Positions 1 to 64,000 of a stretch of DNA of 64,000 bases are shown in pieces. Below the pieces are notes generated by a model that worked only from the letters and a program-made list of their open reading frames with translations, was not told the origin of the DNA and did not search any database. Position numbers and translations under genes: made by a program. Within the stretch, counting starts at the first letter, position 1. Every line of letters starts with the position of its first letter. The DNA comes from Paracidovorax cattleyae (GTDB taxonomy: Bacteria; Pseudomonadota; Gammaproteobacteria; Burkholderiales; Burkholderiaceae_C). The stretch lies in contig NZ_FNJL01000014.1 in assembly GCF_900104515.1 (NCBI RefSeq), positions 1-64,000 of the forward strand. Reading direction: 5' to 3'.

Positions 1-303
1 GGCCACTCGGTGAAGCGGGGTTGGGCGGATCAAGGCTACATGGGCGAGGCGGCAGCAGAGGCCGCACGGGACAACGGCATCGAGCTGCAGATCGTGAAGC
101 TGCCCGAGGCGAAGAAGGGCTTCGTGCTGCTGCCGCGGCGCTGGGTGGTGGAGCGAAGCTTCGGCTGGCTGGCGAGGTTCCGCAGGCTTTCTCGGGATTA
201 TGAGCGGCTGCCCGAAGTGCTCAGCGGACTGCATTTCCTGGTGTTTGCAGTGCTCATGTTGCCCGCCGCCGCGCGGGTGCTGGCCGCAGCGGGAAGTTCA
301 TAA
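1..303 (+). CDS. IS5-type transposase, C-terminal part only
   Basis: The reading frame is open from the first base, so the gene starts outside the window; about 100 residues are visible. The sequence GWADQGYMG followed by RRWVVERSFGWLARFRRL and a hydrophobic tail is the C-terminal signature of IS5/IS427-like DDE transposases (the glutamate of the triad lies in VVERSFGW). It cuts and pastes its own element. The stop at 301-303 lies just before a sharp drop in GC content, so the element borders the AT-rich islet that follows. Whether the upstream part is intact cannot be seen. Confidence 0.85.
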   Translation, partial: GHSVKRGWADQGYMGEAAAEAARDNGIELQIVKLPEAKKGFVLLPRRWVVERSFGWLARFRRLSRDYERLPEVLSGLHFLVFAVLMLPAAARVLAAAGSS

Positions 304-311
304 CACCCTCT
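1..311 (+). mobile_element. Right end of an IS5-family insertion sequence
   Basis: The transposase stop is followed within a few bases by CATAACACCCTC, a plausible right terminal inverted repeat. The left end lies outside the window, so neither the inverted repeat pair nor a target duplication can be confirmed. The boundary at about 311 is an estimate. Confidence 0.45.
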
Positions 312-467
312 AGTTGGGATCGCCCCTATAGGAAGATCTGCTTGACTATCGGCGCAATTTAACCTGATTAATTTAATTGGCAATTTCAATTTAGCAAATC
401 AAATCTTCCTCGTTTTTCTTCAAAGTAATACCCGCACCTTAATGCAAAACCCACGGAGTTATTGCAG

Positions 468-1001
468 ATGATTTTACAAAGCTTACCACCAACATCAAAG
501 TCTTTTGCAGAAAATAATTCATTCAATGAAAAATTTTTTAAAAATTTAACTACACGCTCACTACAAGCACTCGGAGGTTTAATTACTCATCAATTCTTCA
601 AAGAAAAAGGAAAGATGACCAAAGACACTGATGCCTTAGTACTTCATCAGCTATCAATCTTGATCCAGGACAATCTCCTAGAGTGGGAAAATGTCGGAGC
701 AACCCTGCCAATTAATGGCAGAGGCGATCCCGTCCCCGAGAGCTTCAAGAAAATAGATCAAGAGCTAAACGGCCTAGCGAGCCAAGTGACCGACTACTCA
801 ACAGAAATTGGACTGTGCGCCCTTTACACAAGCGATCACAGCGAATCTCGATCTTTTCTCCTACAATTATTAAGCGCAACCAATCTCACAAACCGCGAAT
901 CAATTGACGCAGCCATCTTGAATCTTTTACCAAGAGGGGACGGATGGGGACCGACTATTTCACAAGAAGAATACACAATAATAACAAGAAATATTGCGTA
1001 A
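468..1001 (+). CDS. Hypothetical protein, AT-rich islet gene 1
   Basis: A 177-residue soluble protein with no signal peptide or membrane segment; I do not recognise the family. I chose the ATG at 468 because GGAG at 454-457 is well spaced from it; an in-frame TTG at 462 lies too close. The gene is far richer in A/T than the 65-70% GC genome around it and uses many AAA, AAT and ATT codons, a sign of recent acquisition. It is the first of four same-strand small genes between the transposon end and the truncated globin. Polymorphic-toxin immunity genes often look like this, but nothing in the sequence proves that role. Confidence 0.6.
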   Translation: MILQSLPPTSKSFAENNSFNEKFFKNLTTRSLQALGGLITHQFFKEKGKMTKDTDALVLHQLSILIQDNLLEWENVGATLPINGRGDPVPESFKKIDQELNGLASQVTDYSTEIGLCALYTSDHSESRSFLLQLLSATNLTNRESIDAAILNLLPRGDGWGPTISQEEYTIITRNIA

Positions 1002-1129
1002 TTCGCCAGATACTTTATTTCTATCTTTATTTTTCCGAACACTCACGCTTGAACGGAAAATCGCAGATCGCCGGAATCCCACTCCCTTCACCAATAACCT
1101 CTACGAATCTTGAGGTTACTTGAGCTTCA

Positions 1130-1435
1130 GTGCATACACAGATATGGCCAGGAAAGGTGAAAAATATTCACCCGTACAGAGCGCCGCTACAGGACAAGGA
1201 TGTGCAAAACAAGATTGACGAGCAAACATTCTTCGAGTCAAACAACGGAGAAGTAAATTTTTGGATTGAACAAGAATCATCAATACATCTAAAAGCAGTC
1301 ACCAGAGACAGTGATCCTGTAGAGATTTCTGCGGAGGAAGCTATGGAAATTGCCGAGAAGCTTAAAGCATTCGCACTCCAAATTTTGACAAATGAAAATC
1401 AACAAATTCCAGCTGTACGCCACATCCAAGGATGA
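1130..1435 (+). CDS. Hypothetical protein, AT-rich islet gene 2
   Basis: A 101-residue protein starting at GTG, with a weak GAGG/TGAG ribosome site upstream. The middle (EVNFWIEQESSIHLKAV) looks like beta strands and the end (EISAEEAMEIAEKLKAFALQIL) like a long amphipathic helix. No signal peptide. Family not recognised; the size, fold pattern and AT-rich context resemble small cytoplasmic immunity proteins. Its 3' end overlaps the next gene by 44 bases, suggesting coupled translation. Confidence 0.55.
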   Translation: MHTQIWPGKVKNIHPYRAPLQDKDVQNKIDEQTFFESNNGEVNFWIEQESSIHLKAVTRDSDPVEISAEEAMEIAEKLKAFALQILTNENQQIPAVRHIQG

Positions 1436-1667
1436 TGCAATATCGTTTAAGACTCATGAGATCGCCATATCTGCCGACCCAGACACTTTGCGCAAAATAG
1501 GGCTATTTTTCATTAACTCTGCTCACGAAATGGATTTTAATGAAACGGACCACATCCACTTGCAGGACAGGTTTACAGAGTTCTCTCACAAGAAGCATTG
1601 CGAGATAGTTCTGATCAACAGGAAAAAAAATAAAACGGCAATGATTTCCGAAATGCCATCAAAGTGA
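1392..1667 (+). CDS. Candidate Imm32-like immunity protein
   Basis: A 91-residue cytoplasmic protein. The pattern ISADPDTLRKIGLFFINSAHEM, then DHIHLQD, then a beta strand CEIVLINRK matches my recollection of the Imm32 layout (a helix that packs on a sheet, followed by an H-x-H-L motif). The gene overlaps the preceding one and has no strong ribosome site, so it is probably translated by coupling. No toxin gene is visible nearby. The family assignment is from memory of the motif and needs a profile search. Confidence 0.45.
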   Translation: MKINKFQLYATSKDDAISFKTHEIAISADPDTLRKIGLFFINSAHEMDFNETDHIHLQDRFTEFSHKKHCEIVLINRKKNKTAMISEMPSK

Positions 1668-1680
1668 AGAGAGATGACCA

Positions 1681-2514
1681 TTGATAAAAGAGCATACCAT
1701 TTCCACGCCGCCGTTCCTAACCCAGCTCTACATCGAAGAATTACCGGATCAAGGGCAAATATTTATCAAGAGTTTTATTTTCAGAGTTTCAGGCATCTTG
1801 TGCTCTTCGCCGGAGGAAGCTGCTGTACTTGGAACATACGCCCTGGATTTGGAGCAAGAAATCTCCAACATAGCAACCCAAGATCCGATAAGAAACACAT
1901 TCAAATATGGCCATATTTCATTGCAGGCGATCGCTCCACATATTGCTAATGGAAGCTCATTGCTCGGCTTGCTGAAATCCGAAGAACATAAATTCAAGGT
2001 ATTGAATGGTCCAGAATTTTTCGATGGCTACGAGGGATATCTAATCAAGTATCAAGATCACGACATTTTCTTCGGCGGCGAAGTATTTTTTGGTTTCCCC
2101 CTCAAAGCCCACTTCGTTCAGGTTCCATCTGGCAGCTATGAGAAACATGCTCAAAAGACACTTGCAATATTGAGAAAAGAGTACAGCGCAACTCATCAGC
2201 GCGCTTTTACCAATTTCATTGATTCCAATAGCGATAATTTTTTCATCTCCGAAACAGCGCACGAACATATTCCTCTATCAGCCAAAAAAATAATAGCAAG
2301 CTTCTTCATAGAAAATAATCTTCTTCGCGACTCGAAAAACCTCAACCGAAGATCATTAGAAATAAAATTCTCCGATCTCAACGAACTAGGCTGGGCAGTA
2401 AGCCAGTTCGCAAATAGAAAATGGATCCATACCAAAACCACTCGAAGCGGTAACCCAGACGTTGTGGCATTAAAGCGCGAGCTCGAAAACATCAAGAAAA
2501 GATTGGGTGCTTGA
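1681..2514 (+). CDS. Hypothetical protein, AT-rich islet gene 4
   Basis: A 277-residue soluble protein of unknown family. The start is a TTG at 1681, seven bases after GAGAG; the nearby ATG at 1674 is in a different frame. The N-terminal half is mixed alpha/beta with SFIFRVSGILCSSPEEAAVLGTYA; the C-terminal 30 residues are basic and helical (ALKRELENIKKRLGA). It follows the Imm32-like gene by 13 bases and shares its low GC content, so all four islet genes probably arrived together. Confidence 0.6.
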   Translation: MIKEHTISTPPFLTQLYIEELPDQGQIFIKSFIFRVSGILCSSPEEAAVLGTYALDLEQEISNIATQDPIRNTFKYGHISLQAIAPHIANGSSLLGLLKSEEHKFKVLNGPEFFDGYEGYLIKYQDHDIFFGGEVFFGFPLKAHFVQVPSGSYEKHAQKTLAILRKEYSATHQRAFTNFIDSNSDNFFISETAHEHIPLSAKKIIASFFIENNLLRDSKNLNRRSLEIKFSDLNELGWAVSQFANRKWIHTKTTRSGNPDVVALKRELENIKKRLGA

Positions 2515-2607
2515 AGCCGCCTCCCTCTTGGTGCCCCAAGCGAATCCGGCAGACGGCCCTACAGGAGACAAGGAACTAACATATTGCTGAGCGCAATAGC
2601 AGGCCAC

Positions 2608-3105
2608 TCACCCACCCCGATTCCTCATCCAATCCGCCGTCCCCATGAAACTCTCCCGCAGCCTCACCCGGAGCGCCTCGGGCACGCCGGTTTCCCCCAT
2701 CGCCTGGTCCATGCACGCCACCCACTGGTCGCGCTCCTTGATGCCGATGGAAAACGGCATGTGCCGCATGCGCAGTCGCGGGTGGCCGAAGCGTTCGATA
2801 TAGTGGTCCGGCCCGCCGAGCCAGCCGCAGAGAAACCAGAAAAGCTTGTCCCGCGCATCGGCCAGGGTGGTGCCGTGCGCGGCGCGCAATTCCTGGTAGG
2901 CCGGCTCCAGGTCCATCAGGTCGTAAAAGCGGTCCACGAGGGTGCGCACGGCGGGTTCGCCGCCGATCCAGTCGAAGGGCGTGGCGGCAGGAAGTAGCTG
3001 CTCCGCCGCCTCGGCAGAGGCTGTCGGTGACGGGGCCGCAGCGGGAGCGGGATTGGAAACGGAGGCCGGGTCTTGGGGAAAAGAAGAAGGATCGATCATC
3101 GTCAT
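2608..3105 (-). CDS. Group 2 truncated hemoglobin with N-terminal extension
   Basis: A haem protein of 165 residues that binds O2 or NO in the cytoplasm. Residues 1-40 are a disordered Pro/Ala extension; the globin fold spans about 42-165. Visible family marks are Phe60-Tyr61 (B9-B10, Tyr as distal ligand), the GWLGGP turn at 94-99, the proximal His115 in RHMPF and Trp128 (G8), all typical of group 2 (trHbO). Alone in its orientation, with short spacers on both sides. An alternative ATG two codons inside the ORF cannot be excluded because no clear ribosome site is present. Confidence 0.88.
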   Translation of the reverse strand: MTMIDPSSFPQDPASVSNPAPAAAPSPTASAEAAEQLLPAATPFDWIGGEPAVRTLVDRFYDLMDLEPAYQELRAAHGTTLADARDKLFWFLCGWLGGPDHYIERFGHPRLRMRHMPFSIGIKERDQWVACMDQAMGETGVPEALRVRLRESFMGTADWMRNRGG

Positions 3106-3217
3106 CCGCGGACTATGGCACGCCTCGCTGAATCCTCCTGCGGGCCGCGGGCCCTCATCCGGTCGATCCGTGCCCTGCCCTCCTTCTTCTCACTCAATCA
3201 CTCACTTGTCGATTCAA

Positions 3218-5749
3218 TCACTCCGCCGCCCGCCGCAACGTCTCCACCACCGGCCGCCGCAGCACTTCCCGCAGGCCCCACCACCCCGCAGCCAGCGCCA
3301 GCAGCGCCCCCGCAAGGGCCCCAGCCAGGGGCACCCAGAGGGAAGCGGTCCACTGGAAGTCGAACACGTAGCGCGCGAGGGCCCAGCCCACGGCGACGGC
3401 GACGGTGCTGGCCAGAAAGCCCGCGAGCAGGCCGATGCCGGCCAGCTCGGCGCGCTGCACCTGGCGCAACAGGCTGGCGCGGGCGCCGACGGCGCGCATG
3501 ATGGCGAATTCGCGGGCGCGCTCTTCGCGGGTGGCGGTGACGGCCGCGAAGAGCACGACGAGGCCGGCCGCGAGCGTGAAGCCGAACAGGAATTCGACGG
3601 CCCGCACCACCTGCCCCAGCACGCGCTGCACCTGGGCCAGGGTGGCGCCCATGTCCACGTTGGTGATGTTGGGGAAGGCCTGCACCAGGTGGTTGTCGAA
3701 GCCGGGCGTGGCGGGCGCGCGGTAGGCCGCCAGGTAGGTGACGGGCAGCTCGGGCGGCATGCGGTCGGTGGTGTACATGACGAAGAAGTTGGCGCGCAGG
3801 GAGCTCCAGTCCACCTTGCGCAGGCTGGTGACGCGCGCCTCGCTGGCCACGCCGGCGATGTCGAAGCGCAGGGTGTCGCCCGGCTTCAGGCCCAGGGTGT
3901 CGGCGATGCCGTCTTCCACGCTGATCTCGCCGGCAGCGCCCTCCGTCCAGTGGCCGGCCACCACGGTGTTGTGTTCCGGCGCCTTCGCGGCGTTGGAAAG
4001 GTTGAATTCGCGGTCCACGAGGCGTTTTGCGCGGTCATCGGTGTAGTCCTGCGGGCCCACCTCGCGGCCGTTGATGGCCACGAGGCGGCCGCGGATCATG
4101 GGGAACCAGTCGTAGCGGCGCACGCCCGCATCGCGCAGCGCGGCCTGGAAGGCGTCGGCCTGGTCGGGCATGACGTTGATGACGAAGCGATCCGGCGCAT
4201 CGGCGGGGGTGGCGCGCTGCCAGCTGTCGATGAGGTCGGTGCGCAGCAGCACGAGCAGCACCAGGGCGAGCAGGCCCACGGCCAGGCTGCTGACCTGCAC
4301 GACGGCATAGACGGGGCGGGCGGCGATCTGGCGCGTAGCCAGCACCAGCCAGCGCGGGGCGGTGGCCTCGTTGACGCTGGCGCGCAGCACCTTGACGGCC
4401 AACCAGCCGAGCAGCGCGAACAGCACCACCGCGCCCGCGAAGCCGCCCACGGCGATGAGGCCGAGCTTGCGGTCGCTGCTCACGGCCAGCAACAGTGCGG
4501 CGAAGCCGGCCACGCCCACGCCGAGCACGGCGAGCGAAGCGGGCTTGAGGGCGCCCAGGTCGCGCCGGATGACGCGCAGCGGCGGCACGCGGGCGAGTTG
4601 CAGCACGGGCGGCAGGCCGAAGGCCATCATCAGGGTGAGCCCCATGCCGAAGCCGAAGGCCACGGGCCAGGGGCTGGGCGCGGGCAAGGTGGCCTCGACG
4701 AGGCCGGCGAGCAGCAGCACGAAGACGTGGTGTACCGCATAGCCCAGGGCCACGCCCACGGCGCTGGCGAAGAGGCCCACCAGCGCGAACTCCACCACGT
4801 AGCCGCCCGCGATGCCGCGCTGGCTCTGCCCGAGCACGCGCAGCAGGGCGGCGGCGTCCAGGTGGTCGCTGGCGAAGCCGCGCGCGGCCAGGGCGACGGC
4901 CACGGCGGAGAGCAGCGCGGCCAGCAGGGCCACGAGGCTGAGGAACTTGCGGGCGCGGTCGAGCGTCTGGCGCATTTCCGGGCGGCCGCTGTCGAGCGAC
5001 TCCACGCGTACGCCATGGACGCCGGGCGCCTGCACGGCCTCGGCGGCCCAGGCCGTGTATTGCTGCACGGCGGCCGGCGCGTCGCCGGCCACGGCGAAGC
5101 GGTAGGTGAGCCGGCTGGCCGGCTGCACGAGGCCGCTGGCGGGCAGGTCGGCAGCGTTCACCATGGCGCGCGGCGCGAAGCTCATGAAGCCGGCACCGCG
5201 GTCGGGCTCGATGGCGATGGTGCGCGCGATGCGCAGGCGGGCGTCGCCCAGCAGCAGTGGATCGCCCAGTTTCAGGCCCAGGGATTCCAGCAGTGCAGGA
5301 TCGACCCAGACCTCGCCGCGCGCCGGGATGTCACGCGTGGACGCCGCAGGCGCACCCGGCGCATCGGCGGTCTGCAGGCTGCCGCGCAACGGGTAGCCGG
5401 GCTCCACGCTCTTGAGGGCCACGAGCCGGCTGGCGCCGCCCTGGGCATCGTCCGCACGCCCCATGGTGGGAAAACCGATGGTGGTCACGCCGCGCAGCCC
5501 CAGGGTGCGCGCCTTGTCGATGAAGGCCTCGGGCGTGGGCTGGTCGCTGGCGATGACCACGTCGCCGCCCAGCAGCTGCAGTGCGTCCCGCTCCAGCCCG
5601 CCCTGCAGGCGGTCGGAGAAGAACCCCACGGAGGTGAGGGCCGCGACGGCCAGGGCCACGGCGACGGTGAGCAGGCGCAGGCCGCCCGCGCGCAGGTCGC
5701 GCCGGAGCATGCGCCAGCCCAGCTGGATGAAGGGCGGCAGGGAGGTCAT
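3218..5749 (-). CDS. ABC transporter permease, FtsX/YbbP family
   Basis: An 843-residue inner membrane protein. It has an N-terminal transmembrane segment after LGWRMLRRDLRAGGLRLL, a large periplasmic domain (about 55-260), a block of membrane helices, a second periplasmic domain and three final helices with the FtsX hallmark EERAREFAIMRAVGA near the C-terminus. This double-FtsX layout is that of YbbP, which works with a YbbA-type ATPase, probably in lipoprotein or thioesterase-linked export. No ATPase gene is adjacent on the visible side; the region upstream of the start belongs to another gene. The start is preceded by a GGAGG-poor spacer. Confidence 0.85.
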   Translation of the reverse strand: MTSLPPFIQLGWRMLRRDLRAGGLRLLTVAVALAVAALTSVGFFSDRLQGGLERDALQLLGGDVVIASDQPTPEAFIDKARTLGLRGVTTIGFPTMGRADDAQGGASRLVALKSVEPGYPLRGSLQTADAPGAPAASTRDIPARGEVWVDPALLESLGLKLGDPLLLGDARLRIARTIAIEPDRGAGFMSFAPRAMVNAADLPASGLVQPASRLTYRFAVAGDAPAAVQQYTAWAAEAVQAPGVHGVRVESLDSGRPEMRQTLDRARKFLSLVALLAALLSAVAVALAARGFASDHLDAAALLRVLGQSQRGIAGGYVVEFALVGLFASAVGVALGYAVHHVFVLLLAGLVEATLPAPSPWPVAFGFGMGLTLMMAFGLPPVLQLARVPPLRVIRRDLGALKPASLAVLGVGVAGFAALLLAVSSDRKLGLIAVGGFAGAVVLFALLGWLAVKVLRASVNEATAPRWLVLATRQIAARPVYAVVQVSSLAVGLLALVLLVLLRTDLIDSWQRATPADAPDRFVINVMPDQADAFQAALRDAGVRRYDWFPMIRGRLVAINGREVGPQDYTDDRAKRLVDREFNLSNAAKAPEHNTVVAGHWTEGAAGEISVEDGIADTLGLKPGDTLRFDIAGVASEARVTSLRKVDWSSLRANFFVMYTTDRMPPELPVTYLAAYRAPATPGFDNHLVQAFPNITNVDMGATLAQVQRVLGQVVRAVEFLFGFTLAAGLVVLFAAVTATREERAREFAIMRAVGARASLLRQVQRAELAGIGLLAGFLASTVAVAVGWALARYVFDFQWTASLWVPLAGALAGALLALAAGWWGLREVLRRPVVETLRRAAE

Positions 5750-5868
5750 GGGCGGCTACCTTAGCGCAAACGCGGCAGCCCTCCGCCGCGCCGGGGCACC
5801 CGGCCTTGCAGGGGCGTGCTGCGCGCCCGTCGTCCAGGAACTCAGGGCCACGGTGGCCGACGCGCCGG

Positions 5869-6261
5869 TCAGGCGCCGCCGATGCCGACGGTCACCCGGC
5901 CGGTGCCGGCGCACTCGGTACAGGGCGCGCCTGCACGCCGGCCCGTGCCGCCACAGGCGGGGCAGAGGTTCTCGCCCGTGCCGGGGGTACCGGGTGCGGC
6001 TTCGTCGCCCGGCGCCAGCGGGGGCATGGCCGGGCGTGGATCGCGTCCGCCATGCCCTGCGGGCTGGTCGGATGCGCCCGGCTGCGGCGCCGCGCCGGCC
6101 GGGCCGCTGGCCTGCGGCGTCTCATTGTCGAACGCCGCGCCCGGGTCTTCCTCGCCCGCGACCGAAATACCGAAGGACAGCGGATCGCGGCCGGGCCGGC
6201 CGCCCGGCGGCTGCGGGCTGGAAGGGGATGGCGGACGGGAATCGGAAGATGGGGTTGCCAT
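5869..6261 (-). CDS. Small DnaJ-type zinc finger protein
   Basis: A 130-residue protein whose first 95 residues are disordered and rich in Pro, Gly and Ala; the C-terminus carries CPACGGTG and CTECAGTG, two CxxCxGxG half-sites that form one DnaJ-like zinc finger. The ATG at 6261 is preceded by a full AGGAGG at 6272-6277, which fixes the start well inside the much longer open frame. It lies downstream of fdhD on the same strand, separated by 128 bases. A chaperone-like or metal-handling role is possible, but the function is unknown. Confidence 0.72.
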   Translation of the reverse strand: MATPSSDSRPPSPSSPQPPGGRPGRDPLSFGISVAGEEDPGAAFDNETPQASGPAGAAPQPGASDQPAGHGGRDPRPAMPPLAPGDEAAPGTPGTGENLCPACGGTGRRAGAPCTECAGTGRVTVGIGGA

Positions 6262-6389
6262 AAGGGACGTGCCTCCTGAAGGAAAAGGCGAACCGGAGCG
6301 CCAACGCGGCGCCGCAGCCCGTCTCCGGGTCTGGCAATCCGCATGCCCGCGCGCGGCGCCCGCCGTGCGGCAGACAGGTACCGCGCCGT

Positions 6390-7631
6390 TCAGGAATCCG
6401 CGCTGGCGGTGTAGCGCACCGCGCGCGGCGGGCGGCACAGGCCCCAGAGCGCGATGCCGGCCTGGGCCGCCAGGTCCACGGCCAGGGAGGTCGGCGCGGA
6501 GACGGTGGCGAGCAGGGGAATGTCGAGCCGGGCGCACTTGCGCACCAGTTCGTAGCTGGCACGGCTGGACATCACGACGAAGCCGTCCTCGCCGGAGCGC
6601 CCCTGCAGCGCAAGGCGGCCGATCAGCTTGTCGAGGGCATTGTGGCGGCCCACGTCCTCCAGCAGGTCGGTCAGTTCGCCCTCCGGCGTGGCCCAGGCCG
6701 CCGCATGCAGGGCGCCCGCGGTGGCGTTCAGCACCTGCAGGCCCGGCATGGCGGCCACCGCGCGCAGCACCACGCCAGCCGGCAGCGCCGCGGCCCAGGG
6801 ACGCGTGCGGACGCGTTCGGGCACGAGGTCCAGCGCCTGCAGGCTGTCGATGCCGCACAGGCCGCAGCCCGTGCGGCCGGCCAGCGCCCGACGCCGCTCC
6901 TTGAGGCGCGCGTAGCAGCGCGTGGCGATCTCCAGGTGCACCTCGCAGGCCGCGCCCCCGCCGCCGGCCTGCGGGCCGCTGCGCGAGAACACCTCGATGC
7001 CGCGGCAGTCCGCGGGCGTGTCGATCAGCCCCTCGCTGAGCGCGAAGCCCAGGGCGAAGGCCTGCAGGTCCGAGGGCGTGGCCATCATCACGGCGTGCGA
7101 GAGACCGTTGAAGACCAGAGCGACGGGCACTTCCGACGCCACGGCATCGTCCTGCCAGGCCAGGGCACCCGCAGGCGGTGCCCCGGCAGCGCCCGGCGTG
7201 TTGCCGGACGCCCCGGCATGGCGCTGCACGGCACGCGCCACCACAGGCTCCGGCACGGGCGCGGCTGGCGCCCCATCGCCCTCGCGATCCTCGTCGCCCC
7301 GTGCATCCGGGCCACCGGCAGCGGCCGGCATGGTGCATGCATCGGCCACCCCATGGGCCACCTCATCGGCCGCCCTGCCGGCCGCCCGCACGCGCCCGGC
7401 CTCGGTGAGACGGGCCAGCCAGCGGTCGCCATCCTGGGCCACGCGCACCCATCCCGGCCCCGGTATGCCGCCCAGCACGGCGTCGCCGAGCAGGTGCAGG
7501 CGGCGCAGCACGGCGCTGCCGGGCTGCTCCAGGCGCTTGGCGAGGCGCGGCAGGGACACGCCCTGCGGCGCATCCAACTCGGCGAGCGCCGCGAGCAGCG
7601 CAGCGGTGAAATCGTCGTCCGGAACGGCCAA
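6390..7631 (-). CDS. fdhD: FdhD sulfurtransferase fused to an N-terminal helix-turn-helix-like domain
   Basis: FdhD passes sulfur from IscS to the molybdenum cofactor of formate dehydrogenases. The FdhD part begins near residue 155 (DDAVASEVPVALVFNG) and contains the catalytic CxxC in GCGLCG and the C-terminal DVGRHNALDK motif. The protein has 413 residues, against about 270-290 usual. The extra N-terminus is a roughly 75-residue domain (LPRLAKRLEQPGSAVLRRLHLLGDAV) that looks like a small winged helix, then an 80-residue Pro/Ala/Gly linker. It starts seven bases after the stop of the FdhF/YdeP gene, so the two are co-transcribed. Confidence 0.88.
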   Translation of the reverse strand: MAVPDDDFTAALLAALAELDAPQGVSLPRLAKRLEQPGSAVLRRLHLLGDAVLGGIPGPGWVRVAQDGDRWLARLTEAGRVRAAGRAADEVAHGVADACTMPAAAGGPDARGDEDREGDGAPAAPVPEPVVARAVQRHAGASGNTPGAAGAPPAGALAWQDDAVASEVPVALVFNGLSHAVMMATPSDLQAFALGFALSEGLIDTPADCRGIEVFSRSGPQAGGGGAACEVHLEIATRCYARLKERRRALAGRTGCGLCGIDSLQALDLVPERVRTRPWAAALPAGVVLRAVAAMPGLQVLNATAGALHAAAWATPEGELTDLLEDVGRHNALDKLIGRLALQGRSGEDGFVVMSSRASYELVRKCARLDIPLLATVSAPTSLAVDLAAQAGIALWGLCRPPRAVRYTASADS

Positions 7632-7638
7632 GACGGGC

Positions 7639-9978
7639 TCAGACGGCGGCGAGCGCCACTTCGGCGGACGGGCCCGTGACCGCGGTCTCGGCCCCGGCGG
7701 CGCTGGGTACCAGCACGACAGGGATGGACTTGGAGGTCGGCGTGCCCGCGTTCAGCGCCACGGACGACAGCGGCACCAGAGGGTTCGTCTCGGGGTAATA
7801 GGCGGCGAGGTTGCCGCGCGGGATGTCGTAGCCCACCAGCTTGAAGCGGTCGGCGCGCCGTTCCTGGCCATCGCTCCACACGGTCTGGATATCGACCCAG
7901 TCGCCGTCCTTCATGCCCAGCGCGCGGATGTCCTCGGGATGGATGAAGACCACGCGGCGCTGGCCATAGACGCCCCGGTAGCGGTCATCGTGGCCGTAGA
8001 TGGTAGTGTTGTACTGGTCGTGCGAACGCGTGGTGAGCAGCGTGAACACCACCGTGTCGCGCGTGCGGGCGCGGGCCTGGTGCACCGGCGTGTCCTGCGG
8101 CACCGGGTGGGCCACGAAGACGGCCTTGTGCGCCTCGGTGTTCCAGATGCGCTCGCTGGCCGTGTTGCGCAGGCGGAAGCCGCCCGGCACGGCGATGCGC
8201 TGGTTGAAGTCCTTGAAATCGGAGAACACCTGCTCGATTTTGTCGCGGATGCGGGCGTAGTCCTCGATGAGCCAGAGCCAGGGGACGCGGCTGCGCGCGC
8301 CCAGCGTGGCCGCGGCCAGCCGCGCGACGATGGCGGGCTCGGACAGCAGGTGCCCGGACGCCGGCGGGTTGATGCCCACGGAGATGTGCACCATGCTCAT
8401 GGAGTCCTCCACCGTCACGCCCTGCGGCCCGCCGGCCTGCATGTCGACCTCGGTGCGGCCCAGGCAGGGCAGGATCAGCGCCTCGCGTCCGTGAACGATG
8501 TGGCTGCGGTTGAGTTTGGTAGTCACGTGCACCGTGAGGTCGCAGCGCTGCAGCGCCTTCCAGGTCTCGTAGGTATCCGGGGTGGCGGCGGCGAAGTTGC
8601 CGCCCAGCGCGAAGAACACGCGCGCCTTGCCGTCCAGCATGGCCTGGATGGCCTCCACCGTGTCCACGCCGGGCTCTCGCGGCGGCTCGAAGCCGAAGAC
8701 TTCCTGCAGCCGGTCCAGCAGCGCGGCCGGGGGCTTCTCCCAGATGCCCATGGTGCGGTCGCCCTGCACGTTGCTGTGGCCCCGCACGGGGCACGGCCCG
8801 GCGCCGGGGCGTCCGATGTTGCCGCGCAGCAGCAGCCAGTTGACGATCATCTGGATGGTTGCCACCGAGTGCATGTGCTGGGTGATGCCCATGCCCCAGC
8901 AGGCGATGACGCTGCGGGCCTGGCGATAGACCTCGGCGGCGGCGCGGATCTGCGCCTCGGACAGGCCCGACTCCTGTTCGATGAGCACCCAGGATTCGGC
9001 CCGCAGGTCTGCCAGCAGCGCCTCGATGCCGGTGGTGTGCTCCCGGATGAAGGCATGGTCCAGCACGCCGCCATCGCGGTCCTCGGCCTCCACCAGATGC
9101 TTCATCATGCCCTTGACCACGGCGAGGTCGCCACCCACGCGCACCTGGAAGTAATGCGTGCTGATCGGCGTGGAGCCCAGGGTGGCCATTTCCATCTTGC
9201 TCTGCGGGTCGGCGAAGCGCTCCAGGCCGCGCTCGCGCAGCGGGTTGAAGCTCACGATCTGGGCACCGCGCTTGTGGGCCTCGCGCAACTCGCCCAGCAT
9301 GCGCGGGTGGTTGGTGCCGGGGTTCTGGCCGAAGATGAAGATCGCGTCGGCCTGCTCGAAATCCTGCAGCGTGACCGTGCCCTTGCCCACGCCGATCTGC
9401 GGGCGCATGGCACTGCCGCTGGGCTCGTGGCACATGTTGGAGCAGTCGGGAAAATTGTTTGTGCCGTATTCGCGCACGAACAGCTGGTAGAGGAAGGCGG
9501 CCTCGTTGCTGGCCCGGCCCGAGGTGTAGAAGATGGCCTGGTCGGGGTCGGGCAGCGCGTTCAGGTGCCGGGCGATGAGCGCGAAGGCGTCGTCCCAGGC
9601 GATCGGCACGTAGCGGTCGCTCGCGGCGTCGTACACCATGGGATGCGTGAGGCGGCCCTGGTCTTCCAGCCAGAAGTCGCTCTGCGCGGCCAGCCCGGCC
9701 ACCGTATGCCGCGCGAACAGCTCGGGGCCGGCGCGCCGCGCCGTGGCTTCAGCCGCCACGGCCTTGGCGCCGTTCTCGCAGAACTCGAAGGTGGAGGCAT
9801 GGTTGCGGTCCGGCCACGCGCAGCCGGGGCAATCGAAGCCGTCGGGCTGGTTCGCCGAGAGCAGTGTCTTGGCGCCCTTGAGCGGGATGTCCTGACGCAG
9901 CAGGGTGTTCTTCACGCTGTTGAGCGCCCCCCAGCCTCCCGCCGGGCCTTTGTAGAACTCGATCTTCTGTTCGCTCAT
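7639..9978 (-). CDS. FdhF/YdeP-family molybdopterin oxidoreductase
   Basis: A 779-residue cytoplasmic enzyme of the bis-molybdopterin family, YdeP branch (often annotated as formate dehydrogenase alpha-like). The N-terminus has only two cysteines (DCPGCAWPDR); the molybdopterin domain carries CHEPSG, IFGQNPGTNHPRML and WGMGITQHMHSV; the C-terminal MoCo-binding domain begins near TTRSHDQYNTTIYG. I chose the second of two tandem ATGs, six bases after AAGGAG (9985-9990); a TTG at 9999 would overlap the ribosome site. The fdhD fusion follows, and a transporter and chemoreceptor of the OFA/Cache kind lie upstream. True substrate is uncertain; YdeP has been linked to acid resistance. Confidence 0.85.
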   Translation of the reverse strand: MSEQKIEFYKGPAGGWGALNSVKNTLLRQDIPLKGAKTLLSANQPDGFDCPGCAWPDRNHASTFEFCENGAKAVAAEATARRAGPELFARHTVAGLAAQSDFWLEDQGRLTHPMVYDAASDRYVPIAWDDAFALIARHLNALPDPDQAIFYTSGRASNEAAFLYQLFVREYGTNNFPDCSNMCHEPSGSAMRPQIGVGKGTVTLQDFEQADAIFIFGQNPGTNHPRMLGELREAHKRGAQIVSFNPLRERGLERFADPQSKMEMATLGSTPISTHYFQVRVGGDLAVVKGMMKHLVEAEDRDGGVLDHAFIREHTTGIEALLADLRAESWVLIEQESGLSEAQIRAAAEVYRQARSVIACWGMGITQHMHSVATIQMIVNWLLLRGNIGRPGAGPCPVRGHSNVQGDRTMGIWEKPPAALLDRLQEVFGFEPPREPGVDTVEAIQAMLDGKARVFFALGGNFAAATPDTYETWKALQRCDLTVHVTTKLNRSHIVHGREALILPCLGRTEVDMQAGGPQGVTVEDSMSMVHISVGINPPASGHLLSEPAIVARLAAATLGARSRVPWLWLIEDYARIRDKIEQVFSDFKDFNQRIAVPGGFRLRNTASERIWNTEAHKAVFVAHPVPQDTPVHQARARTRDTVVFTLLTTRSHDQYNTTIYGHDDRYRGVYGQRRVVFIHPEDIRALGMKDGDWVDIQTVWSDGQERRADRFKLVGYDIPRGNLAAYYPETNPLVPLSSVALNAGTPTSKSIPVVLVPSAAGAETAVTGPSAEVALAAV

Positions 9979-10117
9979 CATGGTCTCCTTGGAATGCAAT
10001 CATCGCGGATGGAGGCGGCGCGGCCGCCGGAACCGCGCCGGACGCATCGCCCGGAGGCTACGCCCGATGGCCCGGCCCTTGCCAGCGACGGGTTATCGCG
10101 GCACCGGTGATGCAGGC

Positions 10118-11638
10118 TCATGCGGGCGTCCGGAATTTCGCGGCCGCGTCGGCCAGCCCCGCCGCCTGCTCGCGCATGCGCAGCGCCGCCGCCGCGGCCT
10201 GCTCGACCAGGGCGGCGTTCTGTTGGGTCATCTGTTCGATGCGGCCGACGCCTTCGTGGATGCCTTCGATGCCCTGGCTCTGCTCGCCGCTCGCCGCAGC
10301 GATGCCTTCGATCAGCTGCGTCACGTCGCCGATGGAGCCGGCGATCCCCTGCATGGACGTGCGCGCCGCATCCACGAGGCCGCTGCCGCCGTCCGCCCGC
10401 TCCACCGAGGCCGCGATCAGCGTGCGGATCTCCCGCGCCGCGCCGGCCGAGCGCTGCGCGAGGGCGCGCACTTCGGCCGCCACCACGGCAAACCCCCGGC
10501 CCTGCTCGCCCGCCCGAGCAGCCTCGACGGCCGCGTTCAGCGCGAGAATGTTGGTCTGGAAGGCGATGCCGTCGATGATGCCGATGATGTCGTGGATGCG
10601 GTGGGCATCCTCGCGCATGCCGGCCATGGTCTGCACCACGCGCTCCACGGCCTCGCCGCCCTGTGCCGAGGCCTGCGACACCCCGCCCATGAGGCTGTTC
10701 ACCTGCCGGGCGTGCCCGGCGTTCTGCGCCACCGTGGCCGTGAGCCGCTGGAGCGCCGAAGCCGCGGCATTCAGTTCGCCCGCCTGCCGCTCGGTGCGCG
10801 AGGCCAGGTCGCCGTTGCCCTCCGCGATCTCGCGCGTGGCCACGCGCAGCGACTCGGCACCCTGGCGCACCTGCGTGACCAGGCCGGTGAGGCCCACGCC
10901 GATGCCGTTGATCGCCTGCAGCATCTGGCCCACCTCGTCGCGGCGATCGACGTGCATCTGCGTGGTGAGGTCGCCCGCAGCCACGCGCCGGGCAGCGGCG
11001 CAGCCCTCGGCCACGGGCCGGGTGATGCCGCGCCGCGCGAGGGCATGGACCAGGGCCGCGACGACCGGCGGCAGGGCCACCGACACCGCGAACCAGGCCG
11101 GCTGCAGCGGCGGCAGCAGTGCCCACGCCACGGCTCCGATCGCGTACTGCGCGGCCACCACCGACAGCGCCAGGCGCGCCGCCGCCCCCAGCGCGGGCAT
11201 GCCGCTGACGTCCAGCCCCACGTAAAGCACGCCCACCACCTGGCCCGCCGCATCGCGGACCGGGTCGTAGCGCGTCAGGTTCTGCAGTCCGAACACCGTG
11301 GCGTAGCCGGCATACGCGTGCCCTGCGGCCAGCGCGCGGTAGGCGGGATGGGAGCGGTCCAGCAGCGTGCCCACGGCCCGCTCGCCGTCCTGCTTGCGCA
11401 CCGATGTGGCGATGCGCACGAAGTCGTCGCCCTGGCGGGCGAACACCGTGGCACGCACGCCGGTCTGCGCGGTGAAGCGGTCGATCGCCGCGAAGTCGCC
11501 GTTCAGGACGCGGCCGCCGCAGCGCAGCACGGGCGGCTGGCCCGCAGGGGCGGGCTGCAGCTCGAAGCCGCCCTGGTGGATGGCGGCCAGGGCGCGCGCC
11601 GCCGCGCGGATCCGCCGCGCGAGGCTTCCGGGCAGCAT
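10118..11638 (-). CDS. Methyl-accepting chemotaxis protein with Cache-like sensor
   Basis: A 506-residue chemoreceptor. Residues about 20-145 form a Cache_3/Cache_2-type sensor ([26 protein letters not shown] and [15 protein letters not shown]). Two hydrophobic segments follow (about 150-200), then a HAMP-like linker, then the signalling hairpin with EIRTLIAAS and the near-invariant [18 protein letters not shown]. The N-terminal transmembrane helix normally found before such a sensor is missing, so the topology is unusual. It starts 15 bases after the stop of the OFA-family transporter, hence is co-transcribed with it and may sense the transported compound. Confidence 0.85.
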
Positions 11639-11653
11639 GCCGGGCCCTCGCGT

Positions 11654-13294
11654 TCAGTGGAAGAACTTGGCCACGCTCACCAGGGTCTTGTAGATGCCCC
11701 AGGCGAGCGGTATGCCCACGGCGGCCCAGGCGAAGGCGACCAGCGCCGGGCTGGTGGTGCCGCCACCCGCGCCGGCGCCGACCTCGGCCGCAACAGCCTT
11801 CTCGTGGGCCAGTTTCTTCTCGTGGGCCAGTTCCTCGTCGCTCATGAACCACTTGTCCGCCAGCGGGCGCACCATGAGGTTGGCAATGAGGCCGATCACC
11901 AGCATGCCCACCAGGATGTACATGGTCTGGTTGTAGACCTGCTCGCGCGGGATGCCCAGGCCGAGCTGGTACTCGCGCATGTAGTTCACCACGACCGGGC
12001 CCAGGATGCCGGCGGTGGCCCAGGCGGTGAGCAGGCGGCCGTGGATGGCGCCCACGAACTGCGTGCCGAACAGGTCGGCCAGGTAGGCGGGCACCGTGGC
12101 GAAGCCGCCGCCGTACATGGAGAGGATGATGCAGAACGCGCCCACGAAGAGCAGCTTGCTGCCCGCGCTGGCGGAGCCCGGGATGCTCGCGTAGAGCAGG
12201 CCGCCCAGCACGAAGAACACCACGTAGGTCATCTTGCGGCCGAGCTTGTCGGAGAGGCTGGCCCAGAAGAACCGGCCACCGATGTTGAACAGCGACAGCA
12301 GCGCGGTGAAGCCGCCGGCCACGGCCGCAATGGCGGCCAGCTGGCCCTTGTCGAGTTCGCCGAACTTCGCGGGCACATTGATGAGCGAGCCGCCGAAGAC
12401 TTCCTGCAGCATGGGCGAGGCCATGCCGATCACGCCGATGCCCGCGCTCACGTTCATGCACAGCACGATCCACACGAGCCAGAACTGCGGAATGCCCCAG
12501 ACGCGCTTCACGTGCACGTGGCGCTGCGTGATCATCGCGTTGGCCGAGGGCGGCGGGGGCGTCCAGCCTTCCGGCTTCCAGCCCGTGGGCGGCACGCGGT
12601 AGCCCAGGGCGCCCGCGATCATGAAGACGAAATAGATCAGCGCCATCACCACGAAGGTCTGCGTCACGCCGACGTCGGTCGGGGTGGAAAACGCCCTCAT
12701 GAGGTCCACCGCCAGGGGCGAGCCGATCATCGCGCCGCCGCCGAAGCCCATGATGGCCATGCCGGTCGCCATGCCGCGGCGGTCGGGGAACCACTTGATG
12801 AGGGTGGACACCGGCGAGATGTAGCCCAGGCCCAGCCCGATGCCACCGATCACGCCGGAGCCGAGGATCATGAGCCAGAACTGGTGCAGGTGGATGCCCA
12901 GCGCCGACAGCAGCATGCCGCCGCACCAGCACAGGGCCGAGACCACGCCGGCCTTGCGCGGGCCGGCGCGCTCCAGCCAGCCGCCCCAGATGGCCGCCGA
13001 GCAGCCCAGGAACACGAAGAAGAGCGTGTACATCCAGCCCAGGGTGGCCACGCGCCAGTCGCAGCCCGTGGCGAACAGCTCGGCAAAGAAGCTCATGTCC
13101 TTCGGGCAGGCGGTCGCGCCCGTGCCGGCAGTGGCCAGCGCCTTGGAGAGCGGCAGCCAGAAGACCGAGAAACCGTAGGCCATGCCGATGCACAGGTGGA
13201 TGGCCAGCGCGGCCGGCGGCACCAGCCACCGGTTGAACCCCGGCCCCGCGATGATCCGCTCCTTGTCCAGAAAACCTGGTCGTGTGTCCGCCAT
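11654..13294 (-). CDS. MFS transporter, oxalate/formate antiporter (OFA) family
   Basis: A 546-residue inner membrane carrier with 12 predicted helices. GIGLGLGYISPVSTLIKWFPDRRGMATG is the OFA/OxlT signature region, split here by normal variation; the second half has NIGGRFFWASLSDKLGRK. The cytoplasmic C-terminal tail holds a duplicated LAHEKKLAHEK. The start ATG lies five bases after AAGGAG (13300-13305). It precedes a chemoreceptor gene and lies near the FdhF/YdeP-FdhD pair, which suggests exchange of formate, oxalate or a related acid; the substrate is inferred only. An FNR-type palindrome lies about 95 bases upstream. Confidence 0.87.
   Translation of the reverse strand: MADTRPGFLDKERIIAGPGFNRWLVPPAALAIHLCIGMAYGFSVFWLPLSKALATAGTGATACPKDMSFFAELFATGCDWRVATLGWMYTLFFVFLGCSAAIWGGWLERAGPRKAGVVSALCWCGGMLLSALGIHLHQFWLMILGSGVIGGIGLGLGYISPVSTLIKWFPDRRGMATGMAIMGFGGGAMIGSPLAVDLMRAFSTPTDVGVTQTFVVMALIYFVFMIAGALGYRVPPTGWKPEGWTPPPPSANAMITQRHVHVKRVWGIPQFWLVWIVLCMNVSAGIGVIGMASPMLQEVFGGSLINVPAKFGELDKGQLAAIAAVAGGFTALLSLFNIGGRFFWASLSDKLGRKMTYVVFFVLGGLLYASIPGSASAGSKLLFVGAFCIILSMYGGGFATVPAYLADLFGTQFVGAIHGRLLTAWATAGILGPVVVNYMREYQLGLGIPREQVYNQTMYILVGMLVIGLIANLMVRPLADKWFMSDEELAHEKKLAHEKAVAAEVGAGAGGGTTSPALVAFAWAAVGIPLAWGIYKTLVSVAKFFH
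11799..11834. repeat. Two tandem 18-base units inside the OFA transporter tail
   Basis: Two direct copies differing at one base encode the duplicated Leu-Ala-His-Glu-Lys stretch in the cytoplasmic tail of the transporter. The unit length is a multiple of three, so copy number changes would keep the frame. Confidence 0.8.
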
Positions 13295-13340
13295 GCCCGC
13301 TCCTTACTCAGCAAGGTTGTTGTGTTCCGCGCAATGAAAA

Positions 13341-13361
13341 ATCCGGAAATAGTTACCGGAT
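13341..13361. promoter_or_regulatory. Inverted repeat ATCCGG-N9-CCGGAT before the OFA transporter
   Basis: Perfect 6-base arms with a 9-base spacer, 47-67 bases upstream of the transporter start. It overlaps the place where a promoter for the minus-strand operon would sit if the nearby FNR-type site acts at about -41 to -47. It could be a second operator or a transcript hairpin. Confidence 0.4.
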
Positions 13362-13383
13362 GCGCGGAGTTTCAACGCTGCGG

Positions 13384-13397
13384 TTGACGCGCGTCAA
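13384..13397. promoter_or_regulatory. FNR/CRP-family site TTGACGCGCGTCAA
   Basis: A perfect 14-base palindrome with TTGAC and GTCAA half-sites separated by four bases, the geometry of FNR/ANR/DNR operators (consensus TTGAT-N4-ATCAA). Its centre is about 96 bases upstream of the transporter ATG, in the only intergenic space before that operon. It predicts oxygen- or nitrogen-oxide-responsive control of the OFA transporter and chemoreceptor. The regulator itself is not in the window. Confidence 0.6.
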
Positions 13398-13489
13398 TAG
13401 ATCAAGTCAGCAAAAGCAATTGACTTTTTCTACTGAACGGGCGATCAATAAAGGGACTTGTGCGGTGCCGCCAGAGCGGCGCGGTCGGG

Positions 13490-14581
13490 TCACGTGTCCT
13501 TGCTGACCGCGATGGTGGGGAACTTCGAGGAAAAGTCCCTGGCCTGGGTCGCGATCTTCGCGGCCACCTCGCGCGCCACCCGGCGGTAGATGCTCGCCAC
13601 CTCGCCATCGGGCTCCGCTACCACGGTGGGGGTGCCGCTGTCGGCCTGCAGGCGGATCTGCAGGTCCAGCGGCAGGGCGCCCAGGTAGGCCATGCCGTTC
13701 TCCTCGGCCATGCGGCGGCCGCCGCCCTCGCCGAAGATGTGCTCGACATGCCCGCACTGGCTGCAGACATGGACGGCCATGTTCTCCACCACGCCCAGGA
13801 TGGGCACGCCCACCTTCTCGAACATCCTGATGCCTTTGCGTGCATCGAGCAGCGCGATGTCCTGCGGCGTGGTCACGATGACCGCCCCCGTGAGGGGCAC
13901 GCGCTGCGAGAGCGTGAGCTGGATGTCGCCAGTGCCGGGGGGCATGTCCACGACGAGGTAATCCAGGTCCTGCCAGTTCGTCTGCCGCAGCAACTGCTCC
14001 AGCGCCTGCGTGGCCATGGGCCCGCGCCAGATCATGGCCTGGTCGGGCTCCACCAGGAAGCCGATGGACATCACCTGCACGCCATGGTTGCGCAGCGGCT
14101 CCATGGTCTTGCCGTCGGTGCTCTCGGGCCGGTCCGCAATGCCCAGCATCATCGGCTGGCTGGGGCCGTAGATGTCGGCGTCCAGCACGCCCACGCTGGC
14201 GCCCTCGGACGCCAGCGCCAGGGCCAGGTTGGCGGCCGTGGTGCTCTTGCCCACCCCGCCCTTGCCCGAGGCGACGGCGATGATGTTGCGCACCTGCGGC
14301 AGCACCTGCACGCCGCGCTGCACCGCGTGCGCGACGATGCGCGTGGCGATGGTGGCGGACACCCGCTCCACCCCTGGCACGGTGCGGGCGGCGGATTCCA
14401 GCTCGCCCGCCAGGGCAGCCTCCAGGCTGCGGGCCGGGTAGCCCAGTTCCACGGTGAAGGACACGGCGGCGCCGTCGATGCGCAGGTCGCGCAGCGCGCG
14501 CGTGGAAACGAAATCCTTGCCCGTGTGCGGATCGCGTACGCTCGCGAGCGCCGCGAATAGCGCCTGTTCAGTCACTGCCAT
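13490..14581 (-). CDS. apbC: Iron-sulfur cluster carrier ATPase ApbC/Mrp
   Basis: A 363-residue cytoplasmic P-loop ATPase that holds and transfers Fe-S clusters. The N-terminal MIP18-like domain (1-85) is followed by the deviant Walker A GKGGVGKST at about 106-114, VDMPPGTGD, and the cluster-binding Cys273-x-x-Cys276. The ATG at 14581 is ten bases from AAGGAG; the open frame continues upstream without support. It diverges from the Mrr-like gene across 109 bases, which must hold both promoters. apbC near metG is a common beta-proteobacterial arrangement. Confidence 0.93.
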   Translation of the reverse strand: MAVTEQALFAALASVRDPHTGKDFVSTRALRDLRIDGAAVSFTVELGYPARSLEAALAGELESAARTVPGVERVSATIATRIVAHAVQRGVQVLPQVRNIIAVASGKGGVGKSTTAANLALALASEGASVGVLDADIYGPSQPMMLGIADRPESTDGKTMEPLRNHGVQVMSIGFLVEPDQAMIWRGPMATQALEQLLRQTNWQDLDYLVVDMPPGTGDIQLTLSQRVPLTGAVIVTTPQDIALLDARKGIRMFEKVGVPILGVVENMAVHVCSQCGHVEHIFGEGGGRRMAEENGMAYLGALPLDLQIRLQADSGTPTVVAEPDGEVASIYRRVAREVAAKIATQARDFSSKFPTIAVSKDT

Positions 14582-14690
14582 ATCGGTATATCTCCTTGGG
14601 GCCGGGTAGTCTATTCCCTGCTCTCCGCCCTCACGGGCCGCAGGACAATGCGGTGGTTTTCGTTTTTTCGCCTTTGAGGATTGCCGTTCC

Positions 14691-15290
14691 GTGAAACTGA
14701 AAATGGCCCCCAACTCGCTCTTCGCCATCCTGCTGCGCTCGCCGTGGTGGGTGAGCTTTCTCGCGGCGGGCGCCATCGCCCTGGCCTGCGGGGCGCTGCT
14801 GCCGGCGCACGTGGCGCCGTTCGCGGCGGTGGGCGTGCTGCCCCTGGTCGGCGTGGGCAGCATGGCCGCCTGGCGGCAATGGAACGCCCCCAGCGCCGCG
14901 CGCCTGCAGGCGGCGCTGGACGAGGCCGGCGTCCTGCCCTGGCGCCTGCTCGCCGACCGGCTCGAGCGTGCCTGGCTTGCCGAGGGCTACACCGTCCAGC
15001 GGCTGGCCGGCGGCGCGGCGGACTTCCGCCTCGACAAGGGCGGGCATGCCATGCTGGTGGGCGCCCGCCGCTGGAAGGCCGCCTCCCACGGCGTGGAGCC
15101 TCTGCGCGAACTGCAGGCCGCGGTGCAGGCGCAGGACAGGGCCTCCGGCGCCTACCTCGCGCCACTGGGCACCGTGAGCGACGCGGCCCGGGATTTCGCG
15201 CGCAGCCACGGGCTGGACATCCTGGACGGCCCCGCTGTGTCCGCCCTGCTGCTCAAGGCCCCGGCCGGCCCGGGCGCCACGGTCCGCTGA
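14691..15290 (+). CDS. Membrane-anchored Mrr-like nuclease domain, apparently inactivated
   Basis: A 199-residue protein with two N-terminal membrane helices (about 18-36 and 42-60) and a C-terminal Mrr/restriction-endonuclease-like domain: ADFRLDKGGHAMLVGARRWKA, then GVEPLRELQAAV. Active members read D-x(n)-LVQCKRW; here the first Asp (111) remains but the Q-x-K is replaced by Gly124-Ala-Arg126, so catalysis is doubtful. The GTG start has GAGGA ten bases upstream; an ATG four codons later is an alternative. It is followed after 13 bases by a patatin gene. Confidence 0.6.
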   Translation: MKLKMAPNSLFAILLRSPWWVSFLAAGAIALACGALLPAHVAPFAAVGVLPLVGVGSMAAWRQWNAPSAARLQAALDEAGVLPWRLLADRLERAWLAEGYTVQRLAGGAADFRLDKGGHAMLVGARRWKAASHGVEPLRELQAAVQAQDRASGAYLAPLGTVSDAARDFARSHGLDILDGPAVSALLLKAPAGPGATVR

Positions 15291-15303
15291 CCGGCCATCC
15301 CCC

Positions 15304-16560
15304 ATGGCAGCCGCGCCGCCCCGAGCCATTGCGCAGCGCCCGGCCGGCCTCGTGCTCACGGGCGGCGGCGCACGCGCGGCCTACCAGGTGGGCGTGCTGG
15401 AGGCGATCTCCGACCTGCGCAAGGCCTGCGGCGCGGGGCGCGAATCCAACCCCTTCCCCATCATCACCGGCACGTCCGCCGGGGCCATCAACGCCGCCGC
15501 CCTGGCCTGCGGGGCGGACCATTTCGACCGGGCCGTGCGGCGCATCGCTCACGTGTGGAGCGGCTTCCACGCCCAGCAGGTCTATCGCGCGGATTCACTG
15601 AGCGTGATGCGCAGCGGGGCACGCTGGCTCACCCTGCTGTCGCTGGGCTGGGCGCTGGCCCGCTGGCGGCGGATGCGCCCGCGCTCGCTGCTGGACAACG
15701 AACCCCTGGCCGGGCTGCTCGCGCGGATGGTGCCGCTCTCGCGCCTGCCGCGACTCATCCGGGCCGGTCACGTGCAGGCCCTGGCGGTCACCGCGTCCAG
15801 CTACACCTCGGGCGAGCACATCACCTTCTTCGAGGCCACCGACTCGCTTGCGCCCTGGCAACGGCAGCAGCGCCGCGCGGCACGCGGCCGCATCACCCAT
15901 GCCCACCTGCTGGCCTCGTCGGCGATTCCGTTCGTCTTTCCAGCGACCGCGCTGGGGCTGGACGGCCGGACCGAGTTCTTCGGCGACGGCTCCATGCGCC
16001 AGTCCGCACCGATCGCGCCCGCCATCCACCTCGGCGCCGGCCGGGTGCTGGTGATCGGCGCGGGCCGCATGCACGAGCCGTCGGGCGATCTTTCCGCGGA
16101 GCCCGTGCCGGCCTACCCCTCCCTGGCCCAGGTGGCGGGGCACGCGCTGTCCAACATCTTCCTGGACGCCCTGGCGGTGGACGTGGAGCGCGCGCAGCGC
16201 ATCAACCAGACGCTGGCGCTGATTCCGCCCGAGGCGCGGGCGCTGAGCCCGCTGCGGCCCCTCGACCTGCTGGTGATCGCCCCGTCGCAGCGGCTGGATG
16301 GGCTGGCGGCCCGCTACGTGGGCGACCTGCCTGCCCCCGTGCGCACCCTGCTGGGCGCCCTGGGCGTGACCGCCAACGAGCGGGACGTGCGCGGCGCCGC
16401 GCTGGCGAGCTATCTGCTGTTCGAGCCCGGGTACACGCGCGAACTCATGGCGCTCGGCCGGCAGGACGCGCTCGCGCGCCGCTCCGAGATCTGCCGTTTC
16501 TTCGGCTGGCACGACGCAGGCCAGCCGGTCCGGGCCCCGGCGCGGCAACCCCTCCACTGA
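15304..16560 (+). CDS. Patatin-like phospholipase
   Basis: A 418-residue serine lipid hydrolase. The oxyanion motif GGGARAAYQ is at 20-28, the nucleophile elbow GTSAG at 56-60 (Ser58) and the second dyad residue in DGS at about 228-230, so both catalytic residues are present. There is no signal peptide; a hydrophobic stretch near 108-120 may attach it to the membrane. The C-terminal part (about 300-418) resembles that of other long beta-proteobacterial patatins. It follows the Mrr-like gene closely and is probably co-transcribed with it. Confidence 0.88.
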   Translation: MAAAPPRAIAQRPAGLVLTGGGARAAYQVGVLEAISDLRKACGAGRESNPFPIITGTSAGAINAAALACGADHFDRAVRRIAHVWSGFHAQQVYRADSLSVMRSGARWLTLLSLGWALARWRRMRPRSLLDNEPLAGLLARMVPLSRLPRLIRAGHVQALAVTASSYTSGEHITFFEATDSLAPWQRQQRRAARGRITHAHLLASSAIPFVFPATALGLDGRTEFFGDGSMRQSAPIAPAIHLGAGRVLVIGAGRMHEPSGDLSAEPVPAYPSLAQVAGHALSNIFLDALAVDVERAQRINQTLALIPPEARALSPLRPLDLLVIAPSQRLDGLAARYVGDLPAPVRTLLGALGVTANERDVRGAALASYLLFEPGYTRELMALGRQDALARRSEICRFFGWHDAGQPVRAPARQPLH

Positions 16561-16649
16561 AAGCGAAAACGTCCGACACTCAGGGTTTCCACCAATGGCG
16601 CTGCCATGCCTAGAATGACTTCACCACAACCTCCCGGGAGTTCTTGGCG

Positions 16650-18401
16650 ATGGGCATTTTTGGTTCCTCCCAATCGAAATCGGTGGCCGACCTGTTGGTC
16701 GAAACGCTGGCGAGCGCGGGCGTGCAACGCATCTGGGGTGTCACCGGCGACAGCCTGAACGCCATCAACGACAGCCTGCGCCGGCACGGCGGCATCGAGT
16801 GGATGCACGTGCGCCACGAAGAGGCCGGCGCCTTCGCCGCGGGCGCCGAGGCCCAGGTCACGGGGCGGCTCGCCGTGTGCGCGGGCAGTTGCGGGCCGGG
16901 CAACCTGCACCTCATCAACGGGCTCTACGACTGCCAGCGCAACCACCAGCCCGTGCTGGCCATCGCCAGCCACATCCCCAGCAGCGAGATCGGCCTGGGG
17001 TACTTCCAGGAAACCCACCCGACCGAGCTGTTCCGCGAATGCAGCCATTTCTGCGAGATGGTGCAGGACCCGAAGCAGCTGCCCGAGGTGCTGCACCGTG
17101 CCATGCGCACCGCCATCGGCCGCCACGGGGTGGCCGTGATCGTGCTGCCCGGCGACGTGTCCACCCTCGACGCGCCCGAGAACGCCCGGCCGGATTTCGC
17201 GCCGCCGGCCGCGCCCCGCCTGCTGCCGGACGAGGCGGCGCTCGCGGACCTCGCCGCGCTGCTGAACCGCTCGGAGGCCGTGACCATCCTGGCCGGCGCC
17301 GGCACCGCCGGCGCGCACGACGAGGTGGTGGCCCTGGCGAGGGCACTGGCCGCACCGATCGTGCATGCCTTCCGAGGCAAGGAGCACATGGAATGGGACA
17401 ACCCGTTCGACGTCGGCATGACCGGCCTGATCGGTTTCTCGTCCGGCTACCACGCGATGCGCGAGTGCGACACGCTGCTCATGCTGGGTACGGACTTCCC
17501 GTACCGCGACTTCTATCCGGACAACGCGGCCATCGTGCAGATCGACCGCGACCCCGGCGCGCTGGGCCGGCGCGCACAGCTGCGCCTGGGGCTGGTGGCC
17601 GACGTGCGCGAGGCCGCCGCCCTGCTGGCTCCCCTCATCGGGCCGGGCCGCGACACCGGCTTTCTCGACAAGGCGCGCGAGCATTACCACGCGGCGCGCA
17701 AGGACCTGGACGAACTCGCGTCGCCGCGCGCCGGCGACGGGCCTCTGCACCCGCAGTTCGTAGCGGCCACGCTCGACCGGCTGGCGGCCGACGATGCAGT
17801 GTTCACCTTCGACGTCGGCACCCCCGCCATCTGGGCCGCGCGCTACCTGCGCATGAACGGCCGGCGGCGGCTGATCGGCTCCTTCAACCACGGCTCGATG
17901 GCCAATGCGATGCCGCAGGCGCTGGGTGCGCAGGCCGTGCGGCCCGACCGCCAGGTGGTATCCATCTCCGGCGACGGCGGCCTCGCCATGCTGATGGGCG
18001 ACATGCTGACGGCCGTGCAGATGAAGCTGCCGATCAAGATCGTGCTCATCAACAACGGCGTGCTCGGCTTCGTGCAGATGGAGCAGAAGGCCTCGGGCTA
18101 CCTGGACACCAACGTCGCGCTGCAGAACCCGGATTTCAGTGCCATCGCGAACGGCATGGGCTTCCTGGGCCTGCGCGTCGCCCGCTCGGACGAACTCGAG
18201 CCCGCCCTGGTGCGGGCGCTGGCCCACGACGGCCCGGCCCTGGTGGACGTGCTGGTGGACCCGATGGAGCTGTCGATGCCGCCGAAGATCCGGGCCGCGC
18301 AGGTCAAGGGCTTCAGCCTGTACGCCGCGCGGGCGGTGATGAGCGGCCGGGGCGACGAACTCGTCGAGCTGGCGAAAACCAACCTGCTGCGCCGGAGGTG
18401 A
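16650..18401 (+). CDS. poxB: Thiamine-diphosphate-dependent pyruvate oxidase/dehydrogenase (PoxB type)
   Basis: A 583-residue enzyme of the pyruvate oxidase family: oxidative decarboxylation of pyruvate to acetate and CO2 with FAD and quinone. Three domains are visible: N-terminal PYR ([14 protein letters not shown] with the catalytic Glu), central FAD domain, and C-terminal PP domain with [11 protein letters not shown] ... LINN, the TPP-binding motif. I chose the ATG at 16650, nine bases after GGGAG; the TTG at 16644 is too close. A TAGAAT box at 16611-16616 is a candidate -10. A related TPP enzyme with another substrate cannot be excluded. Confidence 0.85.
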
Positions 18402-18502
18402 TGGCAGCCGGCGCCGCGCCGGGCCGGGGAGGCTCTTAAAATCATCCGTTGCGCCCGGAGCCGTCCGCCCGGGCCGCACTCCCCTCAGAAAGCCCGCTCC
18501 CG

Positions 18503-20608
18503 ATGCCCGCACGCAAGATCTTCGTCACCACCGCCCTGCCGTATGCCAACGGCAACTTCCACATCGGCCACATCATGGAATACATCCAGGCCGACATCTG
18601 GGTGCGGTTCCAGCGCATGCAGGGCGCCGAGGTGAACTTCGTCGGCGCGGACGACACGCACGGCGCGCCGATCATGATCGCCGCCGAGAAGGCCGGCAAG
18701 ACGCCGCAGCAGTTCGTGGCCGACATCGCCGCCGGCCGCAAGCCCTACCTGGAGGGCTTCCACATCCGCTTCGACAACTGGCACAGCACGGATGCGCCCG
18801 AGAACCACGAACTCGCCCGCCAGATCTACCGCGATCTGCAGGCCGCAGGTCTGATCGAGACACGCACCATCGAACAGTTCTTCGACCCCGAGAAGAACAT
18901 GTTCCTGCCGGACCGCTTCATCAAGGGTGAATGCCCGCGGTGCCACGCCAGGGACCAGTACGGCGACAACTGCGAGAACTGCGGCGCGGTGTATGCGCCC
19001 ACCGACCTGATCGAACCCTATTCGGCGCTCTCCGGCGCCAAGCCCGTGCTGAAAAGCTCCGACCACTTCTTCTTCCAGCTGTCCGACCCGCGCTGCGTCG
19101 CCTTCCTGCAGGAATGGACGCAGGACGGCCGCCTGCAGCCCGAGGTGGCCAACAAGGTCAAGGAATGGTTCTCGGTGCGCACCAACCCCGACGGCACCAC
19201 CAGCGAAGGCCTGGGCGACTGGGACATCAGCCGCGACGCGCCCTACTTCGGCATCGAGATCCCGGATGCGCCGGGCAAGTACTTCTACGTCTGGCTGGAC
19301 GCGCCCGTGGGCTACCTCGCCTCGCTCAAGAACCTGCTGGAAAAGCGCGGGCAGAGCTACGACGACTACGTGGCCGATCCGCAGCTGGAGCAGGTCCACT
19401 TCATCGGCAAGGACATCGTCACCTTCCACACGCTGTTCTGGCCCGCGATGCTGAAGTTCAGCGGCCGCAAGACGCCGGATGCGGTCTTCGTGCACGGCTT
19501 CCTCACCGTGAACAACGGCGAGAAGATGAGCAAGAGCCGCGGCACGGGACTCGATCCGCTCAAGTACCTGGGCCTGGGCATGAATGCCGAGTGGCTGCGC
19601 TACTACCTCGCTGCCAAGCTCAACGGCCGCAACGAGGACATCGACTTCAACGCCGAAGACTTCATGGCGCGGGTCAACAGCGACCTGATCGGCAAGTTCG
19701 TGAACATCGCGAGCCGCGCCGCGGGCTTTCTCACCAAACGCTTCGGCGGCCGGCTCGGCACGCCCGATGCCGACGGCGCGGCGCTGCTCGATGCCCTGCG
19801 CGCCCAGGCCGGTGCCATCGCCGAGGCCTACGAGCGGCGCGATACCGCACGCGCCGTGCGCGAGACCATGCTGCTGGCCGACCGCGTGAACGAATACGTG
19901 GATGCGCGCAAGCCCTGGGAACTCGCCAGGCAGGAAGGCCAGGAGGCCGCGCTGCAGGCCGCCTGCACCACCTGCATCGAGGCCTTCCGCCTGCTCACGC
20001 TCTACCTCAAGCCCGTGCTGCCGGCCCTGGCGGCGCAAGTGGAAGCGTTCCTGAACGTCCAGCCGCTCACCTTCGCCGATGCGCCCGCCCTGCTGGGCGA
20101 GGGCCACGCCATCGGCGCCTACCAGCACCTGATGCAGCGGGTGGACATCAAGCAGCTCGAAGCGCTCTTCGAGCCCCCGGCCGCCGCTGCCGCACCCGCA
20201 GCGTCCGCCGATGCCGATGCCGATGCCGATGCCGGAGCGGACGCGCCGGGCGGCGAAGCGATCGCTCCCACCGTCACCATCGACGACTTCGCGAAGATCG
20301 ACCTGCGCATCGCACTGATCGTGAACTGCGAGCCGGTCGAGGGCTCCACCAAGCTGCTGCGCCTCACGCTCGACGTGGGCGAAGGCCGCCACCGCAACGT
20401 CTTCAGCGGTATCGCGAGCGCCTACCGCCCCGAAGAACTCGTGGGCAAATTGACCGTGATGGTCGCCAACCTCGCGCCGCGCAAGATGAAGTTCGGCGTG
20501 TCCGAAGGCATGGTGCTCGCGGCCAGCCACGGTGACGAGAAGGCGCATCCGGGCATCCATGTGCTGAATCCGTGGCCTGGGGCTACGCCGGGCATGCGGG
20601 TCAGGTGA
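18503..20608 (+). CDS. metG: Methionyl-tRNA synthetase
   Basis: Charges tRNA-Met. The 701-residue protein has the class I HIGH motif at 20-23, a zinc knuckle with Cys144, Cys147, Cys157 and Cys160, and KMSKS at 341-345. A Trbp111-like tRNA-binding domain closes the protein (about 595-701), giving the dimeric long form. An Asp-Ala linker before that domain is coded by a hexanucleotide repeat. The start is the ATG before the conserved [11 protein letters not shown]; a TAAAAT at 18437-18442 may be the -10 element. Confidence 0.97.
20207..20230. repeat. Hexanucleotide repeat (GCCGAT)4 in metG
   Basis: Four perfect tandem copies code for Ala-Asp pairs in the linker between the catalytic body and the tRNA-binding domain of MetG. 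Changes in copy number would keep the frame, so this is a likely site of length variation between strains. Confidence 0.85.
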
Positions 20609-20650
20609 TTTCGTTTTCGATGATGTATTTGCATCAATCGATTCTCCGGG

Positions 20651-20673
20651 CACCCTGCTGAGAGGGCAGGGTG
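20651..20673 (+). terminator. Hairpin downstream of metG
   Basis: CACCCTGC and GCAGGGTG form an 8-base stem with a 7-base loop 43 bases after the metG stop. There is no run of T after it, so it is either a weak terminator or a processing hairpin. It marks the edge of the AT-rich islet. Confidence 0.45.
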
Positions 20674-20707
20674 TCGGCATTAAATTATTAGCCAAGATAA
20701 ATTAACA

Positions 20708-21436
20708 TTGTCAAGCCCGCAAAAATCAGGTTTCGAAAAATGGCAAGACGGCATCAACAAAGCCGCAAACAACGCAAATTGGAACGTATTGGATTGTGAA
20801 ATCCAGACCGCAGTCAATGAATATAACCGTCATCTCTCCGTCACACCAGGCTATATAGCACTGGATTGGCAACTCATCAAAGCAATGGTCTGGGTGGAAA
20901 CCGGGGCAGAAAGCCCCAAATGGACATCAAACCCAATGCAAATAGGGAACCCTGGTGATCCAGGGCTCAGTGCTCTCCTCACGGGAGATGAAGGGGGCGA
21001 TCTCATCATCCCACCTGCATGGAAAAGCAGATTGACGATTGGCACAGCAACCACAATACCATCACACAATATTCGCGCAGGAATTGGCTATCTGCTTATG
21101 CGCTTAGCCACTTACAACATTAAAAGTATTCCCGATGCGGACAATTTTGTTTATGAAGTAAAAATAAAATCCGGCGACAGCATTGCCAAGATTGCCAAAG
21201 AAAACAACAGCACAATCGAAACAATAAAAGCCCTCAATCCTGGTGTGCATATATTAAAAATTGGGCAATCGCTGAAATATCAAAAAGCGTCTATGAAGAA
21301 AATAATCACAGGATGGAACATGATCGCCACATCGAGCGTAGCTGAAAAATACAATGTAGGCGATCCTCTCTATTCAAGAAAATTGGATTACTGCCTTCTC
21401 CTCATCAGGAAAATCAAAGTCCCGATATGCGCATGA
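20708..21436 (+). CDS. Muramidase/lytic transglycosylase-like effector with internal LysM domain
   Basis: A 242-residue protein without a signal peptide. Residues 30-140 look like a lysozyme-fold domain: a helix with the probable catalytic Glu64 (IKAMVWVETGAESPKW), then NPMQIGNPGDPGL and NIRAGIGYLL. A LysM peptidoglycan-binding module spans about 148-193 (VKIKSGDSIAKIAKENN). The tail has YNVGDPLYSRKLDY, similar to the closing motif of related muramidases. The lack of export signal, the AT-rich context and the following secreted partner suggest a type VI secretion effector. The start is TTG with a poor ribosome site and is uncertain. Confidence 0.65.
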   Translation: MSSPQKSGFEKWQDGINKAANNANWNVLDCEIQTAVNEYNRHLSVTPGYIALDWQLIKAMVWVETGAESPKWTSNPMQIGNPGDPGLSALLTGDEGGDLIIPPAWKSRLTIGTATTIPSHNIRAGIGYLLMRLATYNIKSIPDADNFVYEVKIKSGDSIAKIAKENNSTIETIKALNPGVHILKIGQSLKYQKASMKKIITGWNMIATSSVAEKYNVGDPLYSRKLDYCLLLIRKIKVPICA

Positions 21437-21852
21437 TGGAAAAAATTTCATTAGCACTCTACTTGGGATGCTTTGCTTTCGTCACAGCTGCGGCGACGCA
21501 AAATTTTTTCGGCACATATGAAGGCACTGGCAGAGCATGCTCTGGAAGCTTGAACGTTCGAGAAAAGAGCGTCGAATGGCGATCAGCCTTCAGCGTCTGC
21601 CACACAGCGCGATACGAGGCATTGGAGAAGAATAACAACAGCAATCCAAAACGGATCGTTCTCCATTTGGAGAAAACGGCCAAAGAATGCCGCTATCCAG
21701 TCATCGAGATGGAACAGGCAGGAAATTACAACTGGAATGTGATAGGCTATCCGTCCCTGGAGGCATATCGCAACAGGAAATTGCCTGACTGGAGCAACTC
21801 ATCATTGCCGGAAAGGCAAACACTGTCATGTCCGATGGTCGGCCCCAATTGA
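21427..21852 (+). CDS. Secreted small protein, candidate immunity partner of the muramidase
   Basis: A 141-residue protein with an N-terminal signal sequence (ISLALYLGCFAFVTAAA) and a mature domain with four cysteines that can form two disulfides. It overlaps the muramidase gene by ten bases around ATGATG, so the two are translationally coupled. A periplasmic protein encoded directly behind a cell-wall hydrolase fits an immunity protein that protects the producer's own wall. Family not recognised; no sequence similarity to MliC or PliI is evident by eye. Confidence 0.6.
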   Translation: MRMMEKISLALYLGCFAFVTAAATQNFFGTYEGTGRACSGSLNVREKSVEWRSAFSVCHTARYEALEKNNNSNPKRIVLHLEKTAKECRYPVIEMEQAGNYNWNVIGYPSLEAYRNRKLPDWSNSSLPERQTLSCPMVGPN

Positions 21853-21919
21853 AACCGATGGGGCCGCGGCAGACAGCCCTTTGTACCGCGGTTTGCTGAC
21901 ACGAAAAGGAAGGGCCGCA

Positions 21920-22240
21920 ATGCCTGCTGCTTCGCGCTTTTTGCGCGCCCTGACGCGGTCGTTCGCTCTAACAGCCTGCCTGTCCGGGCTCGCCGGCTGC
22001 ACCGTGGTGAGCGTGGCCACCACGGCCGTCGGCGTCACCGCGAGCGCCGTCGGGCTGGCGGCCGATGCCGCCATCGGCACGGTGAAGATCGTCGGCAAGG
22101 GCGTGGGTATGGCGGCCGATGCCGTCACGGGTGGCGAATCAGACGACAGCGGCATCCACATCCGTGAGTCGATCCGTCCGGCCCCGGTGCAGGCCGCCCC
22201 CGCGCCGCCTTACCCGGCCACGCCCTATTCCCCCACGTAG
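21920..22240 (+). CDS. Small lipoprotein
   Basis: A 106-residue protein with a lipoprotein signal sequence ending in LSGLAGC, followed by an Ala/Val/Gly-rich stretch that resembles a glycine-zipper-like membrane segment and a Pro/Ala tail. The ATG at 21920 is set by AAGGAAGGG just upstream; an ORF-extending ATG at 21881 has no support. GC content is back to genomic level, so it lies outside the islet. Its last 16 bases overlap the convergent YitT-like gene. Function unknown. Confidence 0.7.
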   Translation: MPAASRFLRALTRSFALTACLSGLAGCTVVSVATTAVGVTASAVGLAADAAIGTVKIVGKGVGMAADAVTGGESDDSGIHIRESIRPAPVQAAPAPPYPATPYSPT

Positions 22241-22908
22241 CGACCCGGCCGGTGGCTGATCCAGAGGAACACGCTCATCACCACCGCCGCCAGCACCGAA
22301 TAGCCCACGCGCCCGGGCGGCACCACGAAGAGCGCCAGCGCCAGCACGGTGCAGTCGATCGCCATCTGCACCTTGCCGGCACGGATGCCGTGCCGGTTCT
22401 GCAGGTACAGCGCGACGATGGTGGCCCCGCCCAGGCTCGACTTGTGCCGCGCCAGGAACAGGCAGCCCGTGCCCAGCAGCAGGCCGCCCAGCACCGCCGC
22501 GAACAGGGGGTCGAGGTAGTCCACGTGCATCACATGTGGAAACATTTCGGTGAGCAGCGACAGCAGGGCCACGCTCAGGAAGGTCTTGATGGTGAACTCC
22601 CTCCCCATGCGCGTCCAGGCGAACCAGTAGAAGGGCAGGTTGACGGCGAAGAACAGCTTGCCGAAGGACACATCCGTCAGGTAATGCAGCAGGAACGCGA
22701 TGCCGGCCGTGCTGCCGATGAGCAGCCCGGCCTGCCCGAACAACATCAGGGCCATGGCCACGAACAGCGTGCCCGCGACCAGCGCCTGGACATCCTCGTA
22801 GCGGCCATGGCGCAGCGAAGGAATGGGAACCGGGATGGGATCGGGCGGCGTGGACGGCATGGCAGGCAGGATCGGCGAGAGGCGCAGAAGTGGATGTGCA
22901 GAAAGCAT
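22225..22908 (-). CDS. YitT-family (DUF161-type) membrane protein
   Basis: Up to 227 residues with five predicted membrane helices and the family's GLLIGSTAGIAFLLHYLTDVSFGKLFFAVNLPFYWFAW region (positions about 60-100), cited here only in part as its key pattern. Members are found in many bacteria with no settled function, possibly transport. Two starts are possible: ATG 22908 or ATG 22860 (MPSTPPDP); neither has a clear ribosome site. It is convergent with the small lipoprotein gene and overlaps it by 16 bases. Confidence 0.75.
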   Translation of the reverse strand: MLSAHPLLRLSPILPAMPSTPPDPIPVPIPSLRHGRYEDVQALVAGTLFVAMALMLFGQAGLLIGSTAGIAFLLHYLTDVSFGKLFFAVNLPFYWFAWTRMGREFTIKTFLSVALLSLLTEMFPHVMHVDYLDPLFAAVLGGLLLGTGCLFLARHKSSLGGATIVALYLQNRHGIRAGKVQMAIDCTVLALALFVVPPGRVGYSVLAAVVMSVFLWISHRPGRYVGE

Positions 22909-22963
22909 GCAAGCGGCGGGCCAGCGGCTTGCGGCCCTGCTGCGGCCCCTCCACCGCGCGAGC

Positions 22964-23533
22964 TCAGCGGCCGTCCTGCAGCTCGGCCGTGCTGCCGCTG
23001 CGCAGCACGCGGCCGCGGAGGTCGAAGGTTACGCTGAACGCCATCGGCTGCGTACCGCCGTCGTTCCAGCGCCAGTCCCAGACGGTTTCGCCCTTGCGTT
23101 CGAAGGTCATCATTTTCGCCGGCTTGCCGAGGCGTCGGCGCACCTCCTCCATGAGCATGCCGGGAGCGATGGTCTCGAACACATGCGGTGCGAGCACCTG
23201 GCGCAGCGCGCTCATGCGGCCATCGGGACCGATGGTGATCATGTAGTTCTGGTGTCCGGAAGGCTGGCGGTTGTACTCGAGCGTGCGCGCGCCGCCGGGC
23301 TCGTCCCAGATGCGCTCGGGCTCGCCGAAGCGGGCGCGCACGTCGGCCTCGGTCGAAACGCCTTCTTCCAGTTCGCGGATGCGCTGGGGGTCGCAGGCGG
23401 CAAGCAGCCAGAGCGCCGCGCCGCCCGCGGCGGCCACGGACAGCGCGCGGCGGCGCGCGGGAGAGGCAGGCCCCGCAGGGGCGGACAGGATCAGGGGGTG
23501 GAGGGAGGAAGCCGGGGACAGGGAAATCGTCAT
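22964..23533 (-). CDS. BamE/SmpA-OmlA-like lipoprotein
   Basis: A 189-residue envelope lipoprotein. The N-terminus has an Arg-rich region, a hydrophobic stretch and the lipobox LLAAC (Cys at about 47). The mature part contains two BamE-like repeats: GVSTEADVRARFGEPERIW and GMLMEEVRRRLGKPAKMM, each a short helix-loop with G-x-P. BamE proteins support outer membrane assembly, but this two-repeat form is usually uncharacterised. The chosen ATG precedes the signal; no strong ribosome site is visible. It diverges from the DUF3460 gene. Confidence 0.75.
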   Translation of the reverse strand: MTISLSPASSLHPLILSAPAGPASPARRRALSVAAAGGAALWLLAACDPQRIRELEEGVSTEADVRARFGEPERIWDEPGGARTLEYNRQPSGHQNYMITIGPDGRMSALRQVLAPHVFETIAPGMLMEEVRRRLGKPAKMMTFERKGETVWDWRWNDGGTQPMAFSVTFDLRGRVLRSGSTAELQDGR

Positions 23534-23689
23534 CGATGAGGAAAAAGGGAAGTGCGCGGCTGGCGCGGAATACGGATGGACTGGCGGCCCCGGGAACCGG
23601 AGCGGCGGGCAGAACGGCAGCCGGAAATGTAGCCTCGGCCGGCCCCCGGTAAAATCTCCGGTTGTTACAAAGACTCCGATCCGCCCGCC

Positions 23690-23893
23690 ATGTCCTTCTT
23701 CCGCCGCCCCGACTACCAGTCCGACGCCACCCAGTTCATCCAGAAGCTCAAGTCCGACCGGCCCGAACTCGACACCCAGCAGGTGGCGGGCCGCGCCCTG
23801 CTGTGGGACAAGCAGGTGGACCGCGACATCTGGGAGGAATATGACGAAGCCCGCGTGTCCCAGAAGCCCTACGTGTACCAGACCCAGGGCTGA
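23690..23893 (+). CDS. DUF3460 family protein
   Basis: A 67-residue soluble protein beginning MSFFRRPDYQSDATQFI and with ALLWDKQVDRDIWEEYDEARV, the whole-length signature of the small DUF3460 family common in beta-proteobacteria. Function unknown. A TAAAAT box at 23650-23655 lies 35 bases before the start and is a plausible -10. It precedes scpA by 74 bases on the same strand, and the two may be co-transcribed. Confidence 0.85.
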   Translation: MSFFRRPDYQSDATQFIQKLKSDRPELDTQQVAGRALLWDKQVDRDIWEEYDEARVSQKPYVYQTQG

Positions 23894-23967
23894 CCACGCC
23901 AGCCCATGGAACGGCTGGCACGCCGGTGCTCCGCAGGCGGCCCGCACCATCCGGCTGAAGGCAGCGC

Positions 23968-24819
23968 ATGAGCGCAGACATCGTGGACTCCCCGCCGCAG
24001 GCCGGTGACGCCGTGCAGGACGCCGCTGGCGGCCCGGCCGGCGACGCCGTGGCGCGGCTCTACGGAGAGCCCCTGTTCGCCCTGCCGCAGGACCTCTACA
24101 TCCCGCCCGATGCGCTGGAAGTGTTCCTGGAGGCCTTCGAGGGCCCGCTGGACCTGCTCCTCTACCTCATCCGCAAGCAGAATTTCAACATTCTCGACAT
24201 CCCGATGCTGGATGTCACGCGGCAGTACCTGGGCTACGTGGACGAGATCCGCAGCCGCAACCTGGAACTGGCGGCCGAGTACCTGCTCATGGCCGCGATG
24301 CTCATCGAGATCAAGTCGCGCATGCTGCTGCCGCCCAGGAAGCAGGAAGGCGCCCAGGAGCCGGAAGACCCGCGCGCCGAACTGGTGCGCCGGCTGCTGG
24401 AATACGAGCAGATCAAGCTCGCGGCGGCCAACCTGGGCAGGGCCCCGCAGTACGGCCGTGACTTCCTGCGCGCGCAGGTCCACATCGAGCAGAGCCTGGT
24501 GCAGCGGTTTCCCGACGTCCACGTGGCCGACCTGCAGGAGGCCTGGCGCGACATCCTCAAGCGCGCGAAACTCGTGCAGCACCACCGCATCACCCGAGAG
24601 GAACTGAGCGTGCGCGAGTATATGAGCGCCGTGCTCAAGACGCTGCAGGGCCGGCGCTTCGTCGAGTTCGAGGAACTGTTCGATCCCTCCAAGGGCTCCA
24701 CGGTGCTGGTGGTGACCTTCATCGCCCTGCTGGAACTGGGCAAGGAAACGCTGATCGAGATCACGCAGGCAGAGGCCTTCGCACCCATCTACGTGCGCCT
24801 CGCCTACACCCCGGTGTGA
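23968..24819 (+). CDS. scpA: Segregation and condensation protein A
   Basis: The kleisin of the Smc-ScpA-ScpB complex, which organises and helps separate chromosomes. The 283-residue protein has the N-terminal kleisin domain (EAFEGPLDLLLYLIRKQNFNI at about 53-73, shown by its GPLDLLLYLI core) and the C-terminal winged helix (about 225-275, VVTFIALLELGKE). The N-terminal 45 residues are a variable extension. scpB is not in the window. It is followed by nadB after 66 bases. Confidence 0.92.
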   Translation: MSADIVDSPPQAGDAVQDAAGGPAGDAVARLYGEPLFALPQDLYIPPDALEVFLEAFEGPLDLLLYLIRKQNFNILDIPMLDVTRQYLGYVDEIRSRNLELAAEYLLMAAMLIEIKSRMLLPPRKQEGAQEPEDPRAELVRRLLEYEQIKLAAANLGRAPQYGRDFLRAQVHIEQSLVQRFPDVHVADLQEAWRDILKRAKLVQHHRITREELSVREYMSAVLKTLQGRRFVEFEELFDPSKGSTVLVVTFIALLELGKETLIEITQAEAFAPIYVRLAYTPV

Positions 24820-24885
24820 ACCGCCGCCGCGGCGCCGCCTTCCGGCGGACAGCGGCCCCTTCCGACCCCCATCCTCCCGAACCGC

Positions 24886-26475
24886 ATGGCCTCCTTCGAC
24901 TACGACGTCCTCATCATCGGCAGCGGCCTCGCGGGCCTGTCCACCGCGCTGCACCTCGCCCCAACGCACCGCGTGGCCGTGCTCACCAAGCGGGGGCTGG
25001 CCGACGGCGCCAGCGGCTGGGCCCAGGGCGGCATCGCTGCCGTGCTGGCCGAGGGCGACACTTTCGATGCCCACGTGCACGACACGCTCGTGGCGGGTGC
25101 GGGGCTGTGCGACCTCGCCGCCACGCGCGCCGTGGTCGAGGGCGCGCCGCAGGCGATCCAGTGGCTGCAGACCCTGGGCGTGCCGTTCTCCGAGGAAGCG
25201 CCGGGCCGGCTGCACCTGACGCGCGAAGGCGGCCACGGCGCCCGGCGCATCGTGCATGCCACCGATGCCACCGGCGCGGCCGTGCAGCGCACCCTGCTGG
25301 ACAAGGTGCGCGCCACGCCCGGCATCACCCTGCTGGAGCAGCACACGCTGGTGGACCTGATCACCGCCCGCAAGCTCGGCCTGCCCGGCCCGCAGCGCTG
25401 CCTGGGGCTCTATGCGCTCGACGAGGCCACCGACACCGTGCACACCTTCCGTGCGCAACACACCGTGCTGGCGACGGGCGGCGCCGGCAAGGTGTACCTC
25501 TATACCAGCAACCCGGACACGGCCACGGGCGACGGCATCGCCGCCGCATGGCGCGCAGGCTGCCGGGTGCAGAACATGGAGTTCATCCAGTTCCACCCCA
25601 CCTGCCTCTACCACCCGCAGGCCAAGTCATTCCTGATCAGCGAAGCGGTGCGCGGCGAGGGCGGGCGCCTGCTGCGGCCCGACGGCACGCGCTTCATGCC
25701 GGCGCACGACGAGCGCGCCGAACTCGCCCCGCGCGACGTGGTCGCCCGGGCCATCGACTTCGAGATGAAGACCCACGGGCTCGACTGCGTGCACCTGGAC
25801 ATCTCGCACCAGAGCCCGGAATTCCTGCAGGCGCACTTCCCGACCATCCTCGCGCGCTGCGCGGAGCTGGGCATCGACATCACGCGCCAGCCCATCCCCG
25901 TGGTGCCCGCCGCCCACTACACCTGCGGCGGCGTGCTCACCGACCTCGCGGGGCGCACCGACCTCGCGGGCCTGCATGCCATCGGAGAAACCGCCTGCAC
26001 CGGCCTGCACGGCGCCAACCGCCTGGCGAGCAACTCGCTGGTGGAGTGCATGGTGTTCGCACGCGCCGCCGCCGGCGCCATCCTTGCCGCACAACCGGCC
26101 TCCATCGCACCAGCGGCCCTGCCCGCCTGGGACGACAGCCGCGTGACCGATGCCGACGAGCGCGTGGTCATCTCGCACAACTGGGACGAGCTGCGCCGCT
26201 TCATGTGGGACTACGTGGGCATCGTGCGCACCGACAAGCGCCTGGAGCGCGCCGCGCACCGCATCGCGCTGCTGCAGGCGGAGATCGCCGAGTTCTATGC
26301 GAACTTCCACGTCTGCCGCGACCTGCTGGAGCTGCGCAATCTCGTGCAGGTGGCCGAGCTCATCGTGCGCTCGGCCCAGCAGCGGCGCGAAAGCCGCGGC
26401 CTGCACTACAGCCGCGACTGGCCCGCCATGGCCGCGCCCGCGGCCCCCACCCTCCTGGTGCCGCCGGTCCGCTGA
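24886..26475 (+). CDS. nadB: L-aspartate oxidase
   Basis: First enzyme of de novo NAD synthesis: oxidises L-aspartate to iminoaspartate using FAD. The 529-residue flavoprotein has the dinucleotide fold GSGLAGLSTAL at 13-23, GASGWAQGGIAA, the active-site region HPTCLYHP and the C-terminal helical domain with DYVGIVRTDKRLERA. Length and motifs are normal. The partner genes nadA and nadC lie 10 kb downstream on the other strand. The biotin operon begins 34 bases later. Confidence 0.96.
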   Translation: MASFDYDVLIIGSGLAGLSTALHLAPTHRVAVLTKRGLADGASGWAQGGIAAVLAEGDTFDAHVHDTLVAGAGLCDLAATRAVVEGAPQAIQWLQTLGVPFSEEAPGRLHLTREGGHGARRIVHATDATGAAVQRTLLDKVRATPGITLLEQHTLVDLITARKLGLPGPQRCLGLYALDEATDTVHTFRAQHTVLATGGAGKVYLYTSNPDTATGDGIAAAWRAGCRVQNMEFIQFHPTCLYHPQAKSFLISEAVRGEGGRLLRPDGTRFMPAHDERAELAPRDVVARAIDFEMKTHGLDCVHLDISHQSPEFLQAHFPTILARCAELGIDITRQPIPVVPAAHYTCGGVLTDLAGRTDLAGLHAIGETACTGLHGANRLASNSLVECMVFARAAAGAILAAQPASIAPAALPAWDDSRVTDADERVVISHNWDELRRFMWDYVGIVRTDKRLERAAHRIALLQAEIAEFYANFHVCRDLLELRNLVQVAELIVRSAQQRRESRGLHYSRDWPAMAAPAAPTLLVPPVR

Positions 26476-26509
26476 ACACAGCCCGGCCCCTTTCTCCTTT
26501 TTTCGACGC

Positions 26510-27877
26510 ATGGTCCGAGACGACACCTCCCTCGCCGCCCGCAGCATCGCCAGCGTGTGGCATCCCTGCACCCAGATGAAACGCCACGAGGCCGATCCGC
26601 CCGTGGCCATTGCCCGCGCGGCCGGCCCCTGGCTGGAAGGGGACGACGGCCGCCGCTACCTGGACGGCATCAGTTCCTGGTGGGTCAACCTTTTCGGCCA
26701 TGGCCACCCCCATATCCGCGAAGCCATCGCCGACCAGCTGGCGCGGCTGGACCACGTGATGCTCGCGGGATTCACGCATGCGCCGGTGGTGGAGCTCTCC
26801 GAGCGCCTGGCCGCCCTCACCGGGCTCGGCCATGCGTTCTACGGCAGTGACGGCTCGGCCGCTACGGAGATCGCGCTCAAGATGAGCGCGCATTTCTGGC
26901 GCAACCACGGCCGGCCCGGGAAATGCCGGTTCATCGGCCTGGCCGGCGGCTACCACGGGGAGACCGTGGGTGCGCTCGCCGTGACCGACATCGGACTGTT
27001 CCGCGAGGCCTACGCGCCCCTGGTGCGCCTGGGCGCCACCGTGCCCAGCCCCGACGCGCGCGGCGCCCTGCCCGGCGAGGACGCCGCCGCCGTGGCGCGC
27101 CGCGCCGCCGCCGCGCTGCAGGACTGGCTGGAGGAGCATCACGCCACCACCGCCGCGCTCATCGTGGAGCCGCTCGTGCAGTGCGCCGCCGGCATGGCGA
27201 TGCACGACGCCGAATACCTGCGGCAAGCCCGCGCGCTGTGCGACCGCTACGGCGTGCACCTCGTCGTGGACGAGATCGCGACCGGCTTCGGCCGGACCGG
27301 CACGATGTTCGCGCACCAGCAGGCCGGCATCCGCCCGGACTTCATCTGCCTCTCCAAGGGCCTGACGGGCGGCACCCTGCCGCTGTCGGCCGTGCTGACC
27401 ACCGACGCGGTGTATGCCGCGTTCTACGACGACGACGTGGCGCGCGGCTTCCTGCATTCGCACTCCTACACCGGCAACCCGCTCGCCTGCCGCGCGGCAC
27501 TGGCCACGCTCGACCTGTTCGCGCAGACCGATGCGCTGGCACGCAACGCACACCGCGCGCCACGATTCCACGCGGCCTTCGCTCCGCTCTCGGCACACCC
27601 GTGCGTGCGGCACGCGCGCCACCTCGGCATGCTATGGGCCTGGGACGTGGAAGGCACGGCTCCCGACTTCGCGCGCCGCTACCACCGCCACGCGATGGCG
27701 CGCGGCCTGCTGCTGCGGCCCATCGGCCGCACCCTCTACGCCATGCCGCCCTACGTGCTGGACGACGACGCCATCGCGCACCTGGGCCGGCAGGCGCTCG
27801 CGGCGCTCGACGCCACGCTGGCCGAAGAGGACAGCACGCCCGGCACGGTCCCGGCCACCGAAGGGAGCCTGCCATGA
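26510..27877 (+). CDS. bioA: Adenosylmethionine-8-amino-7-oxononanoate aminotransferase
   Basis: PLP enzyme that makes 7,8-diaminononanoate in biotin synthesis, with SAM as amino donor. The 455-residue class III aminotransferase has WHPCTQMK near the N-terminus, SSWWVNLFGHGHP, YGSDGSAATE, the Asp of VVDEIATGFGRTG that holds the pyridine nitrogen and the Schiff-base lysine in CLSKGLTGG. It starts the bioA-bioD-bioF-queE run; its stop overlaps the bioD start by four bases (ATGA). Confidence 0.96.
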   Translation: MVRDDTSLAARSIASVWHPCTQMKRHEADPPVAIARAAGPWLEGDDGRRYLDGISSWWVNLFGHGHPHIREAIADQLARLDHVMLAGFTHAPVVELSERLAALTGLGHAFYGSDGSAATEIALKMSAHFWRNHGRPGKCRFIGLAGGYHGETVGALAVTDIGLFREAYAPLVRLGATVPSPDARGALPGEDAAAVARRAAAALQDWLEEHHATTAALIVEPLVQCAAGMAMHDAEYLRQARALCDRYGVHLVVDEIATGFGRTGTMFAHQQAGIRPDFICLSKGLTGGTLPLSAVLTTDAVYAAFYDDDVARGFLHSHSYTGNPLACRAALATLDLFAQTDALARNAHRAPRFHAAFAPLSAHPCVRHARHLGMLWAWDVEGTAPDFARRYHRHAMARGLLLRPIGRTLYAMPPYVLDDDAIAHLGRQALAALDATLAEEDSTPGTVPATEGSLP

Positions 27878-28563
27878 TCGGCTGCTTCGTCACCGGCACC
27901 GACACCGGCGTGGGCAAGACCCTGGCCAGCGCCGGCCTGCTGCATGCGCTCGCGCGGCACCATGCGCGCGTAGTGGGCATGAAGGCCATCGCCGCGGGCG
28001 CGGAACCCATCGGCCCCGGCGGCACGCTCGCCAACGAGGATGTGCTGGCCCTGCGCGCCGCCTCCACGGTCCAGGTGGCGCCCGCGCTGGACAATCCCGT
28101 GCTGCTGCCCGACCCGCTCTCACCGCACATCGCCGCGCAGCGTGCGGGCACGCGCATCGACGTGGCAGCCATCGTGCATGCCTACGGAGCGCTCGCCGCG
28201 CAGGCCGATGCCGTCGTGGTGGAAGGGGCCGGAGGCTTCCACGTGCCGCTGTCGGACACCGAGACCGGCGCCGACCTCGCCCAGGCGCTGGGGCTGCCGG
28301 TCGTGCTCGTCGTCGGCCTGCGGCTGGGCTGCCTCAGCCACGCGGCACTCACGGCCGATGCCATCCTCGCGCGCGGACTGCCCCTGGCCGGCTGGATCGC
28401 CAGCCGCATCGACCCCGCCATGCTGGCCGCAGAGGACAATATCGCCTGGCTGCGGCAGCGCCTGCAGGCGCCCCTGCTCGCCGACATCCCGCACCAGCGG
28501 CAGCCTGACCCGCGCGCCACGCCGTTCGCGCTGCCCGAATCCTGGACCACGCTCTCCGCATGA
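27874..28563 (+). CDS. bioD: Dethiobiotin synthetase
   Basis: Closes the ureido ring of dethiobiotin from diaminononanoate, CO2 and ATP. The 229-residue protein has the P-loop GTDTGVGKT at 8-16, [10 protein letters not shown] and [11 protein letters not shown], all standard for BioD. It overlaps bioA and bioF by four bases each (ATGA), so the three are translationally coupled. Confidence 0.95.
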
Positions 28564-29798
28564 CGACCTTTCCCTTCGCCCCCTCCTGGCTCGACGAGCT
28601 GCCCGCCCGCCTGGCGGAACTCGACGCCGCCCACCTGCGCCGCCGCCGCCGCGCGGTGCGGCCGCTGCAGGGCGCGCACCTGGACGTGGACGGGCAGCCC
28701 ATGCTTGCCTTCTGCAGCAACGACTACCTGGGCCTTGCCGGCCACCCTGCCCTCGCCGATGCCGCCTGCGCGGGAGCGCGCGAATTCGGCGTGGGATCCG
28801 GCGGCTCGCCGCTGGTGAGCGGCCACAGCCAGGCCAACGCCGCGCTCGAGGCCGACCTCGCGCGTTTCGTGCAGTTGCCCCGGGCGCTCTACTTCTACGC
28901 CGGCTACGCGACCAACATCGGCATCGTGCCGGCGCTGGTCGGCGCGGGCGACGCGCTTTTCTCGGATGCGCTCAACCATGCCTGCCTGATCGACGGGGCA
29001 CGCCTCTCGCGCGCCACCATCCATCGCTATCCGCACGGCGACCTCGCCGCGCTGGAGGCGCTGCTCGCCTCCAGTCCCGCACGGCGCAAGCTCGTGGTCA
29101 GCGACGCCGTCTTCAGCATGGACGGCGACGTGGCGGACATCCGCACGCTGCATGCGCTCTGCGAGCGCCACGACGCCCTCCTGCTGCTCGACGATGCCCA
29201 CGGTTTCGGCGTGCTCGGCCCGCAGGGCCGTGGCGCCCTCGCCGAAGCGGGCCTGACCGGGCCGCAGGCTTCGCAGCGCGTGCTCTACATGGCAACGCTG
29301 GGCAAGGCGGCAGGCGCCGCCGGGGCCTTCGTCGCCGGCAGCGAGGTCCTCATCGAATGGCTGCTGCAGAAAACGCGCAGCTACATCTTCGCCACCGCCG
29401 CGCCCGCGCTGCTGGCGCGCACGCTCCAGGCCAGCCTCGGCCTCATCGAGCGCGGAGATGCCCTGCGCGCCCATCTCGACGCCCGCATCGCGCAGTTGCG
29501 CGCGGGCCTCGTGCCCGTGCTGCAGGGAACCCACTGGGAACTGGGCACGTCGCGCACGGCGGTCCAGGCGCTCCTGATCGGCGCCAACGACGAAGCACTG
29601 GCCACCATGGAAGCGCTCCGCACGCGGGGCCTGTGGGTGCCCGCGATCCGGCCGCCCACGGTGCCGGAAGGCACGGCGCGGCTGCGCATCGCCCTCTCGG
29701 CAGCGCACACCGAGGCGGACGTGGCACGGCTCGTGGACGCACTGGCCGAACTCGCTCCCGCGGCCCGGTCCGCACTGCCCCAGGAGGCCACCGCATGA
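28560..29798 (+). CDS. bioF: 8-amino-7-oxononanoate synthase
   Basis: PLP enzyme that condenses pimeloyl thioester with alanine. The 412-residue protein shows [23 protein letters not shown], the PLP aspartate in [13 protein letters not shown] and the Schiff-base lysine in [13 protein letters not shown]. Its end overlaps queE by four bases. bioB and bioC are not in the window. Confidence 0.96.
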
Positions 29799-30433
29799 CC
29801 TACAGCGTCAAGGAAATCTTCTACACCCTGCAGGGCGAGGGCGGCCAGGCCGGCATGCCCGCCGTCTTCTGCCGCTTCGCGGGCTGCAACCTCTGGAGCG
29901 GCCGCGAGGAGGACAGGACCACTGCCGTGTGCCGCTTCTGCGATACCGACTTCGTCGGCACCGATGGCACACTGGGCGGCAAATATGCGCGGGCGGACGC
30001 GCTGGCCGACGTCATCTCCGCACAATGGCCGGCGCACGACGCCGACCACCGGCTGGTGGTGCTGACCGGCGGCGAGCCGCTGCTGCAGCTCGACACCCCG
30101 CTCATCGACGCGCTGCACGCCCGGGGCTTCCGCATCGCGGTGGAAAGCAACGGCACCGTCGCCGCCCCGCCCGGCATCGACTGGCTCTGCGTGAGCCCCA
30201 AGGCGGGCGCGCCCTGGGTGCAGCGCGAAGGCCAGGAGCTCAAGCTGGTCTGGCCGCAGCCCGGCTTCGACCTCGCGGAACTCGAAAGCGCAACCCGCTT
30301 CGCACACCGCTTCCTGCAGCCCATGGACGGGCCCGTGCAGGCAGAAAACACCGGCCTGTGCATCGCCGCCTGCATGGAGCGGCCCGCCTGGCGCCTGAGC
30401 CTGCAGACCCACAAACTCACGGGCATCCGCTGA
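29795..30433 (+). CDS. queE: 7-carboxy-7-deazaguanine synthase
   Basis: Radical SAM enzyme of queuosine (7-deazaguanine) synthesis. The 212-residue protein starts with [17 protein letters not shown], has the cluster cysteines in GCNLWSGRE ... CRFCDTDF (a widened spacing typical of the proteobacterial subgroup) and [11 protein letters not shown]. It is coupled to bioF by a four-base overlap although its pathway differs, so the biotin operon also feeds tRNA modification. queD follows 32 bases later. Confidence 0.93.
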
Positions 30434-30465
30434 AGCGGCGCCCCTTTCGCTATCGTCTCCCGACC

Positions 30466-30843
30466 ATGCTGCTCACCGTCCACCAACGCTTCTTCTTCGA
30501 TGCCGCGCACACGCTGCAGCGCGAAATCGAATCCGAAGGCAGCCGCCGCATCCACGGCCATACCTACCATGCGGAGATTTCCGTCACCGGCCCGCGCCAT
30601 CCCGCGACGGGCATGGTGATCGACCTGGGCCACCTGCGCGCGCGCTGCGCCCAGTTGCGTGAACGGCTGGACCACCATCTCCTCGACGAAGTGCCGGGCC
30701 TGGGCCCCGCCACGCTGGAGAATCTCTGCGTGTTCATCGCCGATGTGCTCGGCGACCTCGATCCGCCGCCCAGCCGGGTGCGGGTCTGGCGCGAGGCCGT
30801 CGGCGACGGCTGCGTGCTCGACCTGGCACGCCCCCGCGGCTGA
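30466..30843 (+). CDS. queD: 6-carboxytetrahydropterin synthase
   Basis: Makes 6-carboxytetrahydropterin from GTP-derived dihydroneopterin triphosphate, the substrate of QueE. The 125-residue protein has FDAAHTL and IHGHTYHAEI, whose histidines bind zinc, and LDHHLLDEV and PTLEN-like ATLENLCVFI. It is adjacent to queE, giving two successive pathway steps. It lacks the usual Cys position I would expect near residue 25-30, so activity could be QueD-like in the broad sense. Confidence 0.88.
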   Translation: MLLTVHQRFFFDAAHTLQREIESEGSRRIHGHTYHAEISVTGPRHPATGMVIDLGHLRARCAQLRERLDHHLLDEVPGLGPATLENLCVFIADVLGDLDPPPSRVRVWREAVGDGCVLDLARPRG

Positions 30844-30885
30844 CCTTTCCTTCAGCCACCCCTTTTCAGCCAACCCAGCGACGCC

Positions 30886-31245
30886 ATGCCCCACCTCGTC
30901 ATCGAATACAGCGACAACCTGCGACCCTTCCCGGAAGCGCAAGTGCTGGAGGCGGTCAATGCCTCCCTCACTGCCAGTCCCGAGATCCTGGCCGAATCCG
31001 ACCTCAAGAGTCGCTTCGCCACAGCCGAACGGTTCGCCATCGGCACGCAGCCGGCCGGGCGCGCCTTCGTGCATGCGCAGTTGCGCCTGCTCTCCGGACG
31101 CACGCCCGAGGCGAAGCAGGACCTCGCGGGCCGCGTCGGCGCGGTACTGCGCGAACACACACCCAGGCCTGCCGGCGTGATGGTCCAGCTCAGCGTGGAG
31201 ATCGTGGACATGGACCGCGCCTCCTACGTGAAGGAAAAGCTCTGA
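30886..31245 (+). CDS. 5-carboxymethyl-2-hydroxymuconate isomerase family protein
   Basis: A 119-residue protein of the tautomerase superfamily (CHMI/HpaF family). It begins Met-Pro, leaving the catalytic N-terminal Pro after Met removal, followed by HLVIEYSDNL; the C-terminal half holds QLSVEIVDMDRASYVKEKL. CHMI works in homoprotocatechuate breakdown, but none of the other hpa genes is here, so a general tautomerase role is equally likely. It is the last gene of the plus-strand run from nadB. Confidence 0.85.
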   Translation: MPHLVIEYSDNLRPFPEAQVLEAVNASLTASPEILAESDLKSRFATAERFAIGTQPAGRAFVHAQLRLLSGRTPEAKQDLAGRVGAVLREHTPRPAGVMVQLSVEIVDMDRASYVKEKL

Positions 31246-31299
31246 CGTAATCCGTCCCGCCACCGGGCGCCAGCGCCCGGAGACGAACCGGCAGCGGAA

Positions 31300-32508
31300 T
31301 CAGCCGACCACCGGCCGCATCATCGACGCGATCGCCTGGAAAGCGCCGATCGACTGGCCGACGGTACGGGCACTGCGCTGCAGCGCGCTGCGCTCAGGCG
31401 CATCGTCCGCCAGGGCGCGTGCCTGCGGCAGCGAAGCGAAATCCGACACCGACCGGGCGAGTTCCACCATCGCGGCGGACGAGCGGCCCACCGATTGCGC
31501 GGCGCGCCGCGTCAGCATGCCCTGCACCGGGCTGGGTGCACGCGCCGCCGAATCCACGGCCGCGGGCTCCGCCATGAACAGCGGAGCAGCCACCGCGGTT
31601 TCCATCACCTTCGCCAGCGCGGCCTGCCCACGGGCGGCCCCTGACGAGACGGCCTCGCGCAGCACGCCCAGGTCCGGCACCGACAGCGTGGAAGCCTGCA
31701 AGCGCAGCACCAGCGCGGCGCCCACGTGGCGGCCGGCCTCCGCAGATGCGCTACGGCCCACGGCCCCCAGCGCGATCTGGGCGGCCAGCACATTGCCGTC
31801 GCTGCCGGGTGTCGTGATGTCCTCCTGCAGGGAGCGGGCCTGCTCGCGCAGCGCCGTTCCGGAGGTCGGCTCCAGCGCGTTCATCGCATGCACCACGGCG
31901 TCCGGCACGATCGCGCGCTCGTCGATCGGCTCGAACGGCAGCGGCGGAAGCGTCGCCATGGCACCGACCATCGCCTCGGCGCGCCGGCTGGCCGCGCCAT
32001 CCAGCAACGCTTCCACGGCTGTGTCCGGCATCCTGCCGGTGCCATGCAGCGCGCCGAATGCCAGCGCAGCCTGCTCTGCGCCCCGGCGCGCACCCGCGAG
32101 GTCGGAAGGCAGCGAACGGCCCAGCCCGGCGAGCGCCGCCTGCCCATGCCGGATCGCCTCCCCGTGGGCGGCCTCCTGGTGGCCTGGCATCGACAGGTCC
32201 TGCAGCAGGGCAGCGAGCAGCCGGGTACCGTCGGCGGCGCTGGAGGCGGCCTTGCGCTGCGCAGCCACCGGCGTGCCCATCGGCGAAGCAGCCTGGCGCG
32301 CCACCGCCGGGCGCTGCGGCAGGGCCGCGGTTCTCGCCCTGCCGGCTACGCCGCCGTCGGCCTGGGGCGCACGCCGCGCCAGGCCGGCCGGAGCGGCCAG
32401 CGCCTCGGGAGACGGCCGGGCGGCCGGCGCCTCTGCAGGGCGTGTCTCGGTGGCGCGTGCCGCATCCGGCCCGGTCTGGGGGCCCTTGCGCGAAATGGGG
32501 GCGGTCAT
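31300..32508 (-). CDS. Candidate type III secreted effector, unknown fold
   Basis: A 402-residue Ala-rich protein. The first 95 residues are disordered and rich in Ala, Pro, Arg, Gln and Ser, as in type III secretion signals; the rest is predicted helical. No catalytic motif is recognised. The ATG at 32508 lies one base after the stop of the CesT-like chaperone gene, with AGGAGG five bases upstream, and the pair is preceded by a PIP box. A class I chaperone directly in front of a larger protein under HrpX-type control is the usual arrangement for an effector. The effector call rests on this context. Confidence 0.65.
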   Translation of the reverse strand: MTAPISRKGPQTGPDAARATETRPAEAPAARPSPEALAAPAGLARRAPQADGGVAGRARTAALPQRPAVARQAASPMGTPVAAQRKAASSAADGTRLLAALLQDLSMPGHQEAAHGEAIRHGQAALAGLGRSLPSDLAGARRGAEQAALAFGALHGTGRMPDTAVEALLDGAASRRAEAMVGAMATLPPLPFEPIDERAIVPDAVVHAMNALEPTSGTALREQARSLQEDITTPGSDGNVLAAQIALGAVGRSASAEAGRHVGAALVLRLQASTLSVPDLGVLREAVSSGAARGQAALAKVMETAVAAPLFMAEPAAVDSAARAPSPVQGMLTRRAAQSVGRSSAAMVELARSVSDFASLPQARALADDAPERSALQRSARTVGQSIGAFQAIASMMRPVVG

Positions 32509-32509
32509 G

Positions 32510-33004
32510 TCAGCCTCCTGCGGCGCCGGTGGAAAAGACCAGGGTGGCCAGGCGTGCGGTGGCCACCATTTCGCGGGCCAGCGCCTGCCCTTCGGCATCT
32601 CCGGCGGGCAGGGTCACCCGGCGGTGCAGGGTCGCCTCGCCTTCCGGCAGGCAGCCGATCACGGCGTCGAACCCCGCCAGCAGCCCGGGCGCGTTGGACA
32701 GCAGCGCGGACGCATCCTGCGCCGGCATCTCGGAGAACCGCTGCCGCATGACCACGGTGAGCATCACCTGCACCTCGGACTGCGGCATCGCGCCCTGCCT
32801 GCCGGGCGGCGGAGACAACGGCGCCACCGTGATCAACAGGTCGCCGATCGCGCAGCCGCCATCCTCCGCCGCACGGTCGATCCCGGCGTTGTCCATGCCC
32901 AGCGCACGGGCGGCGGCGCGGACGAAATCATGGGTATCGAGCGGCGGGCTCTGGAAACTGGCGGCTCCGTTGTCGGCTGCCGCGGGCGAATGAGGCGATC
33001 GCAT
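32510..33004 (-). CDS. CesT-like type III secretion chaperone
   Basis: A 164-residue acidic cytoplasmic protein whose pattern matches class I chaperones: an N-terminal helix (FVRAAARALGM), a beta sheet (DGGCAIGDLLITVAP ... VQVMLTVVM), the ALLSNAPGLLAGFDAVIGCLP helix-turn-strand, a strand TLHRRVTLP and a final helix (ALAREMVATARLATLVF). Such dimers bind one effector and bring it to the secretion ATPase. The ATG at 33004 has AAGGA six bases before it; longer frames upstream cross the promoter. The candidate effector follows with a one-base gap. Confidence 0.7.
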   Translation of the reverse strand: MRSPHSPAAADNGAASFQSPPLDTHDFVRAAARALGMDNAGIDRAAEDGGCAIGDLLITVAPLSPPPGRQGAMPQSEVQVMLTVVMRQRFSEMPAQDASALLSNAPGLLAGFDAVIGCLPEGEATLHRRVTLPAGDAEGQALAREMVATARLATLVFSTGAAGG

Positions 33005-33143
33005 GAGAAATCCTTGTCGTGTATCGGAAAGCGGCGGTTCCGGCGAAAACATGCACTTTTGGAACACGCCCGCGCGGGCACGTGCGGCAGGGCGGCAACG
33101 GATGCCCGGCCGCCGCGACCCGCAACCACAGGTCCGCCCCAGC

Positions 33144-33204
33144 AGGGTACCGATACGGCTGCCGCACCGGCCGGGCAGCACGAAGCCATGTACGGCGATG
33201 CGAA
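33144..33204 (-). promoter_or_regulatory. PIP box with matching -10 element (HrpX-type promoter)
   Basis: On the minus strand TTCGC (33204-33200), exactly 15 bases, TTCGT (33184-33180), exactly 30 bases, then TACCCT (33149-33144). This fits the plant-inducible promoter consensus TTCGB-N15-TTCGB-N30-32-YANNNT in every position. It lies in the 241-base gap between pabB and the chaperone gene and points at the chaperone, leaving a leader of about 130 bases. HrpX-type AraC regulators bind such boxes in Xanthomonas, Ralstonia and Acidovorax to switch on type III genes in the plant. Confidence 0.82.
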
Positions 33205-33245
33205 ACCGTCGGCCGTCGAACCGAAGCCTGCGCCCCGGAGAGCCA

Positions 33246-35045
33246 TCAGAAACCGGAGTCCAGTTCCGCAGACAGCCAGCCCCGCAGGCTGTTCAGGAAG
33301 GCCCATCCGCGCACGCGGGGCACGTCGCTGCGCCGGACCACGGCCTCCACCACCCGCCCCTCGCGCAGCGCCACCGCCCGCCCCACGCCAGGCAGCAGCC
33401 CGCAGGCCAGCGGCGGCGTGACCCATCGCCCATCCAGCAGCGCCGCGATGTTGCCGAAGGTCCCCTCGGTGATCTCCCCGGCTTCGTTCCAAAGTACCGT
33501 ATCGAACACCCCCGGCACCGCAGGCGCGAAGGCCGCGTAGTGCGCGCGCCGCGTGGTCTTGTGGCGCACGAACTCGCTGTGCGCCGCCCCGAAAGGCCGG
33601 TCCGCCAGCGCCAGCCGCACCGGCACCGGCACCTCCGGGCAGGCGAACACCTCGGCGCGCGGCCGGCCGCCGGCATCCAGCAGCAATCGCGCGCGCCACC
33701 GCCCCTGCGGATGCGTCGCCGCCAAAGCGTCCAGGCAGGCATGCACGCGGCCGGCATCCCACAGAAAGCCGAAATGCGCCGCAGACGCAGCCATGCGTAC
33801 CAGGTGCTCGTCCCGATGGCGAAAGCCCCCGTCCTGCAGCGCCAGCGTCTCGAGCACCTCGAAAGGCTGGCTGGCCCGCTCCACGAAAGCCCGCTTGTGG
33901 CGCCACTCGTTCCACTCGGCATCCGCCTGCGCATCGGAGGTGATGCCGCTGCCGATGCCGCATTCCGCCGCGCCGCCAAGCAGCACCACGGTGCGGATCG
34001 GCACGTTGAAGGTGGCCGCAATACCCCCCTCTCCGGGCCCGCCGGCGGGCCGCACCACCCCCAGCGCGCCGCAGTACACCCCGCGCGGCCCGGCCTCCAG
34101 CGCGCGGATGGTCCGCATCGCCTGCACCTTCGGAGCGCCCGTGACCGACCCGCAGGGAAAGAGCGCCGTGAACACGTCCGCAAGACCCAGGCCCGGCCGC
34201 GTACGGGCCGTCACGTCCGACGTCATCTGCCACACGGTGGGCAGCGCCTGGGTGCGAAAGAGCGCTGGCACGCGCACGCTGTGGGGCTCGGCGATGCGCG
34301 AGAGATCGTTGCGCAGCAGGTCCACGATCATCACGTTCTCGGCCCGCTCCTTGGGGGCCGTGCGCAGATGTTCCGCCCACGCCTCGTCCGCCTCGGGGGT
34401 GGTACCCCGCGGTGCCGTGCCCTTCATCGGGCGGGCCAGGATCGATCCGCCCTCAGGCCCCGATCGCCAGTCGAAGAACAGCTCGGGAGAAACCGACAGT
34501 ACCTGCTCCCCTCCGGTATCGATGTACGCGGCATACCCCCCCGGCTGGGCCCGCTGCAGGGCCTCGAACAGCGCCGCCGGGCTGCCATCGAAGCGCCCCC
34601 GAAGCGGGGCTGTGAAGTTGACCTGGTACAGCGCGCCGTCACGGATGGCCTGCTGGATGCGTCCGAACGCCGTATCGAAGGCCTGGCGGCCCAGACCGCC
34701 CCAATCCTCCACCGATGCGGATGCCCCGCTGGCCTCGGCCATCCCGCCGATGCCCGCCGCGTCGCCTGCCGGCGAGGGAGCGCCATACACCGCGAACCAC
34801 GCCAGCGGCCCGTCGGCCGGATGCGCCGCCAGCGCCGCATCGAACGCCCCTGCCGCCTCGTAGCGCAGATAGCCCACGCACCATTTCCCCTGCAGCGCCG
34901 CGGCGTGCACCGCATCGAGAACGGGGCGGACTTCCTGCGGCGAGCGGGCCACCAGCACGTCGCACGGCTGGGCGAAGGCATGGAGCAGCCGCGGCGCTGC
35001 CGGGTCCAGCGGCGTGGAGAAATCGATGCGGGCCGACGGGGTCAT
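33246..35045 (-). CDS. pabB: Aminodeoxychorismate synthase component I fused to aminodeoxychorismate lyase
   Basis: A 599-residue bifunctional protein for p-aminobenzoate, the folate precursor. Residues 1-370 are the chorismate-binding PabB domain, with [33 protein letters not shown] and [15 protein letters not shown]. After about residue 385 follows a fold type IV PLP domain (PabC-like) with the lysine in [11 protein letters not shown] and the [15 protein letters not shown] motif. The glutaminase PabA is not nearby. The ATG overlaps the nadA stop by four bases, so the two are coupled. Confidence 0.92.
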
Positions 35046-36169
35046 GCCGCGCCGATGCGAGGCACCAGGGCGCCCGCAGGCTGCCCCCCCTTGAGCGCCG
35101 CGGTGAACGCGAGCATGCGGTCGATGGGCTGGCACGCACGCGGAATCAGCGCCGGATCGACATGGACGGCGTTCGCGCCAGTCTCCAGCACGCGTGCCAC
35201 GTCGGCCAGCCCGTTCATCGCCATCCAGGGGCAGTGCGCGCAGCTTTTGCAGGTGGCGCTGTTGCCGGCCGTGGGGGCCTCGTGGAACACCTTGTCCGGG
35301 TTGAGCGCGCGCAGCTTGTGCATCATCCCGTTGTCCGTGGCCACGATGAATTCGCGGGCGTCCATCTCGCGCGCCGCCTTGAGGATCGCGCTCGTGGAGC
35401 CCACCGCATCCGCCAGCGCCACCACCTCGGCCGGGCTCTCCGGATGCACCAGCACCCGGGCCTGCGGATGCTCCCGCTTGAGCGCCTCCAGTTCCGCCGC
35501 CTTGAACTCGTCGTGCACGATGCAGGCACCGTTCCAGAACAGCATGTCCGCCCCGGTCTCCCTCTGGATGTAGGCCCCCAGGTGCCGGTCGGGCGCCCAC
35601 AGGATCTTGTGGCCCGCCGCATGCAGCGCGCCCACGATTTCGAGCGCGCAGCTGGAGGTGACCAGCCAGTCGGCCCGCGCCTTCACCGCGGCGCTGGTGT
35701 TGGCATACACGACCACGGTGCGGTCCGGATGGGCATCGCAGAAAGCGCTGAATGCATCCACGGGGCAGCCCAGGTCCAGCGAGCAGGTGGCGTCCAGGTC
35801 GGGCATGAGCACGGTCTTTTCGGGCGACAGGATCCTGGCCGTCTCGCCCATGAAGCGCACCCCCGAGACGACCAGCGTCTGCGCGGCGTGGTCGCGCCCG
35901 AAGCGGGCCATCTCCAGCGAATCGCTGACGATGCCCCCGGTTTCCTCCGCCAGGTCCTGCAGATCGGGGTGCACGTAGTAGTGCGACACCATGACCGCGT
36001 TCTTCTCGCGCAGCAGTGCGCGGATGCGTTCCTTGAGCGCGGTGCGCTCGGCCGGCAGGGGTTCCGCGGGCACGCGGGCCCAGGCGTGGCGGGTGGAGCA
36101 CACGCCCCCGCCCTCGCTGACGGGCTGTTCGTATTCCACGGGCTTGAGGGCGAGGGTGTCGGTGGTCAT
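35042..36169 (-). CDS. nadA: Quinolinate synthase A
   Basis: Condenses iminoaspartate with dihydroxyacetone phosphate to quinolinate. The 375-residue enzyme carries a [4Fe-4S] cluster; the conserved cysteines appear in [19 protein letters not shown] and the [12 protein letters not shown] block. Substrate residues [16 protein letters not shown] near 60-75 are present. I chose the ATG at 36169 ([10 protein letters not shown]); an in-frame ATG at 36235 would add a doubtful leader. It is 88 bases downstream of nadC and overlaps pabB. Confidence 0.95.
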
Positions 36170-36257
36170 GGCGGGGTGCCTATCGGGCCGGTTCTGCGGG
36201 GCCTCGTCGGGGTTTCGGAAAAACGCGTGTTGCAACGTGCGGAGGGCAGCGGGCGAC

Positions 36258-37151
36258 TCAGTCCGGATCCTGCATGCGCATCGAAAAATCGGTGGCCTTC
36301 ACATCCTTGGTCAGCGTGCCGATGGAGATGCGGTCCACGCCTGTCTCGGCCAGCGCACGCAGGCCCTCCAGCGTCACGCCCCCGGAAATCTCCAGGATGG
36401 CCGGTCCCCCAGGGTGCGCGGCATTCAGGCGCACGGCGTCGTGCAGCATCGGCAGCGGCATGTTGTCCAGCAGCACCATGCGGGCGCCGGCCGACAGCGC
36501 CTCGTCCAGCTGCTCCAGCGTCTCGCATTCGATCTCGATGAACTTCGCCTGCGCGGCCGCGGCGCGCGCCGCATGCAGCACGGCCGTGACGCCTCCCGCG
36601 GCGGCGATGTGGTTTTCCTTGATGAGCACCGCGTCGTGCAGCCCGATGCGGTGGTTGGTGCCCCCACCCATGCGCACGGCGTACTTCTGCGCCAGGCGCA
36701 GTCCGGGCAGGGTCTTGCGGGTATCCACGATCTGCGCGCGGGTGCCCGCCACCGCATCGACGTAGCGCCGGGTCTTGGTGGCCACGGCCGACAGCAGTTG
36801 CAGGAAATTGAGCGCCGTGCGCTCGGCGCTCAGCAACGCCCGCGCCCGGCCCTCGATCTCCAGCACCACCTGGTCGGCCGCGCAGCGCTGGCCCTCGGCC
36901 ACCTTCCAGGTCAGCCGCACGTCCGGATCCAGCGCGCGCAGCGCGGCCTCGGCCCAGGGCGCACCGCAGATCACGGCCTCTTCGCGGGCCAGCACGCGCG
37001 CGCGTGCACGCCGCACCGGATCGATCAGGGCGGCGGTCAGGTCGCCCGCGCCCACGTCCTCTTCCAGGGCCCGGGCCACGTCGGCGCTCACCACGGCCTG
37101 CCATTGCGCATCGCCCACCGGGCCGGCGGCTGGCTGAAACATATTCGTCAT
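36258..37151 (-). CDS. nadC: Nicotinate-nucleotide pyrophosphorylase (carboxylating)
   Basis: Converts quinolinate and PRPP to nicotinate mononucleotide. The 297-residue protein has [50 protein letters not shown] (core TRKTxPGLR shown), LIKENHIAA and the final [23 protein letters not shown] pattern. It lies upstream of nadA on the same strand, forming nadC-nadA-pabB. It diverges from panB across 132 bases that must hold both promoters. Confidence 0.96.
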
Positions 37152-37283
37152 GGAGCGCGAGCATACCGGCAACGCGCCAGCGCGACAGCAGGCACACCCC
37201 GCCGCCCGGAGGTCACTCCGGCGGACCGGGCCGGACGCCGGCTTAGACTCGCGGCTCATTCGCGTTTCCCGAGGATTGATTGC

Positions 37284-38174
37284 ATGACCGCGCCAACGCC
37301 GACCCCTGCCAACGCCGCCACGCCCTACGGCACCCTGCCCCCTGCCTCCCCGCTGCCGCAGCGCCGTCCCGTGAGCCTGCCGCGCCTGGCGCAGATGCGC
37401 GAGGCCGGCGAGAAAATCACCATGCTGACGGCCTATGACGCCACCTTCGCCGCGGTGGCCGACGCAGCGGGAGTGGAATGCCTGCTCGTGGGCGATTCGC
37501 TGGGCATGGTCTGCCAGGGCCTGCCCAGCACGGTGGGCGTGTCGCTGGACACCATGGCCTACCACACGGCCAGCGTGGCGCGGGGCCTGCACCGGGTGCA
37601 GGGCACGGCTTGGCTGATCGCCGACCTGCCCTACGGCAGCTACGCGGAAAGTCCCGAGCAGGCCATGCGCAGCGCCTGCGCGCTGATGCAGGCCGGCGCA
37701 CACATGGTCAAGCTCGAAGGCGGCGGCTGGACGGCACCCACCGTCCGGTTCCTGGTCGAGCGCGGCGTGCCGGTCTGCGCGCACCTGGGCCTCACGCCGC
37801 AGACAGTGCATGCCCTCGGCGGCTACCGCGTCCAGGGCCGCAGCGACGAGGCCGCGCGCGCGCTGCGCAGCCACGCCAACGAACTGCAGGATGCGGGCGC
37901 CGCCATGCTGGTGCTCGAGATGGTGCCCGCCACGCTGGCGCGCGAGGTGACCGACGCCCTGCCGCGCTGCCACACCATCGGCATCGGGGCCGGCAGCGGC
38001 ACCGCCGGCCAGGTGCTGGTACTGCACGACATGCTGGGCGTGAACCTCGGCAGGAACCCGAAGTTCGCGCACGATTTCATGGCCCAGGCCGGCAGCGTGC
38101 GCGGCGCCATCGCAGCCTACGTGCAGGCAGTGAAGGAGGGGCGCTTCCCCGACGACGCACTCCACGCCTGGTGA
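37284..38174 (+). CDS. panB: 3-methyl-2-oxobutanoate hydroxymethyltransferase
   Basis: First step of pantothenate synthesis: adds a hydroxymethyl group from methylenetetrahydrofolate to ketoisovalerate. The 296-residue protein has [24 protein letters not shown] with the magnesium ligands, [25 protein letters not shown] and a roughly 30-residue Pro-rich N-terminal extension. GAGGA lies eight bases before the ATG. panC follows after 71 bases. Confidence 0.96.
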
Positions 38175-38245
38175 CGCGGCCTACCCCGACGAGCCCTGCA
38201 GCCGATTTTCCGCCGCCCCTCCCAAGTTTTTCCAGCCGCTCCCCC

Positions 38246-39094
38246 ATGCTCATCGCACACTCCATCGCCGACCTGCGCGCCGCGCTCGCCCGCCGGGGCC
38301 GCCCGGCCTTCGTCCCCACCATGGGCAACCTCCACGAGGGGCACCTCTCCCTGGTGCGGCAGGCCGGCGCCCTCGGCGACGTGACCGTCGCCAGCATCTT
38401 CGTCAACCGCCTCCAATTCCTGCCGCACGAGGATTTCGACAGCTATCCCCGCACCTGGGAGGCCGACCGCGCGCACCTGGAGGCCGCGGGCTGCGACATC
38501 CTCTTCGCCCCGCGCGAGGCGGACCTCTACCCCCAGGCACAGACCTTCAAGGTCCAGCCCGACCCGCAGCTGGCCGACCTGCTCGAAGGGCACTTCCGCC
38601 CCGGCTTCTTCACGGGCGTCTGCACCGTGGTCATGAAGCTGTTCTCGGCCGTGTTCGGCACCACCGGCGGTGGCACGGCCCTGTTCGGCAAGAAGGACTA
38701 CCAGCAGCTGATGGTGATCCGCCGCATGGTGGAGCAGTTCGCCCTGCCGGTGGAGGTCGTGGCAGGGGATACCTGCCGTGCGGCGGACGGGCTCGCCCTC
38801 AGCTCGCGCAACGGCTACCTGGGGCCGGCCGAACGCGCGCAGGCGGTCGAACTGTCACGGGCCCTCCAGGGGCTTTCTGACGCCGCGCTCTCGCGTCCCG
38901 TCGCCGACTGGCCCGAACTGGAGGCCGCGGCGAGCGACGCGCTGCGCAACCAGGGCTGGCAGCCCGACTACCTCGTGGTGCGCCGCAGGGCCGATCTCCA
39001 GCGCCCCGATACCGCCCCCGAACCCGGCACGCTGGTGGCCCTGGGTGCAGCCCGGCTGGGCGCGACGCGGCTCATCGACAACCTCGAATTCTGA
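38246..39094 (+). CDS. panC: Pantothenate synthetase
   Basis: Joins pantoate and beta-alanine using ATP. The 282-residue protein has the HIGH-like [13 protein letters not shown], the IFVNRLQF motif (usually IFVNPxQF, so Pro is replaced by Arg here), [16 protein letters not shown] and the KMSKS-like ALSSRNGYL. panD is not in view. Its ATG lies in a Pro-rich spacer without a strong ribosome site. Confidence 0.95.
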
Positions 39095-39228
39095 ACAGCC
39101 CGGCACGAGATGTCCCGCGCGCCCGGAAGGTGCGCACCTACGCGGGCAGGTGCCACCCGCGCACAATCCGCGGGGCATGCGGGTCTTAAGGTAGAGGCAT
39201 CTTCAACCCACCTTTCAGGAGAAAGAAC

Positions 39229-39303
39229 ATGCCCATCATCCTGTGGCTCCTCGGCGTCCCGCTGTCCCTCGTCCTGCTGCTGATGCTCTTCGGCGTGGTG
39301 TGA
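39229..39303 (+). CDS. Tiny one-helix membrane peptide
   Basis: A 24-residue open frame, Met-Pro-Ile-Ile followed by Leu/Val-rich residues to a final Val-Val, that would form one membrane helix. It has an excellent AGGAG ribosome site (39217-39221) seven bases before the ATG and its own 134-base upstream space. The strong signal and clean stop make it a real gene candidate. Similar orphan hydrophobic peptides are often stress-related. Function unknown. Confidence 0.6.
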   Translation: MPIILWLLGVPLSLVLLLMLFGVV

Positions 39304-39369
39304 TGCGTGTCCGTGGCGCGGGCTGCCGGTACTCCGGCGCCCACGCCCACACGCTGCAGACGGCAGCGT

Positions 39370-40398
39370 TCAGCAGGAGCGCAATTCCACGGCGGGGCCG
39401 CGCCCCATCAGCCGTGCCACCGCCTCGGATGCGGTCGATCGGCCATCCAGCAGCGCAACCACTTCCTGCGCGATCGGCATGTCCACGCCGAGTTGGCGCG
39501 CACGGCGCACGACGGTCCGTGCGCTGTACACCCCCTCGGCCACGTGGCCGAGCGACTCCACTGCCTGATCCAGTGTGAGCCCCCGCGCAAGCGCTAGGCC
39601 CACGCGGCGGTTGCGGGACAGATCCCCCGTCGCGGTCAGCACCAGGTCGCCCAGCCCGGACAGCCCCATGAACGTCTCCGCCCGCGCGCCGAGTGCAAGG
39701 CCGAGCCGGCTCATCTCGGCCAGCCCCCGCGTGATGAGCGCGGCGCGCGCGTTCGTGCCCAGGTCCAGCCCGTCGCACAGCCCGGTGGCAATGGCCAGCA
39801 CATTCTTCACAGCCCCCCCTACCTCCACGCCCACGATGTCCTCGTTGGCGTACACACGCAGCGTGGGCCCATGGAAAGCCTCCACCAGCAGTTCACGTAC
39901 TCGCGCATCGCGGCTCGCGGCCACCAGTGCGGTGGGCCGCCCCTGGGCCGCCTCCAGCGCGAAGCTCGGACCGCTGAGCGCGCCCGCGCGCAATTGAGGG
40001 GCCACCTGGCTGCAGATCTCGTGCGCCATGAGGCCCTGGGCGGCCGCCTCTCCGCTGGCGGGAACGGCCTCGAAGCCCTTGCAGAGCCAGGCCACGGGAA
40101 CGGACGCGGCACGCAGTTCCTCCAGCATGCCGCGCAGGCCGGACATGGGGGTTGCGACGATGGCGAGATCGGCCTGGCAGGACGCGAGCGCCTCGAAAGG
40201 CGCACCGCTCGCGAGGCCGAGCACCGCGGGAAAGGCGATGCCCGGAAGATAGCGGGCGTTCTGGCGCGCCGCCTGCATGGCCGCGGCCTGCCCGGCATCG
40301 CGCGCCCAGAGGGTCACGCCATGTCCTGCCGGGTGCGCTGCTGCGCTGAGCGCCATGGCCGTGCCCCAGGCGCCGGCACCGAACACGATGATCTTCAT
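39370..40398 (-). CDS. gpsA: Glycerol-3-phosphate dehydrogenase [NAD(P)+]
   Basis: Supplies sn-glycerol 3-phosphate for phospholipids by reducing dihydroxyacetone phosphate. The 342-residue protein has the N-terminal [11 protein letters not shown] fold, [32 protein letters not shown] with the catalytic Lys, and [16 protein letters not shown]. It closes the rhodanese-grxC-secB-gpsA run, a widespread beta-proteobacterial order. Confidence 0.96.
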
Positions 40399-40485
40399 GA
40401 AGGGAGGTCGTTGCGGTTTCGGCAGGGGAACCGCTCGCAGTCCCCGGCTGCGATGCGCCGCCGCGCGGCGGCGCCTGGAGGGAAA

Positions 40486-40944
40486 TTACTGCGTGACGCC
40501 CGGCGTCGGTGCGGCCGAAGCCAGCTGCGACTGCTGCTGCTCGTACATGGCCTGGAAGTTGATCTCTGCCAGATGCACGGGCGGGAAGCCGGCGCGCGTG
40601 ATCACGTCGGCAATGTTGCCGCGCAGGTACGGATAGACGATCTGCGGGCAGGCGATGCCCATGATCGGGCCCATCTGGTCTTCGGGAATGTTGCGGATCT
40701 CGAAGATGCCGGCCTGCTTGGCCTCGACCAGGAACACCGTCTTGTCCTTGATCTTGGTCTGCACCGTGGCGGTCACGGCCACTTCGAAAATACCGTCTGC
40801 AACGGGTGCCGCCTCGACGCCCAGCTGGATGTCCACATTGGGCTGCTCCTGCTCCAGCAGGATCTGGGGCGAGTTCGGCTGCTCCAGGGACAGATCCTTC
40901 AGATACACGCGCTGGATCTGGAACACGGGATTTTCTTCGGACAT
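40486..40944 (-). CDS. secB: Protein-export chaperone SecB
   Basis: Tetrameric chaperone that keeps preproteins unfolded and hands them to SecA. The 152-residue acidic protein has [36 protein letters not shown] and [24 protein letters not shown] (core YPYLR shown), all family marks. It starts at MSEENPVF; a longer frame upstream has no support. It lies between grxC and gpsA. Confidence 0.96.
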
Positions 40945-41068
40945 GAGGTCGTTCTTTCGATTCGGAAACGGGAAAAGGGCCAGGTAAGACAAAGCCCGCC
41001 GGGGACGTCGCGTTCCCGCAGCGGGCAGCACCCGGGGCCGCATTATGCAGCGCCCGGCCAGCGCGCCT

Positions 41069-41326
41069 TCAGGCGCCGAGCAGAGGCATCAGGCCACCGC
41101 GGCCGTCGAGCGCGACCAGGTCGTCGTGGCCGCCCACGTGGGTGTCGCCGATGAAGATCTGCGGCACCGTACGCCGCCCGGTGATCTCCATCATGTGAGA
41201 GCGGGCCTCCGGGTCGAGATCCACGCGGACCTCCTCGATCTGCTCCACCCCCTTGGCCTTGAGGATCTGCTTGGCCCGGATGCAGTAGGGGCAAACGGCG
41301 GTGGTGTACATCTTGACGGGTTGCAT
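41069..41326 (-). CDS. grxC: Glutaredoxin 3
   Basis: An 85-residue thiol oxidoreductase with the dithiol active site Cys12-Pro-Tyr-Cys15, [14 protein letters not shown] for glutathione binding and the GGHDDL turn. It reduces protein disulfides and mixed disulfides with glutathione. It sits between the rhodanese and secB genes. Confidence 0.95.
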
Positions 41327-41379
41327 GGGGCGGCCTTCCTGGAAGATTGCGTGGGGTGTGAAAGGGACGTGGTGCCGCT

Positions 41380-41787
41380 TCAGGCCTTTTCAACCGGCAT
41401 GCTGGCGTCCTTCCAGGCCTTGAGCCCGCCGGCGAGCGCCTCGGCTTTCTCGTAGCCGAGCTTGCGGGCCACGGTCGCGGCCTTCTGGGCCCGGCCACCC
41501 TTGGCGCATACCAGCACGAGCGGCACCGACTTGTTCCTGACCACCTGCGGCAGGCGTTCTTCCAGCTGACCCAGCGGCACGTTCTTCGCACCGCCGACAT
41601 GGCCGGCCGCGAACTCATCGGGCTCGGAGACATCGACCACCACGGCCTTCTCGCGGTTGATGAGTTGCACCGCGCGCGCCGCGGTGAGCGAGCCGCCCGC
41701 GGCTTCGCGGAAGACCGGCAGGAGCAGCATCGCGCCCGAAACCAGTGCGACGAGGACGAGATACCAGTTGTCGATGAAGAAATTCAC
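41380..41787 (-). CDS. Membrane-anchored rhodanese-like protein
   Basis: A 135-residue protein with one N-terminal membrane helix (about 7-25) and a single rhodanese domain (40-130). The active site loop is Cys94-Ala-Lys-Gly-Gly-Arg, so the cysteine that carries persulfide is present. The GTG start has AAGGA seven bases upstream; the open frame extends further without a site. It diverges from gpmA and leads the grxC-secB-gpsA run. Sulfur transfer is likely, target unknown. Confidence 0.88.
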
Positions 41788-41875
41788 GGAAGTCCTTGGG
41801 GAAAGCAAACCCCGCAATTTTAGAATGCGGCGTTTGACCCGACCGATTCCACAGCTTCCCATTCCTCCAGCCACC

Positions 41876-42619
41876 ATGCACAAACTCGTCCTGATCCGCC
41901 ACGGCGAATCCACCTGGAACCTCGAAAACCGCTTCACCGGCTGGACCGACGTGGACCTGACGCCTACCGGCATCGAGCAGGCCAAGACGGCCGGCCGCCT
42001 GTTGAAGGCCGAAGGCTACGAGTTCGACCTGGCCTTCACCAGCGTGCTCAAGCGCGCCACGCGCACCCTGTGGCATGTCCTGGACGAGATGGACCGCACC
42101 TGGCTGCCCGTGGAGCACAGCTGGCGCCTCAATGAACGCCACTACGGCGCCCTGCAGGGACTCAACAAGGCCGACATGGCCAAGCAGTACGGCGACGCGC
42201 AGGTGCTCGTCTGGCGCCGCAGCTACGACACCCCCCCGCCGGCCCTGGAGGCCACCGACCCACGCAGCGAGCGCGGCGATCTCCGCTATGCCGGCCTCGA
42301 TCCCGAGCAGATCCCGCTCACCGAATGCCTGAAGGACACCGTCGCCCGGGTGCTGCCCTTCTGGAACGAGCGCATCGCGCCTGCCATGCGGTCGGGCCAG
42401 CGCGTGGTGGTCGCCGCGCACGGCAATTCCATCCGCGCGCTGGTCAAGTACCTGGACGGCATCTCCGACGACGACATCGTCGGGCTGAACATTCCCAACG
42501 GCATTCCCCTGATCTACGAACTCGACAGCGACCTGAAGCCGCTGCGCCACCATTACCTCGGCGATGCCGAAGCCGCGGCGAAGGCGGCCGCGGCGGTGGC
42601 GTCCCAGGGCAAGGCCTGA
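41876..42619 (+). CDS. gpmA: 2,3-bisphosphoglycerate-dependent phosphoglycerate mutase
   Basis: Interconverts 3- and 2-phosphoglycerate in glycolysis. The 247-residue protein has the phosphohistidine motif LIRHGES (His9), [23 protein letters not shown] and [15 protein letters not shown] with the second histidine. A TAGAAT at 41821-41826 in the divergent spacer with the rhodanese gene is a plausible -10. Length is typical of the cofactor-dependent form. Confidence 0.96.
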
Positions 42620-42788
42620 GTCCCTGCGGGCCGCCGCCGGCTGCCGTCCATGCGGCGGCTGGCGCACCGGGTAAACCCGCGGGGCGGCCCCGGCGTGCCA
42701 AAAAGCCCGGCGCGCGCGGAACTGCGCCGCGCCTGCCCTTTCCAAGGGGGTGTATATTGGACCTAGAACCGGCAAAGGTGTTTTTCGA

Positions 42789-44228
42789 ATGGGCCACAAA
42801 CTCAAAATCGCAGGATGGGTGTCGGTCGGCGTCGTTGCCGGCGCCCTGACCACGGTCTCCCTGCAGACCGTCGCCCGCGGAGCCATGACTCCGCTTCCCC
42901 TCGAGGAAATCCAGCAGCTCTCCGCGGTGTTCGGACTCGTCAAGACCGACTACGTCGAGCCCGTGGACGACAAGAAGCTCATCACCGATGCCATCTCCGG
43001 CATGGTGTCCAGCCTCGACCCGCACTCCCAGTACTTCGACAAGAAGTCCTTCAAGGAATTCCGCGAAGGCACCACGGGCCGTTTCGTCGGCGTGGGCATC
43101 GAGATCACCCAGGAAGACGGTCTGATCAAGATCGTGTCGCCCATCGAGGGCTCGCCGGCCTTCCGCGCGGGCCTGAAGACCAACGATCTCATCACCAAGA
43201 TCGACGACACGGCCGTGAAGGGGCTCGCCCTCAACGAAGCCGTGAAGAAGATGCGCGGCGAGCCCAACACCCAGGTCACGCTCACGATCTTCCGCAAGGA
43301 CGAGAGCCGCACCTTCCCGGTCACCGTCACGCGCGAGGAGATCAAGACCCAGTCCGTCAAGGGCAAGGAGATCGAGCCCGGCTACGCCTGGATCCGGCTG
43401 TCGCAGTTCCAGGAACGCACGGTGGACGACTTCGTGCGCAAGGTCGAGGAGATCTACCGCCAGGATCCGAACCTCAAGGGCATGGTGCTGGACCTGCGCA
43501 ACGATCCCGGCGGCCTGCTCGACGCGGCGGTGGCCATCTCCGCCGCCTTCCTGCCCGAAGACGTGACCGTCGTGTCCACCAACGGCCAGCTCGCGGAAAG
43601 CAAGGCAGTCTACAAGGCCTCCCCCGAGTTCTACCAGCGCCGCGGTGCCGGTGATCCGCTCAAGCGGCTGCCCGCGGCGCTCAAGAACGTTCCGCTGGTG
43701 GTGCTGGTGAACGAAGGCTCCGCCTCGGCCAGCGAGATCGTGGCCGGCGCGCTGCAGGACCACAAGCGCGCCACCATCTTGGGCAGCCAGACTTTCGGCA
43801 AGGGATCGGTACAGACCGTCCGCCCCCTGGGCCCGGACACCGGCATCAAGCTCACCACGGCGCGCTACTACACGCCCAGCGGCAAGTCGATCCAGGCCAA
43901 GGGCATCGTGCCCGACGTCATGGTGGACGACAGCCCCGACGGCGATCCCTTCGCCGCGCTGCGCATGCGCGAGGCAGATCTCGAAAAGCACCTGACCAGC
44001 GGCCAGGGCGAGGAGAAAAAGGATGAAGCGCGCGAAAAGGCCCGCGAGGAAGCCCGCAAGCGCCTCGAGGAAGAAGCCAAGAAGCCGGCGTCCGAGCGCA
44101 ACAAGATGCCGGAGTTCGGCACCGAGAAGGACTTCCAGCTCACCCAGGCACTCAATCAGCTCAAGGGCCTGACGGTGGTCGTCAGCAAGACACAGACGGA
44201 GCGCAAGGAAGAGAAGAAGGACAACTGA
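42789..44228 (+). CDS. C-terminal processing peptidase, S41 family
   Basis: A 479-residue periplasmic serine protease (CtpA/Prc type). It has a signal sequence (about 1-32), a PDZ domain (about 95-170), and the peptidase core with the catalytic Ser313 in GSASASEI and Lys338 in TFGKGSVQT, 25 residues apart as in Prc. The C-terminal tail (about 405-450) is a charged Glu/Lys/Arg coiled coil. It starts at the ATG after AAAGGTG; a TTG 13 codons upstream is not supported. A strong terminator follows. Confidence 0.92.
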   Translation: MGHKLKIAGWVSVGVVAGALTTVSLQTVARGAMTPLPLEEIQQLSAVFGLVKTDYVEPVDDKKLITDAISGMVSSLDPHSQYFDKKSFKEFREGTTGRFVGVGIEITQEDGLIKIVSPIEGSPAFRAGLKTNDLITKIDDTAVKGLALNEAVKKMRGEPNTQVTLTIFRKDESRTFPVTVTREEIKTQSVKGKEIEPGYAWIRLSQFQERTVDDFVRKVEEIYRQDPNLKGMVLDLRNDPGGLLDAAVAISAAFLPEDVTVVSTNGQLAESKAVYKASPEFYQRRGAGDPLKRLPAALKNVPLVVLVNEGSASASEIVAGALQDHKRATILGSQTFGKGSVQTVRPLGPDTGIKLTTARYYTPSGKSIQAKGIVPDVMVDDSPDGDPFAALRMREADLEKHLTSGQGEEKKDEAREKAREEARKRLEEEAKKPASERNKMPEFGTEKDFQLTQALNQLKGLTVVVSKTQTERKEEKKDN

Positions 44229-44254
44229 CCGGCACGGGTGCATCCTTTCAGCCA

Positions 44255-44285
44255 AGGCCGGACTCCGAGGGGTCCGGCCTTTTGC
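44255..44285 (+). terminator. Rho-independent terminator after the S41 protease gene
   Basis: AGGCCGGAC and GTCCGGCCT form a perfect 9-base stem around an 8-base loop, followed by TTTTG. It separates the protease transcript from moeB. Confidence 0.88.
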
Positions 44286-44336
44286 TTTGCGCCTCCGTGC
44301 CGCCACCGCTCCGCCCGCACCACGCACTCCACGCCC

Positions 44337-45122
44337 ATGAACGACGACCAGCTCCTGCGCTACTCCCGCCACATCCTGCTCGATGAAATCGGCATCGAGG
44401 GGCAGGAGCGGCTGCTCGCTGCCCATGCGCTGGTCATCGGCGCCGGCGGCCTGGGATCGCCTGCAGCCCTGTTCCTCGCTTCGGCAGGCATTGGCCGCCT
44501 GACCCTGGTCGATGCGGACACCGTGGACCTGACCAATCTGCAGCGGCAGATCGCCCACACCACGCAGCGCGTCGGCCAGCCCAAGGTGGGTTCTGCAGCG
44601 CAGGCCGTGCACGCCATCAATCCCGGCGTGCAGGTGGAGGCGCTGCCCCTGCGCGCGGATGCGGCCTGGCTCGATGCCCACGTGCCGTTTGCGGATGTGG
44701 TCCTCGACTGCAGCGACAACTACGCCACGCGGCAGGCCGTGAATGCCGCCTGCGTGCGCCACCGCGTGCCCCTGGTGGCCGGCGCGGCAATCCGGTTCGA
44801 CGGACAGATCACGGTGATCGACCCGCGCGCATCCGACGCGCCCTGCTACGCCTGCCTCTTCCCTCCGGATGCAGCCTTCGAGGAGGTGCAGTGCTCCACG
44901 ATGGGCGTGTTCGCGCCGATGGTCGGCATCATCGGTGCCATGCAGGCAGCCGAGGCACTCAAGCTGCTGTCCGGGGCCGGCCAGTCGCTCGCCGGGCGCC
45001 TGCTCATGCTCGACGGCCTCGCGATGGAGTGGACCGCTATGCGCGCCGGACGTGACCCGGGCTGCAGCGTGTGCGGAAAACGGCACGCGAAAGAAGGGGC
45101 CGGTGGCGAAGCGCCCCGGTAG
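44337..45122 (+). CDS. moeB: MoeB/ThiF-family adenylyltransferase
   Basis: Activates the C-terminus of a ubiquitin-like sulfur carrier (MoaD or ThiS) with ATP. The 261-residue protein has RYSRHILLDEIG, the nucleotide motif GAGGLGSPAALFLASAG, DNYATRQAVN, and zinc ligands CYAC and CSVC. No carrier gene is adjacent, so MoeB and ThiF roles cannot be told apart by context; the link to molybdopterin enzymes elsewhere in the window favours MoeB. Its stop codon lies inside a GAAA-loop hairpin. Confidence 0.88.
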   Translation: MNDDQLLRYSRHILLDEIGIEGQERLLAAHALVIGAGGLGSPAALFLASAGIGRLTLVDADTVDLTNLQRQIAHTTQRVGQPKVGSAAQAVHAINPGVQVEALPLRADAAWLDAHVPFADVVLDCSDNYATRQAVNAACVRHRVPLVAGAAIRFDGQITVIDPRASDAPCYACLFPPDAAFEEVQCSTMGVFAPMVGIIGAMQAAEALKLLSGAGQSLAGRLLMLDGLAMEWTAMRAGRDPGCSVCGKRHAKEGAGGEAPR

Positions 45123-45139
45123 GAGAAATCCTACCGGGG
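45114..45139. promoter_or_regulatory. 11-base-pair inverted repeat with GAAA loop before the receiver gene
   Basis: CCCCGGTAGGA, GAAA, TCCTACCGGGG is a perfect hairpin that begins inside the last codons of moeB and includes its stop. No T-run follows, so it is not a standard terminator. It ends about 100 bases before the receiver gene. The core GTAGGA-N4-TCCTAC is a dyad of the size bound by NarL-type response regulators, and one is encoded 700 bases away, so an operator is as likely as an RNA structure. A TATAAA at 45177-45182 downstream could be a -10. Confidence 0.5.
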
Positions 45140-45237
45140 TAACACCCTGCTGCTGGCAGAATGCCGGCTCTCTCCCTATAAAGTAGAACCGTGATCAACA
45201 CCTCCCATCCGGCGCCTTCAACGGCACCGACCTCACA

Positions 45238-45633
45238 GTGAAACTGCGTACTTATATCGTCGAAGACAACGCCACGATCCGGGAGAACCTGATCGGCACG
45301 CTGGAGGAGCTGGCGGAAGTCGAAGCCGTGGGGGTCGCCGAAACGGAGGACGAGGGCAAGGAGTGGCTGGCCGCGAACCCTGAGCAGTGGGATCTGGCCA
45401 TCGTGGATCTGTTCCTTCGGCAAGGCAGCGGCCTGGGCATCCTCGCGGCCTGCCGCGACCGCACGGCACGCCAGAAGATGGTCGTCCTGAGCAACTACGC
45501 CACCCCCGATGTCCGTGTCCGCTGCGCCCAGCTCGGCGTGGACGCCGTCTTCGACAAATCCAACGAGATCGACGCCCTCGTGGACTACTGCGTGGAACAC
45601 AGCACGCTGCGCAATTCCGCCAGCAGCGCCTGA
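45238..45633 (+). CDS. Single-domain response regulator (receiver only)
   Basis: A 131-residue CheY-like receiver with Glu9-Asp10, the phospho-acceptor Asp57 in LAIVDLFL, Ser in VVLSNYA and the conserved Lys in VFDKSNEID. There is no output domain. It starts at GTG. It lies beside a NarL-type regulator and a CHASE3 histidine kinase in an arrangement that suggests one signalling module; the receiver may compete for phosphate or act by protein contact. Confidence 0.85.
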   Translation: MKLRTYIVEDNATIRENLIGTLEELAEVEAVGVAETEDEGKEWLAANPEQWDLAIVDLFLRQGSGLGILAACRDRTARQKMVVLSNYATPDVRVRCAQLGVDAVFDKSNEIDALVDYCVEHSTLRNSASSA

Positions 45634-45690
45634 TCGCGCAATCGTTTTCCGTGCAACTCCGGGCCCGAGCCCGGCCCGATGATCCCCAAA

Positions 45691-45739
45691 GACACGAAAA
45701 ACCCCGGATGGATTGCTCCGTCCGGGGTTTTTCCGTGTC
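45691..45739. terminator. Bidirectional terminator between the convergent regulator genes
   Basis: A long stem (GACACG-AAAAACCCCGGA pairing with TCCGGGGTTTTT-CCGTGTC, one mismatch) with A-run and T-run on the two sides. It serves the plus-strand receiver gene and the minus-strand NarL-type regulator gene that converge here. Confidence 0.9.
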
Positions 45740-45835
45740 TGGCAGACTGGCGCCGGCAGGCGCCGCACAGCACGCGCGCCCACGGCACCGGCTGCAAGCG
45801 CCGACCGCAGCCAGCCGGTCGCGAAGAGCCAGCGA

Positions 45836-46468
45836 TCAATCGATCAGCTTGTTCTTCAGTGCGTAGTAGGTCAGGTCGCTGTTGGACGACAGCGCCATCT
45901 TCTCCATCAGGCGCGTGCGGTAGGTGCTGACGGTCTTGACGCTGAGGGACAGCGACTTGGCGATATCGCCCGCGGTCTCGCCCTTGGCCAGCTTCAGGAA
46001 CACCTGGAACTCACGCTCGGACAGTTGCTCGTGCGGAGGCGCGTCGTCCTTGCGGTTGAGCTGCTGCGCGAGCAGGTCGGCGACGGCAGGGGTGAGATAG
46101 CGGCGGCCCAGCGAGATGGTGCGGATGGCTTCCACGATCTCCTTGGGATCGCATTCCTTGTTCAGGTAGCCGCTGGCGCCCTGGCGGATGAGGTTGATGG
46201 CGTAGTGCTCTTCGGGGTACCCGCTCAGGATGAGGATGCCCATGTCCGGCGCCTTGGCGCGCAGCATGGCCAGCGCATCGAGGCCGCTCTGGCCGGGCAT
46301 CGACAGGTCCATCAGCAGCACGTCGATCTCGTGGTTGCGCACGAGGTCGATGGCTTCGCGGCCATTCGAAGCCTCGCCGACTACGCGAAGGTCTACATGT
46401 TCTGACAGAAATTGTCGCAATCCCGAGCGGACAATCGCATGGTCATCCACAATGCCGATCTTGATCAT
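45836..46468 (-). CDS. NarL/FixJ-family response regulator
   Basis: A 210-residue DNA-binding regulator: receiver domain 1-120 with Asp8-Asp9 and phospho-acceptor Asp54 (LLMDLSMPG), and a LuxR-type helix-turn-helix near 145-205 (LSEREFQVFLKLAKGETAGDIAKSLSLSVKTVSTY in part). It starts at MIKIGIVDD; the longer frame upstream has no support. It diverges from the CHASE3 kinase gene across 144 bases, and the kinase is its likely partner. UvrY/GacA-like and RqpR-like regulators share this form. Confidence 0.9.
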   Translation of the reverse strand: MIKIGIVDDHAIVRSGLRQFLSEHVDLRVVGEASNGREAIDLVRNHEIDVLLMDLSMPGQSGLDALAMLRAKAPDMGILILSGYPEEHYAINLIRQGASGYLNKECDPKEIVEAIRTISLGRRYLTPAVADLLAQQLNRKDDAPPHEQLSEREFQVFLKLAKGETAGDIAKSLSLSVKTVSTYRTRLMEKMALSSNSDLTYYALKNKLID

Positions 46469-46612
46469 TGAGAGTTCTTTCAAGAGGCAGCTAGGCTGCC
46501 CGTCGTTGGTCAGGTGGCACATCCACCATTGCGGGAGCATGCCTGCGGCGGTTGCTGCGGGCTGGTGACATTATCCAGAATTCACCCCCGTCTCTTTCGG
46601 AGAAACATACAT

Positions 46613-47953
46613 ATGCGCTGGTCCAATTTTCGCAAGATGGCTGTCAGCCTGCCCCTGGCGCTGCTGGCAGCCGCTGCGTTGGTTGGCATCAATGAGGCCG
46701 GATACGCACGATCCAACGAGGCCGTGCAGGCACTGTCGAGCACCTACACGACCCGCGCCGCCCTCAACCGCATGATGCAGAACATGCTGGACGCGGAAAC
46801 CGGCCTGCGCGGATATCTGCTCACGGGTGATGATCGCTACCTGCAGCCCTACCAGAAGGCGGCGGCCACCATCGATGGCAACCTGGAAGAACTGCGCGGC
46901 ATCTACCGCTCCTCCCCGGAAGACCAGGAAGACTTCACGCAGCTCTCCAGGCAGATCTCGCGCAAGATGTCCGAACTGGATCTGAGCCTGCGCCTGCGCC
47001 GCCAGAACAACGACGACGCCTGGAAATTCGTGCTCTCCACCGATGTCGGCAAGGAGAACATGGATGCCATCCGCACGCTGTCCGGCCGCCTCGCCCAACG
47101 CAGCGTGGATCGCTCCACGCACCACACCGACGAGATCCTCCATTCGCTCACCCTCTCGCGCGTCGGCATCGCGACCGTCGTGGTCATCGGCCTGCTCGCG
47201 TTCTACATGTACCTGCGGCAGGCCAGCGCCCTGCAGACCGCCCAGGAGCGCGAGCAGGAAGCCCTGCAGCGCGAGCGCGACCGGCTGGAGCTGCTGGTGC
47301 GCGAACGCACGGCGTCGCTGACCGAGCTGGCGAACCACCTGCAACAGGTGCGCGAGGACGAGCGGGGCCACCTGGCCCGTGAACTCCATGATGAACTGGG
47401 CGCACTGCTCACCGCCGCCAAGCTCGACGTGGCGCGGCTGAAGTCGAAGATCGATGCGCAGTCGCCCGAGATCGCCGAGCGGCTCAAGCACCTTACCGAA
47501 ACCCTGAACAGCGGCATCGCGCTCAAGCGCCGGATCATCGAAGACCTCCGGCCCTCGTCCCTCTTCAACCTGGGGCTCACCGCGTCGCTGGAGATCCTGG
47601 CGCGCGAGTTCGAGCAGCGCAGCAGCGTGGACGTGGAGCTCAACCTCGAACCGGTGGAACTGCCGGAGCCGGTGCAGCTCACGATCTACCGCATGGTGCA
47701 GGAGTCGCTGACCAACATCGGCAAGTACGCCAATGCCACCAAGGTGCTGGTGGCCGTGCACAACTATCCCACCCACGTGGCGGTGCAGATCCGCGACAAC
47801 GGCTCCGGCTTCGACACCAGCAAGGTCCAGGCATCCGCCCATGGACTCATGGGCATGCGCCACCGCGTCGAGGCCGCCGGCGGGCGCCTGACAGTCACGT
47901 CCGAGGCCAGCGAGGGCACGCTCGTGTCCGCCGTGCTGCCCGTCGTGCACTGA
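46613..47953 (+). CDS. Sensor histidine kinase with CHASE3 domain
   Basis: A 446-residue inner membrane kinase. Two membrane helices (about 10-28 and 185-205) flank a periplasmic CHASE3 domain with [21 protein letters not shown] coiled coil follows, then a HisKA_3 dimerisation domain with His259 in [13 protein letters not shown] and an HATPase domain ([26 protein letters not shown]). This NarX/DegS-type architecture pairs with NarL-type regulators, and one is divergently encoded. GGAG lies ten bases before the ATG. Confidence 0.9.
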
Positions 47954-48228
47954 GCGCCGGAGCGCCACCGCGCGCTCCATTTACCTGCTGCTCCCGTACT
48001 GGCTCCGTGCCGGCATCCAGCGCTTCTGCCGCTGTTTTCTCCGGGTTTTTCCTGTCGTCTCCTGGCGTTGCGCACATGGCGCGGCGGCGGTCGGCCGCGT
48101 CCTACAGCGCAGCGCGCCAGGGGCCGGCAGCCTGTGCGCGTCCCCAAATCTACATTGGATCCAGGCGCCAACGCGACAGCGCCATCGACCAACCACCGAC
48201 CGGCCTTCCGGTCCAAGAGGAGAAAGAT

Positions 48229-48393
48229 ATGTTGCATTACGCAGTCGTTTTTCTGGTGATCGCACTGATCGCCGCACTCTTCGGCTTTGGTGGGATCGCA
48301 GCGGGCGCCGTCGGCATCGCCAAGATCCTGTTCTTCGTGTTCGTGATCATGGCCGTCGTCACCTTCGTGCTGAGCCTGCTCAAGCGCGGCTGA
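48229..48393 (+). CDS. DUF1328 family small membrane protein
   Basis: A 54-residue protein with two membrane helices separated by [20 protein letters not shown], the DUF1328/YtjA signature. GAGGAG seven to eight bases before the ATG is a strong ribosome site. It starts a run of four same-strand genes (DUF1328, DUF883, ferritin-like, BON lipoprotein) of the sort induced by general or envelope stress. The 275 bases upstream, behind the kinase gene, hold no other gene and probably its promoter; I see no clear sigma-70 boxes. Confidence 0.9.
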
Positions 48394-48444
48394 ACACACC
48401 GACCCGCCTGCCCTGACGTCCCGACTACCTGAGGAACAGAAACC

Positions 48445-48840
48445 ATGGAAGCACAGAAAATCGCCGACAAGGCTGCAGACACCGCGCACGACGTGGCCGA
48501 CGACATGCTGGACACCGCGCAGGACGCCGTGCGCACTACTCGCAGCGCAGCCAACAAGACCCTGGACAAGGCCGAACGCAAGGTGCGTGAGCTGCAGAGC
48601 GACGTAGACCCCGTGATCGACGACTTGGCCGCCCGCGCCCAGGACCTCGCCTCCCGCGGTATCGCCTATTGCGCAGACACCAGCGAGCGCGCCCGCCGGC
48701 AACTCAACCAGGCTGCCGACGCCACCGCCCGTTACGTGTCGGAGCAGCCCGGCAAATCGTTGGCCCTGGCCGCAGCAGCAGGCGCCTTCGTGGCTACGCT
48801 GTGCATGCTGGCACGCCGCCCCCGCGGCCGCGACTACTGA
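48445..48840 (+). CDS. DUF883/ElaB-like membrane-anchored protein
   Basis: A 131-residue protein with a long amphipathic, Ala/Asp-rich helical region (1-100) and a C-terminal membrane helix (SLALAAAAGAFVATLCML) followed by a basic tail. This is the layout of ElaB/YqjD proteins that tether ribosomes to the membrane in stationary phase; a second short helix around 70-80 is hydrophilic. It follows the DUF1328 gene by 51 bases. Confidence 0.82.
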   Translation: MEAQKIADKAADTAHDVADDMLDTAQDAVRTTRSAANKTLDKAERKVRELQSDVDPVIDDLAARAQDLASRGIAYCADTSERARRQLNQAADATARYVSEQPGKSLALAAAAGAFVATLCMLARRPRGRDY

Positions 48841-48938
48841 TCTCCCGGTTTCCGATAGCGGGACCGGACACGGAGGATGGCAGCAGTCCTCCACCACCGG
48901 CCCGCCCCATATCCACAACAACATTCCACGGGCGCTCC

Positions 48939-49493
48939 ATGACCACCCCGAACTCCACATCTACGGCAACTGCATCGCTCACCCTGGACGAGAAAGCGCT
49001 CCAGTACGCGGCCACCCAGGACCTCGACGAAGGTGCCGTCACGCCCGCGTATGGCCCGCACCGTGACGCCATCGTGAAGCTGCTGAACGATGCACTGGCC
49101 ACCGAGCTCGTATGCGTGCTGCGCTACAAGCGCCACTACTTCACGGCAGACGGTCTGGAGTCTCCGGCAATCGCCGCGGAATTCCTGGTGCACGCCAATG
49201 AGGAAGCGGCACATGCCGATCTCATCGCCCAGCGCATCGTGCAACTGGGCGGCGAGCCGGACTTCCGCCCCTGCACGCTCGAGGAACGCAGCCACGCGCA
49301 GTACGACGAGTCGTCGGACCTCAAGGCGATGGTGCGCGCCAACCTCGTTGCCGAGCGCATCGCCGTCGAAGCCTATCGGCAGATGATCTCGCTGATCGGC
49401 GACAAGGACCCCACCACGCGCCGCATGCTGGAAGGCATCCTCGCCGACGAGGAAGAGCATGCCGACGAACTCAAGGATTGGCTGCACCGCTGA
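48939..49493 (+). CDS. Ferritin-like (bacterioferritin-type) protein
   Basis: A 184-residue four-helix protein. Iron ligands of the ferritin-like superfamily are visible in helix motifs ATELVCVLRYKRHYF, HANEEAAHADLIAQR, ANLVAERIAVEAYRQ and LADEEEHADELKDWL: Glu in helix A, ExxH in B, Glu in C and ExxH in D. It probably oxidises or stores iron, or protects DNA. The N-terminal 30 residues are a loose extension. Third gene of the stress run. Confidence 0.88.
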   Translation: MTTPNSTSTATASLTLDEKALQYAATQDLDEGAVTPAYGPHRDAIVKLLNDALATELVCVLRYKRHYFTADGLESPAIAAEFLVHANEEAAHADLIAQRIVQLGGEPDFRPCTLEERSHAQYDESSDLKAMVRANLVAERIAVEAYRQMISLIGDKDPTTRRMLEGILADEEEHADELKDWLHR

Positions 49494-49605
49494 AGGCGCA
49501 GCCGGCCCTCGCAGGCAGTCCACCGGCAAGGAGGGTGCAGAAGGCCGGCGGACTGAAGGATGTCCCCAGCACCCGTGTTCTCTCAACCAAACCAAGGAAA
49601 TAATC

Positions 49606-49920
49606 ATGAAGTACGCTCGTGCTCTCGCCTTTGCAGCCCTCGCTGGCGCCACCATCGTCACCACCGGATGCTCGGTGGCACGTGACCAGCAGACCGTGGG
49701 CTCCTACGTGGATGACGCCGGCATCACCACCGCCGTGAAGGCCAAGATGGCCGAAGACAAGTCGGTGTCCGCCACGTCCATCAGCGTGGAAACGCTGAAC
49801 GGCACGGTGCAGCTGTCCGGCTTCGCCAAGTCGCAGGCTGAGAAGGACCGCGCTGAAGCCGTCGCACGCAACACCAAGCACGTGCGCGAAGTGCGCAACA
49901 GCATCGTCGTGCGCCCCTGA
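49606..49920 (+). CDS. BON-domain lipoprotein, OsmY-like
   Basis: A 104-residue protein with a lipoprotein signal (TIVTTGC, Cys at 22) and one BON domain (about 35-104; DDAGITTAVKAKMAEDKSV, VETLNGTVQLSGFAKS). BON proteins bind membranes and are often osmotically induced. An AAGGA site lies before the ATG. It is the last of the four stress-type genes and is followed by a terminator. Confidence 0.9.
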   Translation: MKYARALAFAALAGATIVTTGCSVARDQQTVGSYVDDAGITTAVKAKMAEDKSVSATSISVETLNGTVQLSGFAKSQAEKDRAEAVARNTKHVREVRNSIVVRP

Positions 49921-49966
49921 TGCGCGCGGGCCGGCGGGCCTTCCTGCCCGGCCCGACCCCTTGCAG

Positions 49967-49992
49967 ACAGGCTCCTCGCGGAGCCTGTTTTT
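49967..49992 (+). terminator. Rho-independent terminator after the BON lipoprotein gene
   Basis: ACAGGCTCC and GGAGCCTGT form a perfect 9-base stem with the loop TCGC, followed by TTTTT. It ends the stress-gene run. Confidence 0.9.
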
Positions 49993-50089
49993 CTTGTGCC
50001 GCTTCCGCGCAAGATCCACGGGCGCCTGCGCGCCAGGCGTCTCGCCCTTGTCCTACCAGGATGGCCCACAGGCCCTATGCTTCGCGACC

Positions 50090-51166
50090 ATGCAGGTTTT
50101 CAATTGCGACCAATGCGGTCATCTCGTTTTCTTCGACAGCGTCCAGTGCCTTCATTGCGGAGCGAGGCTGGCGTTCCTGCCCGATCACCTCACCATGGCG
50201 GCCCTGGTGCCGGCCGTGTCGGGCCTGCAGGGCGATGCCGACCTGTGGCAGCGGGTGCCGTCGCGCCGCCAGGGCAGCGCCTCGCCGCTGTACCGGCTTT
50301 GCCATAACCGGATAGCGCACGCCGCTTGCAACTTCGCCGTGGCGGCCGATGATCCGCAGCAGTTGTGCAGGTCGTGCCGCCAGACGCGCATCCTTCCCGA
50401 CCTCTCCGAGCCAGCCAACCTGCGCCGCTGGAAGCAGATCGAGCATGCCAAGCGGCAGCTCTACTACACCCTTGCACGACTGGGCCTTCAGCCCGCGCCG
50501 GATGGCGCCAGTCCGGCCTTCGAGTTCCTGGCCGACCAGCCCGGCAATCCCGTGATGACGGGGCATGCCGCAGGGACCATCACGCTGAATGTGGCCGAGG
50601 CGGACGATGACGAGCGCGCCCGGCGTCGGCTCGCGCTGCACGAGCCCTACCGCACCCTGCTGGGTCACCTGCGGCACGAATCGGGCCATTTCTACTGGGA
50701 CCATCTGATGCAGGGCTCCAGCCGGCTGGAGGAGTTCCGATCGGTCTTCGGCGACGAGCGCCAGGACTACGGCGCTGCCCTGCAGGCCTACTACGCCAGC
50801 AGCCCGCACCTCGGCGCATGGCGCGAGCGCCACGTGAGCGCCTATGCCACGGCCCACCCCTGGGAGGACTGGGCCGAGACCTGGGCCCATTATCTGCACA
50901 TGGTGGATCTGCTGGAGACTGCCTCGAGCTACCACACGGCGCTGGACATTCCGGAAAGCGGCGCTGTGCAGAGCTACCGCGTGGGCAACCCGTTCGCCAC
51001 GGACGGGCCGGACTTCGATGCGATGGTGCAGGAATGGGTGCCGCTGACGCTGCTGCTCAACAGCCTGAACCGGAGCCTGGGTCAGCAGGACGCCTACCCC
51101 TTCGCCCTGTCTTCCGGGGCGCTGGCCAAGCTGCGCTTCGTGCACGACATCGTCCACGCCACCTGA
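50090..51166 (+). CDS. Zinc-ribbon metallopeptidase-like protein (Peptidase_Mx type)
   Basis: A 358-residue soluble protein. A zinc ribbon at the start (CDQCGHLVFF ... CLHCG) and a second pair (CRSCRQ) are followed by a putative peptidase domain with HESGH at 196-200 (LRHESGHFYWDHL), a variant of the HExxH zinc motif, and a downstream Glu/Asp-rich stretch (PWEDWAETWAHY). It matches my memory of PF15887. Target unknown. The ATG is inside a spacer with no strong ribosome site. Confidence 0.82.
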   Translation: MQVFNCDQCGHLVFFDSVQCLHCGARLAFLPDHLTMAALVPAVSGLQGDADLWQRVPSRRQGSASPLYRLCHNRIAHAACNFAVAADDPQQLCRSCRQTRILPDLSEPANLRRWKQIEHAKRQLYYTLARLGLQPAPDGASPAFEFLADQPGNPVMTGHAAGTITLNVAEADDDERARRRLALHEPYRTLLGHLRHESGHFYWDHLMQGSSRLEEFRSVFGDERQDYGAALQAYYASSPHLGAWRERHVSAYATAHPWEDWAETWAHYLHMVDLLETASSYHTALDIPESGAVQSYRVGNPFATDGPDFDAMVQEWVPLTLLLNSLNRSLGQQDAYPFALSSGALAKLRFVHDIVHAT

Positions 51167-51190
51167 GGCCCATCCGGCCCCGCGGAAGGA

Positions 51191-51694
51191 TCAGCCCGCC
51201 GGTGCCATCGCCCGGACCCTGTCGGCGAGCCGCTGGCAGACCCCCGGGGAGACGAACTTGTCCACTTCGCCGCCGAGCACGGCGATCTCGCGCACGAACG
51301 TGCTGCTGATGAACTGGAACTTGTCGCTCGGGGTGAGGAAGACGGTCTCGACCTCGGGCATGAGGCTGCGGTTCATGCCGGCGAGCTGGAATTCATAGTC
51401 GAAATCAGTGACGGCACGCAAGCCGCGCACCATGGCCTTGCCGCCGCGGGCGACCACGAAGTCGCGCAGCAGCCCGGAGAAGCTCTCCACCTGCACCTGC
51501 GGATAGGGCCGGACCGCCTCGCGCACCATCTCGATGCGCTCCTCCAGGCTGAACAGCGTTTTCTTGTGATGGCCCGCCGCGACCGCCACGATCACGCTGC
51601 CGAACAGCTGCGTGGCGCGGCGCACCACATCCTCGTGGCCCAGCGTGATAGGGTCGAAGGTGCCGGGATAGACGGCGATGACGTTCTGGACCAT
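51191..51694 (-). CDS. coaD: Phosphopantetheine adenylyltransferase
   Basis: Fourth step of coenzyme A synthesis: joins 4'-phosphopantetheine and ATP. The 167-residue protein has the GTFDPITLGHEDV motif (T/HxGH) and RGLRAVTDFDYEFQLA, ending in the family helix SSTFVREIA. It follows rsmD and the M16 pair on the minus strand, a common beta-proteobacterial order. Together with panB and panC in this window it covers part of CoA synthesis. Confidence 0.96.
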   Translation of the reverse strand: MVQNVIAVYPGTFDPITLGHEDVVRRATQLFGSVIVAVAAGHHKKTLFSLEERIEMVREAVRPYPQVQVESFSGLLRDFVVARGGKAMVRGLRAVTDFDYEFQLAGMNRSLMPEVETVFLTPSDKFQFISSTFVREIAVLGGEVDKFVSPGVCQRLADRVRAMAPAG

Positions 51695-51767
51695 GGCGGG
51701 CGGATCTCCTGGATGAAGGCAGTCGGTTGGAGCGGATTATTGCGGCGCTCTTGCGCCCGAGGCCCGG

Positions 51768-52397
51768 CTAGCCCTTGCGGATCAGGTGGGCATGCACCGC
51801 GCCCGCCCGCACATGGCGATGGATGGAAAGCCCCAGGGATGCCAGTGCCGCATCGTCCCAGGGCTGCGGCGCCTCGAGGTAGATGAATCCATCTTCCGCA
51901 AGCACCGGAACCGCAGCGGCGAGGGCCGCATCGAACAGCCCGCCGTCGAAAGGCGGATCGAGCAGTACCAGATGCGCGGAGCCCGGCGCACGCTGGCGCA
52001 GGACGGCCACGCCGTCGCCCCTCTGCACGCGCGCCGTGGTGGCGCCCAGTTTTTCACAGGAACGCCGCAGCTGATCGGCCAGGCCTGCATCGCTTTCCAC
52101 CAGCAGCACCTCCACCGCTCCGCGGGATGCAGCCTCCAGGCCGAGCGCGCCCGTGCCGGCGAAGGCATCGATGCAGCGCCATCCCGACAGGTCCTGCCCC
52201 AGCCAGTTGAAGAGGGTTTCCCGGACCCGGTCCGGCGTGGGCCGCAACCCTGGGCGCGACGGCACCGGCAGCCGGGTGCGTTTCCAGAGCCCTCCGATGA
52301 TGCGCACCTCTCCCGCACCGGCATGCCCGCCCTGCCGGGCGCTGGAGGCCGCCGCGGGCCGCTGGGACGCCGCGGGCTTGCGCGGCGCCGGGCTCAT
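51768..52397 (-). CDS. rsmD: 16S rRNA (guanine966-N2)-methyltransferase
   Basis: Methylates G966 of 16S rRNA. The 209-residue Rossmann methyltransferase has RIIGGLWKRTRLPVPS, RPTPDRVRETLFNWL, FAGTGALGLEA for SAM and the DPPF motif (VLLDPPFDGG). A 30-residue Ala/Pro leader is present. Its ATG overlaps the stop of the upstream M16 gene by four bases. Confidence 0.95.
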   Translation of the reverse strand: MSPAPRKPAASQRPAAASSARQGGHAGAGEVRIIGGLWKRTRLPVPSRPGLRPTPDRVRETLFNWLGQDLSGWRCIDAFAGTGALGLEAASRGAVEVLLVESDAGLADQLRRSCEKLGATTARVQRGDGVAVLRQRAPGSAHLVLLDPPFDGGLFDAALAAAVPVLAEDGFIYLEAPQPWDDAALASLGLSIHRHVRAGAVHAHLIRKG

Positions 52398-53752
52398 GGC
52401 GCGCTCCCGCCGACCACCACGGTCACCATCCGCGCGGGCTGCAGCTTGCGCGCCATCGCCGCTCGGATGTCCTCCGCGGTCAGCGCCTCCACCCGGTCGG
52501 TCCAGTGCTCGAGATAGTCGAGCGGCAGGTCGTTCCAGGCAATGTTCACGACGTTGCCCAGCAGCTTGCGGTTGCTGTCGATGCGCAGCGCGAAGCCGCC
52601 GATCAGGTTGTCCTTGGCGGCGCGCAATTCCGCGGCCGTGGGACCTTGGGCGACGAAGCGGGCGAGCACGTCGCGCGAGACCTCCACGGCCTGCTCCGCC
52701 TGGTCCGGGCGCGTCTGCAGCGCGACGACGAAGGGACCGGCATCCAGTCCCGGGGAGAACTGGCTGTACACGCTGTAGCTCAGGCCGCGCTTTTCGCGCA
52801 CCTCCTCGGTCAGACGCGACGTGAACCCGCCGCCGCCCAGGATGTGGTTGCCCACGAGCAGCGCCAGGAAATCGGGATCCTTGCGCGGGAAGCTGGGCTG
52901 GCCGATCAGCACGTGCGCCTGGGCCGAGGCGAAGGGAATGCGCTGCTCCTGCGCCCGGGCCAGCGGTTGCACGGGCGGCACCGGGGACAGCGCGGAGCAA
53001 CCCGAGGCATCCGTGGCCGGCAGGCGCGAAAGCAGCGTCCGGGCCAGGACCCGGGCCTGTTCCCGGCTGACGGCGCCCACGATGCTCACGCGCGCGCGGC
53101 AGGCCTGCAGATAGCGGTCGTGGAAGCCCTGCAGGTCCGCGACCTCGATGCGCGCCAGCGTCTCGGGGGTGGCACGCTGGCCATAGGGGTGGACGCCATA
53201 GACGGCCTGCGAGAAAGCCCTGGCAGCCACCGTGCCGGGCCGTGTTTCGGCCTCCTTCAGGGAGGCGCTCCAGCGCGCGCGCTCGCGCTGCCAGATGTCC
53301 TGCGCAAAGGCGGGCTGGGCGATCTGCCGCGCGGCCAGCCGGGCGGCGCGGTCCAGCAGGTCCGCATCGGTGAGCGAACGCAGCCCGTAGCTGAAGCCGT
53401 CGCGCTCCGCGGACGCCTGCAGGCTCGCGCCCAGATCGGCCCAGGCCTCGCCCAGGGCGTTCTCGTCCATCGCGGGCTCGGCCCCTTCGGCACGCACGCC
53501 CTTGGACGACATGGCGGCCACGGCGGCCGCAAGGCCGGCCTGCGGCGCCGGATCGCGCCGGGCCCCGGCATCGAAATCGACCTGCACGTCCACCATCGGA
53601 ATGCCGGGGCTTTCGACGAGCCAGACACGCGCGCCGCTGGGTTCGGTCCAGTGCTGGATGGGCAGCAGCGCCCAGGCGGACTGTACGGCCAGCAGGCCCG
53701 CCGCCGCGAATGCCGCGCGCAGGGCGGCCTTTTTGATTGCAAGGTGCATCAT
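52394..53752 (-). CDS. M16-family peptidase-like protein lacking the zinc motif
   Basis: A 452-residue secreted protein with a signal sequence (about 1-28). It has the M16 fold and the C-terminal GFTSRLTEEVREKRGLSYSVY R/Y motif, but no HxxEH, so it cannot bind zinc in the usual way. The upstream neighbour is an active M16 gene, and such active/inactive pairs form one heteromeric periplasmic protease. The pair is coupled with rsmD below it. Confidence 0.88.
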   Translation of the reverse strand: MMHLAIKKAALRAAFAAAGLLAVQSAWALLPIQHWTEPSGARVWLVESPGIPMVDVQVDFDAGARRDPAPQAGLAAAVAAMSSKGVRAEGAEPAMDENALGEAWADLGASLQASAERDGFSYGLRSLTDADLLDRAARLAARQIAQPAFAQDIWQRERARWSASLKEAETRPGTVAARAFSQAVYGVHPYGQRATPETLARIEVADLQGFHDRYLQACRARVSIVGAVSREQARVLARTLLSRLPATDASGCSALSPVPPVQPLARAQEQRIPFASAQAHVLIGQPSFPRKDPDFLALLVGNHILGGGGFTSRLTEEVREKRGLSYSVYSQFSPGLDAGPFVVALQTRPDQAEQAVEVSRDVLARFVAQGPTAAELRAAKDNLIGGFALRIDSNRKLLGNVVNIAWNDLPLDYLEHWTDRVEALTAEDIRAAMARKLQPARMVTVVVGGSAP

Positions 53753-53778
53753 GGGAAATTCCTTCGGCCGGCGGCCCG

Positions 53779-55233
53779 TCAGTGCATGCGTCCGTCGGCG
53801 TTCGCGGGCGCGGCGGGGCGGCGGGAACCGGGGGCGACCGGCTGTGGCACCAGGGTGGCCACGGTCAACTGGTCATCGCCGAAATAGCGGGCTGCCACGG
53901 CCTGCACCTGGGCCGGCGTCACTTCGCGCAGCAGCGCCAGCAGGCGCGAGTCGGCATCGGGCGGAAGACCCTGGACCCAGTTGCTTCCCAGGTCGCTCGC
54001 CTGTGCCTGCAGCGAATCGCGCGCATAGATGGTGGATGCCGCCCACTGCGTCTTCACGCGCGAAAGCTCGGCATCGCCCACCCCTTCCCGGGCCACGCGG
54101 GCCACCTCGGCGCGCAGCGCGGTATCGACCTGCTGCGCCGTCTGGCCGCCCGCGGGAACACCGCTCAGCAGGAACAGGCCCGGCCCCCGGCCCATGACCG
54201 AGGCGCCGCTGTCCGCTCCGTCGGCCACGCGGTCGGCGCCCTGCGTGAGAGATCGCTCCAGCCGCGCGCCGTCGTAGCCGCTCAGCACGCCCGAGAGCAT
54301 CATCAGCGCCAGCGCATCGCGGTCGGAATCGGTGAGCTGTTCCAACCGCTGCAGCGCCGGCACCCGGAACGCCAGCGCGACGAAGGCCTGCTCCGCAGGT
54401 GCCTTGAAATCGATGCGTCGCAGGCCGCGCTGGGCCGGTTCGGTGCGCGGCTTGCGCACCGGCACCACCGCCGCGGGAATGCGGCCGTAGGTGGCCTCGG
54501 CGAGCTTGCGAACGGCTTCCGGATCCACGTCGCCGGCCACCACGATGGCGGCATTCGCGGGCACGTACCACTGGCGGTGGAACGCGCGGACATCGTCCGG
54601 CGTCATCGCATCCAGGTCGCTCATCCAGCCGACCACCGGCCGCCGGTAGGGAGATGCCGTGAACACGGCGGCGTTGAGCTGCTCCATCAGGGCCGCGCGC
54701 GGCTGGTCGTCCGTGCGCATGCGCCGCTCCTCCTTGATGACCTCGATCTCCTTCTTGAACTCCGCGTCCGGCCACTGGTTGTGCGCGAACCGGTCGGACT
54801 CCAGCCGCATGACCTCCGCGAGGCGCTTCGCGGGAATCTGCTGGTAGTAGCCCGTGTAGTCGCGGTTGGTGAACGCGTTTTCCTGCCCGCCCAGCGCGGC
54901 CACGCGGCGCGAGAACTGGCCTGGCGGCACCGTCTTCGTGCCCTTGAACATCATGTGCTCCAGGGCATGGGCCACGCCCGAGGTGCCGTCCACTTCATCC
55001 ATCGATCCGACCCGCACCCACACCATGTGCACCGCGGTCGGCGCACGCCGGTCGGTCTGCACGAACAGCTGCATGCCGTTGCGCAGCGTGTACTCGCGCA
55101 CGCCGGGCGCCTGCGTTCCGGGCTGGGCGCCTTGCGCCGACGAAGGCGAGGGATAGGAGGTGGTGGTGGCGGGGGTCTGTGCCCCGGCGTGCACGCAGGC
55201 CAGCAGGCCCAGGAGGGTGAGTGCGTGTTTCAT
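53779..55233 (-). CDS. M16-family zinc metallopeptidase (active subunit)
   Basis: A 484-residue secreted protease. After a signal sequence (1-18) and a loose Ser/Thr/Pro stretch comes the inverse zinc motif HALEHM (HxxEH) with the distal Glu in EVIKEERRM. The C-terminal half is the second M16 fold. It is separated by 26 bases from the inactive partner and diverges from ftsY across only 29 bases, so the two promoters must overlap coding sequence. Confidence 0.92.
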   Translation of the reverse strand: MKHALTLLGLLACVHAGAQTPATTTSYPSPSSAQGAQPGTQAPGVREYTLRNGMQLFVQTDRRAPTAVHMVWVRVGSMDEVDGTSGVAHALEHMMFKGTKTVPPGQFSRRVAALGGQENAFTNRDYTGYYQQIPAKRLAEVMRLESDRFAHNQWPDAEFKKEIEVIKEERRMRTDDQPRAALMEQLNAAVFTASPYRRPVVGWMSDLDAMTPDDVRAFHRQWYVPANAAIVVAGDVDPEAVRKLAEATYGRIPAAVVPVRKPRTEPAQRGLRRIDFKAPAEQAFVALAFRVPALQRLEQLTDSDRDALALMMLSGVLSGYDGARLERSLTQGADRVADGADSGASVMGRGPGLFLLSGVPAGGQTAQQVDTALRAEVARVAREGVGDAELSRVKTQWAASTIYARDSLQAQASDLGSNWVQGLPPDADSRLLALLREVTPAQVQAVAARYFGDDQLTVATLVPQPVAPGSRRPAAPANADGRMH

Positions 55234-55262
55234 AGAATGGGTGCGATTCTAAGAACCTGCCA

Positions 55263-56546
55263 ATGTTCAGTTTTTTCAAGAAAAAGCCCGCCCCGCCTCC
55301 CGCTGAGGAGACCCCTTCCCCGGTACCGTCCGGCGGCGTTCCGGCCGTGCCCGATGCGATGCCGGCCGCCCCGCCCTTCGCGGCGGAAGCCGAGCCCGCG
55401 GCAGCCGAAGCGCAGGGCGCCTTCGGCTGGCTGCGCAACCCCTTCGCCAAGTCCCCCGCTCCGCAGGATCCCGCCGCGCCGGTTCCGCCGCAGCCGGGCC
55501 CTGCGGCCGCTCCCGTGCCGGCTTCGCCAGCGCCCACGCCGATGCCCGCGCCGCTCCCCGCCGCCCAGGCCCCAGCCCCTCTTTCCCCAGCCATGCCCCC
55601 GGCTGCGACGGCAGCCGGACCCGTGCCCGCTCCGGAATCCGGGCAGGAGCGCAAGGGCTGGCTGGACCGGCTCAAGAACGGACTGCGCAAGACGGGCACC
55701 AGCATCGCCACGGTCTTCACCGGCACGCAGATCAGCGATGCGCTCTACGACGAGCTCGAAGAGGCACTGCTGATGGCCGACACGGGCGTCAAGGCCACCG
55801 AGCACCTGCTGCAGGACCTCCGGCGGCGTGTGAAGGAAGCCCGGGCCACCGATCCCGCGGCGGTCAAGGAACTGCTCGCCGATGCCCTGGCCGACCTGCT
55901 GCGCCCGCTCGAGAAATCCCTCGAGATCGGGCGCCACACGCCCACCGTGATCATGGTGGCGGGCGTCAACGGAGCCGGAAAGACCACCTCCATCGGCAAG
56001 CTCACCAGGCACCTCGCCACCGAAGGCGCCGCGGTCCTGCTGGCAGCGGCCGACACCTTCCGGGCCGCCGCTCGCGAGCAGCTCGGCGTGTGGGCCGACC
56101 GCAATACCGTGGAGATCGTGAGCCAGGAAGGCGGCGATCCGGCCGCGGTGAGCTTCGATGCCGTGAGCGCCGGCAAGGCACGAGGCAAGGACGTGGTACT
56201 GGTGGACACGGCGGGCCGGCTGCCGACGCAACTCCACCTCATGCAGGAGCTGCAGAAGATCAAGCGCGTCATCACCAAGGCCGACGGCACGGCGCCGCAC
56301 GAAGTGCTGCTGGTGATCGACGGCAACACGGGCCAGAACGCCCTCGCGCAGGTGCGGGCCTTCGACGACGCGCTCCAGCTCACGGGGCTCATCGTCACCA
56401 AGCTGGACGGCACGGCCAAGGGTGGCGTGCTGGCGGCCATCGCGCAGGAGCGCCCCATACCGGTGTATTTCATCGGCGTCGGCGAGAAGCTGGAAGACCT
56501 GGAAACCTTCAGCGCCCGCGAGTTCGCGCAGGCCCTGCTCGCCTGA
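55263..56546 (+). CDS. ftsY: Signal recognition particle receptor FtsY
   Basis: GTPase that docks ribosome-SRP complexes at the membrane. The 427-residue protein has an N-terminal Pro/Ala-rich acidic A domain (1-130), the N domain and the G domain with GVNGAGKTTSIGKL, DTFRAAAREQL, DTAGRLPT and TKLDGTAKGG. The unusual length is due to the low-complexity A domain. It starts right opposite the M16 gene. Confidence 0.96.
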   Translation: MFSFFKKKPAPPPAEETPSPVPSGGVPAVPDAMPAAPPFAAEAEPAAAEAQGAFGWLRNPFAKSPAPQDPAAPVPPQPGPAAAPVPASPAPTPMPAPLPAAQAPAPLSPAMPPAATAAGPVPAPESGQERKGWLDRLKNGLRKTGTSIATVFTGTQISDALYDELEEALLMADTGVKATEHLLQDLRRRVKEARATDPAAVKELLADALADLLRPLEKSLEIGRHTPTVIMVAGVNGAGKTTSIGKLTRHLATEGAAVLLAAADTFRAAAREQLGVWADRNTVEIVSQEGGDPAAVSFDAVSAGKARGKDVVLVDTAGRLPTQLHLMQELQKIKRVITKADGTAPHEVLLVIDGNTGQNALAQVRAFDDALQLTGLIVTKLDGTAKGGVLAAIAQERPIPVYFIGVGEKLEDLETFSAREFAQALLA

Positions 56547-56579
56547 AGCGCCGGCCCCGGAACCCGGGCGCGGAGCGGC

Positions 56580-57431
56580 TCAGCGCGACCAGGCGCGCGT
56601 GGCCTGCCGCTGCTCGCCCAGGCCTTCGACGCCCAGCCGCATGGTGTCGCCCGGCTTCAGGTACACCGGCGGCTTCTGGCCGAGGCCGACGCCGGGCGGC
56701 GTGCCCGTGCTGATGATGTCGCCTGGCATGAGCGACATGAATTCGCTGATGTAGCTCACCAGCTTCGCCACCGGGAAGATCATCGTGCGCGTGCTGCCGT
56801 CCTGGTAGCGCCGGCCGTTGACTTCCAGCCACAAGCCGAGGTTCTGCGGGTCGGGCACCTCGTCCTTCGACACCAGCCAGGGACCGATGGGCGCGAAGGT
56901 GTCACAGCCCTTGCCTTTGTCCCACTGGCCTCCGCGCTCCATCTGGTATTCCCGCTCGGACACGTCGTTGACCACCGTGTAGCCCGCCACATGGTCCATC
57001 GCATCGACCTCGGCGACATACGAGGCCCTGCGACCGATCACTACGCCCAGCTCGACCTCCCAGTCGGTCTTGGTGGAGCCGCGGGGAATCACCACGGTAT
57101 CGTCCGGCCCGACGATGCACGAGCTCGGCTTCAGGAAGAGGATGGGCTCGGCCGGGATCGGCGCCCCCGTTTCCGCCGCATGGTCCGCGTAGTTGAGTCC
57201 CACGCAGACGATCTTGCCCACGCGGGCAACCGGAGGGCCGTAACGCACTGCGCCGCCCACCAGGGGCAGGCTGCCAGGGTCGAGGGCGGACAGCGAAGCC
57301 CAGGCCCCGGGCGACGCCAGCAGGTCTGCGTCCACATCGGACACGTGGCCCGACAGGCCGCGCACCCGGCCTTCGGCATCGACGATTCCGGGCTTCTCCT
57401 GGCCAGGCTGGCCGTAACGTACCAATTTCAT
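56580..57431 (-). CDS. Fumarylacetoacetate hydrolase-family protein
   Basis: A 283-residue metal-dependent C-C hydrolase or hydratase (FAH superfamily). It has MKLVRYGQPGQEKPGIVD, GLNYADHAAETG, the metal ligands in DWEVELGVVIG and NDVSEREYQ, and STGTPPGVG. GGAG lies eight bases before the ATG. Members with this N-terminus act late in sugar-acid breakdown (2,4-diketo-3-deoxyacid hydrolases), usually beside an SDR dehydrogenase; here only an SDR remnant lies upstream. Convergent with ftsY. Confidence 0.88.
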   Translation of the reverse strand: MKLVRYGQPGQEKPGIVDAEGRVRGLSGHVSDVDADLLASPGAWASLSALDPGSLPLVGGAVRYGPPVARVGKIVCVGLNYADHAAETGAPIPAEPILFLKPSSCIVGPDDTVVIPRGSTKTDWEVELGVVIGRRASYVAEVDAMDHVAGYTVVNDVSEREYQMERGGQWDKGKGCDTFAPIGPWLVSKDEVPDPQNLGLWLEVNGRRYQDGSTRTMIFPVAKLVSYISEFMSLMPGDIISTGTPPGVGLGQKPPVYLKPGDTMRLGVEGLGEQRQATRAWSR

Positions 57432-57486
57432 GAAAGTCTCCAGAAAGGGCGGACAGGATTCGCCGGACATTCTCGGCGAACCTTCG

Positions 57487-57560
57487 TCAGTGGGCCCCGC
57501 CGCCGTCGATCATGTGGATGGCCGGTGGCGGTGAAGACGGACGCCTCCATCGGCCATCTC
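57487..57560 (-). pseudogene. Remnant of the 3' end of a short-chain dehydrogenase gene
   Basis: On the minus strand one frame reads EASVFTATGHP and, after a one-base shift, another reads AIHMIDGGGAH and a stop at 57489-57487. Together they give the usual C-terminus of SDR dehydrogenases (S-x-TG-x-IHxIDGG). No open frame continues upstream: the DNA turns AT-rich there. The natural place of an SDR is next to this FAH-family gene, so a deletion or insertion probably destroyed it when the adjacent operon arrived. Confidence 0.4.
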
Positions 57561-57745
57561 ACCCGGTCCATTACCGAAACCATCTTTTGTTAATACAAAA
57601 GTTTCATAAAAATAAACGAATAACTCATAAAAAATAAATTTATTTAACCCATAAACCAGACTCTCCCACGCCGCCCTTCAGAGAGCGTTTTATCCAGCCG
57701 GGACACTCAATAATCCGGCCTTGAAACCAACAAGGAGGAGAACCC
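57561..57745 (+). promoter_or_regulatory. AT-rich promoter region of the BKACE-like operon
   Basis: About 185 bases, strikingly AT-rich in the middle, without a gene. It contains TTTTGT-TAAT-ACAAAA (57585-57600), the perfect 14-base palindrome AAATAAATTTATTT (57632-57645) and, at the end, AAGGAGGAG just before the GTG start. TTGT-N4-ACAA dyads occur at operators of GntR-type and related regulators. I see several possible -10 boxes but no clear -35 pair. Low GC here in a GC-rich genome fits H-NS-type silencing or a foreign promoter. Confidence 0.5.
57585..57600. promoter_or_regulatory. Inverted repeat TTTTGT-N4-ACAAAA
   Basis: Six-base arms with a TAAT spacer, 146 bases upstream of the GTG start of the BKACE-like gene. 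Size and symmetry suit a dimeric repressor or activator. The regulator is not obvious in the window. Confidence 0.45.
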
Positions 57746-60700
57746 GTGCAGGAGATATTCATTACCGCGGCGCCGGTGGGCGCAGTGCCGCGCAACATCG
57801 AGCCGCTGGGCCCGAAATACCTTTCCGCGGCGCTGTCACGGCACATTGCCGGGTTGGATGCGGCACTCGAGAAAGGCCATGGCTGGGAGCCCGTGGCCGA
57901 GGGTGGGTTGCTGGCCAGCGAATCGACCCGGATTCCCGCCGGGGCGGATTTCATCTGCTCCCTGGCGCCCACCGCGGACGTGCTGGATCGCTGGCTCCGG
58001 GAGACGGGTCTGCACGCACAGGACGGCGTCTTCCAATACCACCAGCCGGACGCCCCGGTGGCGCGGCACCTGGATGCCGCCTGTTTTGCCAGGATCGCCT
58101 CCCGGCAAACTGCGGCGGAACTGGTGGTGCACCTGACAGGCCAGGGCTGGACCGGCGATGGCGCCGGGGGCCTCGCATGGCGGCATGCCGGAGCGGTGGA
58201 GTCGTACATACCGCCGGAGCTCGTGGAGCGGCTCCATGCCTGCGGCCCCGGAGTGGTGGAAGGGCTTGCCGCCGCCGGCTGGTGCAGGGCCGGCTCGGGC
58301 CATGCGCTTTCCGGCAAGGGCGCGTCCTGCTGGCTGCCGATCGCACCCTCCGCCATCGTGGACGAGTGCGTGGCCGCGGTGCGGGAAGGGGCCGCCATCC
58401 TCCACCTGCACACCCGCGACCACGTCGGGCAGGCATGGCGCCTGCCCTGGCTGCCCATGTCCCTGGTTACCGGCCCGCAGCCCAACCGGATCGTGCCGGA
58501 CGACTACGACGCCATCGTGCCGCGCCTGCGGGCCGAAGTGCCGCTGGCCATCCTCAACCTCTCCACCAGCGTGCGGGGCGGCGGCGATGCCGAAGGCGCC
58601 GCCCGCCGCGAGCACCTCAAGCCTTATGCGCCGGACGGCACGCCCCCCGAGCTGTCCTCGCTGAGTCCGGGCGAAGTGCTGTTCCAGTCCGGCGGCGGAT
58701 ATCACAATACCCCGGCCTTCCTACAGCAGCAACTCGCGCATGCGCGCAGATACGGCATCCGCCCCGAGATCGAGGTCTTCAACCGCACCATCCTGCAGGA
58801 GGCGCTGGGCCCGTTCAGGCCCTGGCTGGAAGAGGCAGGCGCCCCGTGCCTGCTCATGCTGGTGGCAGGCGTGGACCAGCACCGCCGCGCCGGGGATGCC
58901 CTGGAGGACGATTCGCTCATCCCGGCTGCGCAGCGGCAGGCGATCTATGCGTCGCTGCAGGCGGGGGATGCCGCCGGCATCGACCGCGCCCTGGACATGG
59001 CCGTGGCGGCGCTCGAGCCCTCCGTGGCGGCGATCCGCCAACAGCTCCCCGGTTCACGCATCTCGGTGCTGATGCCGGGGCCGATGCAGCAGTTGCTGCC
59101 CCGGCTGGCGGTGCGGCTCCGGCTCGACGGCGTGCGCATCGGGCTGGAGGACGGTCTCACGGTACCGGACCGGAGCGTGCCGGGCGGCATGCGCAAGGGA
59201 AGGACCGCGGAGCAGGTCCGCTGGCTGCGCGAGGAACTGCAGGCGCTCGGCTGCCACGTGCTCTCCGCCGAGGCGACCCGCCGCTTGCTGCAGATGCCCG
59301 CCGCGGCCCATGCCCTGTTCCTGGCGGCCATGGATGCCACGTCGCACCTCGCCACTCCGCAATGCCCGCCCTCCGCCAGTCCGATGGCCGCCGTGATCGG
59401 AGCCCTCTCACACCTGCGTCCGGCCTTCGACCGCCGCGAGCAGTGGCTGCGCGGGCAACTCGTGCGCCACAGCCACAGCCACGGCGACAGCGCCAGGGCG
59501 GCCGCCATCGCCCGCGACCTGATCCGCCAGGCCGGCCTGTACGTGCGCTGCTTCATCGAGGAGCGGGACCGCTATCCTGCGCAGGGTGCGAGCGCCTTCC
59601 GCCCCATCCACGACATACAGCCCCTCAACCATGCATGGGAACTGCTGCTGGAAAACGGGCAGGATGCCACTTTCTACCAGCAGGCGCTGGAAGGGCTGGC
59701 GTCCGGGGCGGGCGTGGCACCGGACGGCTTCCTGACACGGCCGTCCCAACGCAAGGGCCCGGACCTACGCTTCCTCGAATACCTCGCGTCGCTTTCCTGC
59801 CGGTTCAGCGCCGACCGCCAGCACGTGGAGAACCTGGACCTGCGCCTGCAGCCCGGCTACGCGGCGTTCCAGGCCACCCTGTTCCAGGCCGTCGAGGAGG
59901 CGTACCGGCGCATGCGTGCCGGCAGCGAAGCCGAACCCAAGCATCCAGGCATCCTCGCATTCGACGCCGGCACGGGCGACACCGTGGATCCGGCGGACCT
60001 GCGCCAAGCGGTCCGCGACAGCCACTGGATCATGCTGCCCAGCACGCCGACGACCCACTACGCGGAAGGGCTGCAGCTGTCGCGGGGGCTGTCCACGACC
60101 TTCCTGTCGCACCTGCGCCGCATGCTCCCGCGCCAGGCCGATGGGCTTCGCATCCTCGGCTTCGTGCATGCGGGGCTGGACGGCGAGGGCCACCCCCTGA
60201 TCGAGGCCAGCATGCTCCACAACCGCTTCCTGCTGGGAACCGACCGGGAGGGCAGTCTCGTCGGCCACCCATCGCGCCTGCTGTATGAAGCACTGCTGCT
60301 GCCCCGGTTGGTGGAGCACCCCGCAAGGCTGCTGCGAAACGCGGACGGCACGGTGGAGCGGGAAGGCGGCATGCCCCTGTATGAAGACCGCAGCCCCGCA
60401 CGCCGCATCGACTTCCGGTCCATCGAGGACATACCGCCCCTGCGCTTCCTGGCGCACAGCTCGGGTATCGCGACCATGCAGCAGATGGACAACGCCATGC
60501 GCCACGACATGGAACGGCTGGGCTATTCACTGCTGGAGCAGACCGAGCTGTTCAACCGCAATGTCGTGGTGTCGTTCGCATCGGCCGCGGACATCGCTTC
60601 CGGCACCCCCGGCACGCCCACGGTGGACGTGACGGCCTACAACGACATCCGCAGCATGGCGGGGACGACCACCCCCGACTATGCGATACCGGATGCGCAC

Positions 60701-61000
60701 CGCCGCCGCCAGGCGCTCTCCGCCCGCGATGCGAACCATCGCTATGAAGACACGCAGTGGAAGCTGATCCGTGGCGCTTCCGGCAAGGTCGTGTTGAGGC
60801 GCATCGGCGTTTTCCTGCGCGAAGACCCGGCCCGCCAGCACGATAGCCATTCGATTCGCCGCTACCTGGAAGGCGCGCCGGAGGCCGTCAGGCACCTGCT
60901 GGAGCAGTTGCACACGATGTCCGGCGCACCACGCTTCGATTTCACGCTACGGCGCCTGGCCTCGGCGGATGCACAGCCGGAACCGGAGCTGCAGCCGTGA
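57746..61000 (+). CDS. Large BKACE-like fusion protein
   Basis: A 1084-residue cytoplasmic protein. BKACE (PF05853) enzymes cleave beta-keto acids with acetyl-CoA using zinc. The start EIFITAAPVGAVPRN (3-17) matches their first strand; after a roughly 170-residue insertion comes PSAIVDECVAAVREGAAILHLHTRD, with the zinc pair His220/His222; then NLSTS (271-275), PPELSSLSPGE (300-310), PEIEVFNRTIL (340-350) and RIGLEDGL (464-471). Residues 555-1084 form one or more unrecognised domains. The GTG has AAGGAGGAG just upstream. First gene of a three-gene operon; the next ATG overlaps its stop. Cleavage activity is inferred; the substrate is unknown. Confidence 0.7.
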   Translation: MQEIFITAAPVGAVPRNIEPLGPKYLSAALSRHIAGLDAALEKGHGWEPVAEGGLLASESTRIPAGADFICSLAPTADVLDRWLRETGLHAQDGVFQYHQPDAPVARHLDAACFARIASRQTAAELVVHLTGQGWTGDGAGGLAWRHAGAVESYIPPELVERLHACGPGVVEGLAAAGWCRAGSGHALSGKGASCWLPIAPSAIVDECVAAVREGAAILHLHTRDHVGQAWRLPWLPMSLVTGPQPNRIVPDDYDAIVPRLRAEVPLAILNLSTSVRGGGDAEGAARREHLKPYAPDGTPPELSSLSPGEVLFQSGGGYHNTPAFLQQQLAHARRYGIRPEIEVFNRTILQEALGPFRPWLEEAGAPCLLMLVAGVDQHRRAGDALEDDSLIPAAQRQAIYASLQAGDAAGIDRALDMAVAALEPSVAAIRQQLPGSRISVLMPGPMQQLLPRLAVRLRLDGVRIGLEDGLTVPDRSVPGGMRKGRTAEQVRWLREELQALGCHVLSAEATRRLLQMPAAAHALFLAAMDATSHLATPQCPPSASPMAAVIGALSHLRPAFDRREQWLRGQLVRHSHSHGDSARAAAIARDLIRQAGLYVRCFIEERDRYPAQGASAFRPIHDIQPLNHAWELLLENGQDATFYQQALEGLASGAGVAPDGFLTRPSQRKGPDLRFLEYLASLSCRFSADRQHVENLDLRLQPGYAAFQATLFQAVEEAYRRMRAGSEAEPKHPGILAFDAGTGDTVDPADLRQAVRDSHWIMLPSTPTTHYAEGLQLSRGLSTTFLSHLRRMLPRQADGLRILGFVHAGLDGEGHPLIEASMLHNRFLLGTDREGSLVGHPSRLLYEALLLPRLVEHPARLLRNADGTVEREGGMPLYEDRSPARRIDFRSIEDIPPLRFLAHSSGIATMQQMDNAMRHDMERLGYSLLEQTELFNRNVVVSFASAADIASGTPGTPTVDVTAYNDIRSMAGTTTPDYAIPDAHRRRQALSARDANHRYEDTQWKLIRGASGKVVLRRIGVFLREDPARQHDSHSIRRYLEGAPEAVRHLLEQLHTMSGAPRFDFTLRRLASADAQPEPELQP

Positions 61001-62433
61001 TGCGCATCGCCATCATCGGCGCCGGCTGCAGCGGCACCCTGGTGTGCCGCAGCCTGGTGCCGGAGGCACGCAAGGGCCGGGTGGCTGCGGTCACCCTCTT
61101 CGACGCCTCGGGAGACTTCGGCCCCGGCCTGCCTTACGGCAGCGGCACCACGGCCGACAGCTTCCTGCTCAACATGACGGCATCGACCCTCGGCATCGGC
61201 GAGCCACCGGACGATTTCCTCGACTGGCTCACCAGCCAGGGTCAGACCGGCGGCTACGTTCCCCGGCGGATGTTCGGCCAGTACCTCCGCACCGCGCTGG
61301 CCAACACCGTACGCGACCTGGCCGACGCCGCGGTGGATGTGCGCCGGGTGCACGGCGCAGTGACCGACATCCGGAAAACAGCCGGAGGCTACACCGTGGA
61401 GTCGCCGGCAGGCGGCATGGTGTTCGACCGGGTGGTGCTCGCGATCGGGCACCTGCGCAAGATCTCCCCGTTCGGTCTGAACGAACGCTATTTCGCCAAC
61501 CCCTACCACGCGCTGGCCGGCATCGCCCACGCCATTGCGGAGGACGCATCGGTGGGCATCATCGGCAGCAAGCTCACCGCCATCGACATGGCCCTGTACC
61601 TGCGGGACCAAGGCATCCGGAGCATCCACATGCTCTCGCATTCAGGACGCCTCCCGCTCGTGCGCGGCGTGATGCCCGATGGGGGGGATTTCCGGACGGA
61701 CCTGCCCCTGCAGCCTCGGGCCAGCGTGCGCCGCTTCCTGCGCCACTTTGCCGCATCGCGGCCCTTTGCCGCGGAATACCCGGGCTTCTTCACCCTCAGC
61801 GATCCCCGGTTGCGGCTGGACCTGGAGATCGAGGCGGCCCGGCAGGTCCGGCCGTGGCAGCTCTACCTGGATGGCACGAAACATGCCATCGACAGCTACT
61901 GGCAAGCCATGGATGCGCAGCAGAAGCGGCTATTCCAGCGCAAGTACCGGGGCCTGTGGATGAGTTGCCGCCATCCCATGCCCCTGGACAATGCGCTCAG
62001 GATCCGCCAGATGCTGGACGAAGGCAGCCTTTTCATCCACCGGGGCTACCGGTCCATGACCCGGCAACGCGAAGGCTTCTCCGCGCAGCTTCCCACGACC
62101 AGCCTGCCCCTGGACTACGTCATCGACGCGACCGGGGTGTCCGGCAACATCGGCCACATCGACGATCCACTCGTCGCGCGCCTCATCGACAACGGCCTTC
62201 TGGCCCAGCACCCTGCCGGCGGCATCCGGATGGAGCCGGACTCCCTGCGGGTCGCGGGCGAACCGGGACTGTTCGCCATCGGCCCCCTGACCCAGGGCAC
62301 CCGGTTCTACGTCTCCGCCGTCGAGAGGCTCAAGGTGCATGCAAGCGCACTGACCAACGCGATGGTGCAGTCCATGCACGCGGCACCTTCGCAGGGCCGC
62401 CATGCTCTCCGCTCCACCCCTTCGTCCTGCTGA
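61000..62433 (+). CDS. FAD/NAD(P)-binding oxidoreductase (PF13454-like)
   Basis: A 477-residue flavoprotein candidate. The N-terminal dinucleotide motif is IIGAGCSGT (5-13), followed by GDFGPGLPYGSGTTADSFLLN, a pattern of the FAD_NAD_binding family; a second nucleotide fold appears at VGIIGSKLTAIDMAL (about 186-200) and the C-terminal DATGVSGNIG. Its ATG overlaps the TGA of the BKACE-like gene in TGATG, so translation is coupled. GGAG is 11 bases upstream. It probably oxidises a small molecule made or used by the first protein; no signal peptide. Confidence 0.8.
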   Translation: MRIAIIGAGCSGTLVCRSLVPEARKGRVAAVTLFDASGDFGPGLPYGSGTTADSFLLNMTASTLGIGEPPDDFLDWLTSQGQTGGYVPRRMFGQYLRTALANTVRDLADAAVDVRRVHGAVTDIRKTAGGYTVESPAGGMVFDRVVLAIGHLRKISPFGLNERYFANPYHALAGIAHAIAEDASVGIIGSKLTAIDMALYLRDQGIRSIHMLSHSGRLPLVRGVMPDGGDFRTDLPLQPRASVRRFLRHFAASRPFAAEYPGFFTLSDPRLRLDLEIEAARQVRPWQLYLDGTKHAIDSYWQAMDAQQKRLFQRKYRGLWMSCRHPMPLDNALRIRQMLDEGSLFIHRGYRSMTRQREGFSAQLPTTSLPLDYVIDATGVSGNIGHIDDPLVARLIDNGLLAQHPAGGIRMEPDSLRVAGEPGLFAIGPLTQGTRFYVSAVERLKVHASALTNAMVQSMHAAPSQGRHALRSTPSSC

Positions 62434-62442
62434 ATCTCCACC

Positions 62443-63180
62443 ATGGATACCACCACCGCCATCGTTGTTCTCGGCGCCGTCGCCGGCGGATTCGTGCAGG
62501 GCCTGTCCGGCTTCGCCTTCGGCCTGACCGCCATGTCCTTCTGGGCCTGGGCGGTCGATCCCCGCCTGGCAGCCTCGCTGGCCGTGTTCGGTGCACTCAC
62601 GGGGCAGGTCATCGCGGCATTTTCCGTCCGGCGGGGTGCACACCTGTCCTCCCTCTGGCCCTTCGTGGCGGGCGGAATGGCGGGCATTCCCCTCGGCGTC
62701 GCCGTGCTGCCCTACCTGGATGTCCGCCTCTTCAAGCTGGTACTGGGCACGCTGCTGGTGCTGTGGTGCCCGGCCATGCTGTGGGCCAGGGACCTTCCGG
62801 CCGTCACCTGGGGAGGCCGCCTCGCGGACGGGCTGGTCGGCACGCTCGGCGGCGTGCTGGGCGGCATCGGCGGGTTCACGGGCACGGCGCCCACGCTCTG
62901 GTGCACGCTCAAGCGCTGGGACAAGGATCGGCAACGCGCCGTGATCCAGAACTTCAACCTGTCCACCCTGGCCGTCACGATGGGCATCTACGTGTTCAGC
63001 GGCGTCGTCACCCGCGACGCCCTGCCGCTCTTCGCGCTCGTGGCCCCGGCCATGCTGGTGCCGACCCTGCTCGGCTCACGGGTCTATACCGGAATCTCGG
63101 ACGCCACTTTCCGCAAGGTGGTCCTGAGCCTCCTGACCCTGTCCGGCATCGCCCTGGTCGCTTCGGGCCTCCGGGGCTGA
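62443..63180 (+). CDS. TauE/SafE-family membrane permease
   Basis: A 245-residue inner membrane protein with seven or eight helices, split into two similar halves: GFVQGLSGFAFGLTAMSFW near residue 15-33 and GGVLGGIGGFTGTAPTLW near 137-154, the paired motif of TauE/SafE exporters of sulfonates, sulfite and organic acids. It starts nine bases after the flavoprotein stop. As third gene of the operon it is the natural exporter or importer of the pathway's substrate or product. Confidence 0.85.
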   Translation: MDTTTAIVVLGAVAGGFVQGLSGFAFGLTAMSFWAWAVDPRLAASLAVFGALTGQVIAAFSVRRGAHLSSLWPFVAGGMAGIPLGVAVLPYLDVRLFKLVLGTLLVLWCPAMLWARDLPAVTWGGRLADGLVGTLGGVLGGIGGFTGTAPTLWCTLKRWDKDRQRAVIQNFNLSTLAVTMGIYVFSGVVTRDALPLFALVAPAMLVPTLLGSRVYTGISDATFRKVVLSLLTLSGIALVASGLRG

Positions 63181-63198
63181 GCGTTCGGCCTGCTCGAC

Positions 63199-63210
63199 GG
63201 AAGCGCTTCC
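63199..63210. promoter_or_regulatory. 12-base palindrome GGAAGCGCTTCC
   Basis: Perfect dyad 19 bases after the TauE/SafE stop; CTTCCC at 63206-63211 also pairs with GGGAAG at 63229-63234. It could end the operon transcript or be an operator for the hemerythrin gene 108 bases further on. No T-run follows. Confidence 0.35.
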
Positions 63211-63317
63211 CATGGTCCGCATCGCTCTGGGAAGACGGAGACACAGGTGCCGCTCCTACGGCCAGGCGGAAGCGCAAAAAGACAATCGGTTTTCCAACAC
63301 CCGACGAGGAAAACGCC

Positions 63318-63815
63318 ATGCCCACGACGACAAACCAGCGCACCCCCGCCGATGCCTGCAGCCTCCTGGACGCAGACCATCGCAAGGTGAAGAAGATGTT
63401 CAAGGAGTATGAAGAACTGGCCGGCTCCAAGTCCAAGACGTCCATCGCCAAGAAGCGCGACCTGGCACAGCAGATCTGCCTGGAGCTGACCGTGCATGCG
63501 CAGATCGAGGAGGAAATCTTCTATCCGGCCCTGCGGGAAGCGCTTCGCGAAACCGACCTGCTGGACGAAGCCGAGGTCGAGCACGCCAGCGCCAAGGACC
63601 TGATCGCCCAGATCCAGACCGGCGATGCCATGGACGACAAGTTCGATGCCAAGGTGACCGTGCTGGGCGAATACATCGACCACCACGTCAAGGAAGAGCG
63701 CAATGAAATCTTCGTCAAGGCCCGCGCGGCCCGCAAGCTCGACCTGGTAGCCATGCGCGACACGCTGCAGGCCCGCAAGGAGGAACTGATGGAGGAGATG
63801 CAGGCCATGGCCTGA
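63318..63815 (+). CDS. Hemerythrin HHE-domain protein
   Basis: A 165-residue helical protein with the di-iron ligands of hemerythrin-like HHE proteins: DADHRKVKKMF, HAQIEEEIFYPALRE, EVEHASAKDLI and DHHVKEERNEIF. Such proteins bind O2, NO or iron and often respond to oxidative or nitrosative stress. GAGGA eight bases before the ATG sets the start. It has a separate 137-base upstream space and is followed by a strong terminator, so it is a transcription unit of its own. Confidence 0.92.
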   Translation: MPTTTNQRTPADACSLLDADHRKVKKMFKEYEELAGSKSKTSIAKKRDLAQQICLELTVHAQIEEEIFYPALREALRETDLLDEAEVEHASAKDLIAQIQTGDAMDDKFDAKVTVLGEYIDHHVKEERNEIFVKARAARKLDLVAMRDTLQARKEELMEEMQAMA

Positions 63816-63839
63816 CGCGCCGCCCGCCCTGGAGCGCAC

Positions 63840-63884
63840 CGAATCGCCCGCCACCGGATAACCGGTGGCGGGCGATTCGCTTTT
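63840..63884 (+). terminator. Strong rho-independent terminator after the hemerythrin gene
   Basis: A perfect 18-base-pair stem (63840-63857 with 63862-63879), loop ATAA, then CTTTT. It lies 24 bases after the stop. Confidence 0.9.
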
Positions 63885-63968
63885 CGGCACCGGGGGGCTG
63901 TGCCGATCCCGTCCGGGGAAGATCCGGCCAAAGAAAGGCTCTCTTCCTACAGAAATGCCTGCGGGACC

Positions 63969-64000
63969 CTATGCGCCGATGCCCCAGGCGATGGCGAGGA
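63969..64000 (-). CDS. C-terminal end of a minus-strand gene
   Basis: Reading leftward from the window end gives LAIAWGIGA and TAG at 63971-63969. A small, hydrophobic, Trp/Gly-containing end suits an integral membrane protein. Only ten codons are visible, so this is a weak call. Confidence 0.3.
   Translation of the reverse strand, partial: LAIAWGIGA

What the first reader, a model, noticed from the sequence alone, without database searches (positions are those of the whole stretch)
57746..63180. Uncharacterised three-gene operon: BKACE-like giant, flavoprotein, TauE/SafE exporter
Seen: three plus-strand genes in one run with a TGATG overlap and a nine-base gap, a near-perfect ribosome site on the first, and a terminal membrane exporter. 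Known: BKACE enzymes (PF05853) cleave beta-keto acids, and TauE/SafE proteins move small anions. Inference: this is a small-molecule route that makes or breaks a beta-keto acid derivative, oxidises it and exports it. The usual lysine-fermentation partners of BKACE (kamA, kdd) are absent, and no known pathway with this trio comes to mind. This is the best candidate in the window for a new system.
Basis: partly seen in the sequence, partly recalled or inferred. Interest (0 to 1): 0.85.

Follow-up and report, generated by a model that had tools for sequence, protein, structure and literature searches.

The report
Oxalate operon with unexplained flavoprotein partner
The giant enzyme in this three-gene operon is a known kind of oxalate-making enzyme (Obc1), but it is inherited together with a flavoprotein of unknown job and lies near a likely exporter, which gives a testable candidate for how such bacteria push oxalate out of the cell.

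Summary
The operon is real, but its core is not unknown. The 1084-aa "BKACE-like giant" is a full-length Obc1, the one-gene oxalate synthase described from Burkholderia: four Pfam domains exceed their cut-offs and the Obc1 chain 5iky matches at E=9e-202. What I did not find described is its company. A specific PF13454 flavoprotein (41% identity or more) occurs in 10 of 20 genomes with Obc1 and 0 of 14 without a full Obc1. Its tree matches the Obc1 tree for the same nine rows, and it is fused to Obc1 in one MAG. All 10 such loci have a transporter gene within about 2.6 kb: TauE/SafE in 8, EamA in 2. Best reading: Obc1 makes oxalate and acetoacetate, the flavoprotein acts on an Obc1 substrate or product, TauE exports the anion, probably oxalate. 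Obc1 identity is strong; TauE's cargo is inference; the flavoprotein's reaction is unknown. Against: three relatives keep obc1 under purifying selection with neither partner, and close TauE homologues occur away from obc1.

The parts
57590..57745 (+). Upstream region of obc1: AT-rich stretch and ribosome-binding site (AAGGAGGAG); no regulator site identified
   Evidence: Sequence; promoter activity not tested
57746..61000 (+). obc1: one-gene oxalate synthase (ObcA_N + BKACE TIM barrel + cap + Obc1_C)
   Evidence: PF20913 E=4.7e-10, PF05853 E=3.1e-26, PF21502 E=1.8e-21, PF21498 E=2.2e-130, all over cut-off; 5iky E=8.8e-202, 4nna (ObcA) E=2.3e-108; H220, H222, Y319, E468 identical in all 18 Obc1 rows compared
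61000..62433 (+). Flavoprotein PF13454 (FAD-NAD(P)-binding; N-terminal part weakly like flavin monooxygenases), start overlapping the obc1 stop (TGATG); reaction unknown
   Evidence: PF13454 E=4.5e-27; best solved relatives are flavin-containing monooxygenases (7d4k E=4e-6) over positions 2-216; full-length relatives at 41% identity or more only in genomes with Obc1
62443..63180 (+). TauE/SafE-family membrane protein, candidate exporter of oxalate
   Evidence: PF01925 E=2e-29 over 9-238; near obc1 in 8 genomes; close homologues also occur away from obc1

Best explanation
An oxalate-synthesis-and-export operon of the Obc1 kind. Step 1 (shown for the family elsewhere, inferred here by homology): Obc1 turns oxaloacetate and acetyl-CoA into oxalate, acetoacetate and CoA. 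Step 2 (inferred from co-inheritance and one natural fusion; chemistry unknown): the PF13454 flavoprotein works on a substrate or product of Obc1. My first guess is an NAD(P)H-dependent oxygenation or oxidation of acetoacetate. Step 3 (inferred from linkage): the TauE/SafE protein exports the resulting anion, most likely oxalate. Outside the cell this would acidify the medium, as reported for Burkholderia glumae, and might bind calcium, as proposed there (PMC10576180 passages).
For: Obc1 identity: four domains over cut-off and end-to-end match to 5iky. Y319 aligns with position 324 of the 542-residue 4nna chain; ObcA has 540 aa, so this should be its Tyr322, whose mutation loses activity (PMC12871164 passages). 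H220, H222, Y319 and E468 are identical in all 18 Obc1 rows compared. Functional pair: flavoprotein in 10 of 20 genomes with Obc1 (G016 with an interrupted obc1 counted) and 0 of 14 without a full one (Fisher p=0.0017, optimistic because rows are related). All six inner branches of the unrooted nine-row trees are shared by Obc1 and flavoprotein. Fused in one 1603-aa ORF in a gammaproteobacterial MAG. Gene ends overlap in the window and, if the listed GTG is the start, by 4 bases in G861. Exporter: TauE near 8 of 10 flavoprotein-bearing loci, EamA near the other 2, against 2-11 TauE-family matches per genome in the 9 genomes searched. dN/dS between the window and P. anthurii is 0.30, 0.29 and 0.07 for obc1, flavoprotein and TauE. 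[quoted passage not shown] glumae (passages).
Against: Oxalate production by this organism was not measured. G008, G013 and G015 keep intact obc1 (dN/dS 0.22-0.24 in the three pairs) with no match to the flavoprotein or to this TauE in their genomes. The 7 Burkholderia with full Obc1 also lack both: no full-length flavoprotein relative above 29% (G465; a short piece at 40% in G492) and no match to this TauE. So neither partner is needed for Obc1 to be kept, and the known reaction needs no flavin. Close TauE homologues exist without obc1 in G005, G010 and G012 and as second copies in G003, G011 and Pseudomonas (52% in the last), so this TauE subfamily may carry something else; the TauE tree is mostly unresolved and does not show linked TauEs as one clade (p-AU 0.07, not rejected either). 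The fusion rests on one MAG.
Confidence: 0.6

Rival explanations
1. The operon makes a dedicated small molecule other than oxalate: Obc1 supplies a unit, the flavoprotein oxidises it, in some lineages an O-methyltransferase methylates it, and TauE or EamA exports it.
For: Robbsia (L029) and G861 (L084) share a four-gene block EamA-obc1-flavoprotein-O-methyltransferase at 77/70/72/77% identity, and DNA homology (E<=1e-5) stops at the ends of this block. Another BKACE-family enzyme of Burkholderia sits in a phosphonate natural-product cluster with an EamA transporter (PMC12871164, abstract and passages). Plain oxalate synthesis needs no flavin enzyme or methyltransferase.
Against: No relative of that methyltransferase (E<=1e-6) in the window's region or the other obc1 and obcA loci compared. 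Catalytic residues are as in the oxalate enzymes. obc1 alone is kept under purifying selection in three relatives.
Confidence: 0.25
2. Oxalate synthase with passengers: flavoprotein and TauE are neighbours by accident or hitch-hiking on a mobile block and have no role in oxalate metabolism.
For: Both partners are absent in G008, G013, G015 and in the 7 Burkholderia. TauE beside a LysR gene also occurs as a pair away from obc1 (L057, L061).
Against: Matching Obc1 and flavoprotein trees, one natural fusion, no full-length flavoprotein at 41% or more in 14 genomes without a full Obc1, and a transporter near all 10 pairs although its family and orientation differ.
Confidence: 0.1
3. TauE carries a different anion (for example acetoacetate, sulfite or a sulfonate) and oxalate leaves by another route. 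This can hold together with the best explanation's steps 1 and 2.
For: TauE/SafE members are known for sulfur anions (recalled, no call). Close TauE homologues occur without obc1. Three Obc1 congeners have no match to this TauE.
Against: Linkage to obc1 recurs in three gene arrangements (same strand downstream, divergent upstream, convergent downstream).
Confidence: 0.3

Closest known systems
Obc1 of Burkholderia (PDB 5iky, 5ikz; biochemistry for B. mallei in PMC5028181)
   Same: Same domains, active-site residues, end-to-end alignment at E=9e-202
   Different: 39-41% identical to two unnamed Burkholderia Obc1 rows. The 7 Burkholderia loci with full Obc1 lack this flavoprotein and TauE; three of seven have an MFS gene beside obc1 instead
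ObcA/ObcB of Burkholderia glumae
   Same: N-terminal half of the window protein aligns with ObcA (4nna, E=2e-108)
   Different: Two genes, the second a gamma-carbonic-anhydrase-like protein (PMC12918730 passage); no relative of an ObcB-like gene near the full obc1 loci compared
BKACE (PF05853, formerly DUF849; Kce)
   Same: TIM-barrel part and HxH motif
   Different: The window protein has about 190 aa before and about 550 aa after that part; far below all four NCBIfam models it touches (16-49 bits against 350-725)
TauE/SafE (PF01925) anion transporters
   Same: Full-length family match
   Different: No solved structure matches the profile at E<=1; substrate not tested
Flavin-containing monooxygenases (e.g. 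7d4k)
   Same: Weak profile match of the FAD/NAD(P) part (E=4e-6); GxGxxG motif at residue 8
   Different: The FxGxxxHxxx[YFW] fingerprint (recalled) is absent; the best matches end near position 216

Membership tests
Obc1 oxalate synthase | ObcA_N, BKACE, Obc1_cap and Obc1_C domains in this order in one chain | tested here: met
   all over the curated cut-offs
Obc1 oxalate synthase | Active-site residues (metal-binding HxH and Glu, catalytic Tyr of ObcA) | tested here: met
   H220, H222, E468, Y319; the roles of His and Glu are carried over by motif from the BKACE-family structure described in PMC12871164
Obc1 oxalate synthase | Makes oxalate, acetoacetate and CoA from oxaloacetate and acetyl-CoA | not testable with these tools
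   Needs an enzyme assay
TauE/SafE transporter (PF01925) | Full-length family match, several membrane helices | tested here: met
   (9-238 of 245 aa); hydrophobic stretches
Oxalate exporter | Transport of oxalate | not testable with these tools
   Inferred from linkage only
PF13454 NAD_binding_9 | Match over the gathering score | tested here: met
   95.4 bits against 21.8
Class B flavin monooxygenase | FAD GxGxxG motif | tested here: met
   residue 8
Class B flavin monooxygenase | FxGxxxHxxx[YFW] fingerprint (recalled) | tested here: not met
   no match; an NPYH motif, invariant in the nine rows, stands between the two nucleotide-binding stretches

The most novel reading that the evidence does not exclude
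Obc1 and this flavoprotein are an old two-enzyme pathway whose end product is not just oxalate. The flavoprotein oxidises an Obc1 product, the compound leaves through a lineage-specific exporter (TauE or EamA), and the Burkholderia one-gene oxalate synthase studied so far is a reduced form that has lost the second enzyme.
Probability: 0.3. Interest if true: 0.75.

Novelty: new variant of a known kind. Interest (0 to 1): 0.55.

Why it matters
Secreted oxalate protects some Burkholderia from alkaline, ammonia-rich culture and is linked to plant disease (PMC5028181 introduction; PMC10576180 passages), yet no oxalic acid efflux transporter had been identified in B. glumae. A TauE/SafE gene linked to obc1 in three arrangements is a direct, testable candidate for such a transporter in the lineages that carry it. 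The co-inherited flavoprotein suggests that the described reaction of Obc1 is not the whole story in half of the Obc1 genomes examined.

Tried and rejected
Lysine-fermentation or ordinary BKACE enzyme: rejected; the four NCBIfam models touched score 16-49 bits against cut-offs of 350-725. Phage or plasmid origin: no match of P0001 in 50,697 phage records; one in 72,556 plasmid records at E<=1e-20, an ObcA-type hit over residues 4-518 in Burkholderia stagnalis; no flavoprotein relative confirmed in viral contigs. Function of the flavoprotein from neighbours of distant PF13454 relatives: three plasmid contexts read of 522 records matched, no common theme. Literature on PF13454: one paper listed, not read. 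Solved relatives of TauE: none at E<=1. ObcA as outgroup: the ObcA rows do not form one side of the Obc1 tree, so its root is not settled, and 'flavoprotein first, then lost' rests on parsimony (2 changes on 19 rows) and on the matching trees; one search also warns of long branches that meet.

Rows dropped: the G016 obc1 (in-frame stop) was left out of all Obc1 trees and of the identity table; the B. cepacia ObcA row was left out of the tree because its reading ran past its stop. A LysR gene beside TauE was seen in L017, L018, L019 and L027; I did not confirm it in L016. One search warns that an empty answer shows nothing without a genome known to match; the same query matched 11 of 26 genomes.
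Full report
What is in the window. Three plus-strand genes at 57746-61000, 61000-62433 and 62443-63180. The stop and start of genes 1 and 2 share TGATG, the gap before gene 3 is nine bases, and gene 1 has an AAGGAGGAG site before its GTG. On either side lie a fumarylacetoacetate-hydrolase-family gene on the other strand (56583-57431) and a hemerythrin-family gene (63318-63812).

Gene 1 is Obc1. Pfam finds ObcA_N, BKACE, Obc1_cap and Obc1_C, all over their cut-offs. Among solved structures the best match is named Oxalate biosynthetic component 1 (5iky/5ikz, E=8.8e-202, residues 2-1072), then ObcA (4nna, E=2.3e-108). In the printed alignment Y319 falls on position 324 of the 4nna chain; the chain has 542 residues and ObcA 540, so this should be Tyr322, reported as needed for activity (PMC12871164 passages). 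H220, H222, Y319 and E468 are identical in all 18 Obc1 rows compared; the window protein is 39-41% identical to the two Burkholderia rows of the identity table. The described reaction is oxaloacetate + acetyl-CoA to oxalate + acetoacetate + CoA (PMC5028181: first of four parts and passages). For the window protein this is homology, not an assay.

How widespread it is. Of 60 genomes (own, 16 of the same genus, 43 beyond), full-length obc1 occurs in the window's genome and 8 of 16 congeners and in 0 of 43 others (two of these have short weak matches). One more congener, G009, keeps only a remnant (65 aa at 66%). One of the 8, G016, has an in-frame stop at codon 317. Obc1_C over its cut-off was found in 1 of 399 sampled genomes of the order, the window's own, 3 of 349 of the family, one of them the G009 remnant, 5 of 349 of the family of Robbsia, 1 of 348 Pseudomonas and 1 of 36 of the MAG's order; these samples overlap. 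With the Obc1 alignment, 7 of 65 Burkholderia have a full Obc1. A pattern scan of named genomes gave 13 loci: seven full (Paracidovorax anthurii, P. oryzae, P. valerianellae, Acidovorax sp. SUPP3334, Pseudomonas bharatica, Robbsia andropogonis, a gammaproteobacterial MAG) and six ObcA-type.

The flavoprotein travels with Obc1. Whole-genome searches find it at 41% identity or more in 10 of 20 genomes with Obc1 and in 0 of 14 without a full Obc1 (8 congeners, G009 among them, and 6 ObcA-type). In those 14 the best are 31-34% in two Chromobacterium and short pieces at 37-38% in two Burkholderia. Within the genus it is 6 of 9 against 0 of 8. Fisher p is 0.009 within the genus and 0.0017 over all, optimistic because rows are related. 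Trees of Obc1 and flavoprotein for the same nine rows share all six inner branches, two of them with support under 95 in both or one tree. The MAG sits with Robbsia and Pseudomonas with Paracidovorax, which is not their kinship, so I infer that the pair has moved as a unit; long branches make this placing less sure. In the MAG both are one 1603-aa ORF with all five domains over cut-off. On the 19-row Obc1 tree the flavoprotein label needs two changes; with the matching trees I read this as loss in Burkholderia and in G008/G013/G015. The root is not settled.

A transporter lies near every pair. Of 10 loci with obc1 and flavoprotein, 8 have TauE within about 2.6 kb: same strand downstream in the window, P. 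anthurii and the MAG; divergent upstream in G003, G006, G007 and G016, with a LysR gene between in the three where I saw it; convergent downstream in Pseudomonas. The other 2, Robbsia and G861, have an EamA-family gene directly upstream. The nine genomes searched hold 2-11 TauE-family matches each at E<=0.001, not all over the cut-off; for about six in some 5,000 genes, chance proximity within three genes would be under 1% per locus (my estimate). EamA is a larger family (recalled), so its adjacency says less by itself, but the block EamA-obc1-flavoprotein-O-methyltransferase is shared at 77/70/72/77% identity by Robbsia and G861, with no DNA homology at E<=1e-5 beyond its ends. Three of seven flavoprotein-less Burkholderia have an MFS gene beside obc1.

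Results against a tight unit. G008, G013 and G015 have intact obc1 (dN/dS 0.22-0.24) and no match to either partner in the genome. G861 and the 7 Burkholderia have no match to this TauE, and the 7 Burkholderia have no full-length flavoprotein relative above 29%. Close TauE homologues occur in three congeners without obc1 and as extra copies in three genomes with it, in two cases beside a LysR gene. Linked TauEs are not shown to be one clade, nor is that rejected (p-AU 0.07).

Mechanism I commit to. Obc1 makes oxalate (high confidence, by homology). TauE exports it (moderate, by linkage). The flavoprotein acts on an Obc1 substrate or product (likely, by co-inheritance and fusion); what it does is unknown. 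Its FAD part resembles flavin monooxygenases weakly but lacks their fingerprint. Oxygenation of acetoacetate is only a first guess. The strongest rival is a different end product, favoured by the methyltransferase in two lineages.

What is new. Obc1, PF13454 and TauE/SafE are known families. I found no description of this set, or of an oxalate exporter linked to obc1, in the listings of searches (an open-licence library; listings show at most 20 titles). I read passages of PMC10576180, PMC5347341, PMC12871164 and PMC12918730, and one part plus passages of PMC5028181. [quoted passage not shown] glumae. I rate it a new variant of a known kind.

Noticed in passing
L020:8830-9015 (G009): Remnant of obc1 (65 aa at 66% identity) beside the orthologue of the window's hemerythrin-family gene: obc1 has decayed in this congener.
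   Followed up: partly
L016 (G016), obc1 on the - strand: In-frame stop at codon 317 of an otherwise alignable obc1; the flavoprotein and TauE genes near it are open. Described only.
   Followed up: no
   Followed up: partly
L065, L066, L067 (MFS) and L063, L064 (acetyl-CoA hydrolase/transferase): Flavoprotein-less Burkholderia obc1 loci have an MFS transporter gene on the same strand downstream (3 of 7) or a convergent acetyl-CoA hydrolase/transferase gene (2 of 7); in L068 the contig ends soon after obc1.
   Followed up: partly
L032, L034, L035 (ObcA-type loci): No relative of the ObcB-like gene (E<=1e-6) near these ObcA genes of two Chromobacterium and a Pseudomonas; the L032 ObcA falls inside the Obc1 tree (100/99), so ObcA and Obc1 are not two clean clades.
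   Followed up: no
L057 and L061: LysR-TauE pair without obc1 nearby; the TauE is about 70% identical to the window's.
   Followed up: partly
L018:9685-10968: Amidohydrolase-family gene about 70 bases after the flavoprotein gene, same strand; also in L025 and L026.
   Followed up: no
window 63318-63812: Hemerythrin-family gene; weakly like the PA2171 persister family (77 bits against a cut-off of 190), so not a member by that test.
   Followed up: no
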